In this document: piece after piece, positions 1 through 64,000 of the stretch
Layout of the letters: the number at the start of each line of letters is the position of its first letter
How positions within the stretch are numbered: the stretch's first letter is position 1
Assembly (NCBI GenBank): GCA_902778105.1
Contig: CACYWN010000007.1
Location: 23,223-87,222, forward strand
Length of the DNA stretch: 64,000 nt
Reading direction: 5' to 3'
Source: an uncultured Bacteroidia bacterium
GTDB lineage: Bacteria > Bacteroidota > Bacteroidia > Bacteroidales > UBA932
Program-made: the position numbers and the translations under genes
The notes under the pieces: generated by a model
Databases searched by the model: none
The model's input: the letters and a program-made list of their open reading frames with translations, nothing else
What the model was told of the DNA's origin: nothing

Positions 1-551
1 CAGGCCCGCAGGTTCATCAGGTTGTCATGCTCGGTAACCACCATCGTCAGTTTGGGAAGATACCCCGGGGAAGCCGCGTCGCCCGAAGGGAAGGTCACAT
101 AGTTGGGCATCTGCCTGTTCTCCTTCGTATAGGCCAGCAGGCGAGACGCCATGAAGCGCACGTGTCCCATGTCGATGACATCCGGGTCGAACGTATTCCA
201 GCGGTATTCGCCGCCGAAGGTGACGGCCGGGATTTCGATGTCCTCATCCTGCCAGTGCTCCGCATCGGCGTCAATCTTCTCCATCAGCATGCAGGCGGCC
301 AGGATATACTTCCCCTTGTTGTACTCCAGTCCCTCCACATTGACCATCGCGGGAAGGGATCCGGTCGACTCGAACGTATCATATGCATCCGAAATGGCCT
401 GGGCGAACCGGCCGTTGTAGCTGTCCAGCTTGAAAGCCGGCACATCGGGTTCATCGGTCTTCTGCTCTTCCTTCGGATCGGGCGTCTTGCCGCAGGCACA
501 GACGGCGAAGAGCAGGGCACAAGTGGTAAAAAGGAAAGAAAACTTTCTCAT
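1..551 (-). CDS. Lipoprotein with pseudomurein-binding-like repeats (partial, C-terminus outside window)
   Basis: Only the first 183 codons are visible; the frame stays open to the window edge. The N-terminus is a lipoprotein signal (MRKF, hydrophobic core, then AVCAC followed by GKTPDPKEE), so the protein should be tethered to a membrane, probably facing outward. The rest reads as alternating helical units. One around residues 145-165 (ASRLLAYTKENRQMPNYV) closely resembles the archaeal pseudomurein-binding repeat pattern (AAxxxxxxxxxNxxLPxYV). An earlier unit reads TGSLPAMVNVEG. It is the last visible gene of the minus-strand operon, 60 bp after a larger lipoprotein with the same kind of repeat. 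I infer a cell-wall-binding role; no catalytic motif is visible. Confidence 0.8.
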   Translation of the reverse strand, partial: MRKFSFLFTTCALLFAVCACGKTPDPKEEQKTDEPDVPAFKLDSYNGRFAQAISDAYDTFESTGSLPAMVNVEGLEYNKGKYILAACMLMEKIDADAEHWQDEDIEIPAVTFGGEYRWNTFDPDVIDMGHVRFMASRLLAYTKENRQMPNYVTFPSGDAASPGYLPKLTMVVTEHDNLMNLRA

Positions 552-575
552 GATCAGTTAGGTATTTGACTGGCA

Positions 576-603
576 GCTGCGGGGGCGGTCAGGCCCCCGC
601 AGC
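576..603 (-). promoter_or_regulatory. GC-rich intercistronic stem-loop
   Basis: A perfect 11-bp inverted repeat (gctgcgggggc / gcccccgcagc) with a 6-base loop lies just after the stop codon of the large lipoprotein gene and before the next lipoprotein gene. No T-run follows on the minus strand. It may be a 3'-end stabiliser or partial terminator that tunes expression of the downstream gene. Confidence 0.55.
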
Positions 604-611
604 CGAAAAAA

Positions 612-3600
612 CTACTGGATACCGTAGAGGTCGAAGGAGTACGTCTTGCCCTTGATGGCCGTGTACACCTTGTCATCCACATTGTTGTCCAGGATGTCCT
701 TGTAGATTCTCATCAGGATCAGCATCTCGCGCATCGGGGAGATCAGGCCCTCATAGCCGTCCAGAATCAGTGTGCTGGAAGCCGTGCCGAACTGCTGGAA
801 GTTGCCGATCATGCCCAGCGGGCTGTTGCTGCCCACGGCGATGAAGGAGCGGACCACATGCCAGGCGCCCACCTTCACAATGAAATTGACATCGACGGAC
901 GTGATTTCGCCGCCCTGGTACTTCAGCATTTCGTCAGCACTCCCTTCGTACCAGGGATGCTTGCCCCACTGGTTATCGGCGGACGGAGTCGGAATGGGCT
1001 GGTTGAGCGAACCGTTGTCGGCCAGCGTATAGGCCTTGTTACGGTCGGTCATTCCGTTCAGGAACTCCTCTCCTTCGGCCGTGACCAGGTTCATCAGACC
1101 GCGGATGGCGATTTCCCAGGCCTGGCTGGAAGAAATCTCCTCACCGGCGACATGCAGGACCCAAGGCGTATACTTGGGATCGTACTGGTTGCCCTCATGG
1201 CCCAGATACTCGCAGTTCGGATTCGGGACAATCGGAATGAAGTGGGCATTCTCCCAGGCTGTACCCTTCTCGATGAGATGCTGACCCTCGGATTCGACGG
1301 TACCGACCGTGTTCTGCCACACATCCAGGCCTTTCACGAATTCCTTCGCGAAATCCTTGAGCGTAGGCTGGCCGCCCTCGTCGCCGAGGAGCTCGGAACG
1401 GATGATTGTGTCATCGGACACCTGCGTACCCTTGTCCAGGTTGTTGTCAAGCATGTACTTGAAGAAGAACGCATAGGTGAGGAGCGCACGCTTGGAGCAG
1501 AAGCAGCCATAGTAACCGGGCAACTGACCGCCGGCATAGCCGCACAGGTTGGTGATGTCCTGGCCGTGCTGGAAGTTCAGCGAACGCATCGCCCAGTTGT
1601 CCAGGATATCCACTTTCACCTTGCAGTGCTCACCGTTCTCATCATTGCCCATCACGAGATGGCCGCCGTTGCCCTTCGTCTCATTGTAAGGAGAAGAACC
1701 CCAGGTATAGCCATGCGTGTCAGGAACGGGAGTCGTACTCATCGCAAGGGCGCCGCCTTCCAGGGCAGGAATGCTGTTCTTGCCATATTTCTCCGTCTCC
1801 AAACCGTCATATCCGCGGATCAGCAGGTAACTGCGAAGGGCGGTCTCGAACATATCGGCCGTGTTGTAGGTCTTGCCGCCCACGGTGATCGTGGTGGTCT
1901 CGGGGACATAGTGGGCATTCGCAACCGTCTCCTCAGGGACATCCGGATGCATCACGACCTCACCGGTGGTCTTCTGCCAGATGTCGAGGATCTTCACATA
2001 CTCCTGCGCGAATTCCTTGATGGTGGCACTTACCGGGACAGCCTCTCCCCAGAGTTCGGTATCTATCTCAACGTCCTTGACCGCATCCAGGGAGGTAATG
2101 TTGTTCTTCACCATATACCGGTACAGGCGGGAAAGCATCAGCAGGTCGCGTTCGACGCAGACATAGCCGTTGTAATTCGTGAGAACCGGATCGGACGTAC
2201 GGGGATAGCCGCAGACATTCGGCCACTCTCCGTTGTTCTGGAGATAATTGAGGCAGCGCGTGGCGAAGTTGGAGATCAGATCCAGTTTGGCGACCTTCTC
2301 CTTCAAGGGATCGTCATACTCGTGATAAGGGCTGGTGGCAGGCTCGTAGGAACCCGGTTTCTCGATCGGATCGGTCATCGCCGCACCATTCTCCAGGGCC
2401 TTGAGGGCACGCATGCCGATTTCGTGCATCTGGAACTTGTCATAGTTGGTGCCGTTGAGCGTAATGACGAAGTTCTCAGGAACGAAATGGACGTTGTCGT
2501 ACTGGTACGTCGTCCCCTCACGGGTGTAACTGACGGTGCCCACATTGGTGTCCCACTTGTCAGCCACCTTGGCGAACTCCTGGGCGAAGTCGTCGATGGT
2601 GGGATCCGGAGTCGGGGCGACATCCTGGGCGTACATGTCATAGTCGAACCGGACATCCTTGATGGCGCTGTAGACATTCTGGTCGATGTTGTTGTCAAGC
2701 AGATACTTGTAGACACGCATCAGGAGGATGAGCTCACGCATCGGGGAAATGAGGCCGCTGTAGCCTTCGAGGATGAGGGAACTGTCGGAGGTTCCGAATT
2801 CCTGGAAGTTGCCGATCTTTCCGAGAGGATCGAAGACGCCGGGGATGCCGACGAGGCCGCGGACAAGGTGTCCCAGGGTAGCCTTGGTGATGAGGTTGAC
2901 CCCGACCTCTTCGACCGGAGCGCCGTTGTAAGTGACGCCGTCTTCCTCATACCAGGGATACTGGCCCCAGACGGCATACTGGGAAGGAGTGGCCGTCATG
3001 ATTTCGGAGAAGGCCTTGTAGTCGCCGAGGGTGTATCCGGGCTTGTTACGGCTGGTCATCTTGCCGATGTAATCCTGGCCGTCGGTGAGGACCATGTCCA
3101 GCAGACCGCGGGTAGCGATTTCCCAAGCCTGCGCGGAAGTAAACACGGTTCCATTGACGTTGAGCGTCCAAGGGGTGTACATGTCATCGTGCTGGTTGCC
3201 CGGGTGGCTGTCATACTCGCCGCCGGTCTTGCCGACAGGGATGAAGTGGACGTTCTCCCAGGCGGTTCCATTTGCGATGAGGTGCTTGTTCTCGGACTCC
3301 ACGGTACCGACGGTAGCAGCCCATACGTCGAGACCCTTCACGAATTCCTGTGCGAAATCCTTGAGGGAGACGCTGGAAGGATCGACATACTTCGCCTGGG
3401 TTACGGCAATCTCCAATCCGTCGGTCACATTTCCGCCACTGATGACGACGGTGCCGGTGCGCTCGTCGCCCGTGTTGGGATCGGCGGAGATGGAAACGAT
3501 GGCTGCATCGGACGCGTCACCGGATACGGGCTCGACGTGGATCCAGCTCTCTGTCGCGGTTGCGGTCCATTCCTTCTTCGCCATGAAGGTGGCGCTGGCC

Positions 3601-4994
3601 GCCTTTCCTTCAGCGTCGAGCGTAACGGACTTGGTCTTGAGTTCGATGTCCGGCATCTCCACGCCATACAGGTCGGTGGAGAACTTGACATCCTTCACCG
3701 CGTCATAGACGTTCTCGGTGATGTTGTTGTCCAGCAGGTACTTGTAGAAACGGGCGGAAATGAGCCACATGCGCATGGCGCTCACGAAACCGCTCAGGCC
3801 CTCTTCGACGATGCATTCGTCGGGATCGGTGCCGAAGATCTGATAGTTGCCGATCTTGCCCAGGGGCTTGATGCCGGTAATCTCCTCGGGAGCGGCCTGA
3901 CGGGCGAGGAACCACGTGGCGAGGCGGGCAATCACGTCGACGCCGATCTCGCTCTTGTTGATGGGCTGACCGTCGTTGGTGCTTTCATACCAGGGATACT
4001 GGCCCCAGATATCATAGTCATACACGGGCGGGATGGACTCCTTGAGGGGAGCGCCGTTCCCCATCGTGTGCTCGAAGGGATTGCGGTGAGACTGCCACTT
4101 GGCGGAGCCTTCCTTCGTCACCATGTCCACGATACCGCGGAGGGCGATACCCCAGGTCTCGGCGGAGGTGTACTCCTTGCCGTCGATCGTCACGGTGAAG
4201 TAAGGCTGGTACTTGGCATCGTACTGGTCCACGCCGTCGGCATAGGCGCCGCCGGAGTGCGGGATCGGAACGAAGTGGACGTCATGCCAGGCAGAATTGT
4301 TATCCGTGCAGTGCGAACCGTCCGCAGAAACGGTACCGACCGTCTTCTCCCAGATGTCCAGGATGCCGACGAACTGCTGGGCGAAGCCCTTCAGCGAAGC
4401 CGCGGCGGAGAGATACTCCGTGGAGACCGAGGCCGGGAAGGAACCGCTGTCCTTGTAGGCGGCCAGGGCACGGAGCATCGTCACGGTAGCACGGTTGGTG
4501 GAGAAAGCGATGGCGCTCGCACCAGTACGGGTGATGACCGTCTGGTTCGGGACCGTCAGCTTGTCCTCCATCGCAGCGAGCATCCGCTTGGCGATGTCCA
4601 CAAGGTCTTCGGTGCCTTCGGTGATCTTGGCGCCGTTCTTTACGGCAATCTCCTTCTGGTCGTAGCTGTCGCGCTCGGGATGGTCGGCGGCCTTGTAGTT
4701 GATGACGTCAATCGCAGACTTGTCGCCGGCGGCGAGATTCGTGAGCAGCTTGGCAATCGCATACTGATACTGAGGCAGGGTCAGCGTCGTGGTGCCGACC
4801 TTGAGAGAGGCGGGAATGGTGGTGTCCTCTTCCCACGCAGCATAGGCTGCCGCCGCGGCATCGAGCAATTCCGATGCATTCACGGTCGCTACAACGTTCG
4901 TCGGGACCACGGGTTCCGGTTCAGGCTCCTTGCAGGCCTGGAAGGAAACCGCCGCAACGAGCGTTGCCAGGGTGTACCAAAGTAATTTTTTCAT
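612..4994 (-). CDS. Large lipoprotein with five tandem ~200-residue wall-binding-like repeats and a BACON domain
   Basis: A 1460-residue protein with a lipobox ending SFQAC at residue 21, so predicted surface lipoprotein. Residues ~40-190 hold helical units ending LTVPNQTV and SGSFPASV, similar to pseudomurein-binding repeats. Then come five homologous ~190-240-residue units. Each starts with F-A-x-x-[FY]-V-x-x-L-D-x-W-x-x-T-x-G-x-V or a variant, continues with a [VA]H[FY][VI]P segment and a G-x-x-[YF]-x-x-x-x-x-x-x-x-A-x-R helix, and ends in a [RK]-x-Y-[KR]-x-[IM] helix followed by DNN or KNN. Between units 1 and 2 (residues ~455-545) is a BACON-type beta domain. No glycosidase or peptidase signature is visible. 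Its place after murQ and a glycosidase in a Sus operon suggests a substrate-binding surface protein. Function is inferred. Confidence 0.8.
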   Translation of the reverse strand: MKKLLWYTLATLVAAVSFQACKEPEPEPVVPTNVVATVNASELLDAAAAAYAAWEEDTTIPASLKVGTTTLTLPQYQYAIAKLLTNLAAGDKSAIDVINYKAADHPERDSYDQKEIAVKNGAKITEGTEDLVDIAKRMLAAMEDKLTVPNQTVITRTGASAIAFSTNRATVTMLRALAAYKDSGSFPASVSTEYLSAAASLKGFAQQFVGILDIWEKTVGTVSADGSHCTDNNSAWHDVHFVPIPHSGGAYADGVDQYDAKYQPYFTVTIDGKEYTSAETWGIALRGIVDMVTKEGSAKWQSHRNPFEHTMGNGAPLKESIPPVYDYDIWGQYPWYESTNDGQPINKSEIGVDVIARLATWFLARQAAPEEITGIKPLGKIGNYQIFGTDPDECIVEEGLSGFVSAMRMWLISARFYKYLLDNNITENVYDAVKDVKFSTDLYGVEMPDIELKTKSVTLDAEGKAASATFMAKKEWTATATESWIHVEPVSGDASDAAIVSISADPNTGDERTGTVVISGGNVTDGLEIAVTQAKYVDPSSVSLKDFAQEFVKGLDVWAATVGTVESENKHLIANGTAWENVHFIPVGKTGGEYDSHPGNQHDDMYTPWTLNVNGTVFTSAQAWEIATRGLLDMVLTDGQDYIGKMTSRNKPGYTLGDYKAFSEIMTATPSQYAVWGQYPWYEEDGVTYNGAPVEEVGVNLITKATLGHLVRGLVGIPGVFDPLGKIGNFQEFGTSDSSLILEGYSGLISPMRELILLMRVYKYLLDNNIDQNVYSAIKDVRFDYDMYAQDVAPTPDPTIDDFAQEFAKVADKWDTNVGTVSYTREGTTYQYDNVHFVPENFVITLNGTNYDKFQMHEIGMRALKALENGAAMTDPIEKPGSYEPATSPYHEYDDPLKEKVAKLDLISNFATRCLNYLQNNGEWPNVCGYPRTSDPVLTNYNGYVCVERDLLMLSRLYRYMVKNNITSLDAVKDVEIDTELWGEAVPVSATIKEFAQEYVKILDIWQKTTGEVVMHPDVPEETVANAHYVPETTTITVGGKTYNTADMFETALRSYLLIRGYDGLETEKYGKNSIPALEGGALAMSTTPVPDTHGYTWGSSPYNETKGNGGHLVMGNDENGEHCKVKVDILDNWAMRSLNFQHGQDITNLCGYAGGQLPGYYGCFCSKRALLTYAFFFKYMLDNNLDKGTQVSDDTIIRSELLGDEGGQPTLKDFAKEFVKGLDVWQNTVGTVESEGQHLIEKGTAWENAHFIPIVPNPNCEYLGHEGNQYDPKYTPWVLHVAGEEISSSQAWEIAIRGLMNLVTAEGEEFLNGMTDRNKAYTLADNGSLNQPIPTPSADNQWGKHPWYEGSADEMLKYQGGEITSVDVNFIVKVGAWHVVRSFIAVGSNSPLGMIGNFQQFGTASSTLILDGYEGLISPMREMLILMRIYKDILDNNVDDKVYTAIKGKTYSFDLYGIQ

Positions 4995-5039
4995 AACTGT
5001 TTTGTGTTAATGATTTGGGTTAATATGTCATAGTTTGTC

Positions 5040-6401
5040 CTATGGAAGGTCGTTCACATCCGGGAAGGTTCCCAGTCCGTAGCGGAACAGGACCAGGCCG
5101 TCCGCCTGGGAGTCCATGAAGACGTCGATGTCCCTGCGGAGGGCGTCGGCATCCATTCCCGTCACACCGCCGGCATCGTTACCGGTATAGGAGGTGATGC
5201 CTGCCCATACCTGTGCTCCGCCGGAGTGTTCGCAGAACCAATTCGTCCTGGACTTGCAGGTAGCATCGTTGAAATTGTACGAATAGCGGTATAGCATGGG
5301 CATCAGGACGTGGATGTACTGGCCCATCTGGGCCGGGTTCTGCCCATAGGAATACTCCGTATTGGGCTCCGGCATCAGGGCGGCGCTCATGACGAGGCCT
5401 TCGTCATAGCTGTCGGTGATTTCGCGGAGCTCGCGGCAGCAGCGGTTCACGGCCCCTACGGAATTGACTTCCGCATTGATGTTGTGCCGGGAAGCTGTGC
5501 CGCCGAAACGGATATAGTCCAGGTGCAGTCCCTTGACGCCGAAGTTTTCCAGATAGGCTTTCGCACGGGTCCGGATGTCAGCGTACAGGTCCTCCCGGTA
5601 GCATTTGTTCTCGTCATCCACGGGGCTTACCCAGCCGCCCTTGTAGAAGCACTGCATCCAGCAATGGACATTGATGCCCAGTTCTTCGCACTTATCCAGG
5701 AAAGCGAGGGTCTGCCGGCGGTCGGCGGTTTCGAAAGCGACGTAGTTCAGGAGGACATGGTCGTAGCCCAGCTTCTTGAGGTTCCTCAGCGACGCGAAAT
5801 CGTTCTCGCTCAGGGAAGGTACATGGGAACTCCAAGCCCAGAAGGCCGTATGGTGATAATCTTCCAGTGAGAAAACCTTGTTCTCCCGGCCCATACTGTT
5901 GTAGGTCATGTTCCGCCAGTCGCCTGTTCCGTCCGGAATCCGCTGGTAGCTGCCCCGGGGATAGGCGGCGGCCGGTTCCGCGAAGGCCTTGGAACGGTCG
6001 AATTCATCCACGGCAGTCCCGTCCTCCACGGCCAGCTTCAGGATGAACTGTGCGGCGGAGGAAATGCCGGTCCGGAGCGTCTCGTCATCCGTGGACAGGA
6101 CCAGGCGCTCTCCGGCGGAGAGTTTCGTTCCGGCGGGAGCCGCCCAGATGGACTGGCCGGTGAAATATTCATCCGTGATGTACAGGCCCAGTCCCGAGAG
6201 GTCCATCGTGGTAGATCCCGCATTGAGCAGTTCCACCTTCGTCACCGCGTCCACCGTCTGGTCGTGGGCAGCGATCTCGTTGATGACGAGACCCTTCCAC
6301 GCACTCACGTCGACAGGCTCCACGGGCTGGGGCTTCTCCTGGCAGGCACACACGGCCCAAAGGACCGGGGCTGCCATCACGAGGATTCGTTTCAATCTCA
6401 T
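5040..6401 (-). CDS. Lipoprotein with lamin-tail domain and GHL10-like glycosidase barrel
   Basis: 453 residues. The lipoprotein signal ends AVCAC near residue 20. Residues ~35-150 match the lamin-tail (LTD) fold pattern (GLVINEIAAHD, DLSGLGLYITD, PAGTKLSAGERLVLS). Residues ~180-450 look like a (beta/alpha)8 barrel of the glycosyl-hydrolase-like 10 family, with GLHLDYIRF, PMLYRYS and a C-terminal GLVLFRYG. The aspartate of LDYIRF and the nearby glutamate/aspartate residues are candidate catalytic groups. It starts 12 bp after the murQ stop, in the same operon. I infer an outer-membrane-tethered hydrolase acting on the operon's cell-wall-like substrate; the exact bond is unknown. Confidence 0.75.
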   Translation of the reverse strand: MRLKRILVMAAPVLWAVCACQEKPQPVEPVDVSAWKGLVINEIAAHDQTVDAVTKVELLNAGSTTMDLSGLGLYITDEYFTGQSIWAAPAGTKLSAGERLVLSTDDETLRTGISSAAQFILKLAVEDGTAVDEFDRSKAFAEPAAAYPRGSYQRIPDGTGDWRNMTYNSMGRENKVFSLEDYHHTAFWAWSSHVPSLSENDFASLRNLKKLGYDHVLLNYVAFETADRRQTLAFLDKCEELGINVHCWMQCFYKGGWVSPVDDENKCYREDLYADIRTRAKAYLENFGVKGLHLDYIRFGGTASRHNINAEVNSVGAVNRCCRELREITDSYDEGLVMSAALMPEPNTEYSYGQNPAQMGQYIHVLMPMLYRYSYNFNDATCKSRTNWFCEHSGGAQVWAGITSYTGNDAGGVTGMDADALRRDIDVFMDSQADGLVLFRYGLGTFPDVNDLP

Positions 6402-6413
6402 CTGACAGTTCCG

Positions 6414-7241
6414 TTAAATGACGCCCTGCTCGTGCAGGTACTGCTCAGCCTTCTTGAGGCCGCCGCATTTCTTGATGACCTCTTCGCAAAAACCGTACTC
6501 AAGTTGCGGATTCCGCTCCACCATCGTGCGGGTGAGCCGGTCAACCACCTTGTTGTTGATCAGGTTGGCGCAGACCATCCGGTTCCCCTCCACGCGGCCG
6601 AGGCGCACCATCAGGGTGGTGCTGATCATGTCGCACAGCAGTTTCTGGGAGGTGCCGGACTTCATCCGGGTGCTGCCCGTGATGAACTCGGGGCCCATCA
6701 CGATCTCGATGGGATAGTCGACATAATGCGAGATGGGCGAATCCGGGTTGTTGCAGATGGAGCCGCAGGGAATGCCGTGCTCCTTGCAGGCCTTCATCGC
6801 GGCCATCACGTAAGGCGTGCAGCCACTGGCGGAGATGCCCACCACGATGTCCTTGGGCGTGACGTGGTGCGTCTCGCTGAGCGTGCGCCAGCCTTCTTCC
6901 GTATCGTCCTCGGCTTCTTCGAGGTCGAGCACGAGGTTTTCGTTGCCACCGGCCAGCACGGCCTGCCAGATCTCAGGGTCGACGCCGTAGGTATTGGGTA
7001 CCTCGAGCACGTCGAGCACGCCCAACTTGCCTCCGGTGCCGGCACCGAGCCAGAAGAAACGGCCGCCGGCGCGGATCTGTGCCTCAATGGCGTTCACGAG
7101 GCGCTCGATGTCCGGCAGGACCGCCTCAATTGCGAGAGGTACTTTCTTGTCCTCCGTGTTGATGTCCCGAAGCAGTTCCGCCACGGACTTCTTTTCCAAA
7201 TGATCATAGAGCGAAGGTTGCTCCGTCATCCTTACTGCCAT
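6414..7241 (-). CDS. murQ: N-acetylmuramic acid 6-phosphate etherase
   Basis: 275 residues, cytoplasmic SIS-domain protein. MurQ cleaves the lactyl ether of MurNAc-6-phosphate to GlcNAc-6-phosphate and D-lactate. Visible signatures: N-terminal EQPSLYDHLEKKS and TEDKKVP; phosphosugar loop GAGTGGKLGVLD (usually GAGTSGRLG); catalytic-region glutamates in LEVPNTYG and EEAEDD; and the family hallmark GSTRMKSGTSQK. The C-terminus is about 25 residues shorter than usual and lacks the terminal helical tail. A second in-frame ATG lies at 7229. It is followed by the GHL10-like gene and begins 3 bp after the upstream GH20 stop. No MurNAc kinase or permease is in the window, so phosphorylation and uptake must come from elsewhere. 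Confidence 0.9.
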   Translation of the reverse strand: MAVRMTEQPSLYDHLEKKSVAELLRDINTEDKKVPLAIEAVLPDIERLVNAIEAQIRAGGRFFWLGAGTGGKLGVLDVLEVPNTYGVDPEIWQAVLAGGNENLVLDLEEAEDDTEEGWRTLSETHHVTPKDIVVGISASGCTPYVMAAMKACKEHGIPCGSICNNPDSPISHYVDYPIEIVMGPEFITGSTRMKSGTSQKLLCDMISTTLMVRLGRVEGNRMVCANLINNKVVDRLTRTMVERNPQLEYGFCEEVIKKCGGLKKAEQYLHEQGVI

Positions 7242-7244
7242 AGT

Positions 7245-9077
7245 TTAAAACTCTTTATATTTAATGTTTCCAATTTGCTTTCCGTCACGGAAGGCCGCCG
7301 CCGTGACCCGTTGCTGCCGGTTGATGGCGAAGGGTCCGGTATACAGGGGGGATGCCGCCGTAGGCGTGCTGCCGTCCAGCGTGTAATGGATTTCGGCATC
7401 CGGCGCATCCACGGACAGGAGGGCCACCTTGCTGAACTCCGTATCCTTGCGAAGTTCGATGAAGGGGTCGTAGAAATTCCTGCAATAACCCACGTCCAGC
7501 CGGTCCAGTCGGCCCAGGTGCGTTTCCAGCCGGCGCGTGAAACCGTCCCAGTCCTTGGGGGCACGGCTCCAGCCCGATTCGGCGATAGCGCACATCCGCG
7601 GCCAGGCCATGTATTCCACCCGGGCAGGCGTAGGCATGTATTCGGTCCAAACGCAGCCTTCGACGCCGATGATGTATTTCCGCTGTTCGGCGTCCAGGAC
7701 CTCCGGGACCGGATTGTACTCGTACATCGTCCTGAGCAGGGTGGGACCGCCCATCGCAAGCGGCTCGCTGTCCGGGTCCCCCTGCCAGTAGTCCAGGTAA
7801 TACTTGGGATAGGGCGCCATCACCACCTCGTGGTGCTGCTGGGCGGCCTTGATGCCGCCTTCCTCGCCCAGCCAGGACATGACCCGGGCATTCGGAGCCA
7901 GACCTCCCTGGAGGATTTCATCCCAGCCGATGATCTGGCGGCCCTTCGAGTTGATGTAGCGCTCCATCCGCTGGATGAACCAGCTCTGGAGCTCGAATTC
8001 GTCTTTCAGTCCCTCGCGGCGGATCAGCGCCTGGCAATGCGGGCACTGCTTCCAGCTGGCCTTGGGGCATTCGTCGCCGCCGATATGGATCAGTTCCGAA
8101 GGGAACAGGTCGAAAACCTCGTCGAAAACGTCCTCAAGGAATGCGAAAGTCTCCTCCTTCGGACAGTATACCTGCTTGAATACTCCCCACTTGGTCGCCG
8201 TCTCGTAGTGATCCTCCAGGCCGCAGCTCAACTCGGGATAGCAGGCGATGGCCGCCAGGGCATGCCCGGGCAGCTCGATTTCCGGAATAATGGTGACATA
8301 CCGCTCGGCGGCATACTGCACCAGTTCACGGACCTGTTCCTGCGTGTAATACCCTCCGTACGGCGTACCGTCATACACGCCCGAGGAGAGCGATCCCACG
8401 ACGGTTTCCTTGCGCCACTGGCCCTTTTCGGTGAGCAGCGGGTATTTCTTGATTTCCAGCCGCCAGCCCTGGTCCTCGGTCAGGTGCCAGTGGAACCGGT
8501 TCACCTTGTGGAAGGCCATCACGTCGATGTATTTCTTGAGGAAATCGACGTCGAAGAAATGCAGGCAGCAGTCCAGGTGCATGCCCCGGTAAGGGAAACG
8601 GGGGGCATCCTCGATGTCCACGGCCGGGACCGTCCAGTCAACGCTTTCCCGGCTGTCGGAAAGGCATCCGGCGGGAAGCAGCTGAAGCAAGGTCTGCAGG
8701 GCGTAGAAGGCTCCGGCGCCATCGGTACTCTCAATGAGGATCCTTCCGCTTTCGACCCGGAGCTGATAGCCTTCGGCCGGGTAGCCGTCGGCCTGCATGA
8801 AGTAGATGGCTCCGCTCCGCGGGAACTCCTCCGCGAAACGCAGGGCCTTTCCGGTCACGGTCTCGAACCGCCGGGAAAGCATCTCCGCCGTGCGGGTGAA
8901 TTCCGCAGGGCCGTCCACCCAGATGGGGGTATCGGCCGTAATCCGGAACGACCCTTCCAGCATCTGGAGATGCTCGGGAAGCGGAATAACCTGCGGGACG
9001 GCAGGTTCCTTCACCTCCTGCGCACAGGAGGCGAGCAGTGCCGCAACGGCCGTTAGCAGGCAGAGTGACTTTCTCAT
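7245..9077 (-). CDS. GH20 beta-N-acetylhexosaminidase (lipoprotein)
   Basis: 610 residues with a lipobox LLASC near residue 18. The order is: N-terminal GH20b domain (residues ~30-145), catalytic GH20 barrel from about 150 (RGMHLDCCLHFF, NRFHWHLTEDQGWR, PEIELPGH) with the catalytic pair in HIGGDECPK, then a C-terminal chitobiase-type beta domain (IHYTLDGSTPT). The family releases terminal beta-GlcNAc or beta-GalNAc by substrate-assisted catalysis. Its ATG overlaps the stop of the neighbouring GH20 gene by 4 nt, so translation is probably coupled. Expected location is the outer membrane or periplasm; in this operon it should trim GlcNAc-containing oligosaccharides. Confidence 0.93.
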   Translation of the reverse strand: MRKSLCLLTAVAALLASCAQEVKEPAVPQVIPLPEHLQMLEGSFRITADTPIWVDGPAEFTRTAEMLSRRFETVTGKALRFAEEFPRSGAIYFMQADGYPAEGYQLRVESGRILIESTDGAGAFYALQTLLQLLPAGCLSDSRESVDWTVPAVDIEDAPRFPYRGMHLDCCLHFFDVDFLKKYIDVMAFHKVNRFHWHLTEDQGWRLEIKKYPLLTEKGQWRKETVVGSLSSGVYDGTPYGGYYTQEQVRELVQYAAERYVTIIPEIELPGHALAAIACYPELSCGLEDHYETATKWGVFKQVYCPKEETFAFLEDVFDEVFDLFPSELIHIGGDECPKASWKQCPHCQALIRREGLKDEFELQSWFIQRMERYINSKGRQIIGWDEILQGGLAPNARVMSWLGEEGGIKAAQQHHEVVMAPYPKYYLDYWQGDPDSEPLAMGGPTLLRTMYEYNPVPEVLDAEQRKYIIGVEGCVWTEYMPTPARVEYMAWPRMCAIAESGWSRAPKDWDGFTRRLETHLGRLDRLDVGYCRNFYDPFIELRKDTEFSKVALLSVDAPDAEIHYTLDGSTPTAASPLYTGPFAINRQQRVTAAAFRDGKQIGNIKYKEF

Positions 9078-10891
9078 GGCTTGAAGGTTTTGGTCGTCGT
9101 CTTTCCCAGCGGTTTGCCGGTACGGGAGAAACCGCGGGCCTTGATTACGGCATCCTTGTCCACCATGAAAGGGACACCGTTATAGACGGGACTGTTCTTC
9201 GTAGGTTCGCTGCCGTCCAGGGTATAGCGGACCACGCCGGCCGGATCGTCCAGTTCCAGGTTCATGGGCTTCGGGAAATCCAGGTTGCGGTCGTAGTCGA
9301 AGATCACCTCGTGGAAAACCGGACAATAGGCGACGTCTTTCTGGTCCAGGCGCCTCAGGATCTTGGGCATCCGCGCGCGGAAGGACTCCCAGTCCTTGTT
9401 GGACCGGGCCGTCCAGCCCACCTCGGCGGCCGCCACGTTCCGCGGGAAAGCCTGATACTCGGCCGTGGCGTTGTCCGGGATGTATTCCGTCCAAAGGCAG
9501 GTCTCATAGCCGACGATATACTTGGCGCTCAGGTCCGCCAGGGAATCCACGGCCGGATAATAGTTGTACACTTTCTTGAGCGGCATGAAGATTTCCTGCG
9601 CCACGTCGTCCGCCTGGTCCTCCTGTTTGTTGTCCAGGTAGCACCAGCGGTTGGGGGTGAGGATCACCCGGATGCCACGCTTGATACCCTTGGCACACGG
9701 GGCATGGCCGCGGTAGGACATGGCGATCGGGTCTTCCAGGGCGCCTCCGTCCAGGATTTCGTCCCAGCCGATGACCGTCTTGCCGTGCTTGCGGAGGAAA
9801 TCCCCCATCCGCTTGACGAAGAAGGTCTGGAGCTCTTCCACCGAATCCAGCCCGAGGACCGTCATCAGGTCCTGGCAGTACTGGCTCTGCAGGTAGGCGT
9901 CCTTCGGAGCCTCGTCACCGCCGATATGGTACAGGGGGGAAGGGAACAGCTCGAAAAGTTCGGTGAAGACATCCTCCAGGAACCGGAAGGTGGTCGCCGT
10001 GGGGGCGTACAGGTTCTTCCAGATACCCCAGCGCGTCTGGACCTCATAGGTGCTGTCCGGGAAGCAGCTCAGCTCGGGATAAGCCGCGATGGCGGCCGTG
10101 CTGTGACCGGGGATCTCCACTTCGGGAATCACGGTGACGCAGCGCCGGCGGGCGTATTCCACGACTTCGCGGATGTCGTCCTTGGTATAATAACCGCCAT
10201 GCGGGATTCCGTTGCCGATACCGCTGTGCCAGGCCGTCTCCTTGCGCCAGGCCCCGACCTCGGTGAGGCGGGGATACTTGTCGATCTGGATGCGCCAGCC
10301 CTGGTCCTCGGTCAGGTGCCAGTGGAACATGTTCTGCTTGTGCATCGCCATCAGGTCGATGAACTTCATGATCTCCTCCTTCGGGAAGAAGAAGCGGCCG
10401 CTGTCGAACAGGGTCCCACGGTACCAGAAGGCGGGTTCATCCTCGATGGTGCAGCAAGGAACCGTCCATTTCCTGACGCCCTTCGCCCGGGTTTTTCCGT
10501 AAATCTCCGCGGGAAGGAGCTGGAGGACCGTCTGCAAGCCGTAGAAAGCGCCGTTGACCTCCGTCGCCTCGATGAGGATTCCCTGGGGGGTCACCTCCAG
10601 GCGATAGGCTTCTTTCCCAAGGCCCTCCACTTTCCGAAGGACGATGGGATAGTTCTTTCCCTGCAGTCCGAAACCGGTTGCCAGGGCCACCTGGGCACGG
10701 AAATCGTCGGCGATCTCCGCGAAGGAGTCATCCTCCACCAAAAGACCGGTCTGGCTGTTCAGGACAAACTCCCCGGGAGCCTCGACCAGGCTCTTGGGAA
10801 GGGGAACCAGGTCATAACGCGGCGCGGCCGCGAGGAGCGACGTCCCCAGGGCCAGGCCCGCAAGCAAACTTATGAATCTGCTGGTTTTCAT
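9074..10891 (-). CDS. GH20 beta-N-acetylhexosaminidase (secreted/periplasmic)
   Basis: 605 residues, a paralogue of the next gene in the operon. The signal sequence (MKTSRFISLLAGLALGTSLLAAAPRYD) has no lipobox cysteine, so it should be a soluble periplasmic enzyme. Signatures: RGTLFDSGRFFFP, NMFHWHLTEDQGWRIQ, PEVEIPGHS, catalytic HIGGDEAPK, IGWDEIL, and a C-terminal RYTLDGSEPT domain. It overlaps the upstream ceramidase-like gene and the downstream GH20 gene by 4 nt each (ATGA). Having one tethered and one soluble copy suggests sequential trimming of a GlcNAc polymer on either side of the outer membrane. Confidence 0.93.
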   Translation of the reverse strand: MKTSRFISLLAGLALGTSLLAAAPRYDLVPLPKSLVEAPGEFVLNSQTGLLVEDDSFAEIADDFRAQVALATGFGLQGKNYPIVLRKVEGLGKEAYRLEVTPQGILIEATEVNGAFYGLQTVLQLLPAEIYGKTRAKGVRKWTVPCCTIEDEPAFWYRGTLFDSGRFFFPKEEIMKFIDLMAMHKQNMFHWHLTEDQGWRIQIDKYPRLTEVGAWRKETAWHSGIGNGIPHGGYYTKDDIREVVEYARRRCVTVIPEVEIPGHSTAAIAAYPELSCFPDSTYEVQTRWGIWKNLYAPTATTFRFLEDVFTELFELFPSPLYHIGGDEAPKDAYLQSQYCQDLMTVLGLDSVEELQTFFVKRMGDFLRKHGKTVIGWDEILDGGALEDPIAMSYRGHAPCAKGIKRGIRVILTPNRWCYLDNKQEDQADDVAQEIFMPLKKVYNYYPAVDSLADLSAKYIVGYETCLWTEYIPDNATAEYQAFPRNVAAAEVGWTARSNKDWESFRARMPKILRRLDQKDVAYCPVFHEVIFDYDRNLDFPKPMNLELDDPAGVVRYTLDGSEPTKNSPVYNGVPFMVDKDAVIKARGFSRTGKPLGKTTTKTFKP

Positions 10892-12228
10892 TCACTCTCA
10901 ATGGTTTCACGGATGGTACGGATCACGCCTTCCCGGTAGGTGGAAGGCATCCGGTCCGAAAGCGGATAGGGAGCCTTGATGTACACGTGCATCTGCTCCA
11001 CTTCGTATTCGTATCCCTTGCGTACCTGATAGGCATGTTCCGAGGGCAGGTAGGAATTCTGCCCGTTGGTATACCCTGCGAAAAAGACGGTCCGGTCGGG
11101 GAAGGCGGCACGGGCCTCCATCTGGTATTCGCAGAAGGGCTCTCCGTCCGAGAAGAAGAAGATGATTCCGTCCACGTCCATACCGTGCAGGTGGTAGCGG
11201 AGCTTCGAGGCGACCGGCCCCTTCTCAAAACGCTCCAGGATCTCGTCCTTCCAGTGCATCACGTCGTCCGCGAAGCGCGGGAACTCGGTCCGGGCAGATG
11301 CGGCGAGCGAATCGGCGTGGCGGGTCACCGCTTCCGGTGTCACTTCCGCAATCTGATACGGCAGGTCCACGGTTTCGTTCACAAGGCGCAGGAGTCCCTG
11401 GGAAGGGACCTTCTCGAACGGGATGTCCTTCAGGTCATCGGAGAGTTCCTTGCCGCACTGTTCGGCATAATCCACCTGCTTGGGACCGAGTGCCGGATCC
11501 ATGTTGCCGGCGGCGCCCGTCAGCTGGAACACTTCCCCGCCCCAGGCCTCGGAGAGGTACCGGGCATTCACGCCGGGATAGTCCGAGGAAAGCAGGTAAC
11601 TGCCCGGGCCCATGCACACGGGATGGCAGGCCAGGTTCACGATGGAGACCACCGGTTTGCCATGCTGGAGGAAACGGGCCACATAGACGTCATGGTCGAC
11701 GGGGCCTTCCTTCTCGCAACGGTTGCCGTTGATGAGGGTCTTCCCCTTTCCGACCTCCAGCGCGAAGGGGCTGCCCTTCTCGCCGATGGTCTTCACGGCA
11801 TTGTCCACCACCGTTGCGATCATCCGCTCCTTCCACGCCCGGTTGGTGCCGCCCGTATAGTTGGACGCACCTCCGGAACGCGGGGCGGAATGCGTATGGA
11901 TGTTGTGCATCAGGATATGGTCCAGCGCGAGACCCGACTGAGCGGCGATCATCGTCCGGATCGTATCCGAGATATCCGGGGAAATCTCCATCAGGTCATT
12001 GGAGATGACGCAGACTTTCTGCGTACCGTCGCCCAGCACCAGGCAATGCGTATACAGATGCTGGTGGATGCCGTCGGACAGGGTGTCACGGGCCGCGAAG
12101 CCGGCCAGCACGACATGTTCGTCCTCCGTCGTGGAAATGTCGGCGGAGTGATAGCTCATCGTCAGCCCTCCCCTGTTACAGGAGAGGACTGACAGGATGA
12201 GCAGGAGTATCCAAGCACGTTTCATCAA
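10888..12228 (-). CDS. Neutral/alkaline ceramidase-like metallohydrolase (lipoprotein)
   Basis: 446 residues, lipobox VLSC near residue 17. It matches the N-terminal catalytic domain of the neutral ceramidase family: candidate zinc ligands in MHNIHTHSAP and NLACHPVC, and the family-type FQLTGAAGNMDP segment. It is shorter than true ceramidases (about 650-700 residues) because the C-terminal immunoglobulin-like domain is absent. The family hydrolyses amide bonds of N-acyl sphingosines, but members also occur in polysaccharide operons, so the substrate here may be an N-acyl amino sugar or glycolipid; that is inference. Translation is coupled by 4-nt overlaps to susD upstream and GH20 downstream. 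Confidence 0.8.
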   Translation of the reverse strand: MMKRAWILLLILSVLSCNRGGLTMSYHSADISTTEDEHVVLAGFAARDTLSDGIHQHLYTHCLVLGDGTQKVCVISNDLMEISPDISDTIRTMIAAQSGLALDHILMHNIHTHSAPRSGGASNYTGGTNRAWKERMIATVVDNAVKTIGEKGSPFALEVGKGKTLINGNRCEKEGPVDHDVYVARFLQHGKPVVSIVNLACHPVCMGPGSYLLSSDYPGVNARYLSEAWGGEVFQLTGAAGNMDPALGPKQVDYAEQCGKELSDDLKDIPFEKVPSQGLLRLVNETVDLPYQIAEVTPEAVTRHADSLAASARTEFPRFADDVMHWKDEILERFEKGPVASKLRYHLHGMDVDGIIFFFSDGEPFCEYQMEARAAFPDRTVFFAGYTNGQNSYLPSEHAYQVRKGYEYEVEQMHVYIKAPYPLSDRMPSTYREGVIRTIRETIESE

Positions 12229-14195
12229 TAACCCGGGTTTTGTTCAAGCTTGCCTTCACTCTTGGTGATCTCGTTGCGCGGGATCGGCATCAGGTAGTTG
12301 CGGCCGCTCTCGGGGAAATACCGCGGCGTAGGGTTCTGGTTCAGGATGCAGTCGCCATAGTCGATGGTATACTCCTTGCCGAGCCACTTGTAAGTGATGA
12401 TGTATTCGATGGGCTTGCCGTAGCGGGGGTCGCTCTTGAAGCCCGAATAGACGTAGGACTTGCTGGGCTCGGTATTGGCCCAGTAGTAATTGGTGTTGTT
12501 CTTGGCCGGATCGTACAGGCGGGCGACGCGGTAGACGGTGTCCATCTGCGTACCCTTCTGGAGGACCATCGTCCGGCCGCTGGCCAGGGGAACGTTCTCA
12601 TAGAAATCGGCCATCTTCCAGCGACGGAGGTCGAAGTAACGGAAAGTCTCGGCATAGAGTTCCACGCGGCGCTCGTTCACCAGGCGGTCCCAAAGGTCGG
12701 TGCCGGATTCCGTCACCTCGGGCATCATCACATCCGGACGCTGCCGGATCTTGTTGATGTACTCGCGGCAGATATCCTCCCGGCCCAGCATATAGGCGCA
12801 CTCGGCGTAGTTCAGGTACATTTCGGCCAGGCGGAACCAGGGATACAGCTTGCTGCCGGTCTGGGATTCGGAAATGTATTCCGTGGGCAGATACCATTTA
12901 TAGAGCTCCAGGCCGCCGTGGTTGCCGGAGGTGGTGTGCTTGGCTTTGGAAGTATAGGCCGGCTCGTCCTTTCCGAGCGCGAAGTCATCGCGGGTCATGC
13001 CGTCGTACAGGTAATAGAGAAGGAGCGGATCCTCCTTGTAGTTCCCATTCTTGTCGGTGCTTCCGTAAGGGTAGAACGGGGCGGCGATGCAGTAGTAGAA
13101 GCGCGGGTCGCGGTTCTTGTACGGATGCTTCTCGTCATAGCCAGAGCCTTCCTCGAACCACTTCTTGCCATTGATCATCTCGAAATCGATCTGGGCGGCC
13201 TGGGTAGGATGGAAAGCCTCCCAGCCGTTGTAGTACTCCACCGTATAGAGCAGCTGCGCCTTCTTGGTGTAGTTGTCGTCGGCATCGGAGGTAGCCACGA
13301 AATACTTGGCCCAGATCAGCTCGGGAGAATTCACGTCCTTCCAGATTCCGTCGTAGGTATCGTCCAGGGAATAGGCGCCGTCCACATCGGCCCGGTCCAC
13401 GATGGCCTTGGCCGCATCGAACGCGCGCTGCCACTTGTCACGGCTGTAGGTTCCCCGGAAAATCCCGCCCTGCGGCTGGTCCGGATCGTTGAAGAGCTTC
13501 GAGGCGGCCACCAGGGTCAGCCGGCTCCTGAGGGCGAGGACGACGTCCTTGTTGATGCGTCCCAGCGGGGTCTCCCCCTTGGCCGGCACCATTTCATAAG
13601 CACGCTGCAGGTCATCCAGGATGAAGTCCACGCAGGCGTCGAAATCGGCACGCTCCACCGTGAAGTCGTCATCCAGGGAATGGGGCTTGGTGATGATCGG
13701 GACACCGGCATAGCGCTGGATCAGCAGGAAGTAGGACCAGGCCCTGAGGAAATAGACCTCGCCGCACAGGCGGGTCTTCGCGGCCTCGGACATCTTGCTG
13801 CCGTTCTCGTCGATATAGGTCAGGAAGTAATTCATCCGGTAGATCCACTCGTAGGTGCGGTTCCAGATGTTCAGGACGGTGGTACGGGTATTGTGCGCCT
13901 GGCCGCCTTCCTTGATGTACATCACATTGTCCGGATCCATGTAGCCGGATGCGATGTAGCGGGTGGAAGTGCCGCCGTAACGGAAGTATCCCTCGTCCGT
14001 GATACAGCCCACATTCCCTTCCTGGTAAGGGTCGGGCAGGACGGTGTACAGCGCGTTCACATAGGATTCCGCCAGGGCGTCGCTGTTGAACACGGCGTCC
14101 TCGGAGAGCTTGTCGAGAGGGGTCTTGTCCAGGAAGCCGTCATTGCAGGCCACCAGGGCGAACGCCGCAGCAATCAGGATATATATCTTTTTCAT
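12225..14195 (-). CDS. SusD/RagB-family surface glycan-binding lipoprotein
   Basis: 656 residues. The lipobox LVAC near residue 17 is followed by NDGFLDKTPLDKLSEDAVF, the classic start of SusD proteins. The N-terminal TPR-like half carries LCGEVYFLRAWSYFLLIQRYAGVPI, and the C-terminal SusD domain holds NKIRQRPDV and RLVNERRVELYAETFRYFDLRRW, ending NEITKSEGKLEQNPGY. SusD proteins cap the partner SusC barrel and deliver oligosaccharides. It starts 6 bp after the susC stop. The sequence alone does not show which sugar is bound; the neighbours point to GlcNAc/MurNAc polymers. Confidence 0.95.
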   Translation of the reverse strand: MKKIYILIAAAFALVACNDGFLDKTPLDKLSEDAVFNSDALAESYVNALYTVLPDPYQEGNVGCITDEGYFRYGGTSTRYIASGYMDPDNVMYIKEGGQAHNTRTTVLNIWNRTYEWIYRMNYFLTYIDENGSKMSEAAKTRLCGEVYFLRAWSYFLLIQRYAGVPIITKPHSLDDDFTVERADFDACVDFILDDLQRAYEMVPAKGETPLGRINKDVVLALRSRLTLVAASKLFNDPDQPQGGIFRGTYSRDKWQRAFDAAKAIVDRADVDGAYSLDDTYDGIWKDVNSPELIWAKYFVATSDADDNYTKKAQLLYTVEYYNGWEAFHPTQAAQIDFEMINGKKWFEEGSGYDEKHPYKNRDPRFYYCIAAPFYPYGSTDKNGNYKEDPLLLYYLYDGMTRDDFALGKDEPAYTSKAKHTTSGNHGGLELYKWYLPTEYISESQTGSKLYPWFRLAEMYLNYAECAYMLGREDICREYINKIRQRPDVMMPEVTESGTDLWDRLVNERRVELYAETFRYFDLRRWKMADFYENVPLASGRTMVLQKGTQMDTVYRVARLYDPAKNNTNYYWANTEPSKSYVYSGFKSDPRYGKPIEYIITYKWLGKEYTIDYGDCILNQNPTPRYFPESGRNYLMPIPRNEITKSEGKLEQNPGY

Positions 14196-14201
14196 ATGCG
14201 C

Positions 14202-17200
14202 TTAGAAGGTAAGTTTGACACCGGTATTGATAATCCGCATCTGCGGGTAGGTCTGATAGCCTTCATCCGAGGTCTCGGGGTCCACGAACTTGAGTTCGGA
14301 CAGGGTGAGGAGGTTGTAACCGGCCACATAGAAACGGAGGCCGGAGACGCCCAGCTTCGGAACGAGCCGGTTCATCGGGATCGTATAGCCGATCTCGAGG
14401 TTCTTCAGTCGAAGGAAGGCCGCGTTCCGGGAATAGAAGCTGGAACGGTTCACGCCGCCGTTGCTGACGGTGGAGCCGATACGGGGCTGGTCGGAATCGG
14501 GATTGTCCTTGGTCCAGGCATTCTCGGCCGCGAAGCGGTCCAGGTTGCCGGACACCGGGTCCATCATCGGAGAGTAGTAGTAACGGGCCAGGGCCTGTCC
14601 CTGAAGGAGCATCGAGAAGTCGAAGTTCCGCCACGTGATGTCCACGCTCGTACCGAAGACCATCTGCGGGACGACGGTGTAGTCCATCCGCATGCGGTCC
14701 AGGTTGGTGATTTCGTTGTCACCGTCCAGGTCTTCGAACCAGAAGTCGCCGAGGGTGGCGCCGCTCATCTGGTGATGGTTCGTCAGGTCCTCCTCGGTCT
14801 TGTTGATGCCGCCCACCACATAGTACAGGGAAGCTCCCATCGGATGGCCTTCCTGCTTCATGTAGTCATGTCCCTCCGGCCACGGGGCCTCGTCCATGTA
14901 AATAATGGTATTCTTCGCGTACATCAGGTTGCCGTTCACCCGGTAGCGGAAGTCGCCGACCCGGTTCTCATGGCTGAGCTGGAGCTCGACGCCCCGGTTG
15001 ACGACCTCGCCGATGTTCTCGTCCGGCAGGTTGTTGGTCAGGCCCGTATAGTACGGGATGGAAGCGTTGCGGGAGCAGAGGATGTTGGACCGGTGGGTGT
15101 AGAACCCTTCCAGTTCCCAGCTGAAGAGGCCGTTGCGGATGTTGCCGTCCAGGCCCACGTTCCAGGTGCGGGCGACCTCCCAGGTGACGTTGGGATTGGG
15201 AATGGTGCCCGGGATGATGAAGTTCACCTCCTTGCCGTCGAACAGGGTCTTGTAGGAATAAGCCGAGGTATAGCCGTAGGTGGTCATGTACTGGAACGGG
15301 TCGATCTGGTCGTTACCCTGCTCGCCGTAGGAAGCGCGGACCTTGAGGTTCGTCAGCCACGGCCAGTTGTCCTTGATGAAGGATTCCTCCGAGATGCGCC
15401 AGCCGGCGGAGACACCCGGGAAGATACCCCAGCGCTTCCCTTCCGGGAAGTTCTCGGAGCCGTCGTAGCGGACCAGGGCCTGGAACAGGTACTTGCTCTT
15501 GTAGTCATAGCCGATACGGCCGAAGAAGGAACGCCGGGCTGTTTCGCGGGCATAGCCGTTGATGGCGTACCAGCTCTTGTCGGCCGATCCGGCGAAGAAC
15601 TCGTCCAGCAGGTCGGAGTCATAGGAATTGATGCCCGCCTTGAAGTAGTCCAGCCGGTAGGCGTTCTGCTCGAAACCGGCCAGGGCCGTCACGTGGTGAC
15701 CGTTGAAATCCCGGTCGTAATTGATGTTCGTATTGATGGCCGTATTCTTCGTATGACGCTGATACTCATGGAGAACCGGAGTGGGCCAGTAAGAGTTCGA
15801 ACGCTCCTCGAAGAGTTCGGTGATCTCGTCGTACCGGAAATAGTTCCAGTTCTGCTGCCAGTTCTTGTTGAAGGTGCTCACCACGTCATAGGCCAGGTGG
15901 CCGTTCACCGACAGGCCCTTGGTCAGGGCGCTGAGGTCCCAGGCCACGGTGAAGGTCGTGTTGACGGTATTGATGGTCGAACGGTCATAGCCGGTCAGGT
16001 CCTGCACCAGGACGGCCGGATTGGTGCCGCCGCGGAGCAGCCGGCCCTCATAGCCCTGCGCGGCGCCCGCCCCGTCGGGGAAGTATGCCGCACCGGTCGG
16101 ACGCATACGCATCGCGATGTAGAAGATACCGTAGGAATCCGACGGGAAGGCCGAGTAGTTCTTGTGCTGCTGGCGGGCGTTGATGTCCACGCCCAGCTTG
16201 AGGCTCTTGGTAACCTGGATGTCCAGGTTGGATCGCAGGTTGAACTGGTTGTAGTTCGTGGCGCTCTTGTAGTAGATACCATCCTGGTACTGGCCGTTGA
16301 ACTGCACGAAATAGGCCGCCCGCTCCGAACCGCCGTTGATGCTCACGCCGTACTTGTGCTGGGCGGAGACGGGCTTCACGATCTCACCGAGCCAGTCGGT
16401 GTTGGGGTAGTTGATGGGGTCGTCCTGGTCGATGTAGTGCTGGATCTGGGCGTCGTTGTACACGGGCGCACTGCCGCTGATCGCCAGGCTCTTGTTGTAG
16501 GCGGTGGTGTACAGGACGGCGTCGGCCAGCTTGACCATGCGGGTAGGCTGCTGGAGACCCAGGTCGTAGGTAAAACTCACCTTCGGACGCTCGTTGTACT
16601 TGCCGCGCTTGGTGGTAACGAGGATGACGCCGTTCGCCGACCGGGCGCCGTAGATGGCGGCCGAAGCATCCTTCAGGACGTTGATGCTTTCGATTTCGTC
16701 ACCGGTCAGGCGGCCGAACTCGTCTCCACGGCCCTGCACGCCGTCGATGATGATGAGCGGGCTGTTGTCTCCGAGGGTGCTGCGGCCGCGGATGAACATC
16801 ACCGCATCGTCACGTCCCGGCTCGCCGGAACGGTTGTTCACGATGACGCCTGACATACGGCCCGCAAGGCCCTGGGACAGGTTGACGGAGGAGTTCTTGA
16901 CCAGTTCCTCGCCGGTGGTGGTCGCAACCGAGCCGGTCAGGGTCACTTTCCGCTGGTTGCCATAACCGATGGCCACGGCCTCGTCGAGAACCTCATGGTC
17001 GTCCCGGAGGACGAAGTCGATGGTGGAGCGGCCGTCAACGGCGACGGACTGCTCCTCGTAGCCCATCATGTTGACGACCAGGGTTCCCTTGGCCGGAACA
17101 CCGCTCAGGCTGTACCGTCCGCCGGAACCAGTCATCGAACCGTTGGATGTTCCCTGGACATAGACCATCGCTCCGACAACAGGCTCTCCCTTGGTGTCGG

Positions 17201-17309
17201 AAACGGTGCCCTGCACCCTCAGGGTGCCGTTCTGGCCCCAGAGGGTAAGGCCCGTGAGGCAGAGCAGGACGCCCGCTGCAAGAAGCATCAGAATGGATTT
17301 CCTTCTCAT
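14202..17309 (-). CDS. SusC/RagA-family TonB-dependent outer-membrane transporter
   Basis: 1035 residues, first gene of the minus-strand operon. It has a signal peptide (MRRKSILMLLAAG to WGQ), a carboxypeptidase-regulatory-like domain (residues ~30-110, GTVSDTKGEPVVGAMVYVQG), then the SusC signature (IGYGNQRKVTLTGSV), a plug domain (DAVMFIRGRSTLGDNSPLIIIDGV; VLKDASAAIYGARSANGVILVTTK) and a 22-strand-type barrel ending in the aromatic C-terminus INTGVKLTF. It imports oligosaccharides with TonB energy; an ExbB-ExbD-TonB set sits 3 kb away. A strong Bacteroidota promoter lies 30-60 bp upstream. Confidence 0.96.
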   Translation of the reverse strand: MRRKSILMLLAAGVLLCLTGLTLWGQNGTLRVQGTVSDTKGEPVVGAMVYVQGTSNGSMTGSGGRYSLSGVPAKGTLVVNMMGYEEQSVAVDGRSTIDFVLRDDHEVLDEAVAIGYGNQRKVTLTGSVATTTGEELVKNSSVNLSQGLAGRMSGVIVNNRSGEPGRDDAVMFIRGRSTLGDNSPLIIIDGVQGRGDEFGRLTGDEIESINVLKDASAAIYGARSANGVILVTTKRGKYNERPKVSFTYDLGLQQPTRMVKLADAVLYTTAYNKSLAISGSAPVYNDAQIQHYIDQDDPINYPNTDWLGEIVKPVSAQHKYGVSINGGSERAAYFVQFNGQYQDGIYYKSATNYNQFNLRSNLDIQVTKSLKLGVDINARQQHKNYSAFPSDSYGIFYIAMRMRPTGAAYFPDGAGAAQGYEGRLLRGGTNPAVLVQDLTGYDRSTINTVNTTFTVAWDLSALTKGLSVNGHLAYDVVSTFNKNWQQNWNYFRYDEITELFEERSNSYWPTPVLHEYQRHTKNTAINTNINYDRDFNGHHVTALAGFEQNAYRLDYFKAGINSYDSDLLDEFFAGSADKSWYAINGYARETARRSFFGRIGYDYKSKYLFQALVRYDGSENFPEGKRWGIFPGVSAGWRISEESFIKDNWPWLTNLKVRASYGEQGNDQIDPFQYMTTYGYTSAYSYKTLFDGKEVNFIIPGTIPNPNVTWEVARTWNVGLDGNIRNGLFSWELEGFYTHRSNILCSRNASIPYYTGLTNNLPDENIGEVVNRGVELQLSHENRVGDFRYRVNGNLMYAKNTIIYMDEAPWPEGHDYMKQEGHPMGASLYYVVGGINKTEEDLTNHHQMSGATLGDFWFEDLDGDNEITNLDRMRMDYTVVPQMVFGTSVDITWRNFDFSMLLQGQALARYYYSPMMDPVSGNLDRFAAENAWTKDNPDSDQPRIGSTVSNGGVNRSSFYSRNAAFLRLKNLEIGYTIPMNRLVPKLGVSGLRFYVAGYNLLTLSELKFVDPETSDEGYQTYPQMRIINTGVKLTF

Positions 17310-17338
17310 GATAGTTAGTTCAAATTGTTAGTTTGCTC

Positions 17339-17369
17339 CAAATGTAGGAAATTTTTTTCGTTCTTCAAA
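17339..17369 (-). promoter_or_regulatory. susC operon promoter
   Basis: On the minus strand, TTTG (17369-17366), a 19-base spacer, then TACATTTG (17346-17339) exactly match the Bacteroidota sigma-ABfr consensus (TTTG, N19-21, TAnnTTTG). Transcription should start near 17332, giving a 5' leader of about 20 nt before the susC ATG. Confidence 0.8.
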
Positions 17370-17372
17370 CAC

Positions 17373-17418
17373 TTTTTTGTTTCGTTTTTTCGTTTTGTTT
17401 CGTTTTTGTTTTTCATTA
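17373..17418. promoter_or_regulatory. Candidate DeoR-family operator (repeated TTTCGTTTT)
   Basis: Between the two divergent promoters is a T-rich tract with direct repeats of TTTCGTTTT (CG steps at 17383, 17391 and 17401, then TTTTTCATT), plus an outlying TTTTCGTTC at 17355-17362. DeoR-family repressors such as AgaR bind direct repeats of similar composition (TTTCRTTTYRTTTY). The position suggests the adjacent DeoR protein controls both itself and the operon. Confidence 0.6.
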
Positions 17419-17450
17419 TTTGCAGGAACGGAAACAAAGACGTATCTTCG
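17419..17450 (+). promoter_or_regulatory. deoR-type regulator promoter
   Basis: TTTG (17419-17422), a 20-base spacer, and TATCTTCG (17443-17450, one mismatch to TAnnTTTG) upstream of the regulator ATG at 17475. Confidence 0.6.
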
Positions 17451-17474
17451 TACCGACAGCTAAAACCGAAAACC

Positions 17475-18239
17475 ATGACCAGTATCGCCGAACGGCGCAA
17501 ATTCATCCTCGACAATATCTTCCAGGACGGTTTCGTCCGGGTTGCGGACCTCGCGCAGAAACTATCCGTCACCCAGGCTACCATCCGGAAAGACCTTACC
17601 TACCTGGAGGGACAGGGACTTCTGTACCGTGCCTACGGCAGCGCCCTCCCCACCACCGCCCAGGTGATGGACATCAGCCTGAACACGAAGAAACTGATCA
17701 ACTTCAAGAAAAAGCAGAAAATCGCCGCACGGGCCGTCGGTCTCCTCCAGGTGAACGACTCCATCATCATGGGGGCGGGTTCCACCGTGGAAGTGATGGC
17801 CGAACTGCTGAAGCCGAAAGGACGGCTGAACGTGGTGACGCCCGCCGTAAACGTTTCCATGGCGCTTGGAGACATGTCCGGCGTGTCGGTCATGCAACTG
17901 GGCGGCATCCTGTACGGCAACTCCCTGTGCGTCATCGGCTCTGAGACGAAATCCCAGCTGGAGAACCTCCACTGCAGCAAGCTGTTCTTCGGCGTGGACG
18001 GCATCGACCCCGAGGCCGGCGCCACCTGCGCCACCGTGGAGGAGGCCGAGCTGCTGGCCCGGATGACCGGCATCGTGGACACCACCATCGTCCTGGCCGA
18101 CTCCTCCAAGATCCGCTACCGGGGCTTCAGCCGCATCTGCGGATGCGAGGACGTGGACATCCTCATCACCGACTCCGGCATTTCCGACGAGGACCGAAGG
18201 GCCATCGAGAAGACCGGCGTGAAAGTCATCGTCGCTTAG
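17475..18239 (+). CDS. DeoR/GlpR-family transcriptional regulator
   Basis: 254 residues. The N-terminal DeoR-type winged helix (MTSIAERRKFILDN, VRVADLAQKLSVTQATIRKDL, EGQGLLYRAYGSA) is followed by the sugar-phosphate-sensing DeoRC domain (IIMGAGSTVEVMAELL, LNVVTPAVNVSMAL, LQLGGILYGNSLCVIG, LFFGVDGID, VLADSSKI). The frame stays open upstream to 17325, but that part is low-complexity Phe-rich sequence from the T-rich operator; the ATG at 17475 gives the normal family start. Divergent from susC, it probably represses the operon until a phosphorylated amino sugar (for example MurNAc-6-P or GlcNAc-6-P) appears; the ligand is inferred. Confidence 0.9.
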   Translation: MTSIAERRKFILDNIFQDGFVRVADLAQKLSVTQATIRKDLTYLEGQGLLYRAYGSALPTTAQVMDISLNTKKLINFKKKQKIAARAVGLLQVNDSIIMGAGSTVEVMAELLKPKGRLNVVTPAVNVSMALGDMSGVSVMQLGGILYGNSLCVIGSETKSQLENLHCSKLFFGVDGIDPEAGATCATVEEAELLARMTGIVDTTIVLADSSKIRYRGFSRICGCEDVDILITDSGISDEDRRAIEKTGVKVIVA

Positions 18240-18245
18240 GGTTCC

Positions 18246-20423
18246 ATGGACGTTTTCGAAGGTCTGAACAGCCGCCAGCGGGAGGCCGTGACCACGACGG
18301 AGGGAAGGATCCGCGTCGTGGCGGGAGCCGGTACGGGGAAGACGAAGGCGCTGACGCACCGGTATGCGTACCTGGTGAACGTCGTGGGCATCGACCCGGC
18401 CAATATCCTGTGCCTGACCTTCACGAACAAGGCGGCCGCGGAGATGCGGCAGCGCATCGCGGGGATGGTGCACAGCGGGGACTACAATGACTTCGTGTGC
18501 ACGATCCACGGGTTCTGTGTCAAGTTCCTCCGGAAAGAGATCTACCGCATCGGCTTCCCCAAGGGATTCACCGTCCTGGACGAGGAGGACTGCAAGGCCA
18601 TCGCGAAACAGGCGATGGACGAGATGGGCATCAAGCGGACCGAGAAGACCGTCAAGCAGTTCCTGGAGGCGGTTTCCATCGACAAGGCCCTGAACGGGTA
18701 CATTCCCGCCTACATGCTCCCGGGGGCGAAGGTCACGGACGAGATGCGGAAGTCCTCCCGGCTTGCGGGCTATGTGAGCCGGCAGATGAAGCACTACGCC
18801 CTGGACTTCGACGACCTGATGAATGTCACCAAGTACATCCTGGACCGCTTCCCGGAGGCCTGCGAGTGGTGGCAGAACAACCTGAACTACATCATGGTCG
18901 ATGAGGCCCAGGACTGCAACCTGGACGACTGGGACCTCGTCGAGCGGCTCGCGGCCAGGCACCGGAACCTTTTCATCGTGGGCGACCCGGACCAGGCCAT
19001 CTACGAATGGCGCGGCGCCCGGCCGGACCTCTTCGTGCAGTTCGCGGCCGACCATACCGTCATCCTGGACGAGAACTACCGCTCCACCCCGAAGATCCTG
19101 GACGTCGCCAACTCGGTCATCTCCCACAACAAGAACCGCATCCCGAAGGACCTCTTCACCCGGAAGGCTGAAGGCCGCGCGGTCATCCACTACCACGGCA
19201 AGTCCGAAAAAGAGGAGATGGACTGGATCATTGCGCAGATCAAGACCCTCCTCGCGCACGACGCCAAGGTCAATGACATCGCGATCCTGTACCGCAGCAC
19301 TTACCAGTCCCGCGCCCTGGAGCAGGCCCTCCTGAACGCCCGCCTCGAGTACACCGTCTGGGGCGGCACCCGCTTCTTCGAACGCCGGGAAATCAAGGAC
19401 GCGCTGAGCTATCTCCGTCTCGTGAACAACCAGGACGACGACCTCGCCTTCGAACGCATCATCAATGTTCCCTCCCGGAAGCTGGGCAAGAAATTCCTGG
19501 ACACCCTCCGGGCCGATGCCGACCACGACGGCATCTCCCTTTTCAGCGCCCTCCAGATCCGGGACGGCTACGGGAAACCGGCCGCCCAGGCCTTCGTGGA
19601 CCTGATCGAGGACGCCAAGGCCTATGCCCTGGAAAACCGCGTGAGCGACCTCCTGAACCGCCTCCTGGACCGGTCCGGCCTCAAGCAGGCCATCCGCGAG
19701 GACCAGGACGAGGACCGGCTGGAGAACCTGGACGAACTCCTTTCCTCCATCAGGTTCTACGAATCCGTCCGCACCCCGGACGAGTCCACGCTCTCGGACT
19801 ACCTGCAGGACATCGCCCTCTACACCAACGACGACCACCGTAAGGACGTCCCCACCCTCAAGATGATGACCATCCACCAGGCGAAGGGCCTGGAGTTCCC
19901 GTACGTGTTCATCACCGGCCTTTCCGAAGGGATTTTCCCGAATCTGAGAACCATCCGGGAATACAAGAAGAACGGCGAAGAGGAAGAGCGGCGGCTCATG
20001 TATGTCGCCATCACCCGCGCCGAAAAAGCCCTCTTCCTCACGGAATCCGAAGGCTTCAACCTCTCCACGAAAACGAACAAGTACCCGTCCCGCTTCCTGG
20101 CGGAAATCAAGCGGGGAATGGTTGTGGTCGAGGGCGTTATCCCCGAAGAACTCTGGCGCGGCACCCGGAACCTCATCCACGTGCTGGACGAGGAGTTCGA
20201 CCCGCACCGGCCCATCAACCTTGACGAGGTGGACTTCACCGCCGAACGCGCCGAACTCCAGAGTCCCTTCCACATCGGGGATACCATAACCCACCCCGTT
20301 TTCGGGGAAGGCGTCATCCGCGCCGCGAACAAGGAATGGACCACTTTCGAGGTCGAATTCTCAGACGGCAAAGTCCGCTCCCTCCGCGCGGCCTTCATCA
20401 AGCTTGCGGACCTTCCGGAATGA
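18246..20423 (+). CDS. UvrD/PcrA-like superfamily 1 DNA helicase
   Basis: 725 residues, starting 6 bp after the regulator stop. Helicase motifs in order: Q-motif LNSRQREAV, Walker A GAGTGKT, Ia LTFTNKAAAEMRQRI, II VDEAQD (Walker B), III GDPDQAIYEWRGA, IV LDENYRS, V TIHQAKGLEFPYVF and VI RRLMYVAITRAEKAL. The C-terminal ~70 residues (GDTITHPVFGEGVIRA) form the Tudor-like tail of UvrD/PcrA. These are 3'-5' helicases in excision and mismatch repair and in clearing transcription conflicts. Being close to the DeoR gene may give co-transcription, but the function is housekeeping. Confidence 0.93.
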   Translation: MDVFEGLNSRQREAVTTTEGRIRVVAGAGTGKTKALTHRYAYLVNVVGIDPANILCLTFTNKAAAEMRQRIAGMVHSGDYNDFVCTIHGFCVKFLRKEIYRIGFPKGFTVLDEEDCKAIAKQAMDEMGIKRTEKTVKQFLEAVSIDKALNGYIPAYMLPGAKVTDEMRKSSRLAGYVSRQMKHYALDFDDLMNVTKYILDRFPEACEWWQNNLNYIMVDEAQDCNLDDWDLVERLAARHRNLFIVGDPDQAIYEWRGARPDLFVQFAADHTVILDENYRSTPKILDVANSVISHNKNRIPKDLFTRKAEGRAVIHYHGKSEKEEMDWIIAQIKTLLAHDAKVNDIAILYRSTYQSRALEQALLNARLEYTVWGGTRFFERREIKDALSYLRLVNNQDDDLAFERIINVPSRKLGKKFLDTLRADADHDGISLFSALQIRDGYGKPAAQAFVDLIEDAKAYALENRVSDLLNRLLDRSGLKQAIREDQDEDRLENLDELLSSIRFYESVRTPDESTLSDYLQDIALYTNDDHRKDVPTLKMMTIHQAKGLEFPYVFITGLSEGIFPNLRTIREYKKNGEEEERRLMYVAITRAEKALFLTESEGFNLSTKTNKYPSRFLAEIKRGMVVVEGVIPEELWRGTRNLIHVLDEEFDPHRPINLDEVDFTAERAELQSPFHIGDTITHPVFGEGVIRAANKEWTTFEVEFSDGKVRSLRAAFIKLADLPE

Positions 20424-20492
20424 GATTCCTTCGCTTCGCTCGGAATGACAAAAGTATTCCGTTCGGAATGACAAAGATTTTTCGGAATAAAA
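20424..20492 (+). repeat. Dispersed short palindromic repeat, 2-3 degenerate tandem copies
   Basis: Directly after the helicase stop codon: ATTCCTTCGCTTCGCTCGGAATGACA (two parts: ATTCCTTCGCTTCGCTC and GGAATGACA), then a shorter copy (ATTCCGTTCGGAATGACA) and a decayed TTTTTCGGAATAA. The ATTCC/GGAAT ends are complementary. The same unit occurs inside murE (38477), inside truB (52181) and at the truB 5' end (52873). Confidence 0.85.
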
Positions 20493-20496
20493 TTTG

Positions 20497-20504
20497 TACC
20501 TTTG
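20497..20504 (+). promoter_or_regulatory. exbB -7 promoter element
   Basis: TACCTTTG, a perfect TAnnTTTG box, 43 bp before the exbB ATG. I do not see a clear TTG at the -33 position; the repeat copies lie there instead. Confidence 0.5.
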
Positions 20505-20547
20505 TAGGTTAGAAACAATGTGTTGGTATTAAAACTATAAAAACGAT

Positions 20548-21270
20548 ATGCTTTTCAACCTTTTGCAGACAGACACGCTCGTGGAGGCCGCCTCCGGAGC
20601 CGTGGAGCAGATGGCCGCGACGCCGGCCCAGCCGGCGGAGATGAGCGAGAGCCTCTTTTCGATGTTCACGCTGGGCGGCCCCCTCATGTGGGTCCTTCTC
20701 GTCCTTTCCATCGTCGCCATCTACATCATCGGATGGAAGTGGTGGACCCTGAACAAGGCTTCCAAGATCGACGGCAATTTCATGAACGATATCCGCGACT
20801 ACATGAATGCGGGGAAGACCAAGTCCGCCGTGACCCTGTGCCGCAAGTATGACAACCCGGTCGCCCGGATGGTCGAAACCGGCATCCACCGCCTCGGCCG
20901 CCCGATGGGAGACATCCAGTCCGCCATCGAGAACACCGGCAACGTGGAAGTCGGCCGCCTGGAGAAGGGGCTCCCGATCCTCGCCACCATCGCCGGCGGC
21001 GCCCCGATGATCGGTTTCCTCGGCACCGTCCTCGGCATGGTGAAGGCCTTCTTCAACATGTCCAAGGCCGGCAACAACATCGACATCACCCTCCTCAGCG
21101 ACGGTATCTACACCGCCATGCTCACCACTGTGGGCGGCCTGATCGTGGGCATCATCGCCTATTTCGGCTACAACTGGCTCACCGCCAAGATCTCCAACCT
21201 GGTGAACAAGATGGAGAGTTCCACCATGCAGTTCATCGACATCGTCCTTCACGAACCCGGAGAGGAATAG
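20548..21270 (+). CDS. exbB: MotA/TolQ/ExbB proton-channel family protein
   Basis: 240 residues with three hydrophobic segments: ~45-65 (GGPLMWVLLVLSIVAIYIIGW), ~145-170 (ILATIAGGAPMIGFLGTVLGMV) and ~190-215 (MLTTVGGLIVGIIAYFGY). The last two form the conserved channel core. ExbB with ExbD converts proton-motive force into mechanical work on TonB for outer-membrane import. It is first in an exbB-exbD-tonB operon (gaps 4 and 3 bp). The substrate-side partner is presumably any TonB-dependent receptor, including the SusC protein nearby. A TolQ role cannot be excluded by sequence alone, but the TonB-like partner favours ExbB. Confidence 0.88.
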   Translation: MLFNLLQTDTLVEAASGAVEQMAATPAQPAEMSESLFSMFTLGGPLMWVLLVLSIVAIYIIGWKWWTLNKASKIDGNFMNDIRDYMNAGKTKSAVTLCRKYDNPVARMVETGIHRLGRPMGDIQSAIENTGNVEVGRLEKGLPILATIAGGAPMIGFLGTVLGMVKAFFNMSKAGNNIDITLLSDGIYTAMLTTVGGLIVGIIAYFGYNWLTAKISNLVNKMESSTMQFIDIVLHEPGEE

Positions 21271-21274
21271 TCCC

Positions 21275-21685
21275 ATGGCACTCAAGAGAAACACGAAGGT
21301 GGACGCCTCGTTCTCGGTATCCTCGATGACGGATATCGTGTTCCTGCTGCTGATCTTCTTCCTGGTGACCTCCACGCTCATCAACCCGAACGCCCTCAAG
21401 CTCCTCCTCCCGAAGAGCACGGGCCAGATCGGGGCGAAGGCCACCGTATCGGTCAGCATCAAGGACTGGGGCAACGACACCTACACCTATCACATCAACG
21501 GGGACCAGGAACCCGCCACCTATGAGGAGGTGGAGGACAGCCTGATCGAGCTCCTGTCGTCCGAAGAGGATCCTACCTTCTCCATCTTCTCCGACCAGAG
21601 CGTACCCGTGGGCGAAATCGTCGGTATCATGAACATCGCCAAGCGGAACCACTACAAGGTGATCCTGGCGACCCAACCCGAATAA
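21275..21685 (+). CDS. exbD: ExbD/TolR biopolymer transport protein
   Basis: 136 residues. The short cytoplasmic N-terminus (MALKRNTKVDASFSVSSM) precedes the single membrane helix DIVFLLLIFFLVTSTL, whose first residue is the aspartate that conducts protons in this family. The periplasmic domain follows (ALKLLLPKS, VSVSIKDWGND, FSIFSDQSVPVGEIVGIMNIA). It lies between exbB and tonB with short gaps, so the three should be translated as one unit. Confidence 0.9.
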   Translation: MALKRNTKVDASFSVSSMTDIVFLLLIFFLVTSTLINPNALKLLLPKSTGQIGAKATVSVSIKDWGNDTYTYHINGDQEPATYEEVEDSLIELLSSEEDPTFSIFSDQSVPVGEIVGIMNIAKRNHYKVILATQPE

Positions 21686-21688
21686 CAG

Positions 21689-22480
21689 ATGCAGCCGTAC
21701 CTCCGCACCAGACAGCAGCAGGACCGTCGGGGCCGTATCACCGGTCTCGCCGTCACCGTGGCCGTCCACGTCCTCGCCCTCGTCTTCTGCCTGACCGCGG
21801 GGCTGAAGTATCTCGATCCCCCGCCGCCGGAGACCAGCTTCCTCATTGACTTCGAGGAAGAGATCCTGGAGCCCGAGAAGCCGACCCCGACCAGGGTCGG
21901 ACGGCAGCCGCAGGCCGAAGAGGTGGACCGGACCAAGGAAGTGGAACTGGTCCAGAAAGCCCGGTCGCCCCATGTGAACGACCGGCCCAACACAACGCCC
22001 GCCACGAAGCAGAACAACCACGGCGACGTGGAAGTGCCCACGCCCCCGCAGAAGGAAGAGCCCAAGCTGGACCCCCGCGCCTCGTTCCCTGGAATGAGCC
22101 AGAAGGACGACAAGGCCACGGCCCCCCACTCCGCCAAGGAGGCGTCCGACGGATTCAAGCCGGGACAGCCCGACGGCAACACGAAGGAAGGCAAGACGAC
22201 GGGCAATGCGAACGCCCACCTGCAGGGCCGCAACGTGGTCGGCTCCCTGCCCAAGCCCAGCTACAACGTCCAGCTGGAAGGGACCGTCGTCGTCCGGGTA
22301 ACGGTGGACCAGTATGGCAACGTGACCGAAGCGATTGCCGGCGTGGAAGGGACCACCGTCACGGACAAGGCGCTGTGGAATGCAGCCCGCGCCGCCGCCC
22401 TGAAGGCCCATTTCAACCAGAGCGCCAACGCTCCCGTCCTCCAGAGTGGCACCATCACCTACAAGTTCAAGCTGCAGTAA
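21689..22480 (+). CDS. tonB: TonB-like energy transducer
   Basis: 263 residues. It has a short basic N-terminus, one membrane helix (~20-43, GLAVTVAVHVLALVFCLTAG), a proline- and charge-rich periplasmic linker (residues ~45-175, PPPPETSFLIDFEEEILEPEKPTPT onward in short segments), and a C-terminal TonB domain (GTVVVRVTVDQYGNVTEAIAG, ALKAHFNQS) ending ITYKFKLQ. It transmits energy from ExbB/ExbD to outer-membrane transporters. The gene order makes it a dedicated or general TonB. Confidence 0.85.
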   Translation: MQPYLRTRQQQDRRGRITGLAVTVAVHVLALVFCLTAGLKYLDPPPPETSFLIDFEEEILEPEKPTPTRVGRQPQAEEVDRTKEVELVQKARSPHVNDRPNTTPATKQNNHGDVEVPTPPQKEEPKLDPRASFPGMSQKDDKATAPHSAKEASDGFKPGQPDGNTKEGKTTGNANAHLQGRNVVGSLPKPSYNVQLEGTVVVRVTVDQYGNVTEAIAGVEGTTVTDKALWNAARAAALKAHFNQSANAPVLQSGTITYKFKLQ

Positions 22481-22498
22481 AAGGAAGCATATCCCGCA

Positions 22499-22517
22499 CA
22501 ATGACGCGATGTCATTG
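22499..22517 (+). terminator. Possible weak terminator after tonB
   Basis: A 7-bp stem (caatgac / gtcattg) with a 5-base loop lies 19 bp after the tonB stop and is followed by an AT-rich stretch with no clean T-run. The case is weak. Confidence 0.35.
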
Positions 22518-22547
22518 AACTTATTTAATTAAAAGCCCGTGAGGGGC

Positions 22548-23774
22548 ATGACAAAAATGGAAAACAACAAGAAGGGTACACGTACCCATTTCACCACCAG
22601 AAGGCCTTCCGAAGGCCGCGCAGAGAAAGTGGAATACGGCCGCCGCGAAGGCGGATACCGCCCGCATCGGGAAGGCGAATTCAAGCCCCGCGCCGAACGC
22701 GCCTACAGCAGTGATTTCAGCACGAGCCGGAGTTTCGATTCCGAAGAAAGGCCGCAGCGTGTCTACGGCGCCCGTCCGGCCCGTCCGCAGGGGGAAAGGA
22801 AGCCCTACGGTGAGCACAAAGCCTACGGCGAACGGAAATCCTATGGTTCCAAACCCAATGGCGAAAAGCCTTACGGCGAGCGTCCCCGCAAGTCCGGCTA
22901 CGGCAAACCGTCCTTCGGCGGCGCCAAGCCCGCCGGCCGCAAGCCTTACCAGAAACGCTCCGACGCCGATGCCGGCATGAGCGCGATGCTCAGCCGCAAG
23001 CCGCAGGTGACCGGCAGCGCCTGGTCCGACGACGACACCGCGAAGACCCCGATCAAGGAGGTCATCCGCCTGAACAAATATATCGCCAATTCCGGCGTCT
23101 GCTCCCGTAGGGAGGCCGACACGCTCATCCAGAGCGGCGTAGTGACCGTGAACGGCGAGGTGGTTACCGAACTCGGCACCAAGGTCAACGTCCTTACCGA
23201 CGACGTCCGTTTCAACGGGCAGCGTCTCAAGGGCGAAGAGAAAGTGTACATCGTGATGAACAAGCCCAAGGGGTATGTCACCACCGCCAGCGACCCGCAC
23301 GCGGAGAAAACCGTGATGGACCTCCTCAAGGGATGCCCCACCCGCGTCTTCCCCGTCGGCCGCCTGGACAAGAACACCACCGGCGTGCTGATGTTCACCA
23401 ACGACGGCGAGATGGCCGAGCGCCTGACCCATCCGTCCTACAACAAGAAGAAGATCTACCAAGTGATCCTGGACCACCCCCTCACCGAGGAGGACAAGGA
23501 AAAGGTCCTCGCCGGGGTCGAACTCACCGACGGGGTCGTCGCAGCCGATGAGCTCGAATACATCGACGCCCGCGACCACCGCCAGCTGGGCATCGAAATC
23601 CATTCGGGCAAGAACCGCATCGTCCGCCGCATCTTCGAGTCCATGGGCTACGAAGTGAAGGCCCTGGACCGCGTCTACTTCGCCGGCCTCACCAAGAAGG
23701 GGCTCAAGAAGAGCGACTGGCGCTACCTCACCGAGGGTGAGGTGAACATCCTGAAGATGGGGGCATACGTATAA
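22548..23774 (+). CDS. RsuA/RluB-family 23S/16S rRNA pseudouridine synthase with basic N-terminal extension
   Basis: About 408 residues. The first ~165 residues are low-complexity, basic and YG/GE-rich (repeats such as KPYGE, KAYGE, KSYG), probably an RNA-binding tail common in Bacteroidota homologues. The core starts with an S4 domain (IRLNKYIANSGVCSRREADTLIQSG), followed by the catalytic motif GRLDKNTTGVLMFTNDG, whose aspartate is the nucleophile, and the C-terminal HSGKNRIVRRIFESMGYEV. Closest functional type is RluB. Starts at GTG 22539, ATG 22548 or ATG 22557 are all possible; I chose the first ATG. The stop shares one base with the era ATG. Confidence 0.88.
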   Translation: MTKMENNKKGTRTHFTTRRPSEGRAEKVEYGRREGGYRPHREGEFKPRAERAYSSDFSTSRSFDSEERPQRVYGARPARPQGERKPYGEHKAYGERKSYGSKPNGEKPYGERPRKSGYGKPSFGGAKPAGRKPYQKRSDADAGMSAMLSRKPQVTGSAWSDDDTAKTPIKEVIRLNKYIANSGVCSRREADTLIQSGVVTVNGEVVTELGTKVNVLTDDVRFNGQRLKGEEKVYIVMNKPKGYVTTASDPHAEKTVMDLLKGCPTRVFPVGRLDKNTTGVLMFTNDGEMAERLTHPSYNKKKIYQVILDHPLTEEDKEKVLAGVELTDGVVAADELEYIDARDHRQLGIEIHSGKNRIVRRIFESMGYEVKALDRVYFAGLTKKGLKKSDWRYLTEGEVNILKMGAYV

Positions 23775-24655
23775 TGGCACACAAGGCAGGTTTCGTCAAC
23801 ATCATCGGCAACCCGAACGTCGGGAAGTCCACCCTGATGAATGCGCTCGTCGGGGAGAAGCTCTCCATCGTCACGGCGAAGGCCCAGACCACGCGGCACC
23901 GCATCATGGGCATCGTGAACGGGGAGGATTACCAGATCGTCTATTCCGACACGCCCGGCATCCTCAAGCCCAACTACCGGCTCCAGCAGAATATGCTGGA
24001 CTTCGTGGACACGGCCATCGGCGACGCGGACATCATCCTGTACGTCACCGACACGGTGGAAAAGGGCGACAAGAACGAGGCTTACATCGAGAAGCTCGCG
24101 AAGGTGGAATGCCCGGTGGTCCTGGTGATCAACAAGATCGACATCTCCACCCAGGAGAAGGTCGTCGAACTCATGCAGTGGTGGCACGGGAAGCTCCCGA
24201 AGGCGGAGATCATCCCGGCCTCGGCCCAGGAAAAATTCAACCTGGAGAGCATCCTGGAAGCGGTCTCCAGCCGTCTTCCGGAAGCCCCGGCCTGGTTCGA
24301 CAAGGACCAGTTCACGGACAAGAACCTCCGCTTCTTCGCCTCCGAGATCCTGCGGGAGAAGATCTTCCTCAACTACGGTGAGGAGATCCCCTACAGCTGC
24401 CAGGTGGAGATCGAAGCCTTCCACGAAGGCGAGGAACGCTACGAAATCAGCGCCGTTATCTATGTGATGCGCGAGTCCCAGAAGGGTATCATTATCGGCA
24501 AGAAGGGCGCCGCCCTCAAGAAGGTGGGCACCGAGGCACGGCTGGAAATGGAGGACTTCTTCCAGAAGAAGGTATTCCTTTCCACCTTTGTGAAAGTGGA
24601 CCCCGACTGGCGCGAGTCCCGCAAGGAGCTCCGTCGCTTCGGGTATGAATTCTAG
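23774..24655 (+). CDS. era: GTPase Era
   Basis: 293 residues. G-domain motifs: G1 GNPNVGKST, G3 DTPG (with the preceding IVYSDTPGILKP), G4 NKID and G5 SAQ. The C-terminal KH domain (residues ~200-290) carries MRESQKGIIIGKKGAALKKVG. Era binds the 3' end of 16S rRNA and assists 30S assembly. The ATG overlaps the upstream pseudouridine synthase stop by one base (TAATG), coupling two ribosome-maturation genes. Confidence 0.96.
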   Translation: MAHKAGFVNIIGNPNVGKSTLMNALVGEKLSIVTAKAQTTRHRIMGIVNGEDYQIVYSDTPGILKPNYRLQQNMLDFVDTAIGDADIILYVTDTVEKGDKNEAYIEKLAKVECPVVLVINKIDISTQEKVVELMQWWHGKLPKAEIIPASAQEKFNLESILEAVSSRLPEAPAWFDKDQFTDKNLRFFASEILREKIFLNYGEEIPYSCQVEIEAFHEGEERYEISAVIYVMRESQKGIIIGKKGAALKKVGTEARLEMEDFFQKKVFLSTFVKVDPDWRESRKELRRFGYEF

Positions 24656-24664
24656 ACAACGACT

Positions 24665-27415
24665 ATGAGCGAAGAATTCGACGATATTCAGGAAGAGCCC
24701 CTCGACGAGGAACAACCGTTCGAAGGGGAAGCGCAGCAGACGGGAAAATTCACCCGCCTGCTGGGCAGCGACAGCCGGAAGTTCAAGCTTTCCGGCATGT
24801 TCAAGGACTGGTTCCTGGACTATTCGTCCTATGTGATCCTGCAGCGGGCGGTGCCCCACATCGTGGACGGCCTCAAGCCGGTCCAGCGGCGCGTGCTTCA
24901 CGCCATGTACAAGATGGACGACGGGCGGTACACGAAGGTCGCGAACATCGTCGGCCAGGCCATGCAGTACCATCCGCACGGCGATGCCTCCATCCTCGGC
25001 GCCCTCGTGCAGCTGGGCCAGAAGGGGTATGCCGTGGACTGCCAGGGTAACTGGGGAAACATCCTCACGGGCGACTCCAACGCCGCACCCCGATACATCG
25101 AGGCCCGGCTGTCCAAGTTCGCCAAGGAAGTGATCTTCGACCCGAAGGTCACCCATTGGATGACCTCCTACGACGGCCGCAACCAGGAACCGACCGAATT
25201 GCCGGTCCGGTTCCCGCTCCTGCTCGCCCAGGGGACGGAAGGCATCGCCGTGGGCATGCAGTCCCGCATCCTGCCGCACAACTTCAACGAACTCATCGAC
25301 GCCTCCATCGCCATCCTGAAGGAGGAGGACTATGAACTCTATCCCGACTTCCCTACCGGCGGCCTCGCCGACTGCTCCAAGTACAACCACGGCCGCCGCG
25401 GCGGCCAGGTAAAGGTCCGTGCCCGCATCGAGAAGGTGGACAAGAGCACGGTCACCATCACCGAAATCCCCTATGGGAAAACCTCCCACATCATCATCGA
25501 CAGCATCCTCAAGGCCAAGGACAAGGGCAAGATCAAGATCAAGAAGATCGAGGACATGACCACGGACAAGGTGGAGATTATCATCCACCTCCCGGCCGAC
25601 GTCTCCCCCGACAAGACCATCGACGCCCTGTACGCCTTCACGGACTGCGAGACGACGGTGAACCCGAACGCCTGCGTCATCAAGGACGACAAGCCGCAGT
25701 TCCTCTCGGTCAATGACATCCTGGAGTACGACACCTGGCATACCCGCGAACTCCTGGGCCGGGAGCTGGAGATCAAGCTCGGGGAGCTGGAGGACCAGTG
25801 GCACTACGACTCCCTGGAGCGCATCTTCTTCGAGAACCGCATCTACAAGGTGCTGGAACAGAACCAGCGTGACTGGGACGAGCAGCTGGAGGACATCTTC
25901 ACGCAGATGAAGCAGTACCAGGACCTCCTCCACCGCGAAATCGTGATGGACGATATCCTGAAGCTCGTGGAGAAGCCGGTCCGCAAGATCTCCAAGTTCG
26001 ACACCAAGGCCCTGGACGAGAAGATCTACGCCCTGGAGGACGAGATGAAGGACGTGCGGGACAAGCTCGCGCACCTGACCGAGTACACCATCGACTGGTT
26101 CAAGTCGCTGAAGAAGAAGTACGGGAAAGACCACCCGCGCCTGACGGAGATCACCTCCTTCGAGACCATCGCGGCGACCAAGGTCGTGAACAACAATGCG
26201 AAACTGTACGCGAACCTCGCGGAAGGCTTCGTGGGCATCGGACTCAAGAGTTCCGACGGCGCCGAGTTCGTCGCCGACTGCTCCGACCTGTCGGAAATCA
26301 TCGTCATCGGGAAGGACGGCAAGTTCCGGGTGACCAAGGTCGCCGACAAGGCCTTCTTCGGGAAGGACCTGCTGTATGCCGGCGTATTCAACCGGAATGA
26401 CGCCCGCACCATCTACAACGTCATCTACCGCGAGGGCAAGAGCTCGGTCCACTACGCCAAGCGTTTCGCCATCACTTCCATCACCCGCGACAAGGAGTAT
26501 GACATCACGACCGGAGCGGAAGGATCCAGGATCCTCTGGTTCACCGTGAACCACAACGGCGAAGCGGAGACGGTGAAGATCAGCCTGCGGCCGAAGAAAG
26601 GCATCAAGAAGTCACAGTTGGAGTACGACTTCTCCACCCTCGCCATCAAAGGCCGGGGTTCCCGGGGCAACCTGGTGACCAAATACCCGATCGCCAAGAT
26701 CCAGCTCAAGGCCAAGGGCGTCACCACCCTGGGCGGCAAGGACATCTGGTACGACCCGGACATCCAGCGGCTGAACGAGGATGGCCGCGGCGAGTATGTG
26801 GGTGAGTTCACCGGCAACGACCGGGTCCTCGCCATCTTCTCCGACGGTACCTACTACACGACCAACTACGAGACCGTGAACAAGTACCAGGGCGACGTGA
26901 TCCGGATCGAAAAACTGGACCCGGGCCTCACCTACACGGTCCTGTACTGGGACAATGCGGTCAAGGCTTTCTATATCAAGCGTTTCAGCTTCGTGGAGAG
27001 CAACAACACGCCCGCCTCCTTCATCTCCGACGCCAAGGGTTCCAAACTCGTGGACATCTCCGCGGACCTGCACCCGCAGGTGCAGCTCACCTTCGGCGGC
27101 CGTCACGAAGGCCGCGAGGCCGAAGTGCTGGATGCCGAGGAATTCATCGCGAAGAAGGGCCTTACGGCAAAGGGCAAGAAATGCAGCGCCATGGACCTCA
27201 AGGCCGTCGAGTTCATCGAACCGCTCCGGAGGCCGGAGGACGACATCGTCGCCGAAGAACCGGAGCCCGTGGAGATCGAACTGGATGACGACATCCCGGA
27301 GATTCCCCAGATGCCGGCGGAAACGGCCGCGGGCGGCGAAGCGGCCGAACTTCTCCAAAAGAAGGACGACCCCGAAGAGCCCGCCTCCGATTTTACCGAT
27401 TGGACGCTGTTTTAG
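24665..27415 (+). CDS. parC: DNA topoisomerase IV / gyrase subunit A
   Basis: 916 residues. It opens with an acidic N-terminus, then the breakage-reunion domain from residue ~45 (YSSYVILQRAVPHIVDGLKPVQRRVLHAM, split motifs) with the catalytic tyrosine in AAPRYIEARL. A coiled coil (~410-500) and a C-terminal beta-pinwheel with degenerate GyrA-box-like segments (KGRGSRGNLVTKYPI) follow. It ends in an acidic tail. The absence of a clear GyrA box favours topoisomerase IV (ParC) over gyrase. The stop codon overlaps the convergent aroK stop (27412-27415). Confidence 0.85.
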   Translation: MSEEFDDIQEEPLDEEQPFEGEAQQTGKFTRLLGSDSRKFKLSGMFKDWFLDYSSYVILQRAVPHIVDGLKPVQRRVLHAMYKMDDGRYTKVANIVGQAMQYHPHGDASILGALVQLGQKGYAVDCQGNWGNILTGDSNAAPRYIEARLSKFAKEVIFDPKVTHWMTSYDGRNQEPTELPVRFPLLLAQGTEGIAVGMQSRILPHNFNELIDASIAILKEEDYELYPDFPTGGLADCSKYNHGRRGGQVKVRARIEKVDKSTVTITEIPYGKTSHIIIDSILKAKDKGKIKIKKIEDMTTDKVEIIIHLPADVSPDKTIDALYAFTDCETTVNPNACVIKDDKPQFLSVNDILEYDTWHTRELLGRELEIKLGELEDQWHYDSLERIFFENRIYKVLEQNQRDWDEQLEDIFTQMKQYQDLLHREIVMDDILKLVEKPVRKISKFDTKALDEKIYALEDEMKDVRDKLAHLTEYTIDWFKSLKKKYGKDHPRLTEITSFETIAATKVVNNNAKLYANLAEGFVGIGLKSSDGAEFVADCSDLSEIIVIGKDGKFRVTKVADKAFFGKDLLYAGVFNRNDARTIYNVIYREGKSSVHYAKRFAITSITRDKEYDITTGAEGSRILWFTVNHNGEAETVKISLRPKKGIKKSQLEYDFSTLAIKGRGSRGNLVTKYPIAKIQLKAKGVTTLGGKDIWYDPDIQRLNEDGRGEYVGEFTGNDRVLAIFSDGTYYTTNYETVNKYQGDVIRIEKLDPGLTYTVLYWDNAVKAFYIKRFSFVESNNTPASFISDAKGSKLVDISADLHPQVQLTFGGRHEGREAEVLDAEEFIAKKGLTAKGKKCSAMDLKAVEFIEPLRRPEDDIVAEEPEPVEIELDDDIPEIPQMPAETAAGGEAAELLQKKDDPEEPASDFTDWTLF

Positions 27416-27909
27416 AGGGAAGAGATGATGATTTCATCCGCGACCTCGTCCGGAGTGAGACCGTCCGTGTCGATGACGACATGGGCGGTTTTTTCGTAAA
27501 GGGGGGCGCGTTCAGCCAGGCGGACGGCCAGGGAGCTGTCGGCCAGCGGCCTTCCGGCAGTTTCGCCTTCCAGACGCTGCAGGAGGGTATCCAGCGAAGC
27601 CCGCAGGTAGATGCAGACCGTTTTTTCGTGCAGGAGGGAGGCCGAGGCGGGCGTCGTGACGGCGCCTCCGCCGAGCGCGAGGACCATCGTGGACTCGGAA
27701 TACTTCTCCACCGTCTGGCGGAGCAGGCGGGCCTCCAGGGCACGGAAAGCCGCTTCACCGTCCTCGGCAAAGATGTCCGGAATGGATTTCCCGGCTTTCT
27801 TGACAATCAGGTCGTCCAGGTCCAGGAACAGGCAGTCGAGCGCATCGGCCACGCATGCTCCCACCGTGGACTTTCCGCTTCCCATGAAACCGGTGAGGGT
27901 GATCATCAT
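27412..27909 (-). CDS. aroK: Shikimate kinase
   Basis: 165 residues. P-loop GFMGSGKSTVG, shikimate-binding LDLDDLI with downstream FRALE, and GGGAV are all in place; the lid region holds GRPLAD. The enzyme phosphorylates shikimate at O-3 in the chorismate pathway. The start (ATG 27909) overlaps the upstream S41 protease stop by 4 nt; a second ATG is the next codon. It is last in a five-gene minus-strand operon, tail-to-tail with parC, and the two stop codons overlap. Confidence 0.94.
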   Translation of the reverse strand: MMITLTGFMGSGKSTVGACVADALDCLFLDLDDLIVKKAGKSIPDIFAEDGEAAFRALEARLLRQTVEKYSESTMVLALGGGAVTTPASASLLHEKTVCIYLRASLDTLLQRLEGETAGRPLADSSLAVRLAERAPLYEKTAHVVIDTDGLTPDEVADEIIISSL

Positions 27910-29495
27910 CGGATGTCGTCCGCTTTCAGGGCGGCTTCCACCGTGGTGTCTACCGGCAGATAATACTTGTAGAAGGCATTCTCGCCCAGTTTCGAATAGC
28001 GGGCGACCAGGGCGTTGAGCTGGGGCTGCAGATACGGAAGGGTCTCCGTAAACTCATCGTCCTTCACGGTGATGCCGTCCTTCCGGAGGGCAAACTGGCG
28101 GAACTGGCCGGGAATGTCGGCCCGCCTGAGGAAGGCATCCATATCGGGATAACTGCCGATCTCCCGGAGCTGGGCGCGATACTTGTCGAACATCTCCGCG
28201 GCAAAGCGCATCTGCGTCGCCTTGCGGTTGCAGGCCACGAAGAAAGCGGAAGCGCGGGTGGTATCCATGGGCACGAAGACGTCCGGCATGATGCCGCCAC
28301 CGCCGTAGACGACGCGTCCGCTGCGGGTGTGGTGCAGGTCCTCCGTGTTCAACTTCACGCTGTCGGCGGAGAAGATCTCTCCGTCGGTATACCGGTGATA
28401 GATGTCGTACTCATAGTCGTCGTACGGCTTCTGGATGCATCGTCCGGAAGGGGTGTAGAAACGCGCGACCGTCAGGCGCAGGCCGGAACCGTCGGTAAAA
28501 TAGAACGGTTCCTGCACCAGTCCCTTGCCGAAGGAGCGGCGGCCGACAATCGTCCCGCGGTCGTTGTCCTGGATGGCCCCGGCAAAGATCTCACTGGAAG
28601 AAGCGGAATTCTCGCTGATCAGCACCACCAGGGAAATGTCCTTGAGGCTGCCGCGGCCGTCGGCCCGGTAAACCTCACGCTTGCGGTGCAGGCCCTCCAT
28701 ATAGACGATGGTGTCCCCCTTGGAGAGGAACTCGTTGGACAGGAGCAACGCCTGGTCCAGATAGCCGCCGGAATTGTCGCGAAGGTCCATCAGGAGCCGC
28801 TTCATCCCCTGCTTCTGCAACGCGGAATAAGCGTCGATGAACTCGGCGTCCGTCGACCGGGAGAATTTCTGGAGACGGATGTAGCCGGTGGTATCGTCCA
28901 CCATGAAAGAAGCGTCGATGCTGTGCAGCGGAATCTTGCCGCGGGTGATCTCGAAGGGAATCTCCTCCTTCCCCCGCTTGACGGTGACCGTCACCTTCGT
29001 CCCGGCAGGTCCCTTCATCCGGCGGACCATGCTGTCCTGGGGAAATTTCACGCCCGCGATCACCTTGTCATCCACCTTCAGGAGCCGGTCGCCGGTCAAC
29101 AGGCCCGCCTTCTCGGAAGGCCCGCCGGCGATGACTTCCAGCACGATGGCCGTATCGTTCGGGACATTGAACTGGATGCCGATTCCCTCGAAGTTGCCGG
29201 AAAGCTCCTCTTCGGCGGCTTCCAGGGTGACGGGAGGCATATACACCGAATGGGGGTCCAGCTTGGCCAGCGCGCCGGCAATGGCGGCATCGGTCATCCC
29301 GGCCTGGTCGATGGTGTCCACGTAATTCTTCTCGATCTCATCCAGGATCAAGTTCAGTTTCCGCCACTCTATATACTTGGCATTCAGTATTTTCCGATTC
29401 TCGCGATAGCGGACGACGGTGAGAGTCAGGATCACCCCGGCCACCACGCCCAGCAGGACCTCCGCGATTCGGATCCAGTTCTGTTTCTTGTCCAT
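27906..29495 (-). CDS. S41-family carboxy-terminal processing protease
   Basis: 529 residues with one N-terminal membrane helix (~10-28, EVLLGVVAGVILTLTVV), a PDZ domain (~90-175, GIGIQFN, IAGGPSEKAGLLTGDRLLKVDD) and a protease domain with the serine in ENSASSSEIFAGAIQDN and the lysine in FGKGLVQ. CtpA-like enzymes trim C-termini of periplasmic proteins. It starts 7 bp after the dCMP deaminase stop and overlaps aroK by 4 nt. The natural substrates are unknown. Confidence 0.92.
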   Translation of the reverse strand: MDKKQNWIRIAEVLLGVVAGVILTLTVVRYRENRKILNAKYIEWRKLNLILDEIEKNYVDTIDQAGMTDAAIAGALAKLDPHSVYMPPVTLEAAEEELSGNFEGIGIQFNVPNDTAIVLEVIAGGPSEKAGLLTGDRLLKVDDKVIAGVKFPQDSMVRRMKGPAGTKVTVTVKRGKEEIPFEITRGKIPLHSIDASFMVDDTTGYIRLQKFSRSTDAEFIDAYSALQKQGMKRLLMDLRDNSGGYLDQALLLSNEFLSKGDTIVYMEGLHRKREVYRADGRGSLKDISLVVLISENSASSSEIFAGAIQDNDRGTIVGRRSFGKGLVQEPFYFTDGSGLRLTVARFYTPSGRCIQKPYDDYEYDIYHRYTDGEIFSADSVKLNTEDLHHTRSGRVVYGGGGIMPDVFVPMDTTRASAFFVACNRKATQMRFAAEMFDKYRAQLREIGSYPDMDAFLRRADIPGQFRQFALRKDGITVKDDEFTETLPYLQPQLNALVARYSKLGENAFYKYYLPVDTTVEAALKADDIR

Positions 29496-29502
29496 AAGGT
29501 CC

Positions 29503-29904
29503 TCAGTCCACTTTTTCCACTTCGATGCCGGCCCGGCGGAGCAGGTCGATCCCGTCGGTAAGCCGGTATTCGTCGCGGTATACCACCCGCTTGATGCCGG
29601 ACTGGATAATCAGTTTGGAACACTCCAGGCACGGAGAGGCGGTGACATAGAGGGTCGCGCCGTCGCTGCTGTTGCCGGACTTGGCCACCTTGGTGATGGC
29701 GTTGGCCTCCGCGTGAAGGACATAGGGCTTGGTCACGCCGTCCTCCTCACAGACGTTCTCGAAACCCGAAGGCGTTCCGTTGTAACCGTCGGAGATGATC
29801 ATCCGGTCCTTCACCAGCAGGGCGCCCACCTTGCGGCGCTTGCAGTAGGAGTTCTGCGCCCAGATCTGAGCCATCTCCAGGTAGCTGTGGTCGAATTTTT
29901 CCAT
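29503..29904 (-). CDS. dCMP / cytidine-type deaminase
   Basis: 133 residues. Zinc-site motifs HAEAN and PCLEC are intact, with the proton-shuttling glutamate in HAE. The pattern CKRRKVGALLVKDRMIISDGYNGTPSG is typical of Bacteroidota dCMP deaminases, which make dUMP for thymidylate synthesis. The ORF is open further upstream, but that part lies within the acyl-CoA synthetase gene; the ATG at 29904 shares one base with that gene's TAA. Confidence 0.9.
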   Translation of the reverse strand: MEKFDHSYLEMAQIWAQNSYCKRRKVGALLVKDRMIISDGYNGTPSGFENVCEEDGVTKPYVLHAEANAITKVAKSGNSSDGATLYVTASPCLECSKLIIQSGIKRVVYRDEYRLTDGIDLLRRAGIEVEKVD

Positions 29905-31565
29905 TAGTTCCGCTGATACAGATACCGTTTGATGCTCTTCTTGGGGGTGCGTTCGAAATCCTCGGGCATGAATTCCACCTTGCGGATCTGCGCATATTTG
30001 GGAAGCTCCGAGTTGATGTCGGGAAGCACGCCCAGAAGACGTTCCTTGAGCGCGTCGCGGGTCATGCCGTCCAGTTCGCCCTGGTGCCAGTCGGGATAGA
30101 TGAGGGCGGTGAGACCGCCGTCGTCCTCCACGACGAGGGAATCCACGACGTAGGTGTAGTTGTTGATCACGGCCTCCAGTTCCTCCGGATAGATATTCTG
30201 GCCGGAAGGACCCAGGATCATGCACTTGGAACGGCCGCGGAGGAACAGGTATCCGTCCTCGTCGACGACGCCCATGTCACCGGTCCGGAACCAGCCGTCC
30301 TCGGTAAAGGCGTCCCGGGTGGCCTGTTCGTTCTTGAAGTAGCCCAGGCAGACGTTCGGACCGGACACCTGCACCTCGCCGGGAATGTTGCGGGGGTCCG
30401 GGGAGTCGATGCGGATCTGCATGTTCTTGGCCGCACGGCCAGCGGAACCCACCTTGACCTTGTTCCAGTGGGCATAGCCGATGATGGGGGCGCACTCGGT
30501 CATGCCGTACCCCACCGTATAGTGGAAGCCGATCTTGTGCAGGAACTGCTCTACCTCGGGGTTGAAGGCCGCACCGCCCAGGATCACCTCTTCGAACTGT
30601 CCGCCGAAAGCCGTCGTGAGTTCGGTGCAGAAACGCTTGGCTATCACCTTGTCCAGCACCGGGATGTTCATCAGGAACTTGATTTTGTTCCGGTCAATGA
30701 GGGGCTTGAGCTTGGTCTTATAGACCTTCTCGATCACCAGCGGAACGGCGATGATGATGTCGGGATGGATTTCGGCGAAGGCGTTCATGATGATCTTCGG
30801 GCTCGGAACCCGGCTCAGGAAATGCACGTGCATGCCGCAGGTCATCTCATACAGGAACTCGAACATCATGCCGTACATGTGGGCCGACGGAAGCATGGAT
30901 ACGCACTGCATGCCGGGCTTCAGCATCGGGCAGGCGTCGTTCTTGGCGAAGTCGATGTTGGAGTAGAGCGCCCGGTACGGAATCATCACCCCCTTGGAGA
31001 AGCCGGAGGTACCGGAAGTGTAGTTGATCACGGCCAGTTCCTCGGGGCTGTCCTCGTAATAATCCAGATGCTCCGGACCGAAATAGTCCGGATACTTGCG
31101 GCCGAAGGATTCGTTCAGGTGCTCACGGACGGAAGCGCGCTCTTCCGTGTCGGCATACAGGAACTTGAAGGTATTTATCTGGACGACGACCGAGAGGCCC
31201 GGCATCTCGTCCTGGGCAAGCCCTTCCCAGATGACCTCGTCCACGAACAGCACGCGGGCTTCGGAATGGTTCACCAGGTAGTGGATGTTGCCGGGCTTGA
31301 ATTCATGCAGGATAGGGACGGCCACGGCGCCGTAGGTAAGGGTAGCCAGGAAGCAGACACCCCAGTTGGCCTGGTTGCGGGAACAGATGGCGACCTTGTC
31401 ACCCTTCTGGAGACCGCACTGCTCGAAGGCGATGTGCAGCTTGGCGATCCTGCGGGCAACGTCCCGGTACGACAGGGTCACACCCTGGTAATTGGACAGC
31501 GCGGGGCGGTCCCAGTTGTCCCGGATACTGTTCTCGATGATCTTGTTGACGGATTTGAATTCCAT
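29904..31565 (-). CDS. Long-chain fatty-acid--CoA ligase (AMP-binding)
   Basis: 553 residues. Adenylate-forming motifs: INYTSGTSGFSKGVMIPYRAL (P-loop in TSGTSGFSKG), YGMTECAP, WFRTGDMGVVDEDGYLFLRGRSK, and a catalytic lysine near the C-terminus (TPKKSIKRYLY). It activates fatty acids to acyl-CoA through acyl-AMP; long-chain specificity is assumed from overall similarity. It starts 21 bp after the upstream gene of unknown function. Confidence 0.9.
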   Translation of the reverse strand: MEFKSVNKIIENSIRDNWDRPALSNYQGVTLSYRDVARRIAKLHIAFEQCGLQKGDKVAICSRNQANWGVCFLATLTYGAVAVPILHEFKPGNIHYLVNHSEARVLFVDEVIWEGLAQDEMPGLSVVVQINTFKFLYADTEERASVREHLNESFGRKYPDYFGPEHLDYYEDSPEELAVINYTSGTSGFSKGVMIPYRALYSNIDFAKNDACPMLKPGMQCVSMLPSAHMYGMMFEFLYEMTCGMHVHFLSRVPSPKIIMNAFAEIHPDIIIAVPLVIEKVYKTKLKPLIDRNKIKFLMNIPVLDKVIAKRFCTELTTAFGGQFEEVILGGAAFNPEVEQFLHKIGFHYTVGYGMTECAPIIGYAHWNKVKVGSAGRAAKNMQIRIDSPDPRNIPGEVQVSGPNVCLGYFKNEQATRDAFTEDGWFRTGDMGVVDEDGYLFLRGRSKCMILGPSGQNIYPEELEAVINNYTYVVDSLVVEDDGGLTALIYPDWHQGELDGMTRDALKERLLGVLPDINSELPKYAQIRKVEFMPEDFERTPKKSIKRYLYQRN

Positions 31566-31586
31566 TGTTGAGGAGGTAGGTTTTAG

Positions 31587-33695
31587 TTACAGTTTGATGT
31601 CGCGGGACTTGCCGTCATAGCAGTCCACCGTAATCCCGCGGGAGGCGGGCGTGATCCGGGAGTCGGGCCGGATCATCTTTCCGCCCTCGTCCCGGGTGAG
31701 CGGCTCCCCGCCCTCGAATCCGTACACGAGGGTACGGATGGAAGTACGGACCACCCAGTATTTCATATCTTTCAACGTCAGCAGTTCAGGCAGGGCCTTG
31801 ACGGTTTCGGGGGCAGCGATCCCCTTCCAACCAGCCGGCTTCTGACCGTGAAGATTGTACATTTCCAAGGTGTTGTCCTTGTGCAGGACCATCACGGTAT
31901 AGCCGTGCGCTCCCGTGAAATCATAGGCCTGGGGCCCCAGCAGCACCGGTTTTCCGAGATCCACCGGGAAACCGCCCACGAAACGGCCCAGGCGGTCGAG
32001 CAGGTACAGGTTCTGCCCGGCGGCGAACAGGAACTGGATCTTGCCGTTCCCATAATAGTCGATGCTTTCTACATATCCGCAGATGGGCTGCTTGAAAGGA
32101 ACGCCCCACACGCCCTTGCCGTTCTCATCATTCAGGCAGAGGTACAGGTTCGCGTTCTGGTAGAAGGAGTTGGTCTTGCCGGTTTCGCCGTTCAGCACCG
32201 GGAAAGGTCCCGTGGGAATGACGACGGTCGTGTCGCGTTCCAGCACCTGCACCTTGTTGCCCTTGAGGGCGCGCTTGTCCAGGGAGAACCGGATGTCGGG
32301 CTGGCCGGAGGAAAGGTCCACGCTGGCGAACGCGGGGGCGTAGGCCGATCCGGTCACATAGGCATCCAGGGCGGAGGCAGGTGTCCTCGAGCAGAAGTCG
32401 GTCAGGATGGAAGGACAATCAGTGACGGAAGCGTAGGCGACGAAACCCTCCGGCACGGAAAGGCCGGCATCGGAGAGACGTTCTTTCAACGGATAGTCCA
32501 GGAACTTCCTGTCGGAGAAGGGACCGGCGGAAGAGGCGGTACCCATCACGGTCCAATGGCCGGGCAGGGAGACGCAGAGCGAATCCGTCACGTCGAAGAA
32601 ACCGCCCAGAAGCTTGGCCAGGGTGCCCGGATAGGCATTGCTGCCGGCGGGGATGTCGCGACCCGTCTTCACGAGGAGGATATCCTGCCGGATTCCGTCC
32701 AGCTGGTAGGCGGCACGGACCACTTCCTTCAACTGATAGTGAAGCGCCCACTGTTCAGGGGCCATTTCCCGACCCGCCTTGTCTTTCAGGGTCTTGTTGT
32801 AGTTGCCCAGCCTTCCCTTCGCATCCAGGAAACCGCGGTAACGCTCCAGATAGGAGGCCACGTCTCCCAACGGAATGGAAACGGCGTAATCGGCGAAATA
32901 CGGAAGGGCCTCCGCAAAAGAGGCGGCGGGCATCTTATATCCCCGGAAAGCCGTCAGGAAACTGGTCGCTTTCTCCGGGCAGGCAGACGAGCCGGCAAGG
33001 ACGATGTGCTTTTCATCCGCAGCGGCGAGGTCGAACGCCATCCAGTCCGCCAGCGTGCGGATGAGATCCGTCTGCTGCCGGACCCGGGCCGTGGACCAGA
33101 CCTGCAGCAGTTTGGGTGTCTGCCGCGCGGACAGGAAGGCCACGGCGGCACCGCCGATACGGCCCGTCAGGTCCGTGAGACCGGGCGCTTCGAGGATGCA
33201 GATTCCCTCGTCCAGGGAACGGACGGAAGCGTTCAGGAGGGTTTCGGAACCGGAGGCCAGCAGGAGCCCGTCCCGCCAGGTCGTCTTGAGCCCGGCCGTC
33301 CCGGCCAGGGCGATAAACGGTGCGGTAAGGGTGGAATCCGCCGATGCCAGTTCAGTGATGACCAAGGGAACCAGCGAGCCGGTGTTGTGCAGGGAAACCG
33401 CCATCCTTTTCTCCCCCGCCTTGGCCATGAACCGCATCAAGTCCGGATTCTCCGGCGAGAGGAACGCCTGCAGGACGCCCGTGGAGTCGGCCAGTACCTG
33501 CCGGGCCCTGGCAGACCCGTCGAAGCAGAAAACTGCGGCAGCATCGGCCGGAACAGCCCGCAGAAGCGGATACTCGGTGCTCGACGCCGGGGTTTTGGGC
33601 TTGTCGTCCCCGTACAGGCGGACCACCGCCCATGCGATGCCCGCCAGCATCAGCGCGATGGCAACGACCGCTATGACTGTCAGTTTCTTGTTCAT
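31587..33695 (-). CDS. Membrane-anchored protein of unknown function
   Basis: 702 residues from the ATG at 33695 (the frame extends 12 codons further, but those lie on the promoter). One N-terminal membrane helix (~5-25, VIAVVAIALMLAGIAWAVV) is followed by a large extracytoplasmic region. The start EYPLLRAVPADAAAVFCFD resembles Bacteroidota proteins of the DUF3352 type. The C-terminal third (GYVESIDYYGNGKIQFLFA, LYLLDRLGRFVGGFPV) has beta-propeller-like strands. I recognise no enzyme motif. It is the first gene of a minus-strand operon with acyl-CoA synthetase, deaminase, protease and aroK. Confidence 0.75.
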   Translation of the reverse strand: MNKKLTVIAVVAIALMLAGIAWAVVRLYGDDKPKTPASSTEYPLLRAVPADAAAVFCFDGSARARQVLADSTGVLQAFLSPENPDLMRFMAKAGEKRMAVSLHNTGSLVPLVITELASADSTLTAPFIALAGTAGLKTTWRDGLLLASGSETLLNASVRSLDEGICILEAPGLTDLTGRIGGAAVAFLSARQTPKLLQVWSTARVRQQTDLIRTLADWMAFDLAAADEKHIVLAGSSACPEKATSFLTAFRGYKMPAASFAEALPYFADYAVSIPLGDVASYLERYRGFLDAKGRLGNYNKTLKDKAGREMAPEQWALHYQLKEVVRAAYQLDGIRQDILLVKTGRDIPAGSNAYPGTLAKLLGGFFDVTDSLCVSLPGHWTVMGTASSAGPFSDRKFLDYPLKERLSDAGLSVPEGFVAYASVTDCPSILTDFCSRTPASALDAYVTGSAYAPAFASVDLSSGQPDIRFSLDKRALKGNKVQVLERDTTVVIPTGPFPVLNGETGKTNSFYQNANLYLCLNDENGKGVWGVPFKQPICGYVESIDYYGNGKIQFLFAAGQNLYLLDRLGRFVGGFPVDLGKPVLLGPQAYDFTGAHGYTVMVLHKDNTLEMYNLHGQKPAGWKGIAAPETVKALPELLTLKDMKYWVVRTSIRTLVYGFEGGEPLTRDEGGKMIRPDSRITPASRGITVDCYDGKSRDIKL

Positions 33696-33728
33696 CTCAT
33701 TGCCTGGTGCACACTTCGCCAGAATATG

Positions 33729-33736
33729 CAAAGTTA
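33729..33736 (-). promoter_or_regulatory. -7 promoter element for the unknown-function operon
   Basis: On the minus strand TAACTTTG, a perfect TAnnTTTG box, 33 bp before the ATG at 33695. No clear TTG at -33. Confidence 0.55.
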
Positions 33737-33919
33737 ATCATATTTTCCGTATTTTTCCCATAACCTCATCCGTAATAATAAAAGTCCGGTTTTGTGCGCG
33801 GAGCTTCATCATGCGCGACATCGGGGAAAGACACAGGGAACGGGCGAGTCTCCCGCCGCGTACAATATCACGTGAAAATAGGTCTGCTGCACTTTCGCCA
33901 TTCTGCGAAACAAATCGCG

Positions 33920-33949
33920 GCAGACCCCACATTTCAAACCGGGGTCTGC
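33920..33949. repeat. Hairpin with GCAGACCCC/GGGGTCTGC stem
   Basis: A perfect 9-bp inverted repeat with a 12-base loop, part of a set of four alternating GGTCTGC/GCAGACC arms between 33881 and 33988. Confidence 0.7.
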
Positions 33950-34028
33950 GTCAACCAGCCTCATACAAGGCCGATATCGCCGCAGACCGATTTCCCAACT
34001 TCACCTACGGCAAAGATCAAGGGATGCC

Positions 34029-34257
34029 GGAGGCATTTAAACCGGGAAGCAGGGCACTCTGGCTCCATACGTCTTTCAGCCGCTCCGCCTTGTCGGGAAG
34101 GCGCTTGACGTCGCAACTCCTCCTTATCCGGGCAAGCCCGGAACGTCGTCGGACAAGCTCCGTCATCCCTTACGGGACTGCACCTTCCCTCTGGCTCGCT
34201 GTTCTGCTGAAAGCCGAATTCCGCCAGAGTGCCCTGCTTCCCGGTTCAGATGCCTCC
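34029..34257. repeat. Inverted pair of a ~50-60 bp repeat
   Basis: The left arm 34029-34062 and the right arm 34224-34257 are reverse complements at 32 of 34 positions (shared core accgggaagcagggcactct). Similarity continues discontinuously inward: ctttcagc at 34073-34080 pairs with gctgaaag at 34206-34213. About 160 bp, including a ccggg-caag-cccgg hairpin, lie between the arms. Confidence 0.8.
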
Positions 34258-34291
34258 CGAAATATCCACAGAAGCTGTTGATAACTTTTTG

Positions 34292-34331
34292 TGGAAAAAT
34301 TTGGAAAAGATTGGATGAAAATGGAAGGTTT
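34292..34331 (+). promoter_or_regulatory. Candidate MraZ operator: four TGGA boxes at 10-bp spacing
   Basis: Four direct repeats begin at 34292, 34302, 34312 and 34322 (TGGAAAAATT, TGGAAAAGAT, TGGATGAAAA, TGGAAGGTTT). Known MraZ operators in E. coli are three TGGG[AG] repeats with the same 10-bp period. The boxes overlap the -33 region of the mraZ promoter, as expected for autoregulation of the dcw cluster. Confidence 0.7.
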
Positions 34332-34343
34332 TTCTTATCTTTG
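34311..34343 (+). promoter_or_regulatory. mraZ / dcw cluster promoter
   Basis: TTG (34311-34313), then a perfect TATCTTTG box at 34336-34343, spacer 21-22 bases. Transcription should start near 34350, about 34 nt before the mraZ ATG. Confidence 0.75.
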
Positions 34344-34383
34344 CACTCAGCGTGAAAGAAAGATAAGTTCAACCCATTCGACC

Positions 34384-34845
34384 ATGGTCAGATTCTTCGG
34401 AAAGGCAAGCGGAAAGCTGGATGACAAGGGACGCGTCGTGTTCCCTGCCATCTACCGCGACGCACTCACCCGCGAGGGCGAGGAGGACATGACCCTGGTC
34501 GTCAAGAAGAGCGTCCACGGCGATTGCCTGAACCTGTTCACCCGCGCAGAGTGGGAGCGCAGGTCCGACAAGGTGCTGGAAGGACTCGACCCCGAACTCA
34601 ATCCCGACCACGCCGCGTTCTGGAGCAAGTACAACGACGGCGTCTTCTATGTCGTTCCCGACGGGAAACTGGGCCGCCTCAACATTCCTTCAGAACTGCT
34701 TGAAGAAACAGGTATCACCAAGGAAGTTGTGTTTGCGGGAGTCGGTTACAAAATCGAAATCTGGCCCAAGGAAAGGCGTGAGTCCACCCTGATGACGGAC
34801 GAAGCCTTCAAGGAAACCGCAGCGAGACTTTCCGAAAAGAGATAG
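34384..34845 (+). CDS. mraZ: Transcriptional regulator MraZ
   Basis: 153 residues. It has two SpoVT/AbrB-like swapped-hairpin domains: the first with FFGKASGKLDDKGRVVFPAIYR, the second with DGKLGRLNIPSELLEETGI. MraZ binds direct repeats upstream of its own gene and controls the dcw cluster. The frame is open back to 34291, but that part overlaps the promoter; ATG 34384 gives the family N-terminus. It is followed after 13 bp by rsmH, the standard order. Confidence 0.95.
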   Translation: MVRFFGKASGKLDDKGRVVFPAIYRDALTREGEEDMTLVVKKSVHGDCLNLFTRAEWERRSDKVLEGLDPELNPDHAAFWSKYNDGVFYVVPDGKLGRLNIPSELLEETGITKEVVFAGVGYKIEIWPKERRESTLMTDEAFKETAARLSEKR

Positions 34846-34858
34846 GAGGTCGCGCACA

Positions 34859-35770
34859 ATGTCCGGATACCATACCCCTGTAATGCTTGACGAGAGCGTT
34901 TCAGCGCTCGTTACCAACCCCGACGGCGTTTACGCCGATGTCACTTTCGGAGGCGGTGGCCACACTGCCGAACTTCTTTCACGCTTACACGATGGCGCGC
35001 GCGTCATCGCCTTCGATCGTGATGGGGATGCCCTGGGCAACGCGCCGGATGACCCGCGGCTGACCCTGGTCCACAACAACTTCCGCTTCATCGAGAATTA
35101 CGCCCGACAGTTCGGCGTCCGCTTCGACGGCATCCTGGCGGACCTGGGCGTATCCTCGCACCAGTTCGACACGGCGGACCGGGGATTCTCCTTCCGCTTC
35201 GAGGAGGCACCGCTGGACATGCGGATGAACGGCAAGGGCGGGACCACGGCGGCAGACATCGTGAACGGCTACGCCCCCGAGGACCTGGAGCGAATCCTCC
35301 GCCTGTGGGGCGAGGTCGACCAGCCCCGCCGGGTAGCCCAGCTCATCGCCGCCGCCCGCGGGCAGCAGGAGATCCGCACCACCGGCGACCTGGACCGGGC
35401 CATCGCCCGCATCCTTCCGAAAGGCGCGGAGCACAAGGTGCTCGCCAAGGTCTACCAGGCCCTCCGGATCGAGGTGAACCAGGAAATGCGCTCCCTGGAG
35501 AAGCTGCTCGAAGGGGCCGCGGCCACCCTGAAGGAAGGCGGCCGGCTCGTGGTCATCACCTACCACAGCCTGGAAGACAGGATGGTAAAGAATTTCATCC
35601 GGACCGGCAACGTGGAAGGCCGGGAGGAGAAGGACCTGTACGGCCGCACCGTCACGCCCCTCGCGGCCGTGAACCGGAAGCCCATCCTGCCGGAAGAGAC
35701 CGAGATCGCCGGGAACACCCGGGCCCGCAGCGCGAAGCTCCGGATAGCGGAAAGGAGGGCTGCCGTATGA
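34859..35770 (+). CDS. rsmH: 16S rRNA (cytosine-1402-N4)-methyltransferase
   Basis: 303 residues. Motifs: HTPVMLDESV near the start (YHTPVML), SAM-binding VYADVTFGGGGHTAELLSRL, FDRDGDAL, GILADLGVSSHQFD, and C-terminal VITYHSLEDRMVKNF. RsmH methylates C1402 in the 30S P-site. The stop overlaps the next gene by 4 nt. Confidence 0.96.
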   Translation: MSGYHTPVMLDESVSALVTNPDGVYADVTFGGGGHTAELLSRLHDGARVIAFDRDGDALGNAPDDPRLTLVHNNFRFIENYARQFGVRFDGILADLGVSSHQFDTADRGFSFRFEEAPLDMRMNGKGGTTAADIVNGYAPEDLERILRLWGEVDQPRRVAQLIAAARGQQEIRTTGDLDRAIARILPKGAEHKVLAKVYQALRIEVNQEMRSLEKLLEGAAATLKEGGRLVVITYHSLEDRMVKNFIRTGNVEGREEKDLYGRTVTPLAAVNRKPILPEETEIAGNTRARSAKLRIAERRAAV

Positions 35771-36108
35771 CCTGGAAGAATGTCGGAAAGAGCTTCGTCA
35801 ATTTCTGGAAGGCCCTGACCAAGGGAGACCTGCTCCTGTCGATGGGTGTCCATAAATACTATATGCACGTCCTCTACCTGTTCATCCTCGCCTGGATCTC
35901 CATCCTGCTGAGCCTAAAGGTGGACGGCACCCTGACCAAGGTGGAGGAGAACAAGGCGGTCCTGCGCGACCTGGAAATCTTCCACGCCGAAAAGGAGGCC
36001 GAGCTGGTGCGCCTGCACAGCGCCTCCACGACGGCCAAACGGCTGAAACAGCTGGGATCCGATGTGGCACTGCCGGAACAGCCGGCCATCAAGATCGACA
36101 AACGATGA
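35767..36108 (+). CDS. ftsL: FtsL-like cell-division protein
   Basis: 113 residues. A cytoplasmic N-terminus of ~38 residues, one membrane helix (~40-60, MHVLYLFILAWISILLSL) and a short heptad-like periplasmic segment (KVEENKAVLRDLEIFHAEKEAELVRL) match the Bacteroidota FtsL-type protein found at this place in the dcw cluster. It should form the FtsQ-FtsL-B-like complex that activates FtsW/FtsI. The assignment rests on architecture and position more than on sequence. It overlaps rsmH and ftsI by 4 nt each. Confidence 0.82.
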   Translation: MTWKNVGKSFVNFWKALTKGDLLLSMGVHKYYMHVLYLFILAWISILLSLKVDGTLTKVEENKAVLRDLEIFHAEKEAELVRLHSASTTAKRLKQLGSDVALPEQPAIKIDKR

Positions 36109-38273
36109 GCACGAAGAAGAAACAACAGACCGAGATCCGGGACACCTTCGAGAACCGGGACCGCATCCACCTGGTGATGGTCGGCCTGACGATGCTCTTC
36201 GTCGTCCTGTCGGCCGGCATCCTCATCTGCATCGGGCGCATCCAGGCCACCTATACCGTGGACCCGAAGGTCATCAACCTGTTCCGCCCCCGTCCGGACC
36301 GCTACGTGGAAGAGCCCAAGCGCGGACGGATCCTCGCCGAGGACGGCCGTCCGCTCGCCATCAGCACCCCTCTGTACGACATCTATATGGACTGCACCGT
36401 CCGCAAGGCCGAATTCGAGGAAATCGACCGGAAGGAAGCGCGACGCCTGCAGAAACTGGCCGAAGAGGGCAAGGAAGTTCCCGCCGCCACCCACAAGGGC
36501 GCCAAGGCGGAGCAGGGCTGGCAGGCCAAGGCCCAGGCGCTCTCCCGGGAACTGGAGCGCCTCTTCCCCGCCAAAACGGCCGCACAATACTACAAGGACA
36601 TCATCGACGGCCGCGCCAACGGCAAGAAGCACGTCCTCATCCGCAAGAACGTACCCCACGCAACACTCAATATCCTGAAGAAGCTTCCCCTGTTCGACGA
36701 GGGCAGCTACAAGGGCGGGCTGATCGCCGAAGAGCACGACGAGCGCATCTACCCGTACGACACGCTGGCCCGCCGCGTCATCGGCTATGTCCGGGAACAG
36801 GGACGCATCGGCATCGAGGGAACCTTCGACTACGAACTCCACGGGAAGGAGGGGCACGAGTGGCGACGCGTCACCGACGACCGCAAATACATCCGCGACT
36901 TCGACAGCACCGTCGTCAAGGCCGTGGACGGCAACGACGTCCGCACCACCCTGAACATCGACTTCCAGGACATCGCCGACCGGGCCCTCCGGGCCCAGAT
37001 CGCCGACGACCCGCAGATCCGCGCCGGCATTGCCGTCGTGATGGAGGCCTCGACGGGCGCCATCCGGGCGATGGTGAACCTCTCCCGCGACACCATCCCG
37101 GGCTCCAAGCTCTGGGAACGGGACAACCTGGTCCTCAAGGAGGTAGGCGAACAGGGTTCCGTAATGAAGACCGTCACCCTGCTCTCCCTGGTGGAGGACG
37201 GCTACGTGAAATCCCTGGAGGAGACCATCCCCACCAACCACGGCGTCGTCGCGGGCGGCTACAACCAGGACACCCATATCCTCGATTACGAACGGACGAC
37301 GGGACGCAGCGAGATCACGGTGAAGCACGGCTTCGAGATATCCTCGAACTACGTGTTCACCTACCTTCCAGAGAAATTCTACGGTGCGAATCCGCAGGAA
37401 TTCTTCGACCACATCTACGCCTACCGCCTGGGCGAGAAGTTCGACTTCGACCTGGACGGACTGGGCACACCGGTCGTGAACCGGCCGGGGTCGCCCGGCT
37501 GGAGCCGCACGACCCTGGGAACGACCGCCTACGGATACGGCATGTCCGTCACGCCCCTCCACGTGGTCACCTTCTACAACGCCATCGCCAACAAGGGCAG
37601 GATGATGAAGCCCTACCTGGTCGAAAGCATCGAGAAGGACGGCAAAGTCATCAAGCAATACGGCCCGTCCGTGCTGAACACCATCTGCACGCGCGCCACG
37701 GCCGACACGGTCACCCGCGCCCTCCGGGCCGTCGTGGACGACGGTACCGCCAAGCGCCTGAAGGCCGCCAAACTCCCCGTCGTGGGCAAGACCGGAACCG
37801 CCCAGGTGGTCCTGACCCCCAAGGAACGGAAAGGCAGCGCCGATCCGTATCATGACACCTCCGGCCGGAAGAAGAACCAGGGGACCTTCGTCGGCTTCTT
37901 CCCGGCGGACAACCCGAAATACACCATCCTCGTGACGGTCTACTCCTACCTGTCGGGGATGAGTTTCTACGGCGGCACCAAACCCGCCGCGGCCGTCCGC
38001 GAAATCGTGGACAACATCTATGCGATCGACGATACCTGGTCGAAAGAGACCCCTTCCACGGGACAGGTTCCCGTCCTCCAGGCGAAAACGGCGGACATGG
38101 ATGGAGGCAAGGCGCCCGACCTGAAAGGCTTCAGCCTGATGGACGCCCTGTTCGCCCTGGAGAATGCGGGATACAAGTGCACTTACGAGGGCTCCGGTCA
38201 CGTGACTGCCCAGTCCCCCGCCGCAGGAGCCGCCCTGAAGAAAGGAGAAACCATACGACTGACTTTGAAATGA
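36105..38273 (+). CDS. ftsI: Penicillin-binding protein FtsI (septal transpeptidase) with PASTA domain
   Basis: 722 residues. One membrane helix (~24-45), a PBP dimerisation domain (residues ~65-280; RGRILAEDGRPLAIS, YPYDTLARRVIGYV), and a transpeptidase domain with the active-site S-x-x-K in EQGSVMKTV, S-x-N in EISSNYV and K-T-G in VVGKTGTAQ. The C-terminal ~65 residues form one PASTA module (APDLKGFSLMDALFALENAG). It crosslinks septal peptidoglycan with FtsW. A lysine/alanine-rich loop (~125-145) is extra relative to shorter homologues. It overlaps ftsL and murE by 4 nt. Confidence 0.94.
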   Translation: MSTKKKQQTEIRDTFENRDRIHLVMVGLTMLFVVLSAGILICIGRIQATYTVDPKVINLFRPRPDRYVEEPKRGRILAEDGRPLAISTPLYDIYMDCTVRKAEFEEIDRKEARRLQKLAEEGKEVPAATHKGAKAEQGWQAKAQALSRELERLFPAKTAAQYYKDIIDGRANGKKHVLIRKNVPHATLNILKKLPLFDEGSYKGGLIAEEHDERIYPYDTLARRVIGYVREQGRIGIEGTFDYELHGKEGHEWRRVTDDRKYIRDFDSTVVKAVDGNDVRTTLNIDFQDIADRALRAQIADDPQIRAGIAVVMEASTGAIRAMVNLSRDTIPGSKLWERDNLVLKEVGEQGSVMKTVTLLSLVEDGYVKSLEETIPTNHGVVAGGYNQDTHILDYERTTGRSEITVKHGFEISSNYVFTYLPEKFYGANPQEFFDHIYAYRLGEKFDFDLDGLGTPVVNRPGSPGWSRTTLGTTAYGYGMSVTPLHVVTFYNAIANKGRMMKPYLVESIEKDGKVIKQYGPSVLNTICTRATADTVTRALRAVVDDGTAKRLKAAKLPVVGKTGTAQVVLTPKERKGSADPYHDTSGRKKNQGTFVGFFPADNPKYTILVTVYSYLSGMSFYGGTKPAAAVREIVDNIYAIDDTWSKETPSTGQVPVLQAKTADMDGGKAPDLKGFSLMDALFALENAGYKCTYEGSGHVTAQSPAAGAALKKGETIRLTLK

Positions 38274-39751
38274 AACTGAAAGACATCATACGGAATATCG
38301 ACCCGGTCGAGGTCCTCGGATCCCTGGACACGGAGATCACCGCCATCACCTGCGACTCCCGCGAGGTGACGCCCGGCGCCCTCTTCATTGCCGTGAAGGG
38401 CTTCGCCTCCGACGGGCATAAATACATCCCTTCCGCCTTGGAAAAGGGTGCAGCGGCGGTGATATGCGAAGAGACAGATTCCTTCGCTTCGCTCGGAATG
38501 ACAAAGGACGTTTCGCTCGGAATGACATGGATAAAAGTGCAGAACAGCCGCCACGCGGTGGCGATGGCCGCGGACACGTTCTACGGACACCCGTCCCGGA
38601 AACTCTCCCTCGTGGGAATCACCGGAACGAACGGCAAGACCACGACCGTGACGCTCCTGTACCGCCTGTTCAAGGCAATGGGCCATCCCTGCGGGCTGCT
38701 TTCGACCATCGCCAATTTCGTGGACGACGAGCGCCTGGAAACGGCCAACACCACGGCCGATCCCATCACGATCAACCGCCTCCTCGCCCGGATGGTGGAA
38801 GCGGGCTGCGGCTACTGCTTCATGGAAGTGAGTTCCATCGGCGTGGAACAGGAGCGGGTGGCCGGCCTGTCCTTCGCAGCCGGCATCTTCTCCAACCTCA
38901 CCCACGACCACCTCGATTACCACAAGACCTTTGCGGAATACCTCCGCTGCAAGAAACTGTTCTTCGACAACCTTCCGAAGGAGGCCTTCGCCATCATCAA
39001 CATCGACGACAAGAACGGCCCCGTGATGGTGCAGAACACCGCTGCCAAGGTGGTCACCTACGCCTGCCGGCGACCGGCCGACCACACGGCGCGCATCCTG
39101 GAGCAGAGTTTCGAGGGGATGCTCCTCCGGATCGACGGGAAAGAGACCTGGAGCCGTCTTATCGGTGCGCACAATGCCTACAACCTTCTCGCCATCTACA
39201 CGGCCGCCGTATGCCTGGGTGCCGATCCGGACGAAGTCCTGGTCGCCCTGTCGAATCTCCAGTCCGCCCCCGGACGGTTGGAAAACCTCCGTGGGCCGCA
39301 CGAGCTGTCGGTCGTCATCGACTACGCCCACACGCCGGACGCCCTCGAGAACGTACTGACGACCCTGCGCGACGTCGCCCCGGAGCGCCAGCTCATCTGC
39401 CTGTTCGGCTGCGGAGGCGACCGCGACAAGTCCAAACGCCCGGAGATGGCACAGGTCGCCGCGCGGCTCGCCGACCGCCTGGTCGTCACCTCCGACAACT
39501 GCCGGACGGAAGACCCGGAGGCCATCATCGCAGACATCCGGGCCGGCCTGGACTGGGACGGCATCGCCAAGTCCCTGTTCATCACCGACCGGCGCGAAGC
39601 CATCCGGACGGCCATCCTCACCGCCCCGGAAGGCGCGACCATCCTCCTGGCCGGGAAGGGCCACGAGGACTACCAGATCATCGGGCATGAAAAAATTCAC
39701 TTTGACGAAAAAGAAATCGTGACTGAAACCTTCAAACTGATCCTGAAATGA
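38270..39751 (+). CDS. murE: UDP-MurNAc-tripeptide synthetase MurE, with in-frame repeat insertion
   Basis: 493 residues. Mur-ligase motifs: ATP loop GITGTNGKTTT, MEVSSIGVEQERV, DHLDYH, and C-terminal DYAHTPDALENVL. The substrate motif reads DNCR rather than DNPR; retention of the arginine suggests meso-diaminopimelate rather than lysine (DDPN). Residues ~70-87 (DSFASLGMTKDVSLGMT) are encoded by two copies of the dispersed short repeat and lie in the loop between the N-terminal domain strand (AAVICEE) and WIKVQNSRHAVAMAA, so the catalytic core is intact. ATG 38270 overlaps the ftsI stop by 4 nt; the longer upstream frame lies in ftsI. Confidence 0.94.
   Translation: MKLKDIIRNIDPVEVLGSLDTEITAITCDSREVTPGALFIAVKGFASDGHKYIPSALEKGAAAVICEETDSFASLGMTKDVSLGMTWIKVQNSRHAVAMAADTFYGHPSRKLSLVGITGTNGKTTTVTLLYRLFKAMGHPCGLLSTIANFVDDERLETANTTADPITINRLLARMVEAGCGYCFMEVSSIGVEQERVAGLSFAAGIFSNLTHDHLDYHKTFAEYLRCKKLFFDNLPKEAFAIINIDDKNGPVMVQNTAAKVVTYACRRPADHTARILEQSFEGMLLRIDGKETWSRLIGAHNAYNLLAIYTAAVCLGADPDEVLVALSNLQSAPGRLENLRGPHELSVVIDYAHTPDALENVLTTLRDVAPERQLICLFGCGGDRDKSKRPEMAQVAARLADRLVVTSDNCRTEDPEAIIADIRAGLDWDGIAKSLFITDRREAIRTAILTAPEGATILLAGKGHEDYQIIGHEKIHFDEKEIVTETFKLILK
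38477..38527 (+). repeat. Dispersed short repeat inserted in frame within murE
   Basis: GATTCCTTCGCTTCGCTC followed by GGAATGACA at 38477-38503, then a second part copy (TTTCGCTC, GGAATGACA) to 38527. The total keeps the murE frame open and adds about ten codons compared with typical MurE proteins. Confidence 0.85.
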
Positions 39752-41058
39752 TTTACCACCTGTTCCGATACTTCGAGTCGGCGGGGATCGACATCCCCGG
39801 AATGGGACTGATGCATTACCTGTCCTTCCGCGCCATCATGGCGGTGGTGGCGGCGATGCTGTTCGCCCTCCTGGCGGGCAAGCGGATCATCCGCGCCCTC
39901 CAGCGCCACCAGATCGGAGAAACCGTGCGCGACCTCGGCCTCGAGGGGCAGATCGAGAAGAAAGGGACCCCGACGATGGGCGGCATCATCATCATCCTGT
40001 CCGTCCTCACGGGCGTCCTGCTGTTCTGCGACCTGACCAACATCTACGTGATCCTGCTGCTGTTCAGCACCTTGTGGTGCGGAGCCCTGGGTTTCACCGA
40101 CGACTATATCAAGGTGTTCAAGAAGCGGAAGGAAGGGCTTTCCGAGAAAGCCAAGCTCTTCGGGCAGATCGCCCTCGGCTTCATCGTGGGTCTGACCGTC
40201 TGGATGAGCCCGAACATCGTCGTCCGGGAAAAGGTGTCCGACCCGGCCATCGAAGTCATCACCGAGCGGGACGACCGCGACGTGAACACCGAGACCCAGG
40301 TCACCTCCGGCCGCTACCAGGAGGAGGATGTGGTCAAGTCCACCAAGACCACCATCCCCTTCGTCAAGCGCCATGAGTTCGACTACCGCTGGCTGTCCCC
40401 GTTCAAGGGGGCCTGGGGCTGGTACTGCAAATGGGCCATCTACGTACTGATGATCGTCCTCGTGATCACCGCCTGCTCCAACGGGACCAACCTCACCGAC
40501 GGCCTGGACGGCCTCGCGGCCGGAACCTCCGCCATCGTGGGGGTGGTCCTGGGCATCCTGGCCTGGCTGAGCGGGAACCTCATCGACTCGAACTATCTCA
40601 ATATCATGTATATACCCGGTACCGGAGAGATCGCCATCTTCATGTCCGCCTTCGTGGGCGCCCTCATCGGCTTCCTCTGGTACAATTCCTACCCGGCACA
40701 GGTCTTCATGGGCGATACGGGAAGCCTCACCATCGGCGGCATCATCGGCGTATGCGCGGTGTTGATCCGCAAGGAGCTTCTCCTGCCCCTGCTGTGCGGC
40801 ATCTTCTTCGTGGAGAGCCTCTCGGTCCTCCTCCAGCGCGGTTATTTCAAGATGACCAAGCGCAAGTACGGTGAAGGCCGGCGCATCTGGTCGATGACCC
40901 CCCTCCACCACCATTACCAGGACAAGAAACAGGTCCCGGGACAGGTCCTGATCGCCAAGCCGGTGCCCCCGCACCACGAGGCGAAGATCACCGCCCGTTT
41001 CTGGATCGTCGGCATCATCCTGGCCGTTTCCACGTTAGCACTTCTGAAAGTCAGATAA
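39748..41058 (+). CDS. mraY: Phospho-N-acetylmuramoyl-pentapeptide transferase
   Basis: 436 residues, multi-pass membrane enzyme that makes lipid I from UDP-MurNAc-pentapeptide and undecaprenyl phosphate. Motifs: KKGTPTMGGI, GFTDDYIKV (catalytic aspartates), NLTDGLDGLAAG, FMGDTGSLTIGG and MTPLHHHY. It carries a loop of ~60 residues (about 155-220, containing EVITERDDRDVNTET) that E. coli MraY lacks but longer Bacteroidota homologues have. ATG overlaps the murE stop by 4 nt. Confidence 0.96.
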   Translation: MIYHLFRYFESAGIDIPGMGLMHYLSFRAIMAVVAAMLFALLAGKRIIRALQRHQIGETVRDLGLEGQIEKKGTPTMGGIIIILSVLTGVLLFCDLTNIYVILLLFSTLWCGALGFTDDYIKVFKKRKEGLSEKAKLFGQIALGFIVGLTVWMSPNIVVREKVSDPAIEVITERDDRDVNTETQVTSGRYQEEDVVKSTKTTIPFVKRHEFDYRWLSPFKGAWGWYCKWAIYVLMIVLVITACSNGTNLTDGLDGLAAGTSAIVGVVLGILAWLSGNLIDSNYLNIMYIPGTGEIAIFMSAFVGALIGFLWYNSYPAQVFMGDTGSLTIGGIIGVCAVLIRKELLLPLLCGIFFVESLSVLLQRGYFKMTKRKYGEGRRIWSMTPLHHHYQDKKQVPGQVLIAKPVPPHHEAKITARFWIVGIILAVSTLALLKVR

Positions 41059-41059
41059 T

Positions 41060-42400
41060 ATGTCCAGAGTAGTTGTTTTGGGCGGCGCCGAAAGCGGAGT
41101 GGGCGCAGCCGTTCTCGCCAAAGTGAAAGGTTACGACGTCTTCCTGTCCGACAAGGGGAAGATCGAGGAGAAATACGCCGAAACCCTCCGGCAGTGGGAT
41201 ATCCCCTTCGAACAGGGACACCACACCGAGGAACTCATCCTCAATGCCGACGAGGTTGTGAAGTCCCCGGGCATCCCGGGAACCGTCCCGATGGTCCGGA
41301 AGCTCCGGGAGCAGGGCACGCACATCGTGTCCGAGATCGAGTTCGCGAGCCGTTTCGACCCGGCGAAGAAGATCTGCATCACCGGCTCCAACGGCAAGAC
41401 CACGACCACCTCGCTGATCTACTACCTGCTGCAGAACGCCGGCCTGAACGTGGGCCTGGGCGGAAACATCGGCAAGTCCTACGCCTACCAGGTCGCAACG
41501 GAGCATTTTGACTATTACGTGCTGGAAATCAGCAGTTTCCAGCTTGACGACGTGTACGACTTCAAGCCGGACATCGCCATCATCACCAACATCACCCCGG
41601 ACCACCTGGACCGCTACGACCACAAGATGGAGAACTACGTGGCCGCGAAATTCAACATCACCAAGAACCTCACCCGGGAGGACTGCTTCATCTTCGACAG
41701 CGACGACGACATCACCATCGGCCATCTGGACAACATCATCCTCCGCTGCAAGATGCTGCCCTTCTCCCAGAAGAAGGAAGTGGACGAAGGCGCCTTCCTC
41801 CGCGACGACAGGATCGTCCTCCGCTACGAGGAGGAGGAGACCAACCTGTATCTCCAGGAACTGGCCCTCGGCGGGAAGCACAACATCTACAACTCGATGG
41901 CCGCCGCCCTTGCGGCGAAGGCCACGGGCATCGACAACGAAGTCATCCGCCAGTCCCTCGCCACCTTCCAGCCCATCGAACACCGCCTGGAACCGGTCCT
42001 TTCCATCAAGGACGTCCTGTACATCAACGACTCCAAGGCCACCAACATCGACTCGGCCTGGTACGCCCTCGAATGCCAGAAGCGCCCGGTCGTATGGATC
42101 GTGGGCGGCACCGACAAGGGCAACGACTACTCCATCCTGAACGACCTCGTGCGCGAGAAGGTCAAGGCCATCGTCTGCCTGGGCGTGGACAATGCGAAGA
42201 TCCACGCCGCCTTCGAGGATATGGTGGGAAGCGAGAACATCACGGATGCGCTCTCCGCGGAGGAGGCGGTCCGCAAGGGAGCGAAGTTCGCCGCCCCGGG
42301 AGACGTGGTCCTGCTCTCTCCCTGCTGCGCGAGCTTCGACCTGTTCAAGAATTATGAAGACCGCGGCGCCCAGTTCAAGGAGGCCGTGCGGAAACTGTAA
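41060..42400 (+). CDS. murD: UDP-N-acetylmuramoylalanine--D-glutamate ligase
   Basis: 446 residues. N-terminal nucleotide-binding fold (VVVLGGAESGVGAAVLA), ATP loop ITGSNGKTTTTSLIYYLL, VLEISSFQLD, NITPDHLDRYD, and C-terminal YINDSKATN and LLSPCCASFD. It adds D-glutamate to UDP-MurNAc-L-Ala. It starts one base after the mraY stop. Confidence 0.96.
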   Translation: MSRVVVLGGAESGVGAAVLAKVKGYDVFLSDKGKIEEKYAETLRQWDIPFEQGHHTEELILNADEVVKSPGIPGTVPMVRKLREQGTHIVSEIEFASRFDPAKKICITGSNGKTTTTSLIYYLLQNAGLNVGLGGNIGKSYAYQVATEHFDYYVLEISSFQLDDVYDFKPDIAIITNITPDHLDRYDHKMENYVAAKFNITKNLTREDCFIFDSDDDITIGHLDNIILRCKMLPFSQKKEVDEGAFLRDDRIVLRYEEEETNLYLQELALGGKHNIYNSMAAALAAKATGIDNEVIRQSLATFQPIEHRLEPVLSIKDVLYINDSKATNIDSAWYALECQKRPVVWIVGGTDKGNDYSILNDLVREKVKAIVCLGVDNAKIHAAFEDMVGSENITDALSAEEAVRKGAKFAAPGDVVLLSPCCASFDLFKNYEDRGAQFKEAVRKL

Positions 42401-42422
42401 CCCTTCGGCAAGTGCAGGGACC

Positions 42423-43835
42423 ATGGCAAAGGAAACGGCTCATACCAAGCGAAGGAACATCTGGAACTGGATGGAAGGTTTCAGGGGAGACAAGGTGATC
42501 CTGATCATCGCGCTCCTGCTGATGCTCATTTCCGTCATTTCCGTGTTCTCGTCCACCCCGCTGCTGGCGCTGGAGACCGGTGTCGACCGGATCGGCATCA
42601 TGACCACGCAGCTCAAGGTGGTCGGGATCGGCGTCCTCACCATCCTCGTCCTGTATATCTTCGGCCGGAGCCGGGCTTACCGCTGGGCCGGAAAATACTG
42701 CTTTGCCATTTCGCTCGCCCTGCTTGTCATCCTCGCGGGAAACCTGCACCTGGGCTTCATCGAGGCCGGTGAGATCAACGGCGCCCGACGCATCATCAAG
42801 GTGTTCGGGAAACAGCTGCACGTCTACGAGTTCGTGAAGGTTTTCATGGTCCTGTACCTCGCATGGGCGCTGGACACGTATAAACGGGGCGGGTTCAAGC
42901 TGAACAAGCTGCTGGCCAACCTCTCCCCCAAGGCTTTCACCTGGACGACCCGGCCGCTCGGCGAGAAGTTCGTCTACATCTACGCCCCGGTCCTCATCAC
43001 CCTGTTCCTGGTGGCGATGGGATCGAACTCGTCCGCCCTGTTCATGGCCGTCGTCCTCGTCCTCATCATCCTCATCGGCGGGGTCAACATCCGGGAAATG
43101 CTGGTATTCGGCGCGGGAATCGTAGTCCTGGCAGGTCTGCTGCTGGTCGGACACAAGACCGGCCTGCTGAAAAGCAACCGCATCGACACGGCCATCAGCC
43201 GCATCACCAACGACGACGACGCGACGATGCAGGTCCTCCTGTCTTCGCGCATCGGATCGCCCGAGTACGAGGCGGCCCGCGACGAACTGCGTCAGCCGGT
43301 AGGCGCCCAGCTGGCCATCAAGGAAGGCGGCATCTTCGGGAAGGGAATCGGCAACAGCACCCAGAAATACGCGGTTCCCGTCATCTTCGGGGACTATATG
43401 TTCAGTTTCATCGTGGAGGAAACCGGCTTCCTCGGGGCCATCTTCATCATCCTGCTGTACTTCAGCCTCCTGGCACGCGGATCACTGGTCGCGCGGGACT
43501 GCGACGACTATTTCGACAAGATCGTCGTGGCGGGCCTTTCCATCCTCGTGACCGGCCAGGCCTTCATGCACATGATGGTCAACGTCCACTTCCCGCTGGT
43601 GCCCCAGACGGGGCAGACCCTGCCGCTGGTGAGCCACGGAACCACCTCGTTCCTGGTGTTCAGCGCCGTCTTCGGCATCCTGCTGTCCATCAGCCGGCAG
43701 ACCTACCTGAAGATGAAGGAACGGGAGGCGAACGCCACGCCCATCATCGAACACACCGACGAAGTCCAGACCCGCCTCGACGACCTGGACGCCCTGGATA
43801 CCGAGCAATTAAACGACGAAGAATATGGAATATAA
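42423..43835 (+). CDS. ftsW: Septal peptidoglycan polymerase FtsW (SEDS family)
   Basis: 470 residues with about ten membrane helices. SEDS features: INGARRIIKVFGKQLHVYEFVKV (two parts), SSRIGSPEYEA, GIGNSTQKYAVP, and the C-terminal VPQTGQTLPLVSHGTTSFLV. The central aspartate/glutamate of the large loop lies in DYMFSFIVEETG. It polymerises lipid II for the septum with FtsI. The frame is open upstream inside murD; ATG 42423 begins the conserved protein 22 bp after the murD stop. The 3' end overlaps murG by 11 bp. Confidence 0.94.
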   Translation: MAKETAHTKRRNIWNWMEGFRGDKVILIIALLLMLISVISVFSSTPLLALETGVDRIGIMTTQLKVVGIGVLTILVLYIFGRSRAYRWAGKYCFAISLALLVILAGNLHLGFIEAGEINGARRIIKVFGKQLHVYEFVKVFMVLYLAWALDTYKRGGFKLNKLLANLSPKAFTWTTRPLGEKFVYIYAPVLITLFLVAMGSNSSALFMAVVLVLIILIGGVNIREMLVFGAGIVVLAGLLLVGHKTGLLKSNRIDTAISRITNDDDATMQVLLSSRIGSPEYEAARDELRQPVGAQLAIKEGGIFGKGIGNSTQKYAVPVIFGDYMFSFIVEETGFLGAIFIILLYFSLLARGSLVARDCDDYFDKIVVAGLSILVTGQAFMHMMVNVHFPLVPQTGQTLPLVSHGTTSFLVFSAVFGILLSISRQTYLKMKEREANATPIIEHTDEVQTRLDDLDALDTEQLNDEEYGI

Positions 43836-44952
43836 ACCGATACGGGCCATCATCAGCGGCGGCGGAACGGGAGGTCACATCTTCCCGGCCGTCTCCATCG
43901 CGAACAAACTGAAGGAACTCAATCCCGACACTGAAATCCTGTTTGTCGGCGCCACCGGCAAGATGGAGATGGAGAAAGTCCCGGCGGCCGGCTACAAGAT
44001 CGTGGGCCTGCCCATCGTGGGGATGCAGCGGCAGCTCAACCTGAAGAACATCGTCAACGACCTCCAGGTCCCGTTCCGGGTGATCAAGAGCGTGTCGATG
44101 GCCAAGAAACTCATCCGGGAGTTCAAACCGGACATCGCCATCGGGGTGGGCGGCTATGCCAGCGCTCCCCTGCTGTGGGCGGCCACCAAGGAAGGTATCC
44201 CCGCCCTCATCCAGGAACAGAACGGCTTCGCCGGCCTGACCAACAAGCTCCTGGGAAAACGGGTCCAGAAGATCTGCGTCGCCTACGACGGGATGGAGAA
44301 GTTCTTCCCGGCCGACAAGATCGTGATGAGCGGCAACCCCATCCGGCGGGAAGTATCGACTCCGCCGACGCCGGAAATGAAGGCCGAAGCGATGAAATTC
44401 TACGGACTGGATCCGGACAAGAAGCATCTGTTCATCGTTGGCGGAAGCCTCGGAAGCGGAACGCTCAACCGGTCGATGAAGAAATGGATCACCGACGGCT
44501 GCCCGGGCGGAGAGGACATCGAGGTCATCTGGCAGTGCGGAAAGTACTACAAGAAGGGGGTCGACCAGTTCATGGAGGAGCATCCGGTCCCGGGCGTCCG
44601 GCACTATGACTTCATCGCCCGGATGGACCTGGCCTATGCGGCGGCCGACGCCGTCGTGACCCGCAGCGGCGCCAGCACGGTTTCCGAACTGTGCGCGATG
44701 CACAAGGCCGCTATCTTCGTACCCTCCCCCAATGTGGCCGAAGACCACCAGACCCACAATGCCATGGCCCTGGTGCGCCGGAACGCCGCCCTCATCGTGA
44801 AAGATGCGGAAGCTCCCGAAAAGCTGATGGCAACGGCCGTGGAACTGCTGAAGGATCCCCAGCGGATCGCCACCCTGGAAGAGAATGCAGGAAAGATGGC
44901 GCTCGTCGAGGCGGCGCAGATCATTTGTGACGAAGCATATAAACTGATATGA
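43825..44952 (+). CDS. murG: UDP-GlcNAc:lipid I N-acetylglucosaminyltransferase
   Basis: 375 residues, GT28 family. N-terminal glycine loop ISGGGTGGHIFPAVSIA; GVGGYASAPLLWAA; EQNGFAGLTNKLLGKRV; C-terminal VVTRSGASTVSELCAMHKAAIFVPSP and EDHQTHNA. It makes lipid II from lipid I on the inner face of the membrane. Starts within the ftsW 3' end and overlaps murC by 4 nt. Confidence 0.96.
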   Translation: MEYKPIRAIISGGGTGGHIFPAVSIANKLKELNPDTEILFVGATGKMEMEKVPAAGYKIVGLPIVGMQRQLNLKNIVNDLQVPFRVIKSVSMAKKLIREFKPDIAIGVGGYASAPLLWAATKEGIPALIQEQNGFAGLTNKLLGKRVQKICVAYDGMEKFFPADKIVMSGNPIRREVSTPPTPEMKAEAMKFYGLDPDKKHLFIVGGSLGSGTLNRSMKKWITDGCPGGEDIEVIWQCGKYYKKGVDQFMEEHPVPGVRHYDFIARMDLAYAAADAVVTRSGASTVSELCAMHKAAIFVPSPNVAEDHQTHNAMALVRRNAALIVKDAEAPEKLMATAVELLKDPQRIATLEENAGKMALVEAAQIICDEAYKLI

Positions 44953-46295
44953 GGAACGTTTACTTCATAGGAATCGGAGGCATCGGGATGAGCGCGCTCG
45001 CCCGGTACTTCAAATTCAAGGGATACGAGGTATCCGGTTATGACAAGACCCCGTCGGAGCTGACGGCGGCGCTTGAGCAGGAAGGCATCGGCGTCCACTA
45101 CGAAGACCGGCCCGACCTGGTCCCGGCCGACGTGGACCAGACCCTCGTCATCTGGACGCCGGCCATCCACGAACTCGGTGAGCTGGACTTCGTCCGCGAG
45201 AAGGGCTATCGGCTCATCAAACGCTCCCGCGCACTCGGGGAGGTGGCCCGGGGCCAGCACTGCCTGGCGGTCGCCGGAACACACGGAAAGACGACCACCT
45301 CCACCCTGACGGCCCATATTTTCACAGAAAGCGGGACGGGATGCTCCGCCTTCCTCGGGGGCATCTCCCGCAACTACGGCACCAACCTCCTGATGAGCGA
45401 AACGCCCGTGGTCGTAGCCGAAGCCGACGAGTTCGACCGTTCCTTCCACCAGCTCTTCCCGGAGATCGCGGTCATCACCGCCATGGACGCCGACCACCTG
45501 GACATCTACGGCGACTATGCCCACGTCGTGGAGGCCTTCAAGATCTTCGCCTCCCAGGTCAGCGGAACCGTCATCGCCAAGAAGGGCATCGACATCACTC
45601 CCGCCGACACCCGTGCCAACCTTCTAACCTACCATTATACCGATCCGACGGCTGATTTCTATGCGGAGAACCCGCATCCGGATGCCCTCGGACACTTCCT
45701 TTTCGACCTTCATTATCCGGGCGGCGTCCTCCGGGACATCCGGGTGGGCGCTCCCGGCTGGGTCAATGCCGAGAACAGCGTCGCTGCAGCGGCCATCGCC
45801 CTTACCTACGGCCTGGATCCTGAAGCGGTGAAGCATGCCATCGGCACTTTCGAAGGAGTCAAACGCCGCCTGGAGGTGCACGTAAACCTGCCGGGTGTCG
45901 CCTATGTCGACGACTATGCCCACCATCCGGCGGAACTCTCCGCCGCCATCGCCTCCCTCCGGGACATCTTCCCCGGAAGGAAGCTCACGGCCATCTTCCA
46001 GCCGCACCTGTATACCCGTACCCGGGATTTCGCACCCGATTTCGCGAAAGCCCTGAGCGCCGTGGACAAACTCATCCTCCTGCCCATCTATCCGGCCCGG
46101 GAAGAGCCCATTCCGGGCGTTACGTCCAAGATCATCCTGGACAGGGTGACCGCCCCTGAAAAGGTGCTGATCCCCAAGGAGGAACTGATGGATTACCTGG
46201 CCCAGGAGCCCGTCGACGTCGTGGCCACCTTCGGGGCCGGCAACATCGACCGTTTCATCGGACCCATTGCCCAAATGCTCCGCAGCCGCGTATGA
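44949..46295 (+). CDS. murC: UDP-N-acetylmuramate--L-alanine ligase
   Basis: 448 residues. FIGIGGIGMSALARYF, ATP loop VAGTHGKTTTSTL, EADEFDRSF, ITAMDADHLDIYG, YVDDYAHHPAEL and FQPHLYTRTRDF are all intact. It adds L-alanine to UDP-MurNAc, the first peptide step. 4-nt overlaps on both sides. Neither murB nor ddl is part of this cluster, as usual in Bacteroidota. Confidence 0.96.
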   Translation: MRNVYFIGIGGIGMSALARYFKFKGYEVSGYDKTPSELTAALEQEGIGVHYEDRPDLVPADVDQTLVIWTPAIHELGELDFVREKGYRLIKRSRALGEVARGQHCLAVAGTHGKTTTSTLTAHIFTESGTGCSAFLGGISRNYGTNLLMSETPVVVAEADEFDRSFHQLFPEIAVITAMDADHLDIYGDYAHVVEAFKIFASQVSGTVIAKKGIDITPADTRANLLTYHYTDPTADFYAENPHPDALGHFLFDLHYPGGVLRDIRVGAPGWVNAENSVAAAAIALTYGLDPEAVKHAIGTFEGVKRRLEVHVNLPGVAYVDDYAHHPAELSAAIASLRDIFPGRKLTAIFQPHLYTRTRDFAPDFAKALSAVDKLILLPIYPAREEPIPGVTSKIILDRVTAPEKVLIPKEELMDYLAQEPVDVVATFGAGNIDRFIGPIAQMLRSRV

Positions 46296-47068
46296 AACCG
46301 TCCGTCCGCATCATCCTCGCCGCCGCGGCCGTCGCTGCCTGCCTGTTCATCTGGCTCCTCAGCGACCGGCTCGCCGCCGAAGCGCGCCGGGAAGTGACCC
46401 TGAACAGGGTCGAAGCCGTCGTCGCCGACAGCCTGGACCGCAAGTTCATCACGCCCGAGGACGTCAAGGACTGGATGGATGATTACGGGACCTACATGGG
46501 ACTGCGCCTGGACAGTGTGGACCTCTGCAGGGTGGAAACCCTCATCGACCGGAAAAGCGCCGTCAGAAAGAGCCAGGCCTGGCTCACCGGAGACGGAACC
46601 CTCCACATCAGCGTCACCCAGCGGGAGCCGGTTGTCCGGTTCCAGAGCCGGGAGGGCGGATTCTATGCCGACCGGGACGGTTTCCTGTTCCCCCTCCAGA
46701 ACCGCCACACGGCCCGCGTCCCCGTCGTGGACGGAGACCTCCCGCTCCACCTGGAAAAAGGGTTCAAGGGCGAGCCGGAAAGCGAAGCCGGAAAAGCCTG
46801 GGTAAGCTCCATCCTGAGTCTGGTCCGCTTCCTGGAAACGAAAAAGGAATGGGCCGACCTGGTCGGCCAGGTCACCGTCCTCAAGGGAGGCAACCTGGTC
46901 ATCATTCCCCGGGACGGAAACGAGCGTTTCCTCATCGGGACGCCCACGGACATCGAGGCCAAATTCGACCGGATCCGGAAGTATTACGAAGGCGTCGCTC
47001 CCCTGGAACAGGGATACAGGACCGTGGATGTCCGCTACGCGCATCAAATCGTCTGCAAAAAACATTAA
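46292..47068 (+). CDS. ftsQ: Cell-division protein FtsQ/DivIB
   Basis: 258 residues. One N-terminal membrane helix (~5-25, RIILAAAAVAACLFIWLLS), then a POTRA-like region (~35-110; EDVKDWMDDYGTYMG) and the FtsQ beta-domain (VSVTQREPVVRFQ-type segment HISVTQREPVV; FYADRDGFLFPL; YKVDVRYA-type end TVDVRYAHQIVCKKH). Sequence similarity is low, as is usual for FtsQ; position between murC and ftsA supports the call. Confidence 0.87.
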   Translation: MKPSVRIILAAAAVAACLFIWLLSDRLAAEARREVTLNRVEAVVADSLDRKFITPEDVKDWMDDYGTYMGLRLDSVDLCRVETLIDRKSAVRKSQAWLTGDGTLHISVTQREPVVRFQSREGGFYADRDGFLFPLQNRHTARVPVVDGDLPLHLEKGFKGEPESEAGKAWVSSILSLVRFLETKKEWADLVGQVTVLKGGNLVIIPRDGNERFLIGTPTDIEAKFDRIRKYYEGVAPLEQGYRTVDVRYAHQIVCKKH

Positions 47069-47074
47069 CGCCAT

Positions 47075-48592
47075 ATGGAAGAACGATACATTGCATCTAT
47101 TGACTTGGGGACCGCGAAATTCGGGCTCTGTGTAGCCCGTGTCAAGGGGGATGACGTCCAGGTCGTCTATTACAAGGAGACTCCGTCGGCCGGCATCCGC
47201 GCCAGCGTGGTGCAGAACCCGATGAAGGCGTCGGTTCCGCTCCGGAAAGCCATCGAAGAGGCTGAGAACGAACTGATGATCAAGATCCTGCAGGTCGTGG
47301 TGGGCATGCCCCGCAGCGATGTCCGGCAGGAGACGGCCACCGGCGGCATCCTCCGATCCAACCCGGATGAGTACATCACGGAGGAAGAGGTGGAGAACCT
47401 CAAGGCGATGGCGCTGGAGTCTTACCCGCTTTCGGACGTGGACAGCCAGATCATGTACGGGGCGGTGGCCCAGTCCTTCTCCATCGACGACCAGATCCAG
47501 CTGGTGGAGAACGATGTCGTAGGCACCCTCTCCAAGGAACTGGAAGGCAATTTCAAGGTGTTCATCGGCAGCCGCCGGGCCACCACCGCCGTGGACAAGA
47601 TCTTCAACTCGATGGGAATCGCCATCGCCAAGAAGTATTTCCTCCCCGACGTGGTGGCGAAGACCGTCCTCACGGAAGAGGACCGGCAGAACGGCGTGGC
47701 GCTGGTGGACATCGGTGCGGGCGTGACCTCCGTCGCCATCTACCAGGGCGGCGTCATGCGTTCCTATGACGCCATCCCGTTCGGCGGCAAGACCATCACC
47801 GGCGACTTGCGCACCGAGTGCTCCATTTCGGAGGACCTGGCCGAACGGATCAAACTCAAGTTCGGCGCCTGCATGCCGGGCAAACTCGCCTCCCTCAGCG
47901 AAAAGGTGCTCCAGATCCGCCTGACGGAGCCGTATAAGGAAGTGAGCGTCAAGTATATTTCCGAAGTCATCGACGCCCGGTGCCGGGAAATCATCGACGC
48001 CGTCCTGTTCTATATCCAGGAAAGCGGACTGGCGAAGAGCCTCCGCAGCGGCATCGTCCTCACCGGCGGCGGAGCCTCCCTCGTGAATTTCGCCAACCTG
48101 TTCAAGGAGATTTCCGGCTACGAGGTGCGCATCGGATTCCCGCGGCACCTGTTCTCCGCTTCCGTCGGCGCCGGCATCTACGACCCGTCCGCCACGTCAG
48201 CCATCGGCATGATCCTGGCCGCCAAGGACGACCGGATGCCCGACTGCGTCACGCGTCCCGCGCCCGTCTGGGCAGACGCTCCCGAAGCGGAGCCCGTCCA
48301 GGAAGAAGATGAAGAGACGGTTGAAGCGACCGAAGGATTCTTCGTTCCCGATCCCACCTACAATGAAGGCGAACAGGGGACCCTCATCCCCGAGGAGGAA
48401 TATGGAGAGGAGCCGGGAGCCGTGGAGGAACCGGTTGAGGAGAAGAAGGCGGAGAAGGAGAAGAAGAAAAAGAAGGAGCCCAAAGCGCCGAGGAAGCCCA
48501 AGGCAGCCAGCATGTTCTGGAAGAATCTGAGCAACAACGTCAAGACCGGGCTGCTGAATTTTTACGATGAAATGACCAAAGAAGACGAATAG
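47075..48592 (+). CDS. ftsA: Cell-division protein FtsA
   Basis: 505 residues, actin-like ATPase anchoring FtsZ. Actin-fold motifs: ASIDLGTAKFGLCVAR (phosphate 1), LVDIGAGVTSVAIYQGGVM (phosphate 2), GIVLTGGGASLVNF (adenosine). It ends with an acidic then lysine-rich linker (~residues 405-470, including KEKKKKKEP) and the amphipathic helix MFWKNLSNNVKTGLLNFYDEM that should bind the membrane. The charged linker is longer than in E. coli FtsA (420 residues) but is common in the phylum. It starts 6 bp after ftsQ. Confidence 0.95.
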   Translation: MEERYIASIDLGTAKFGLCVARVKGDDVQVVYYKETPSAGIRASVVQNPMKASVPLRKAIEEAENELMIKILQVVVGMPRSDVRQETATGGILRSNPDEYITEEEVENLKAMALESYPLSDVDSQIMYGAVAQSFSIDDQIQLVENDVVGTLSKELEGNFKVFIGSRRATTAVDKIFNSMGIAIAKKYFLPDVVAKTVLTEEDRQNGVALVDIGAGVTSVAIYQGGVMRSYDAIPFGGKTITGDLRTECSISEDLAERIKLKFGACMPGKLASLSEKVLQIRLTEPYKEVSVKYISEVIDARCREIIDAVLFYIQESGLAKSLRSGIVLTGGGASLVNFANLFKEISGYEVRIGFPRHLFSASVGAGIYDPSATSAIGMILAAKDDRMPDCVTRPAPVWADAPEAEPVQEEDEETVEATEGFFVPDPTYNEGEQGTLIPEEEYGEEPGAVEEPVEEKKAEKEKKKKKEPKAPRKPKAASMFWKNLSNNVKTGLLNFYDEMTKEDE

Positions 48593-48597
48593 ACGCC

Positions 48598-49851
48598 ATG
48601 GAACTCGATATCAACAACGACATCATGCCTCGCGAGTGGGTCGAGGAAAACTCCATCATCAAGGTCATCGGCGTGGGCGGCGGAGGCTGCAATGCCGTGA
48701 ACTACATGTACAAGCAGAAGATCAAGGGCTGCAACTTCGTCGTGTGCAACACCGACTCCCAGGCCCTGTTCAAGAGCGAAGTGCCTACGAAGATCCAAAT
48801 GGGCGCCAAGGGCCTCGGTGCGGGTACCGACCCGACCGAGGGCCGGAACGCCGCCCTGGAGTCCCAGGACGAAATCGCGGCGAAAGTGCTGGACAACGGC
48901 ACTGAAATGCTCTTCATCACCGCCGGCATGGGCGGCGGAACGGGCACCGGCGCCTCGCCGGTCATCGCCAAGATGGCGAAGGACCGCGGCATCCTCACCG
49001 TCGCCGTCGTCACCATTCCCTTCAAGAACGAAGGCAACGAGTCCCAGTCCAAGGCCGTGGACGGCATCCGCGAACTGGAGAAGAACGTGGACAGCCTGCT
49101 GATCATCAACAACGAGAAGCTTTACGAGTTCTTCGGCGACACCCTCGTCCAAGAAGCGTTCCCGATGGCCGACGAGGTCCTCGCCACGGCCGTGCGGGGC
49201 ATCATCGAAGTCATCACCCAGCCCGGTTACATCAACGTGGATTTCAAGGATGTGTCCAAGATGATGCGGAATTCCGGAATGGCCCTGATGGGAACGGGCA
49301 TCGGCACGGGCAACAACCGGCTGGAAGACGCCGTGAAGGGGGCCTTCGAGTCCCCGCTCCTGAACGACTTCGACCTCAAGACCGCCAAGAACGTCCTGAT
49401 CAACATCACCTCCGGCAACAACGAACGGGGCATCAAGATGAAGGAACTGGAGACCATCGACGAGATGATCACCCAGTACACCGGCAAGGCCAACCGCTTC
49501 AAGAAGGGACTCATCTGGGACGACGACCCGGAAATCGGCGACCAGGTGCGGATCACCGCCATCGTCACGGGCTTCGACATGGGCAAGCTGGGCGACATCA
49601 CCGACGTGAACCTCGGGAACATCGTCGTCATCGACAACGGGTTCCAGTGGGAAAGCACCTACAAGGGACAGGAGGTCCATCTTCCGGACGTATCCCCCAG
49701 CATCAAGGTCGGCTTCAACACGTCGGAAAACACCCACCGCTTCCATTTCGACCCGGAGACGAAACCGGTCCTGTGCGTGGAGCCGGGCCAGAACATCAGC
49801 GAACTGGAGGCCGTCCCGGCCATCCGCCGCGCCCACGCCGAAAAGAAATAA
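48598..49851 (+). CDS. ftsZ: Cell-division GTPase FtsZ
   Basis: 417 residues. GTP-binding motifs VIGVGGGGCNAVNYMY, NTDSQAL, and the tubulin signature AGMGGGTGTGASPVIA; T7-loop GYINVDFKDV. The tail after the C-terminal domain is short (about 60 residues) and ends LEAVPAIRRAHAEKK, which probably carries the conserved peptide bound by FtsA (VPAIRR, compare IPAYxR). Last gene of the dcw operon, 5 bp after ftsA; followed by a hairpin terminator. Confidence 0.97.
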   Translation: MELDINNDIMPREWVEENSIIKVIGVGGGGCNAVNYMYKQKIKGCNFVVCNTDSQALFKSEVPTKIQMGAKGLGAGTDPTEGRNAALESQDEIAAKVLDNGTEMLFITAGMGGGTGTGASPVIAKMAKDRGILTVAVVTIPFKNEGNESQSKAVDGIRELEKNVDSLLIINNEKLYEFFGDTLVQEAFPMADEVLATAVRGIIEVITQPGYINVDFKDVSKMMRNSGMALMGTGIGTGNNRLEDAVKGAFESPLLNDFDLKTAKNVLINITSGNNERGIKMKELETIDEMITQYTGKANRFKKGLIWDDDPEIGDQVRITAIVTGFDMGKLGDITDVNLGNIVVIDNGFQWESTYKGQEVHLPDVSPSIKVGFNTSENTHRFHFDPETKPVLCVEPGQNISELEAVPAIRRAHAEKK

Positions 49852-49892
49852 AGGGAGAGCTCACCCGAATCCGAGCAACAAGTACTTACTGG

Positions 49893-49924
49893 AATGTCCC
49901 TGGTGATTCTTCACCGGGGACATT
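49893..49924 (+). terminator. Stem-loop at the end of the dcw operon
   Basis: Interrupted palindrome aatgtccc / gggacatt with inner stem ggtga / tcacc and a 4-base loop, 42 bp after the ftsZ stop. Only an AT-rich tail rather than a T-run follows, so termination is probable but not certain. Confidence 0.6.
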
Positions 49925-49954
49925 AATTATCGGCGCTGTTTCCCATAAAATGAT

Positions 49955-49962
49955 TATCTTTG
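49955..49962 (+). promoter_or_regulatory. gltX -7 promoter element
   Basis: TATCTTTG, a perfect TAnnTTTG box, 25 bp before the gltX ATG. No clear TTG at -33. Confidence 0.55.
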
Positions 49963-49987
49963 CGAATTGCATCAAAAAGAGAATACG

Positions 49988-51769
49988 ATGGAAAGAAGAA
50001 CGCGCGTCAGATTCGCTCCCTCCCCCACCGGTCCGCTGCACATGGGCGGCGTCCGGACGGCCTTGTACAACTACCTGTATGCCAAGCAGCACGGGGGTGA
50101 TTTCATCCTCCGGATCGAGGATACGGACTCCAACCGGTTCGTACCGGGTGCGGAGCAGTATATCATCGAGGCCCTGAACTGGTGCGGGATCGTTCCCGAT
50201 GAGGGCGTGGATGCCGACGGCAAGGTCGTGGAGACCCCTTCCGCGAAGCATCCGCACGCACCGTACCGCCAGAGCCAGCGCCGCCCCATCTACCGGGACT
50301 ACGCCGACCAGCTGGTGGAGGCCGGATGGGCCTACTATGCGTTCGACACGCCCGAGGAGCTGGACGCCTGCCGCAAGGAAGCCGAAGCCGCCGGGCAGAC
50401 CTTTACCTACAACGCCGTCACCCGCCTCCGGATGAGGAACTCCCTCACCCTTCCCGAGAGCGAGGTACGCCACCTGCTGGAGGACACCACCGGCTGGACC
50501 GTCCGCTTCAAGATGCCCGTCGGCCGGGTGGTGGAGATGGACGACCTCATCCGCGGCCACATTTCCGTGAACACGGACACCCTGGACGACAAGGTCCTCT
50601 GGAAGCGGGCCGACGAACTCCCGACCTACCACCTCGCCAATATCGTGGACGACCACCTGATGGAGATCTCCGAGGTCATTCGCGGCGAGGAATGGCTGCC
50701 TTCGCTGCCGCTCCACTACCTGCTGTACGAGGCCTTCGGCTGGACCGACACCATGCCCCGGTTCGCCCACCTGTCCCTCCTGCTGAAGCCAGACGGAAAA
50801 GGCAAGCTGTCCAAGCGCGACGGCGACCGCCTGGGCTTCCCGGTCTTCCCGCTCCGCTGGGTCAACGCCGAAGGGGAAGTCTCCCGCGGCTACCGTGAGG
50901 ACGGCTATTTCCCGGAGGCCTTCGTCAACATGCTCGCCTTCCTGGGCTGGAACCCGGGCGACGACACCGAACTCTACACCCTTGAGGAACTCGTGCCGGT
51001 GTTCTCCCTGGAGCGTGTGATCAAGTCCGGCGCCCGCTTCAACGCCGACAAGGCCAAATGGTACAACAAGGAATACCTCCGCATGAAGCCTGCCGGGGAA
51101 CTGGCCCGCCTGCTGGTTCCTGTCCTGGAACAGCACGGCATCCAGGTCGTGGACTGCCCTGCCTGCGCCCTGGTGGCCGGGTCCGAGCTTTCTCCGGAAG
51201 GATTTGATTTCCAGAACCATATCTTCACGATCGACTACGTCGCCCGCGTGATTGAAACCCTGCGTGACCGGGCCACCTTCGTCGCCGATTTCTGGGACAT
51301 CGCCCCGTACCTGTTCATCGCCCCCGCGGACTACGAAGCCTTCGGCGTGAAGGCCGGCGCCGCCGTAAACGACAAGCCGGCGGACCCGCGCCGCGCCGCC
51401 GATCCGCGTGCCAAGGTCTATGACGATGCGGCCACGGCTCCCTTCCTCGCGAAGGACGTGGACAAGTTCTGGAAGCCCGACTGGTACGAGTACTGCTTCG
51501 AAGTGTGCCAGCACATCACGGGCCGTGAATTCGGTTTCGACGACCTGGAGGTTTATCGGGGTACGCTGGAGGTCCCTGCCCTCGAGCAGGAACTGGAATC
51601 CTACATCAAGATGCGGGAATATCCGATGGGGAAGGTGATGAACAGCCTGCGGCTCGCCCTCACCGGCAGCGCCAGCGGCCTGGGGATCGCCGCCATCATC
51701 TCGCTGATCGGCCGCAAGGAATTCGCCCGCCGGATGACCTTCATCGCCGAACGGCTGGGACGCATCTAG
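49988..51769 (+). CDS. gltX: Glutamate--tRNA ligase
   Basis: 593 residues. Class I synthetase signatures: FAPSPTGPLHMGGVRTALYNYL (HIGH-type HMGG) and GKLSKRDGDR (KMSKS-type). It charges tRNA(Glu). It is ~90 residues longer than typical (about 500), mostly in the C-terminal anticodon-binding half (for example the AGAAVNDKPADPRRAADPRA stretch, given in part). A TTG start 21 bp upstream is possible but would lie almost at the transcription start predicted from the TATCTTTG box; ATG 49988 is preferred. Confidence 0.95.
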   Translation: MERRTRVRFAPSPTGPLHMGGVRTALYNYLYAKQHGGDFILRIEDTDSNRFVPGAEQYIIEALNWCGIVPDEGVDADGKVVETPSAKHPHAPYRQSQRRPIYRDYADQLVEAGWAYYAFDTPEELDACRKEAEAAGQTFTYNAVTRLRMRNSLTLPESEVRHLLEDTTGWTVRFKMPVGRVVEMDDLIRGHISVNTDTLDDKVLWKRADELPTYHLANIVDDHLMEISEVIRGEEWLPSLPLHYLLYEAFGWTDTMPRFAHLSLLLKPDGKGKLSKRDGDRLGFPVFPLRWVNAEGEVSRGYREDGYFPEAFVNMLAFLGWNPGDDTELYTLEELVPVFSLERVIKSGARFNADKAKWYNKEYLRMKPAGELARLLVPVLEQHGIQVVDCPACALVAGSELSPEGFDFQNHIFTIDYVARVIETLRDRATFVADFWDIAPYLFIAPADYEAFGVKAGAAVNDKPADPRRAADPRAKVYDDAATAPFLAKDVDKFWKPDWYEYCFEVCQHITGREFGFDDLEVYRGTLEVPALEQELESYIKMREYPMGKVMNSLRLALTGSASGLGIAAIISLIGRKEFARRMTFIAERLGRI

Positions 51770-51840
51770 CATACGTCTTTCCTGGCCGCCGACCTTGGTC
51801 GTGCGTCGAATGGAATTTGTTGAAAATCAATACTTTATGC

Positions 51841-51874
51841 AAAAGTGACCGGTTGAAAATAACCGGTCACTTTT
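51841..51874. terminator. Bidirectional rho-independent terminator between gltX and truB
   Basis: A perfect 14-bp stem (aaaagtgaccggtt / aaccggtcactttt) with a 6-base loop. The A/T ends provide a T-run on both strands, fitting the convergent genes on either side. Confidence 0.92.
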
Positions 51875-51906
51875 GTATAACATTATAAGTATCAATTAGT
51901 TCCATT

Positions 51907-52935
51907 CTACGCATCAGACAGAAGGGACAACACTTGCTCCATCGTCAAGGCCTCCTGCAAAGAGAAAGCGCCCGTCCGGGTGCGGACAAGGCTCGAAAGG
52001 TGCGCGCCGGAGCCCAGCGCCTCGCCGAGGTCGCGGGCGAAGGCGCGGATGTACGTGCCCTTGGAGCATGCGATACGGATCTTTGCCTCAGGAAGGCCCA
52101 AAGAAGAAGTATCCGCGACATTTATCCGGGAGGAAGCATTGCCATTCTGAGGAGACCGACGGTCGACGAAAGAATCTACAGATTCCTTCGCTTCGCTCGG
52201 AATGACAAGAGCCGCAGGGGCCTGCAAGGCATCCGCTTCCGGAGTCGGACAACTCTTTTCCGACCTTTTTTCGGGAGGAAAAAGGTCAGTCCGCGGAGGT
52301 TCGGCGGATGCCGCCACAAAATCAAGCAGTTCCAAGTCGGAGATGGTGATGCGGCTGCGGTGGAGGGTTTCGAGGGCGGCGGCGTCAAAGTCGGGGTCCA
52401 GGATGCCTTTCTGCGCGTTGCGGTACATCTTGCGGGCCATTTCGTAGGCGCGGACTCCGTCCACGGACTTGGCACTGAAAAGGGGGGCCACCTGTTCCTG
52501 CGTGCCCAGGAAGGCAGGCAGGACGGCGCGGACGGCCTCTTCCGTCACGTGTTCATACGGGAAGGTCCGGTCCACCTCCTTCTCCAGGTCATAGGAGGGC
52601 GTGGTGGCCCCGAAACGGATGCCCGCGACGTACTCCTTGTCGTGGTCCTGGAACTCCTGCGCCCGCTTGCACGCCGGGCCGATGCACACGAGGAGCACCC
52701 CCGTCGCCAGGGGATCCAGCGTTCCGGCATGACCAACCTTCAGGTTCTTCTTGCGGAAGTGCCTGAAAGCGGCGAACTTGACCTTTCGGATAACATCGGC
52801 CGACGTCCACCGATAGGGTTTGTCGATGGGGATGACGATGCCGGAGGGGTAGTCGGCGATGTCGTGGGAGAGAGATTCCTTCGCTCCGCTCGGAATGACA
52901 GGAAAATCACCCGGAATGACAGGACCGTTTGTCAT
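51907..52935 (-). CDS. truB: tRNA pseudouridine-55 synthase TruB, carrying in-frame repeat insertions
   Basis: 342 residues. Core motifs: IPIDKPYRWTSADVIRKVK, KVGHAGTLDPLATGVL with the catalytic aspartate, KEYVAGIRFG and IACSKGTYIRAFARDLGEALG. Two oddities are visible. The first ~32 residues (PVIPGDFPVIPSGAKESLS) are encoded by repeat copies, because the usual protein begins just before IPIDKP. Residues ~212-282 are an insertion just before the conserved CSKGTYIR strand that contains VIPSEAKES, another repeat copy, and is otherwise low complexity. The only usable ATG (52935) overlaps the rpiB stop by 4 nt. The active site looks intact. Confidence 0.9.
   Translation of the reverse strand: MTNGPVIPGDFPVIPSGAKESLSHDIADYPSGIVIPIDKPYRWTSADVIRKVKFAAFRHFRKKNLKVGHAGTLDPLATGVLLVCIGPACKRAQEFQDHDKEYVAGIRFGATTPSYDLEKEVDRTFPYEHVTEEAVRAVLPAFLGTQEQVAPLFSAKSVDGVRAYEMARKMYRNAQKGILDPDFDAAALETLHRSRITISDLELLDFVAASAEPPRTDLFPPEKRSEKSCPTPEADALQAPAALVIPSEAKESVDSFVDRRSPQNGNASSRINVADTSSLGLPEAKIRIACSKGTYIRAFARDLGEALGSGAHLSSLVRTRTGAFSLQEALTMEQVLSLLSDA
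52181..52207. repeat. Dispersed short repeat inside truB
   Basis: GATTCCTTCGCTTCGCTC then GGAATGACA, identical to the core of the copy at 20424 and to the murE copy at 38477. Read on the minus strand it encodes VIPSEAKES within TruB. Confidence 0.88.
52873..52923. repeat. Dispersed short repeat at the 5' end of truB (two copies)
   Basis: GATTCCTTCGCTCCGCTC then GGAATGACA, with a partial second copy (CACCCGGAATGACAGG). Both are translated in frame as the N-terminal PVIP segments of TruB. Confidence 0.85.
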
Positions 52936-53363
52936 CGGCAGGGCATCTTGTCGATGCGGCGCTGGTGACGGCCCCCTTCGAAATCCGCATCGAGCCAGGT
53001 GCGGACGATGCTGGAGGCCATGCGGTAGGAGATGAAGCGGGCCGGAAGGACCAGGACATTGGCATTGTTATGGGCCTTAACCAGACGGCCCACCTCGGAA
53101 CACCAGGCCAGGCCGGCCCGGATGCCCTGATGCTTGTTCAGGGTGATGGCCATGCCGTTGCCGGTGCCGCACAGGGCAATGCCCAGTTCCACTTCCCCAC
53201 CCTCGACGGCCTGGGCCAGCCGATGGGCGAAGTCGGGATAGTCGCAGCTCACCTCGGTGTCGGTTCCATAATTGATGACTTCGATGCCGCGTGCCTGCAG
53301 CATCTTGACAAGCTTTTTCTTGTAGGCCACGCCGGCGTGGTCGTTGCAGATTCCTATTTTCAT
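52932..53363 (-). CDS. rpiB: Ribose-5-phosphate isomerase B
   Basis: 143 residues. Start MKIGICNDHAG (phosphate-binding), YPDFAHRLAQAVEGGE, ALCGTGNGMAITLNKHQGIRAGL with the catalytic cysteine, and HNNANVLVLPAR. Interconverts ribose-5-phosphate and ribulose-5-phosphate. A longer frame starts 5 codons earlier, but MKIGICNDHAG is the family start. Stop overlaps the truB ATG by 4 nt. Confidence 0.94.
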   Translation of the reverse strand: MKIGICNDHAGVAYKKKLVKMLQARGIEVINYGTDTEVSCDYPDFAHRLAQAVEGGEVELGIALCGTGNGMAITLNKHQGIRAGLAWCSEVGRLVKAHNNANVLVLPARFISYRMASSIVRTWLDADFEGGRHQRRIDKMPCR

Positions 53364-53380
53364 ATCAGATTCTTTCACTA

Positions 53381-53446
53381 AGTTCAGAATGACAGATGGA
53401 TCATCGTTCAGAATGACAGATGGTCATCGTTCAGGATGACAGATGG
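53381..53446. repeat. Three tandem ~23-bp repeats between rpiB and the P-loop protein gene
   Basis: Copies of GTTCAGAATGACAGATGG(A)TCATC start at about 53382, 53406 and 53429 (the last has GGATG). The GAATGACA core links them to the dispersed repeat. The first two lie in the intergenic gap; the last encodes the C-terminal ICHPER of the upstream gene. Confidence 0.8.
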
Positions 53447-54515
53447 CGTTTTGGCAGACACGGACCGCCTCTTCGTCGGGACGGCACTTCAGCTGGAAGC
53501 AGGGAATGGTCATGGCGACACGTTCGATGGTGGGAACCAGGAGGGACATGATCCCATGATTCCAGCGGATGGTGGAGACAGCGGCGATGACGCTTGCATA
53601 GGCCTGGAGCGGCTCGAGCCTCTGGATACGGTTTTCCGGATACTGCTCCAGCCGCACGAGGGCGTTCACCGGGGCGACGACATTGCGGTAGCAGAGCGTC
53701 TTCCCGCTCCACGGGGAGCCGTACACAAGGCATTCGCCATCCTGGAAACGGATGACGGGATTATCGTCGTTCATCAGGTCGGAGCCGGGAACAAAGGCAT
53801 GCCACAGGCGGCTGTGGGTGCTCTTGCCCGTCCCGCTCACGCCGAAGAACAGGTTGCCACGCCCCTCGAACCGCGTAACCGACGCATGCAGCAGCAGTGT
53901 ATCCAGCCCCGCCGTCGCAAAGGTATACTGGATCATCAGGGAGGTATTCACCTGGAAGAGCGTGGCTCTTCCGCCGATACGGGGACAGGGATAGTAATGG
54001 CCTTCCCGATAATCCTCGTTCATCACGAAATAGCCGGCCCTGACATCCCTGGCGGGCAGAAATTCATAGATGGTTTTCCCTTCATGCGTGTAGCCGTAAT
54101 AGAAGGGCGGCAGTTCGTCCACGGCGGTCGCCAGTTTCCAGGCCGGACGGGTCTCTTCCAGCCACGAAGGAACGTCCGCATGGACCGTGAAAGTGAATAC
54201 CGGATCGCCCTCTGCGACTTCGAACGGGGCATACTGCAGGAAATCCAGCGCGTGCCGGTATTCCATCCGCTCCTGCTCGTCCAGGGCATCCCACTTTTCA
54301 CGCGTCATCGCTTCCTTGCCCATGATGGACTCGTTCACGGACAACTGCTCCTGCCGGTCGGCCGGAACGGATTCGACACCGATGTCTTCGCCGCGACGGA
54401 GCTGGTCGACCAACGATAACTGACGGTCGGTCAGCGCCTTGAAAGTCCAGGGAGATTCCAAACGGACCCGTACGGTGTGGCCGCCGATCCGGTAAAGTCT
54501 GCTTTCCACGTTCAT
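53424..54515 (-). CDS. P-loop protein of the HPr-kinase/PEPCK-like type
   Basis: 363 residues from ATG 54515 (the frame is open upstream, but that part covers the promoter and the neighbouring gene). The N-terminal ~200 residues have no motif I recognise. The C-terminal half has a Walker A GVSGTGKSTHSRLW (residues ~224-237), a Walker-B-like DLMNDDNPVIR and GSPWSGKT, the layout of HPr serine kinase/PEP carboxykinase relatives. Such proteins are common beside small-peptide and RiPP-like genes, and this one is divergent from a 46-residue peptide gene. The last residues (ICHPER) come from the tandem repeat. The biochemical role is unknown; phosphorylation of a peptide or protein is an inference. 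Confidence 0.7.
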   Translation of the reverse strand: MNVESRLYRIGGHTVRVRLESPWTFKALTDRQLSLVDQLRRGEDIGVESVPADRQEQLSVNESIMGKEAMTREKWDALDEQERMEYRHALDFLQYAPFEVAEGDPVFTFTVHADVPSWLEETRPAWKLATAVDELPPFYYGYTHEGKTIYEFLPARDVRAGYFVMNEDYREGHYYPCPRIGGRATLFQVNTSLMIQYTFATAGLDTLLLHASVTRFEGRGNLFFGVSGTGKSTHSRLWHAFVPGSDLMNDDNPVIRFQDGECLVYGSPWSGKTLCYRNVVAPVNALVRLEQYPENRIQRLEPLQAYASVIAAVSTIRWNHGIMSLLVPTIERVAMTIPCFQLKCRPDEEAVRVCQNAICHPER

Positions 54516-54521
54516 AACATG

Positions 54522-54552
54522 CAAAGATGGGCAAAATCTTTGGATAATCCAA
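54522..54552 (-). promoter_or_regulatory. Promoter of the P-loop protein gene
   Basis: On the minus strand TTG (54552-54550), 20-base spacer, CATCTTTG (54529-54522; one mismatch to TAnnTTTG). The -7 box ends only 6 bp before the ATG at 54515, so the transcript may be nearly leaderless. Confidence 0.5.
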
Positions 54553-54574
54553 TCCACAAAGGCGCCACCACAAC

Positions 54575-54605
54575 TTGCACAGGCGGAATGATCTTTGTAT
54601 ATTTG
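54575..54605 (+). promoter_or_regulatory. Promoter of the first small-peptide gene
   Basis: TTG (54575-54577), 20-base spacer, and a perfect TATATTTG (54598-54605). The ATG at 54612 is only 6 bases after the box, about where transcription should begin. Confidence 0.72.
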
Positions 54606-54611
54606 TCCGGT

Positions 54612-54752
54612 ATGGATAACCTCAAGGATTACAGGAAACCGGACCTCCGCCTCGTCGAGGTCGGTTTCGAGCATGCCCTGCTCCAGGCATCCGGGACGGA
54701 CAGGGCTGACGACGGCTACGATCCCGGAATCGACCTTGGAGACCTGGACTAG
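54612..54752 (+). CDS. Small peptide A (46 residues), homologous to small peptide B at 62020
   Basis: It encodes MDNLKDYRKPDLRLVEVGFE followed by HALLQASGTDRADDGYDPGI and an acidic end (DLGDLD). The pattern P-x2-R-[IL]-V-[DE]-V-x-[FY]-E-x-[AS]-[LF]-[LM]-Q is shared with the peptide at 62020-62151. It has no signal peptide or membrane segment. Its own strong promoter lies directly upstream, and the gene ends 4 bp before a nuclease lipoprotein gene, so the two should be co-transcribed. Short peptides with a P-x-[VIL] core and an acidic tail are widespread in Bacteroidales near surface-lipoprotein genes, but I know of no established function. Confidence 0.75.
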   Translation: MDNLKDYRKPDLRLVEVGFEHALLQASGTDRADDGYDPGIDLGDLD

Positions 54753-54756
54753 CGCT

Positions 54757-57258
54757 ATGAAAAGATTCCTTCTCCCGGCCCTGCTTGCGGCCATCGCCCT
54801 ATTCGGATGCCAGAAAGGCAACGAAGTCAGTGGCGGAAACCTGGAATTCAGCTCCGACGCCCCCCTTACCCGTACCGGATGGACGGGCGAAACCATCGAA
54901 TGGACGGCGGGCGACGCCATCAGCATGGCCTATACCGTGGACGGGCAGTGGGTCGGACCGAACCTCTACCCTTCCACTCCCCTGGCCGCAGGCGGCCCTA
55001 CGGCCCATTTTTCCGTTCCAGGGAACTTCTCTTCGGGCGCTGGGTCCCTCCACCGGTTCTACGCCGTTTATCCGGCTGTCGGCCACACTGACTTCAGCGA
55101 TGCACCGGACGTGTTTACTTCCGTCCCGGAAATCCAGACGCCTACGGCCTCTTCATTCGACCCGGCTGCCGACCTGATGGCCGGCATCTCCCGCGACACC
55201 TACAAACAACTCCCCAAGACGGCGGTTCCCCTCAGATGGACGCGACTCACCGCCCACGCCGACATCACGCTGAGGAACCTGACCCTCGCCGAGGGAGAAT
55301 CCATCAAAAGCATCGTCCTCCAGGGACAGAACGGCGCCGAACTCACCGGTGACGTCATCATCGACCTCGCGAATCCGGAGGAATTCACCACGGCGGGTGT
55401 TCCCCGTGTGACGGTCATGGCCGACAACCTCACCCCTGCCGCCGACGGCTCCCTGAACTTCTGGGTCAGCGTCTTCCCGACCAGCCTCACCGAACTCACG
55501 GTCTCGGTGGAAACCGACAAGGCCAGCTACCGGAAAACATTTACCGGCATCTCCAAGAGCTTCACGCAGAATGCACGGAACATCCTCGGAATCAGCATGA
55601 CGGGTGCGGAGAAAGTCACTCCGGTACAGGAACCCGAATTCTATGTCAAAGTGACCCAGGCCCCCACCGACTGGACGGGAGACTATCTTGTGGTGTATGA
55701 ACCCGATGCACTTGTGCTGGACAGCGACGGAGACGCCAAGACGCATGCCTCCGTCACGATTTCCAATGACAAGATCGCGTATGAAAGCGCAAAGGCATAC
55801 AACATACATATCGAGAAGTCCGGATCGGGTTACACAATGAAACTGGGGGACAACTATTTCGGACTGAATTCCGGAAGCAAGAATGCGCTCAATGTCAGCC
55901 CGGCCGAGCCCACGGACGGCTACCGCTGGACCTTCCGGAGCGCCGAAGGTGCCCTCCGGGCCTATAACGTGGCCTATAGCACCCGTTTCCTCCAGTACAA
56001 CTCCGGTTCCGGCCAGTTCCGCTGCTATACCAGCGCCCAGAAGGAGGTCACCTTCTTCAAACTGGACGGGGAAGCCGGTGGCGGCGGTGGCACCGATCCT
56101 TCTCCGGTCACTCCGACGGTGACCACCGGTGACGCATCCAACGTCACGCAGACGGAAGCTACCCTGGCTGCCACCTATACAGGTACGCCCACCTATGGCG
56201 GTGTTCAATGGGGCTTGTCTGCCTATGCCTTGACCGAGGACTGGCAGGCGTCCTATCTGAACAATGGCGCCTTCAACGTCACCATCGACGGACTGGGTGC
56301 GGGTCACACCTATTACTACCGGGCTTATATCGCCGTTCTGGAAGGTACTGAGTACAAATTCTATTACGGTAAGACCAGGAGTTTTACCACCCCGGCCAGC
56401 GAAATCGTCATCGGCGGTGACCAGCCCGGCTGGTACGAAGCGCCGGTGATGACCATCCAGACCAGCGGCGGTTACAAGATGAACAAGAACGACAAAACGC
56501 AGTATTACGCCATCCACATGTGCACCGGAGGTGAAAAGGGTCCCGGCGGCAAGACTGCCCGCAACTACACCGTCTGCTACAGCGGCAAGTATCATTGCCC
56601 GCTCTGGGTCGCTGCCCCGAGACACAACATGTATGTAGGCGGCAGCGGCCGTACCGACGCCTATCGCCAGGATCCGGACATTCCTTCCAACATCCAGTAT
56701 AATTCCAAGAGCACGGGCGGCGGCTGCAACAAGGGTCATATGCTGGGCTCGGCAGAACGAACCTCCTCCACGGCCACCAACCGGGATGTCTTCTATTACA
56801 CGAACATCGCCCCGCAACTCTCTTCCGGGTTCAACACCGGCGGAGGTGGCTGGAACATCCTGGAAGACTTTGTGGACACACAGGTATGTGCGGATACCCT
56901 GTATGAAGTGCTGGGCTGCTATTTCGACAAGTATACAGATGCTTACGGCTGGACCGTCTCCCCTTCCACCATCAGTTTCGGCGGCCGCAACGACGTGTCG
57001 ATGCCCACGATGTACTACTATGTCCTGCTCCGCACGAAGAAAGGAAACACCGGCAAGGCGCTTTCCAGCTGCACGGCTGACGAACTCCAGTGCGTCGCCT
57101 TCGTCCGCTCCCACACCAACAGTTTGAAGGGACAGAAAGTCACCTCCCGCGAACTGATGTCCGTCGCCGACCTGGAAAAGATAACCGGCGTCACCTACTT
57201 CCCCAACGTTCCCCAAGCCCCGAAGACCAGTTTCAAAGCTTCCGATTGGGGGCTCTGA
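54757..57258 (+). CDS. Lipoprotein with fimbrillin-like domain, FN3-like domain and DNA/RNA non-specific endonuclease domain
   Basis: 833 residues. Lipobox ALFGC at residue 18. Residues ~25-290 resemble the fimbrillin-like module (TRTGWTGETIEWTAGDAISM). A beta domain (~300-440), a glycine linker, an FN3-like domain (~455-555; VTTGDASNVTQTEATLAATY, YYYRAYIAV) and a C-terminal endonuclease-like domain follow. The nuclease active-site motif, normally DRGH, reads NKGH (H at ~661), and NIAPQ (~683) replaces N-x-x-PQ. The catalytic histidine is kept but the aspartate is not, so activity could be reduced or changed. The ATG at 54757 is 4 bp after small peptide A. It should sit in the outer membrane as a surface or periplasmic nuclease. 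Confidence 0.85.
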   Translation: MKRFLLPALLAAIALFGCQKGNEVSGGNLEFSSDAPLTRTGWTGETIEWTAGDAISMAYTVDGQWVGPNLYPSTPLAAGGPTAHFSVPGNFSSGAGSLHRFYAVYPAVGHTDFSDAPDVFTSVPEIQTPTASSFDPAADLMAGISRDTYKQLPKTAVPLRWTRLTAHADITLRNLTLAEGESIKSIVLQGQNGAELTGDVIIDLANPEEFTTAGVPRVTVMADNLTPAADGSLNFWVSVFPTSLTELTVSVETDKASYRKTFTGISKSFTQNARNILGISMTGAEKVTPVQEPEFYVKVTQAPTDWTGDYLVVYEPDALVLDSDGDAKTHASVTISNDKIAYESAKAYNIHIEKSGSGYTMKLGDNYFGLNSGSKNALNVSPAEPTDGYRWTFRSAEGALRAYNVAYSTRFLQYNSGSGQFRCYTSAQKEVTFFKLDGEAGGGGGTDPSPVTPTVTTGDASNVTQTEATLAATYTGTPTYGGVQWGLSAYALTEDWQASYLNNGAFNVTIDGLGAGHTYYYRAYIAVLEGTEYKFYYGKTRSFTTPASEIVIGGDQPGWYEAPVMTIQTSGGYKMNKNDKTQYYAIHMCTGGEKGPGGKTARNYTVCYSGKYHCPLWVAAPRHNMYVGGSGRTDAYRQDPDIPSNIQYNSKSTGGGCNKGHMLGSAERTSSTATNRDVFYYTNIAPQLSSGFNTGGGGWNILEDFVDTQVCADTLYEVLGCYFDKYTDAYGWTVSPSTISFGGRNDVSMPTMYYYVLLRTKKGNTGKALSSCTADELQCVAFVRSHTNSLKGQKVTSRELMSVADLEKITGVTYFPNVPQAPKTSFKASDWGL

Positions 57259-57280
57259 TAAGATTTCTCCATATTCAAAC

Positions 57281-57315
57281 GCTGACGGTGGTCCAGATGA
57301 TGGACCACCGTCAGC
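57281..57315. terminator. Strong hairpin after the plus-strand nuclease gene
   Basis: A perfect 15-bp stem (gctgacggtggtcca / tggaccaccgtcagc) with loop gatga, followed by ATTTT, 22 bp after the stop codon. It probably terminates transcription from the left. Confidence 0.75.
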
Positions 57316-57332
57316 ATTTTACCCCCATTTCT

Positions 57333-57367
57333 GCTTATGGCGGTCCATCATCTGGACCACCATAAGC
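57333..57367. terminator. Second hairpin, reverse-complement-like partner of the first
   Basis: A 15-bp stem with one mismatch (gcttatggcggtcca / tggaccaccataagc) and loop tcatc, next to the stop codon of the minus-strand nuclease. The inner 23 bp are the near-exact reverse complement of the first hairpin's core, so the two loops are complementary. Confidence 0.7.
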
Positions 57368-57369
57368 AC

Positions 57370-58479
57370 TTAAAAGTTCTTAAACGTATTCCAATTCTTG
57401 TTGGTTTCGGCCGTGGCCGCGAGAGCGGGCGGAAGGTTCGCAAAGAAATCGAAGCCCGTCTTCTGTTCGATCTCGTCGACACTGACGGCGAAGTTCTGCC
57501 AGTTCTCGCCGCTGTGGGCCTCGTGGGTGAACCAGAAGCCGATGGCGGAGGCGGCGATCACGGTACCGCCGGAGCGGCGGACCTTCAGCAGGACTTTGTA
57601 ATAGTAGTTCGGAATCGGAACGACCTTGTCGTCATTGGACGAATTCTTGAACGTACGGACCGTCTCGCCGCCGCCGACCATCTGATAGACCGGGCCGGTG
57701 ACCACATAGACGGAATCACGGGAAGTGACCAGGTTCCGGACCTGGTTCTCCAGGTTGTTCCAGATTCCCTGATTGAAACTCGCGTGCTGCGGCGTGCTGT
57801 TGGTCCAATAGTAGGTCTGGTTCTGCAGGCTATTGTCTGCATTACGGTCGGCATTCGGGATCTGATGGCCCCGGTCGTAGGTCACCCCGTCCACGGACGG
57901 ATAGGCCGACTTGCAGCTCGTCTGCTTGGAAGCGGGAATCTGCGGATTCACCGACCAACCGCCGCCCGTACCACTGCCATGGTAGGCACTGCAATAGACA
58001 TAGGCCGTCCATAGGGAGGCGTACCGCGAAGGATCGTAAAGGATGGAATAGTTGCGGACATTCTTCTCATTCAACGTTCCGCGCATCGTGACCAGATACT
58101 TCCCTCCCAGCGAGGAAGGAGACTCCGGCAATTCGAGCCAATCCCTGTTGAGCGTGACAGAGGTCGATGCCGACAAGGTCCGGAACGACTTCACGCTGCC
58201 GTAAACCTCCTTATAGGTTCCGTCAACCAGAACCTCCATGAAGGCGACATAATAGTAAGTCTTGTCCTCGTCCAGGCCGCCGGCGGTCGCGCTGAAAGAC
58301 CCGCGGCCGATGGTCAGCGCGGACTGAGTATACACAACCTGCCCGTTGCTCACGAGCGAAGCGAGACTGGAGGAGGTCCCCACATAGAATCCCGCTGCCT
58401 GGAAAGACTGGACCCCTGAATACGAAGCGGACAGGGTTGCCCCTGTCGCGCTTACGTTATTCGCGGAACCTGTGGTCAC
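57370..58479 (-). pseudogene. DNA/RNA non-specific endonuclease module cut off from its lipoprotein carrier by an in-frame TGA
   Basis: 369 residues if read from the first GTG at 58479. FN3-like domain (residues ~1-105; VSATGATLSASYSG, YYYVAFMEVL), then an endonuclease domain with canonical DRGH (residues ~202-205), NADRNADNSLQNQTYYWTNSTPQ and ENQVRNL. This fold digests DNA and RNA outside the cell. It has no signal sequence of its own. The same frame continues upstream for 13 codons (GSSGGDAGGEEPT) to the TGA that ends the lipoprotein at 58519. In the paralogue at 54757 the corresponding glycine linker joins the domains without a break. So this is either the C-terminal part of one ~1540-residue protein disrupted by a nonsense change, or reached by read-through. 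Confidence 0.75.
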
Positions 58480-58518
58480 TGTGGGCTCTTCACCCCCGGC
58501 GTCGCCGCCGGATGACCC

Positions 58519-61500
58519 TCATTCGTAGGTGACGACCAGTTCCGTAATACGGACCTGGTTGTCCGTAGCGGTGAAGGAAACGGAAGACGCGGAACCCGTC
58601 CAGGTACCCACAAAGCCATCGGCCTCAAAGGAATACCCTTCAGGAGCACCTGCGCCCCAGCAACCAGGACCTTGTTTGGCCGTACCCTTGGCCGTGCAGG
58701 TCATCTTGATGCTGGTAATCTTGTAACCCTCAGAAGCGGAGACAACCAAAGTATTGCTCTTGTACACACGAAGTTCCGTCGGAACTGTCGTACCGTAATC
58801 CGAAGAATTGGTGTAAGAAATCACATCCTTGCTACCATTCTTGTTGGCAGCAAGATAGTCCTGGTCAAACACGACGGTTCCTTCCGTCTCCGCCGGTTTG
58901 GTAGTAACCGTGACATTGCAATACTTCTCGGCATCCGTGTACTTGCCTTCCACGCCGGCGATACGGGCATAGACTTTCACCGTTCCTTCAGCAACACCGG
59001 TGACGACACCGGACGCATTGACAGTGGCGATGGAAGGATCTTCGCTTTCATAAGTGATCGTAGCCTCCGCCACATTGGAGGAAGCGTTCAGGGCAAAGGT
59101 CTCACCAACATAAACGTTGTGATTGGAAGGAAGCGAGATAGTCGTCGTGATCTCGGAAGGCTGATCCGGGAAGGTGGTGCCGTCACCGGTATAGACAACC
59201 TCGACGGCAGTGATGCGGACCTGGCCGTTATCCACAGTTCCGGAGTTCCCCACCGTGTAGGTAACACTGGTACCGGAGACCGTCTGGGTGTCGTCACTGG
59301 CGACCTGATTTCCCTGCGTATCCAGAAGAATGCCCGTATTGGTAACGACATAAGTGAACTTGACCGACTTCAATTCACAGCCTTCGGCGACCGTGATGAT
59401 GACATTGCCGTTCTGCTTCTGATACAACCGCCATTGTTTCGTATCGTTGGAACTGCTGGTATTCCAGAAGGATCCGCAATTGTCAGCACCGGTCGTGGAC
59501 ATCCGCACGGACTCATTCAACTGGAGGGTCTTGTACATAGTTGCATCAGATCCGGAGGAAACCGTGCAGCCGTGATCCTCTACATACTGGGACATCGTGA
59601 TGGACAAGGTATTTCCATCCACGACGGAAGCACTGACCGTAATCTCATATTTCGCAGTCGCGGTCTTTTCACCCTCCTTATAGGTGACAGTCACTTCCTT
59701 GGTGCCGGCCGTGGACATGTCGGGCTTGGAGACTTCCGTAGGCTGCACTTCCTTGGTGGAACCGTCGCTGTAGGTCGCGGTGACTTTGCCGTCGAAAACG
59801 AAGGTGTCGCCCACGTTGAAGGCCGTCTTCTGACCGGAAACGGCGATGGACTCGAGGGTGGCAGCCGGGGCAGCATCACCGGAATACTTCACCGTGATGG
59901 CCTTGATGCGGCGGTGACCGCTGGTGCCGCCGACGGTAAAGGTCACGGAGCCGGCTTCGCCCGTCCAGGTGGGTTCAGCGTAAGTCGGGACATCGGTGGT
60001 GATGGCATTGGATCCTTCACCACTGCTGAAGGTAAGCTCGATCGAGACAATGGTCTTTCCGTCAGCATTGACAGTAAATGTATTACCGCCATAAGTACGG
60101 ACGGCTGTTCCCGTACTATAATACTTAGGAACATTAGCTCCGGTTCCCTTGTCAAAGGTCACCGTCACGCCATTCTCGCTCACTTCCGTCACTTCGGCAC
60201 CGTTCTCATACCCCTGCTCGGAGAAGTCGATGGTGACGCTGGTCGTACCGGCGGCATCGGCCTTGGCCTGGGTGATGTTGATCTCGAACTCCTCGGTACC
60301 GGCAGCCACCAGGGAAGGCTCGTCCGTGCGGACGAAGACGGTGTATTCCTTGGGGTTCTCGGTATCCTCGTTCTTCGCGAAGGAAACGGTAATGACTCCT
60401 TCGCCCTCGCCGGACTCCTTGTCCAGGGTAGCGCCGTCAGAAGCCTCGGCGGTCCAGGCAACGTTACCGGAGACATTGATCTTCACGGACGTGGTGGTGG
60501 CGGAGACTTCGGTCTGCTCGGCCACGGCATTGAAGAACGGGGCGTCCTGGGCGACGATGTCGTCCTGGGCCCAGAGACCAAGCTGCTTCGTCGTATTGTA
60601 ATAGGTAGGATAGCCCACCATGTCGTACACGCCCAGAGGGACATCGAGAGTATTGGTTACCTGCGCATAGAGGTTCAGTTCAGACTCACCGTCCTTGATG
60701 GCGCCGTTGCGGTCGCTCGTAGTGATGGCGTCGGTCACTTCCACATCGGAAAGCTTCACGCGGACGCTGACATAGCGGTCGTAATCGGCCAGCAGGTCGG
60801 CCAGGGAAAGCTCGAGGGCAGCGGGGGCTTCTCCGGAAGCCTTGTCGAAGCCGGTAAGCGAAGTAAGCTGGCGGACACCGTAGCGGATCCAGCCCTTGCC
60901 GGATACCAGGCCGCTCAGGACATCGCCGGCCTTGAGGCCGTGGCCGCTCATGTACAGGAGGATACCTGCGGTCTCATCCTGGATGAAGGCGCTGTTGCCG
61001 CTCACGAAGGACACGGTGGCACCGGCCAACTGTCCGGTGAACTCGCTCGGAGAAGACTGCTGCGTGCTGGTGATCGCCTCGTTGATGTCGGCCACCGTAA
61101 TGGTCGGGACGACGGCCGGAGCCTCATAGGAGAGGTTCAGCGTCTTGATGGAACCGCCGCCGAAGGTGTATGCCTGCGTCAGGGTGACGGTCTTCTCCAC
61201 TTCGCCCTGGTCGGCGAGGACGACGAGTTTCAACTCGGAATCGACATTGGCCGTGAAGGGCTTGACAGCCATGTAGAACTTGGCGGAAGCGCCGGGGGCG
61301 ATGGCCTCGGCATCCTCCACGGAAAGGGTCACGGATGCGGACACGTAATTGTCGCCGCTGCTCTTGAAAGCAACCTTTTCACCGGAGAAATCGATGTAAT
61401 AGGTTCCCACGACATCTTCCGGGGCCGTAAAGGAAACCGAGCTGACAGTCAGGGGCTTGTCCGTGTCATTGGTGAGGTTGACGGCCACCACGGAGGAGAC

Positions 61501-61998
61501 GTGCTTCATCGAAACCACGGGCTTCTGGTCCACGGCGACATTCTTCGCCACGCCGACGACCGGCAGGTTCTTTCCGGCCAGGTGGGCCATGCTGTCATTC
61601 CCCTTCTGGGTCTGGTTCAGGCCACCGACAGTCATATAGCCGCTGTTGGTGTTGGCCGGCGTCTTCAGATGGGAATCATACGGATAGAAGAGATACCAGT
61701 CATAGGCTTCGGCCGTCAATTCGACTTCGCCCACGGCCAGGTTCTGGTCCGGATCCGTCACGTCGAACTTGGCGACGGCATACTCGGTCTGTCCGGCGGG
61801 TGCATAGAATACGCTCAGGGCGTCGCCTTCCACCCACTTGGTCGTCATTCCGCTGTTGACCGTACGGGTGGAAGCATCGGAAAGGACGATCTCGTAGGGA
61901 ACGCCGTCAAGGCCTTTGACATCGGCTTCCTTGTTACAGCCGACGAAAGACAGGGTGGCAGCAGCCAGACCCGCAAAGAGAAGGAATTTTTTCATCAC
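58519..61998 (-). CDS. Multi-domain beta-rich lipoprotein (fimbrillin-like, OB-fold, BACON, Ig-like modules)
   Basis: 1159 residues; start ATG 61998 or the next codon. Lipobox SFVGC near residue 21. Order of modules: fimbrillin-like domain (~25-300; TRTVNSGMTTKWVEGDALSVFY), OB-fold/DUF5689-like (~310-485; GNSAFIQDETAGILLYMSG), BACON-type (~490-580), then three copies of a beta-module with the pattern WTG-x3-SV-x-FT ... RI-x4-V-x-Y (about 590-715, 805-950, 1050-1159), separated by a bacterial Ig-like domain (~725-800) and a Big_2-like domain (~960-1045; IATVNASGVVTGVAEGTVKVYA). It lies 21 bp after small peptide B. The TGA stop is directly followed in frame by the nuclease module. An adhesin-like carrier is the likely role. 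Confidence 0.82.
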   Translation of the reverse strand: MMKKFLLFAGLAAATLSFVGCNKEADVKGLDGVPYEIVLSDASTRTVNSGMTTKWVEGDALSVFYAPAGQTEYAVAKFDVTDPDQNLAVGEVELTAEAYDWYLFYPYDSHLKTPANTNSGYMTVGGLNQTQKGNDSMAHLAGKNLPVVGVAKNVAVDQKPVVSMKHVSSVVAVNLTNDTDKPLTVSSVSFTAPEDVVGTYYIDFSGEKVAFKSSGDNYVSASVTLSVEDAEAIAPGASAKFYMAVKPFTANVDSELKLVVLADQGEVEKTVTLTQAYTFGGGSIKTLNLSYEAPAVVPTITVADINEAITSTQQSSPSEFTGQLAGATVSFVSGNSAFIQDETAGILLYMSGHGLKAGDVLSGLVSGKGWIRYGVRQLTSLTGFDKASGEAPAALELSLADLLADYDRYVSVRVKLSDVEVTDAITTSDRNGAIKDGESELNLYAQVTNTLDVPLGVYDMVGYPTYYNTTKQLGLWAQDDIVAQDAPFFNAVAEQTEVSATTTSVKINVSGNVAWTAEASDGATLDKESGEGEGVITVSFAKNEDTENPKEYTVFVRTDEPSLVAAGTEEFEINITQAKADAAGTTSVTIDFSEQGYENGAEVTEVSENGVTVTFDKGTGANVPKYYSTGTAVRTYGGNTFTVNADGKTIVSIELTFSSGEGSNAITTDVPTYAEPTWTGEAGSVTFTVGGTSGHRRIKAITVKYSGDAAPAATLESIAVSGQKTAFNVGDTFVFDGKVTATYSDGSTKEVQPTEVSKPDMSTAGTKEVTVTYKEGEKTATAKYEITVSASVVDGNTLSITMSQYVEDHGCTVSSGSDATMYKTLQLNESVRMSTTGADNCGSFWNTSSSNDTKQWRLYQKQNGNVIITVAEGCELKSVKFTYVVTNTGILLDTQGNQVASDDTQTVSGTSVTYTVGNSGTVDNGQVRITAVEVVYTGDGTTFPDQPSEITTTISLPSNHNVYVGETFALNASSNVAEATITYESEDPSIATVNASGVVTGVAEGTVKVYARIAGVEGKYTDAEKYCNVTVTTKPAETEGTVVFDQDYLAANKNGSKDVISYTNSSDYGTTVPTELRVYKSNTLVVSASEGYKITSIKMTCTAKGTAKQGPGCWGAGAPEGYSFEADGFVGTWTGSASSVSFTATDNQVRITELVVTYE

Positions 61999-62019
61999 GT
62001 GGTTCTTTTCGGGTTCGAC

Positions 62020-62151
62020 TTAGAAGTTGATGGGATCGTTGTCGTCCTCCCAGTCATCGATGGGGCCGGTAGCGGACTGCATGAAACTGCCCTCGTAGCG
62101 GACATCGACGATGCGCACGACAGGCGTCAAATAGAGTTCTTTTTTCTCCAT
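62020..62151 (-). CDS. Small peptide B (43 residues), homologous to small peptide A
   Basis: Encodes MEKKELYLTPVVRIVDVRYE, then GSFMQSATGPIDDWEDDNDP and INF. It shares with peptide A at 54612 the pattern P-x2-R-[IL]-V-[DE]-V-x-[FY]-E-x-[AS]-[LF]-[LM]-Q-[AS]-[SA] and an acidic DP-containing tail. The longer open frame upstream overlaps the promoter, so the ATG at 62151 is the start. First gene of the minus-strand unit: peptide B, big lipoprotein, nuclease module. No signal peptide is visible. Function unknown; being the second peptide heading a nuclease-carrying unit argues that the pairing is not chance. Confidence 0.75.
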   Translation of the reverse strand: MEKKELYLTPVVRIVDVRYEGSFMQSATGPIDDWEDDNDPINF

Positions 62152-62189
62152 GGAATTATGTATTTTTTGTGTTTTGGCTATAATCGTTG

Positions 62190-62220
62190 CAAATTTACGG
62201 ATTATCTGCCAAAAGACCAA
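62190..62220 (-). promoter_or_regulatory. Promoter of small peptide B operon
   Basis: Minus strand TTG (62220-62218), 20-base spacer, perfect TAAATTTG (62197-62190). Predicted leader of ~30 nt to the ATG at 62151. Confidence 0.75.
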
Positions 62221-62263
62221 GGAGAAAAAGGGGGAAGTTTTTCCCCTGAAAACGAACTTCCTG

Positions 62264-62899
62264 TCACACTGGACGATAGGTTTTCAAGGCCCGTTCCAGG
62301 ACGGAAGTGATCCGGTGCTGCGCCCGGGATTCGCCGATAGGCTGCAGGTACGCACGGAAATCATCCTCCTCCAGATGACGGGAGAAATGGTCCGCCAGAA
62401 GCTGTTCCAATTCCTCGTGAAAACCGGGACCGTGGTCGGGATGGTGGAGATGTGTGAGCTCGTGCAGGAGGATATAGTCCTGCAGGGGAACGGGAACCCG
62501 CATGAGATTGAGGTTCAGGTTGATATTCCCCTTCGAGGAGCAGGATCCCCAGTTGGAGGTGTTGTGCTTGATGGCCACCCGGTTGTACCGGAACCCGTAC
62601 CGGTCGGCGAGCATCCGGAGCCGGTCGGGCAGTACCGCCTTCGCCCGGGCCCGCAGGCTTTCGATGTCCTCCCCTTCGGGCAGGGATGCATCCCGGGCGG
62701 ACACTTTCTGCCGCATGGTCCGGACCCACTCCCGCTGCGATTCCAGGAAGGCGATACCCCGGGCGTAAGGAACCCAGTACGGCACCGTAACCACAACGCC
62801 TTTCAAGGGGTGGACCCGGATGGACAGACGCCTTGCCCGCGGGCTTTTGCGCAGCAGTACATCCCCCAGTTCCGGGTCGGTATGGACCTTTCCGTTCAC
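62264..62899 (-). CDS. YgjP/SprT-like metallopeptidase
   Basis: About 211 residues. The YgjP (DUF45) pattern is clear: [34 protein letters not shown], and the zinc motif [20 protein letters not shown] (HELTH plus a downstream histidine). The family is related to WSS1/SprT proteases; in vivo substrates are unknown. A TTG at 62908 is in frame but lies in the TACCTTTG promoter box, so the GTG at 62899 is a better start. Confidence 0.85.
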
Positions 62900-62905
62900 G
62901 GGGAA

Positions 62906-62913
62906 CAAAGGTA
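62906..62913 (-). promoter_or_regulatory. -7 promoter element of the YgjP-type gene
   Basis: TACCTTTG on the minus strand, a perfect TAnnTTTG box, 6 bp before the proposed GTG start. No TTG at -33 is visible. Confidence 0.5.
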
Positions 62914-62921
62914 CAAAAAGT

Positions 62922-62952
62922 TTTGTTTTATCGGATTTTATGCCTAAATTTG
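62922..62952 (+). promoter_or_regulatory. rpsO promoter
   Basis: TTTG (62922-62925), 19-base spacer, perfect TAAATTTG (62945-62952): an exact match to the Bacteroidota consensus, 60 bp before the rpsO ATG. Confidence 0.85.
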
Positions 62953-63012
62953 CAGGCTTTTTTGCGGGAAGGTCCCGCGAATTGTAACCAATTTACCAAA
63001 ACTCATTGCATT

Positions 63013-63240
63013 ATGGCCGAATATTTACAGCCTGAGAAAAAGCAAGAGATTTTCGCGAAGTACGGGAAGTCCAATAAGGACACCGGCTCTCCTGAGAGTC
63101 AGGTTGCTTTATTTTCCTACCGTATCGCTCGTTCCCTTCTCCGCCTGGTCAGTAAGCGCCGCCAGCTTCTGAACTATCTTCAGAAGGTGGACATCGAGAG
63201 ATACAGGGCACTTATCAAGGAGCTGGGTCTCCGCCGATAA
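63013..63240 (+). CDS. rpsO: 30S ribosomal protein S15, with an internal deletion
   Basis: 75 residues instead of the usual 88-89. The N-terminal half ([27 protein letters not shown]) and C-terminal half ([20 protein letters not shown], then [11 protein letters not shown]) are normal. The ~17 residues that should join them (in Bacteroides a THLTEHMK...DYSTE type loop) are replaced by one alanine, an in-frame loss of ~48 bp. The missing loop carries the histidine, aspartate and serine that contact 16S rRNA in E. coli and Thermus S15. S15 is a primary binding protein of the 30S platform. It lies before pnp, the usual order. Confidence 0.93.
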
Positions 63241-63260
63241 GCCAGAAAATAGGAAAATGC

Positions 63261-63302
63261 GGGGGCAGAGATTCATGCAAGGCAGGATCTCTCCCCCTTT
63301 TT
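63261..63302 (+). terminator. Rho-independent terminator after rpsO
   Basis: Stem gggggcagagat / atctctccccc (one bulge) with a 14-base loop, followed by TTTTT, 20 bp after the rpsO stop. It would limit read-through to pnp. Confidence 0.8.
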
Positions 63303-63315
63303 CGATGAAAAGAGA

Positions 63316-63334
63316 ATCCCGGCCCGGCCGGGAT
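63316..63334 (+). promoter_or_regulatory. GC-rich hairpin in the pnp leader
   Basis: atcccggc / gccgggat stem (8 bp, 3-base loop), 43 bp before the pnp ATG. PNPase genes in other bacteria are autoregulated through leader stem-loops; a similar role here is a guess. Confidence 0.35.
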
Positions 63335-63376
63335 CGACGATAGAAAGACGTAAGACGTAACAGAAGTAAAACAAAA

Positions 63377-64000
63377 ATGAACATCATCAACAAGAAGATC
63401 GAACTGCCCGACGGTCGGGTAATCGAGATCGAGACCGGCAAACTGGCCAAGCAGGCCGCCGGTTCCGCGGTGGTGAAGATGGGAGGCACGATGCTGCTCG
63501 CCACCGTCACCTGCGCGAAGGAAGTCAAGGAGGGTACCGACTTCATGCCCCTCACCGTAGATTATCGTGAAAAGTATTATTCTGCCGGCCGTTTCCCCGG
63601 CGGTTTCCTCAAGCGCGAAAGCAGGCCCTCCGACTACGAGGTGCTCATCGCCCGCCTGGTGGACCGTCCGATCCGTCCGCTCTGGCCGGATGACTTCCAT
63701 CTCGAGGTCTTCGTGAATATCATGCTCATCTCCGCGGAGAAGGACATCCAGCCCGACGCCCTCGCCGGTCTGGCCGCCTCCGCCGCCCTCGCCACCTCCG
63801 ACCTGCCCTTCGGCGGTCCGGTTTCCGAGGTCCGCGTCGCCCGCATCGACGGAAAGTTCGTGATCAACCCGGGATTTGCCGATGGTGCCCGCGCCGACCT
63901 GGACCTGATGGTCGCCGCCACCGAGGAGAACATCATGATGGTCGAAGGCGAGATGAACGAGGTTTCCGAGCACGACATGCTCGAGGCCATCAAGTTCGCC
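63377..64000 (+). CDS. pnp: Polyribonucleotide nucleotidyltransferase (partial, 3' end outside window)
   Basis: 208 codons are visible. The first RNase PH domain is typical: [73 protein letters not shown], and [10 protein letters not shown]. PNPase degrades RNA 3'-5' by phosphorolysis. ATG 63377 gives the family N-terminus. It lies downstream of rpsO, separated by a terminator and a leader hairpin. Confidence 0.96.

Follow-up and report, generated by a model that had tools for sequence, protein, structure and literature searches.

In unit B of the window examined here, a stretch of 64,000 nucleotides, a lipoprotein and a nuclease are encoded in one reading frame divided by a single UGA, an arrangement best read (with a probability of roughly 0.8) as programmed UGA readthrough that would yield mostly the plain lipoprotein together with a minor nuclease-bearing form. 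The lipoprotein ORF (58519..61995, minus strand, as are all features of this unit; 1158 aa), recognized by ORF calling, domain search and lipobox pattern, carries the lipobox MKKFLLFAGLAAATLSFVGC and Big-type Ig domains and ends at the UGA (58519..58521), which was placed by frame reading and locus comparison. Past the stop, translation of the same frame gives a further 382 aa (57370..58518) comprising the linker GSSGGDAGGEEP, a stretch that looks FN3-like by eye, and an Endonuclease_NS domain (57430..58071; PF01223, E = 3.6e-46); no signal peptide was seen in this portion. The succession of lipoprotein gene, UGA, conserved folded RNA and in-frame nuclease suggests that ribosomes occasionally read through the stop, leaving the enzyme attached to the protein. 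The initial annotation had described two peptide-led units, each with a nuclease lipoprotein. Lipoproteins and PF01223 domains are indeed found in both (158 and 97 bits against a curated cut-off of 23), but the description is incomplete for unit B, in which the UGA splits the frame; neither the stop codon nor the RNA structure of this unit was mentioned there.

Three hairpins lie 3' of the UGA. HP1 (58496..58511) is a 6-bp hairpin, CCGGCG-GCGA-CGCCGG, that starts 7 nt after the stop, and HP2 (58483..58495), a 4-bp hairpin of sequence GGGU-GAAGA-GCCC, follows it directly and is stacked on it; both are based on folding, locus alignment and covariation. HP3 (58430..58447), located further 3' by folding and locus comparison, is a 7-bp hairpin with a GNRA loop (GACAGGG-GCAA-CCCUGUC). 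The structure z-scores at the junction are -5.2 and -4.4, and the mean over 39 UGA loci is -3.8, compared with values of -0.2 and -0.4 for the windows on either side and of 0.0 for 12 continuous-fusion homologues, which possess neither the linker nor excess structure. HP3 is likewise present in 30/39 UGA loci versus 0/12 fusions. The covariation score exceeded that of 500/500 shuffles in both structure classes, with two of ten covariation measures clearly reached by shuffles (158/500 in class II, 30/500 in class I). No consistent downstream partner for a pseudoknot with the HP1 loop was observed. Rfam returned two matches to the element, both at chance level, and open-access literature, judged by titles and abstract openings, yielded nothing on the element or on the peptide family described below.

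The arrangement recurs in related genomes. A nuclease-first survey that was blind to structure opened 30 loci: in 17 a single stop separates the lipoprotein from the nuclease, in 12 the two are fused continuously, and one is a standalone nuclease; no junction stop was met where the lipoprotein lay in a different frame. Together with the paralogue L055, the junction stop is an in-frame TGA in 18/18 loci, and HP1 is present in 15 of these 18, always at a distance of exactly 7 nt from the stop, the three exceptions being L088, without a clear HP1-HP2, and L090 and L102, whose folds are different; these are the unbiased figures. Model searches opened 46 further loci (30 in one round and 16 new ones in another), and the 38 that passed a filter requiring TGA, a paired HP1 and the same frame open before and after the stop make up, with L076, a 39-locus set in which those features are circular because the filter demanded them. 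HP1 starts at the same 7-nt distance in all collected loci. L126, with a G-U pair in HP1 and an open frame, was added by hand, and with three loci of the nuclease survey (L088, L090 and L102) the total reaches 43 known UGA-split loci, nearly all from one genus. L077 was dropped as a chance match among 40 rows. Left uncounted were L130, with a second in-frame UGA inside HP1; L139, which has the TGA element, a stop 85 codons upstream and a G-U pair; and L136 and L154-L157, where no element was found. Beyond the genus, where model R2 alone was used, 295 genomes of the order gave a match in the window's own genome and a single weak one out of frame; L163 was set aside as an off-frame chance match. 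Since the loci are related, counts over them are not independent. A lipoprotein start was recognized, 18 times by pattern and 4 times by eye, in all 22 loci whose 5' end could be read, a nuclease follows all 39 collected copies of the element (36 by RGH motif, 3 by Pfam), and PF01223 was found past the UGA in 6/6 loci tested. The upstream domains vary between species; the UGA module is kept.

Evolutionary rates on the far side of the stop indicate selection at the protein level. The post-UGA dN/dS is 0.09-0.27 in the 18 least-divergent pairs; judged from these ratios, the nuclease past the UGA is under purifying selection. Set against this, the ratio is 0.25-0.59 in seven more distant listed pairs, for which dS exceeds 1.1. 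The linker shows almost no synonymous change, with pS of 0-0.045 over the first 13 post-UGA codons and values up to 0.51 and 0.64 in later parts. The base after the UGA (+4) is U in 0/43 split loci versus 8/35 TGA-ended long ORFs; a U at +4 is reported to lower readthrough, an effect seen mainly on UAA (PMC5289835). Of the marks by which programmed readthrough is judged, the sequences show four: a single in-frame stop, selection on the downstream coding sequence, a UGA with non-U +4 context and a covarying 3' RNA structure. Genome-wide reassignment of UGA was considered and rejected, as TGA ends 39/97 long ORFs in own-genome loci (some of these ORFs may be spurious) and no TCA anticodon, such as a UGA suppressor tRNA would carry, occurs among the 35 of 36 own-genome tRNA matches called by ARAGORN. 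No tRNA-Trp was seen in this genome, which is 84% complete; in E. coli, variants of tRNA-Trp whose anticodon stem has 4 bp are reported to increase UGA readthrough (PMC13092985).

According to the proposed mechanism, one mRNA would specify the unit B lipoprotein in two forms. The majority of ribosomes would stop at the UGA and release the 1158-aa lipoprotein, and a minority would insert an amino acid there and proceed through the Gly-rich linker, the FN3-like stretch and Endonuclease_NS, giving a product of about 1541 aa in total. The 7-nt spacer, stacked HP1/HP2 and GNRA-loop HP3 may slow termination or favour a near-cognate tRNA, and in this way would set the ratio of the two forms, so that a small fraction of the lipoprotein molecules would carry the nuclease through export and anchor it. 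Readthrough as such, its efficiency, the residue inserted and the location at the cell surface are what we infer.

A competing explanation, considered unlikely, is that the nuclease is a separate gene expressed by termination-reinitiation or by internal initiation just past the lipoprotein stop, with the RNA assisting the restart. Overlapping stop-start coupling is described as common in bacteria (PMC6728339), and an ATGA overlap (A before the TGA) exists in 7/18 unbiased and 16/39 collected loci (codons GAA or AAA), the window's included. Against this, no start codon is conserved, no post-UGA signal peptide is seen, and a non-specific nuclease left in the cytoplasm would probably do harm. L127, L141 and L153 have no AUG ahead of the catalytic RGH motif; in-frame GUG or UUG precedes it in every locus where the motif is in view, and non-AUG starts could therefore still serve. 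Reinitiation requires no common frame, yet the UGA is in the same frame in all 18 unbiased loci, and the linker stays in frame despite 3-nt differences in the HP1 loop between loci. Similar regularities weigh on the suggestion that the hairpins act in recombination, transcription or mRNA stability, with the UGA an ordinary stop and the nuclease expressed via DNA rearrangement or otherwise. Retention of the UGA module next to species-specific upstream domains does resemble domain shuffling, but the invariant 7-nt spacing of HP1, the exclusive use of UGA as the stop, the nuclease behind all 39 collected copies and the lack of a U run after HP2 in the aligned sequences make this distinctly improbable.

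Two further explanations appear very unlikely. A UGA closely trailed by a stem-loop is the arrangement of bacterial selenocysteine genes, in which case the hairpins would be a SECIS element; however, tRNA-Sec scored above cut-off in 0/20 genomes with a UGA-split locus (58-98% complete) versus 5/14 controls, five sub-threshold loci proved on checking to be tRNA-Leu or tRNA-Ser, and selenocysteine would have no obvious use in a Gly-rich linker. Decay of the nuclease into a pseudogene, or an assembly error, is hinted at by the second in-frame stop of L130, but it is hard to reconcile with 43 loci from many separate assemblies, with the low dN/dS of close pairs and with the PF01223 domain retained after the UGA in every locus tested. 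Programmed readthrough remains the preferred reading of unit B.

Both units begin with a short head peptide. Peptide A (54612..54752, plus strand; 46 aa) and peptide B (62020..62151, minus strand; 43 aa), each supported by its ORF, family alignment and profile search and the latter also by the head-peptide pattern, are present as first described and align as one family. A profile built from seven own-genome members matched 213 database proteins at E<=0.1, and the reading frame is conserved in relatives, contrary to one outcome that would have spoken against the peptides. The C-terminal DRADDGYDPGIDLGDLD of peptide A is nearly invariant (alignment of 29 sequences). The family has no Pfam or NCBIfam match; in 16 other genomes of the order, beyond the genus, the profile found nothing at E<=0.01, and more distant relatives may escape it. 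Plasmid records contained none for peptide B, and AlphaFold on 38 sequences gave no confident structure (pLDDT 62, pTM 0.16).

The functional module proposed at the outset holds as head peptide plus lipoprotein but not as peptide plus nuclease. In the window's genome a lipoprotein gene directly follows each of the 12 intact members; just three of the 12 units, namely A, B and that on contig C21, contain a nuclease (checked by tblastn; contig ends truncate the C4 and C33 units). Among 48 non-edge members from this genome, the genus and the named loci, after removal of those with the same C-terminus, 40 are followed within 26 nt by the start of a lipobox ORF; the L022 match among these is in the wrong frame, the true lipoprotein starting some 15 nt further along, and peptide A counts among the eight misses because the lipobox pattern failed there. 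As a control, the head-peptide pattern fits before 6/110 non-lipoprotein ORFs, none of the six resembling the family. Most own-genome members thus lack the nuclease with which co-occurrence had been anticipated, but the link is strong from the nuclease side: a head peptide precedes the UGA-split nuclease lipoprotein in 21 of the 22 loci read to the 5' end (16 by the single pattern, five more by a looser look), and in the peptide-A subfamily the peptide is followed by the same nuclease lipoprotein in all eight named loci. Peptides A and B are therefore related yet not nuclease-specific, and the head peptide is the usual first gene of lipoprotein operons, which the family marks in this genus. 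It is taken to be a short, putatively cytoplasmic leader or accessory peptide for the lipoprotein that follows. RiPP precursors, composed of leader and core, are alike in that head peptides share an N-terminal Y-x-x-P motif and have divergent acidic C-termini, which are conserved within the peptide-A subfamily; they differ in that no common maturase is seen beside head peptides. A radical SAM gene adjoins only 1/12 own members (contig C33), and no other CxxxCxxC ORF of at least 250 aa was found in the stretches around them (other maturase types were sought by eye only), so a role as RiPP precursor was not adopted.

Unit A encodes its lipoprotein and Endonuclease_NS domain in one uninterrupted frame of 833 aa (54757..57258, plus strand; PF01223, E = 1.7e-27, residues 594-820). 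This arrangement recurs in 8/8 named loci, L079 being cut by its own contig end. Unit B is in view in seven named relatives, and its nuclease is missing from three of them (L073, L075 and L077), which counts somewhat against the readthrough reading. As originally reported, the units converge on a double hairpin, formed by near-perfect inverted repeats at 57277..57319 (95% complementary) and 57332..57368 (94%). The perfect Bacteroidota promoter claimed for each peptide was not recovered: TTTG-N17-23-TAnnTTTG occurs twice in the window (17339-17369 and 62922-62952), on neither occasion ahead of a peptide, and -7-like boxes are present by eye, TATATTTG at peptide A and TAAATTTG at peptide B. The P-loop kinase-like gene reported as divergent from peptide A is there (53424..54518, minus strand), an HprK/PEPCK-like neighbour whose membership in the unit is putative and whose matches to PF01293 and TIGR04352 fall below curated cut-offs (HprK-related kinase A, TIGR04352: 18.7 bits against 200). 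It occurs in 7/8 named peptide-A loci and was not found in the available 1.8 kb upstream of L078. As a general partner it fails: a genus search with the kinase in 61 genomes opened 30 loci, and the peptide family matched only at the window's own, the 29 others having no match within flanks of about 1.5 kb, also when like C-termini were kept. A general kinase-peptide partnership was accordingly rejected within that distance, and the link is local.

Ordinary gene prediction would split proteins of the UGA type, making the nuclease appear leaderless and seemingly cytoplasmic. The balance between bare and nuclease-bearing lipoprotein may govern DNA/RNA use, biofilm formation or competition in the gut; the host is a gut-associated Bacteroidales bacterium. 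A covarying RNA beside a UGA in a bacterial chromosomal family, spread over many species of one genus, would, if the reading is true, lend itself naturally to studies of how release factor 2 is overcome by RNA folds. A bolder and quite tentative proposal is that an RNA dedicated to UGA redefinition, independent of selenocysteine and perhaps served by a trans-acting factor or regulation of its own, exists in this genus and specifically sets the nuclease-bearing share of the lipoprotein; it would be to bacterial chromosomes what readthrough signals are to viruses.

Among known systems, Endonuclease_NS (PF01223)-lipoprotein fusions such as unit A share the nuclease domain and lipoprotein anchor; unit A and the 12 other homologues are continuous, whereas the UGA type carries an RNA element between the parts. 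Bacterial selenoprotein genes with a SECIS element also combine a UGA with a hairpin immediately downstream, and the unit B type departs from them in having no tRNA-Sec above cut-off and in placing its UGA in a linker. The best-known examples of structure-driven stop-codon readthrough come from viruses and animals. The gag-pol of murine leukaemia virus is a case of structure-stimulated readthrough (PMC4178896). Like unit B, gag-pol has two same-frame coding regions with one stop between them and an RNA structure a few nucleotides 3', and its longer product puts an enzyme on a structural protein. It differs in using UAG and a pseudoknot in place of UGA, stacked hairpins and a GNRA hairpin, and unit B belongs to a bacterial chromosomal gene family for which readthrough is predicted from sequence.

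The lipoprotein of unit B (58519-61995, minus strand) ends in a UGA at 58519-58521, and the same frame remains open for 382 codons onward into the nuclease (57370-58518, minus strand). The same single UGA is found in loci L072, L074 and L076 and in a paralogue on another contig (L055). A survey of the genus with the nuclease protein yielded a match in 145 of 151 genomes, and the 30 loci opened from it comprised 17 junction stops, 12 continuous fusions and one standalone enzyme, apparently with its own signal peptide; in none was a stop at the junction combined with a lipoprotein in a different frame. The junction stop is TGA in 18 of 18 cases (17 survey loci and L055), and both frame and stop are constant across loci although the upstream lipoprotein domains vary widely. 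Unit B is in view in seven named relatives. Four of them have nuclease B (L078 its end only); the other three (L073, L075 and L077) have an orthologous lipoprotein B without the nuclease, which suggests that the UGA module was gained or lost as a whole.

Two covariance models of the element 3' of this UGA, R1 and R2, matched in 37 and 43 of 200 genus genomes, respectively (E≤0.1, weak matches included), and a search of 295 genomes of the order, which used R2 only, returned the window's own genome and one weak off-frame match. A filter requiring TGA, the first hairpin (HP1) and one frame that is open both before and after the stop was passed by 38 of 46 opened genus loci; these and L076 form a set of 39 UGA loci, extended to 43 by L088, L090, L102 and L126. 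When any triplet was allowed before HP1, it was TGA in every element recovered at model matches. Locus L130 (G048:C12:100934-100978) carries a UGA element whose HP1 contains another in-frame UGA, and is either decaying or doubly controlled. At L139 (G205:C13:72392-72439), a TGA element is followed by an open nuclease-side frame, and the same frame upstream is open for only 85 codons.

The UGA is followed by a 7-nt spacer, HP1 (6 bp) and HP2 (4 bp), the two hairpins being directly stacked or one base apart. A third hairpin, HP3, has a GNRA loop and is located about 70 to 100 nt past the UGA. HP1 occurs in 15 of 18 unbiased loci; the exceptions are L088, with no clear fold, and L090 and L102, which share a different one. 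The junctions of these two represent a third structural class, in which an outer stem (CUCCG..CGGAG or CGGGG) surrounds GGCUAC..GUAGUU and is accompanied by HP3. Pair 4 of HP1 appears as GC, AU, CG and UA, and HP2 as GAUG/CAUC, GUAG/CUAC, GGCC/GGCC, GGCA/UGCC, GGAG/CUCC and others. With HP1 pairing a criterion of the collection filter, and HP2 pairing outside the filter yet contained in both models, the covariation score exceeded 500 of 500 shuffles in class I (20 sequences, 0.135) and in class II (19 sequences, 0.474, with 99.5% of cells pairing); pairs changed on both sides in class I were equalled by 30 of 500 shuffles, and further pair types in class II by 158 of 500. Folding z averaged -3.8 over the 39 UGA loci (35 below -2), compared with -0.2 and -0.4 in flanking windows and 0.0 in the 12 fusions. 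HP3 is present in 30 of the 39 versus none of the 12 fusions, and eight of the nine UGA loci without it also lack, by eye, the FN3-like stretch.

Across the post-UGA frame, dN/dS is 0.09-0.27 in the 18 least-divergent pairs and 0.25-0.59 in another seven pairs of the listing, whose dS exceeds 1.1. Among six unit-B orthologues, pS is 0-0.045 over the first 13 codons and reaches 0.51 and 0.64 in the FN3 and nuclease regions, one pair (L113-L114) being near-identical throughout. The low linker pS together with the low dN/dS thus indicates selection on the RNA in the linker and on the protein in the enzyme. PF01223 was detected after the UGA in all six loci tested; the catalytic RGH motif occurs in 36 of 39 UGA loci, and the remaining three belong to those six; for two of the three, a longer sequence from the same genomic position was used.

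Peptides A (46 aa, 54612-54752, plus strand) and B (43 aa, 62020-62151, minus strand) are genuine ORFs of one family, as the initial annotation claimed. Neither matched a Pfam model at E≤0.01 or an NCBIfam model at E≤0.1, and AlphaFold gave no confident fold for the head peptide. A profile built from seven own-genome members matched 213 database proteins at E≤0.1 (best 120 listed). In the peptide-A subfamily, the C-terminal DRADDGYDPGIDLGDLD is almost invariant and the N-terminal half varies around Y-x-x-P. Members at E≤0.01 occur in 13 of 41 genomes, all 13 from the window's genus, and in none of the 16 taken from other parts of the order. Judging by habitat and number of species, this genus is probably Candidatus Cryptobacteroides.

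The window's own genome gave 14 profile matches at E≤10, from which one on contig C8 (E 0.29), inside a 697-codon frame, was set aside. Another on a contig of this genome (L023, C3:60991-61053) is a broken remnant with no following lipoprotein by the pattern used. The other 12 all lie directly 5' of a lipoprotein gene, and across own, genus and named loci a lipobox ORF starts within 26 nt after 40 of 48 members away from contig edges (counted without like C-termini; peptide A is one of those that the lipobox pattern missed). In this genus, the head peptide is therefore a first gene of lipoprotein operons in general. Its pattern fits before 27 of 46 lipobox ORFs versus 6 of 110 non-lipoprotein ORFs. 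Nuclease homologues were found by tblastn in only three of the 12 own units (A, B and that on C21), those on C4 and C33 being cut by contig ends. A head peptide precedes 21 of 22 UGA-split lipoproteins (16 by pattern, five by a looser look), none being found at L211; the proposed co-occurrence of peptide and nuclease thus holds when one starts from the nuclease, but many other lipoproteins have the peptide too. The peptide part of the module envisaged earlier is ordinary, and the remarkable part is one that annotation did not see. As a guess, the peptide might act on the lipoprotein encoded after it, as a short leader or as an accessory peptide. On contig C33, a Cys-rich member (L052:775-957, minus strand) is immediately preceded by a radical SAM gene (L052:1224-2552, minus strand; best match TIGR04463 at 121 bits, cut-off 525), and the two possibly form a RiPP pair.

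The named comparison comprised eight MAG contigs, most of them of ruminant origin, and all eight carry the same nuclease lipoprotein after peptide A (54757-57258, plus strand, in the window), that of L079 being cut by the contig end. The HprK/PEPCK-like kinase gene divergent from peptide A (53424-54518, minus strand) and rpiB are present in seven, and neither was found in the 1.8 kb upstream present in L078. The kinase-to-peptide distance is about 1.5 to 2.7 kb in L074, L076 and L077, and no peptide was found within about 1.5 kb of the kinase at 29 other kinase loci elsewhere in the genus. In L079, an extra fimbrillin-like lipoprotein gene (4007-4870, minus strand; by eye) lies between rpiB and the kinase. 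Unit B adjoins a YgjP-like metallopeptidase gene (PF01863; 62264-62908, minus strand), and a perfect TTTG-N19-TAnnTTTG promoter-like match (62922-62952, plus strand) precedes a gene resembling rpsO by eye (from 63013).

As for decoding, TGA ends 39 of 97 long ORFs of the window's own genome and is thus a normal stop there. In none of the 20 genomes that have a UGA-split locus did a tRNA-Sec score above the cut-off. The 36 tRNA matches, 35 of them called by ARAGORN, revealed no tRNA with a TCA anticodon. Ribosome hopping at the UGA is disfavoured, since the codon preceding it is not fixed across loci. Upstream of RGH, three loci contain no AUG, and GUG or UUG codons are present in all loci with the motif. 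Judged from sequence, programmed UGA readthrough in unit B-type loci is probable (roughly 0.8): no signal peptide can be seen in the frame after the UGA; a lipoprotein start is found in all 22 loci for which the 5' end was read (20 fetched, the window and L055; 18 by pattern and four by eye, with Asn before the lipobox Cys in L205 and L207); and the +4 base is U in none of 43 UGA loci versus 8 of 35 TGA-ended long ORFs, a U at this position being described in PMC5289835 as lowering readthrough, mainly for UAA.
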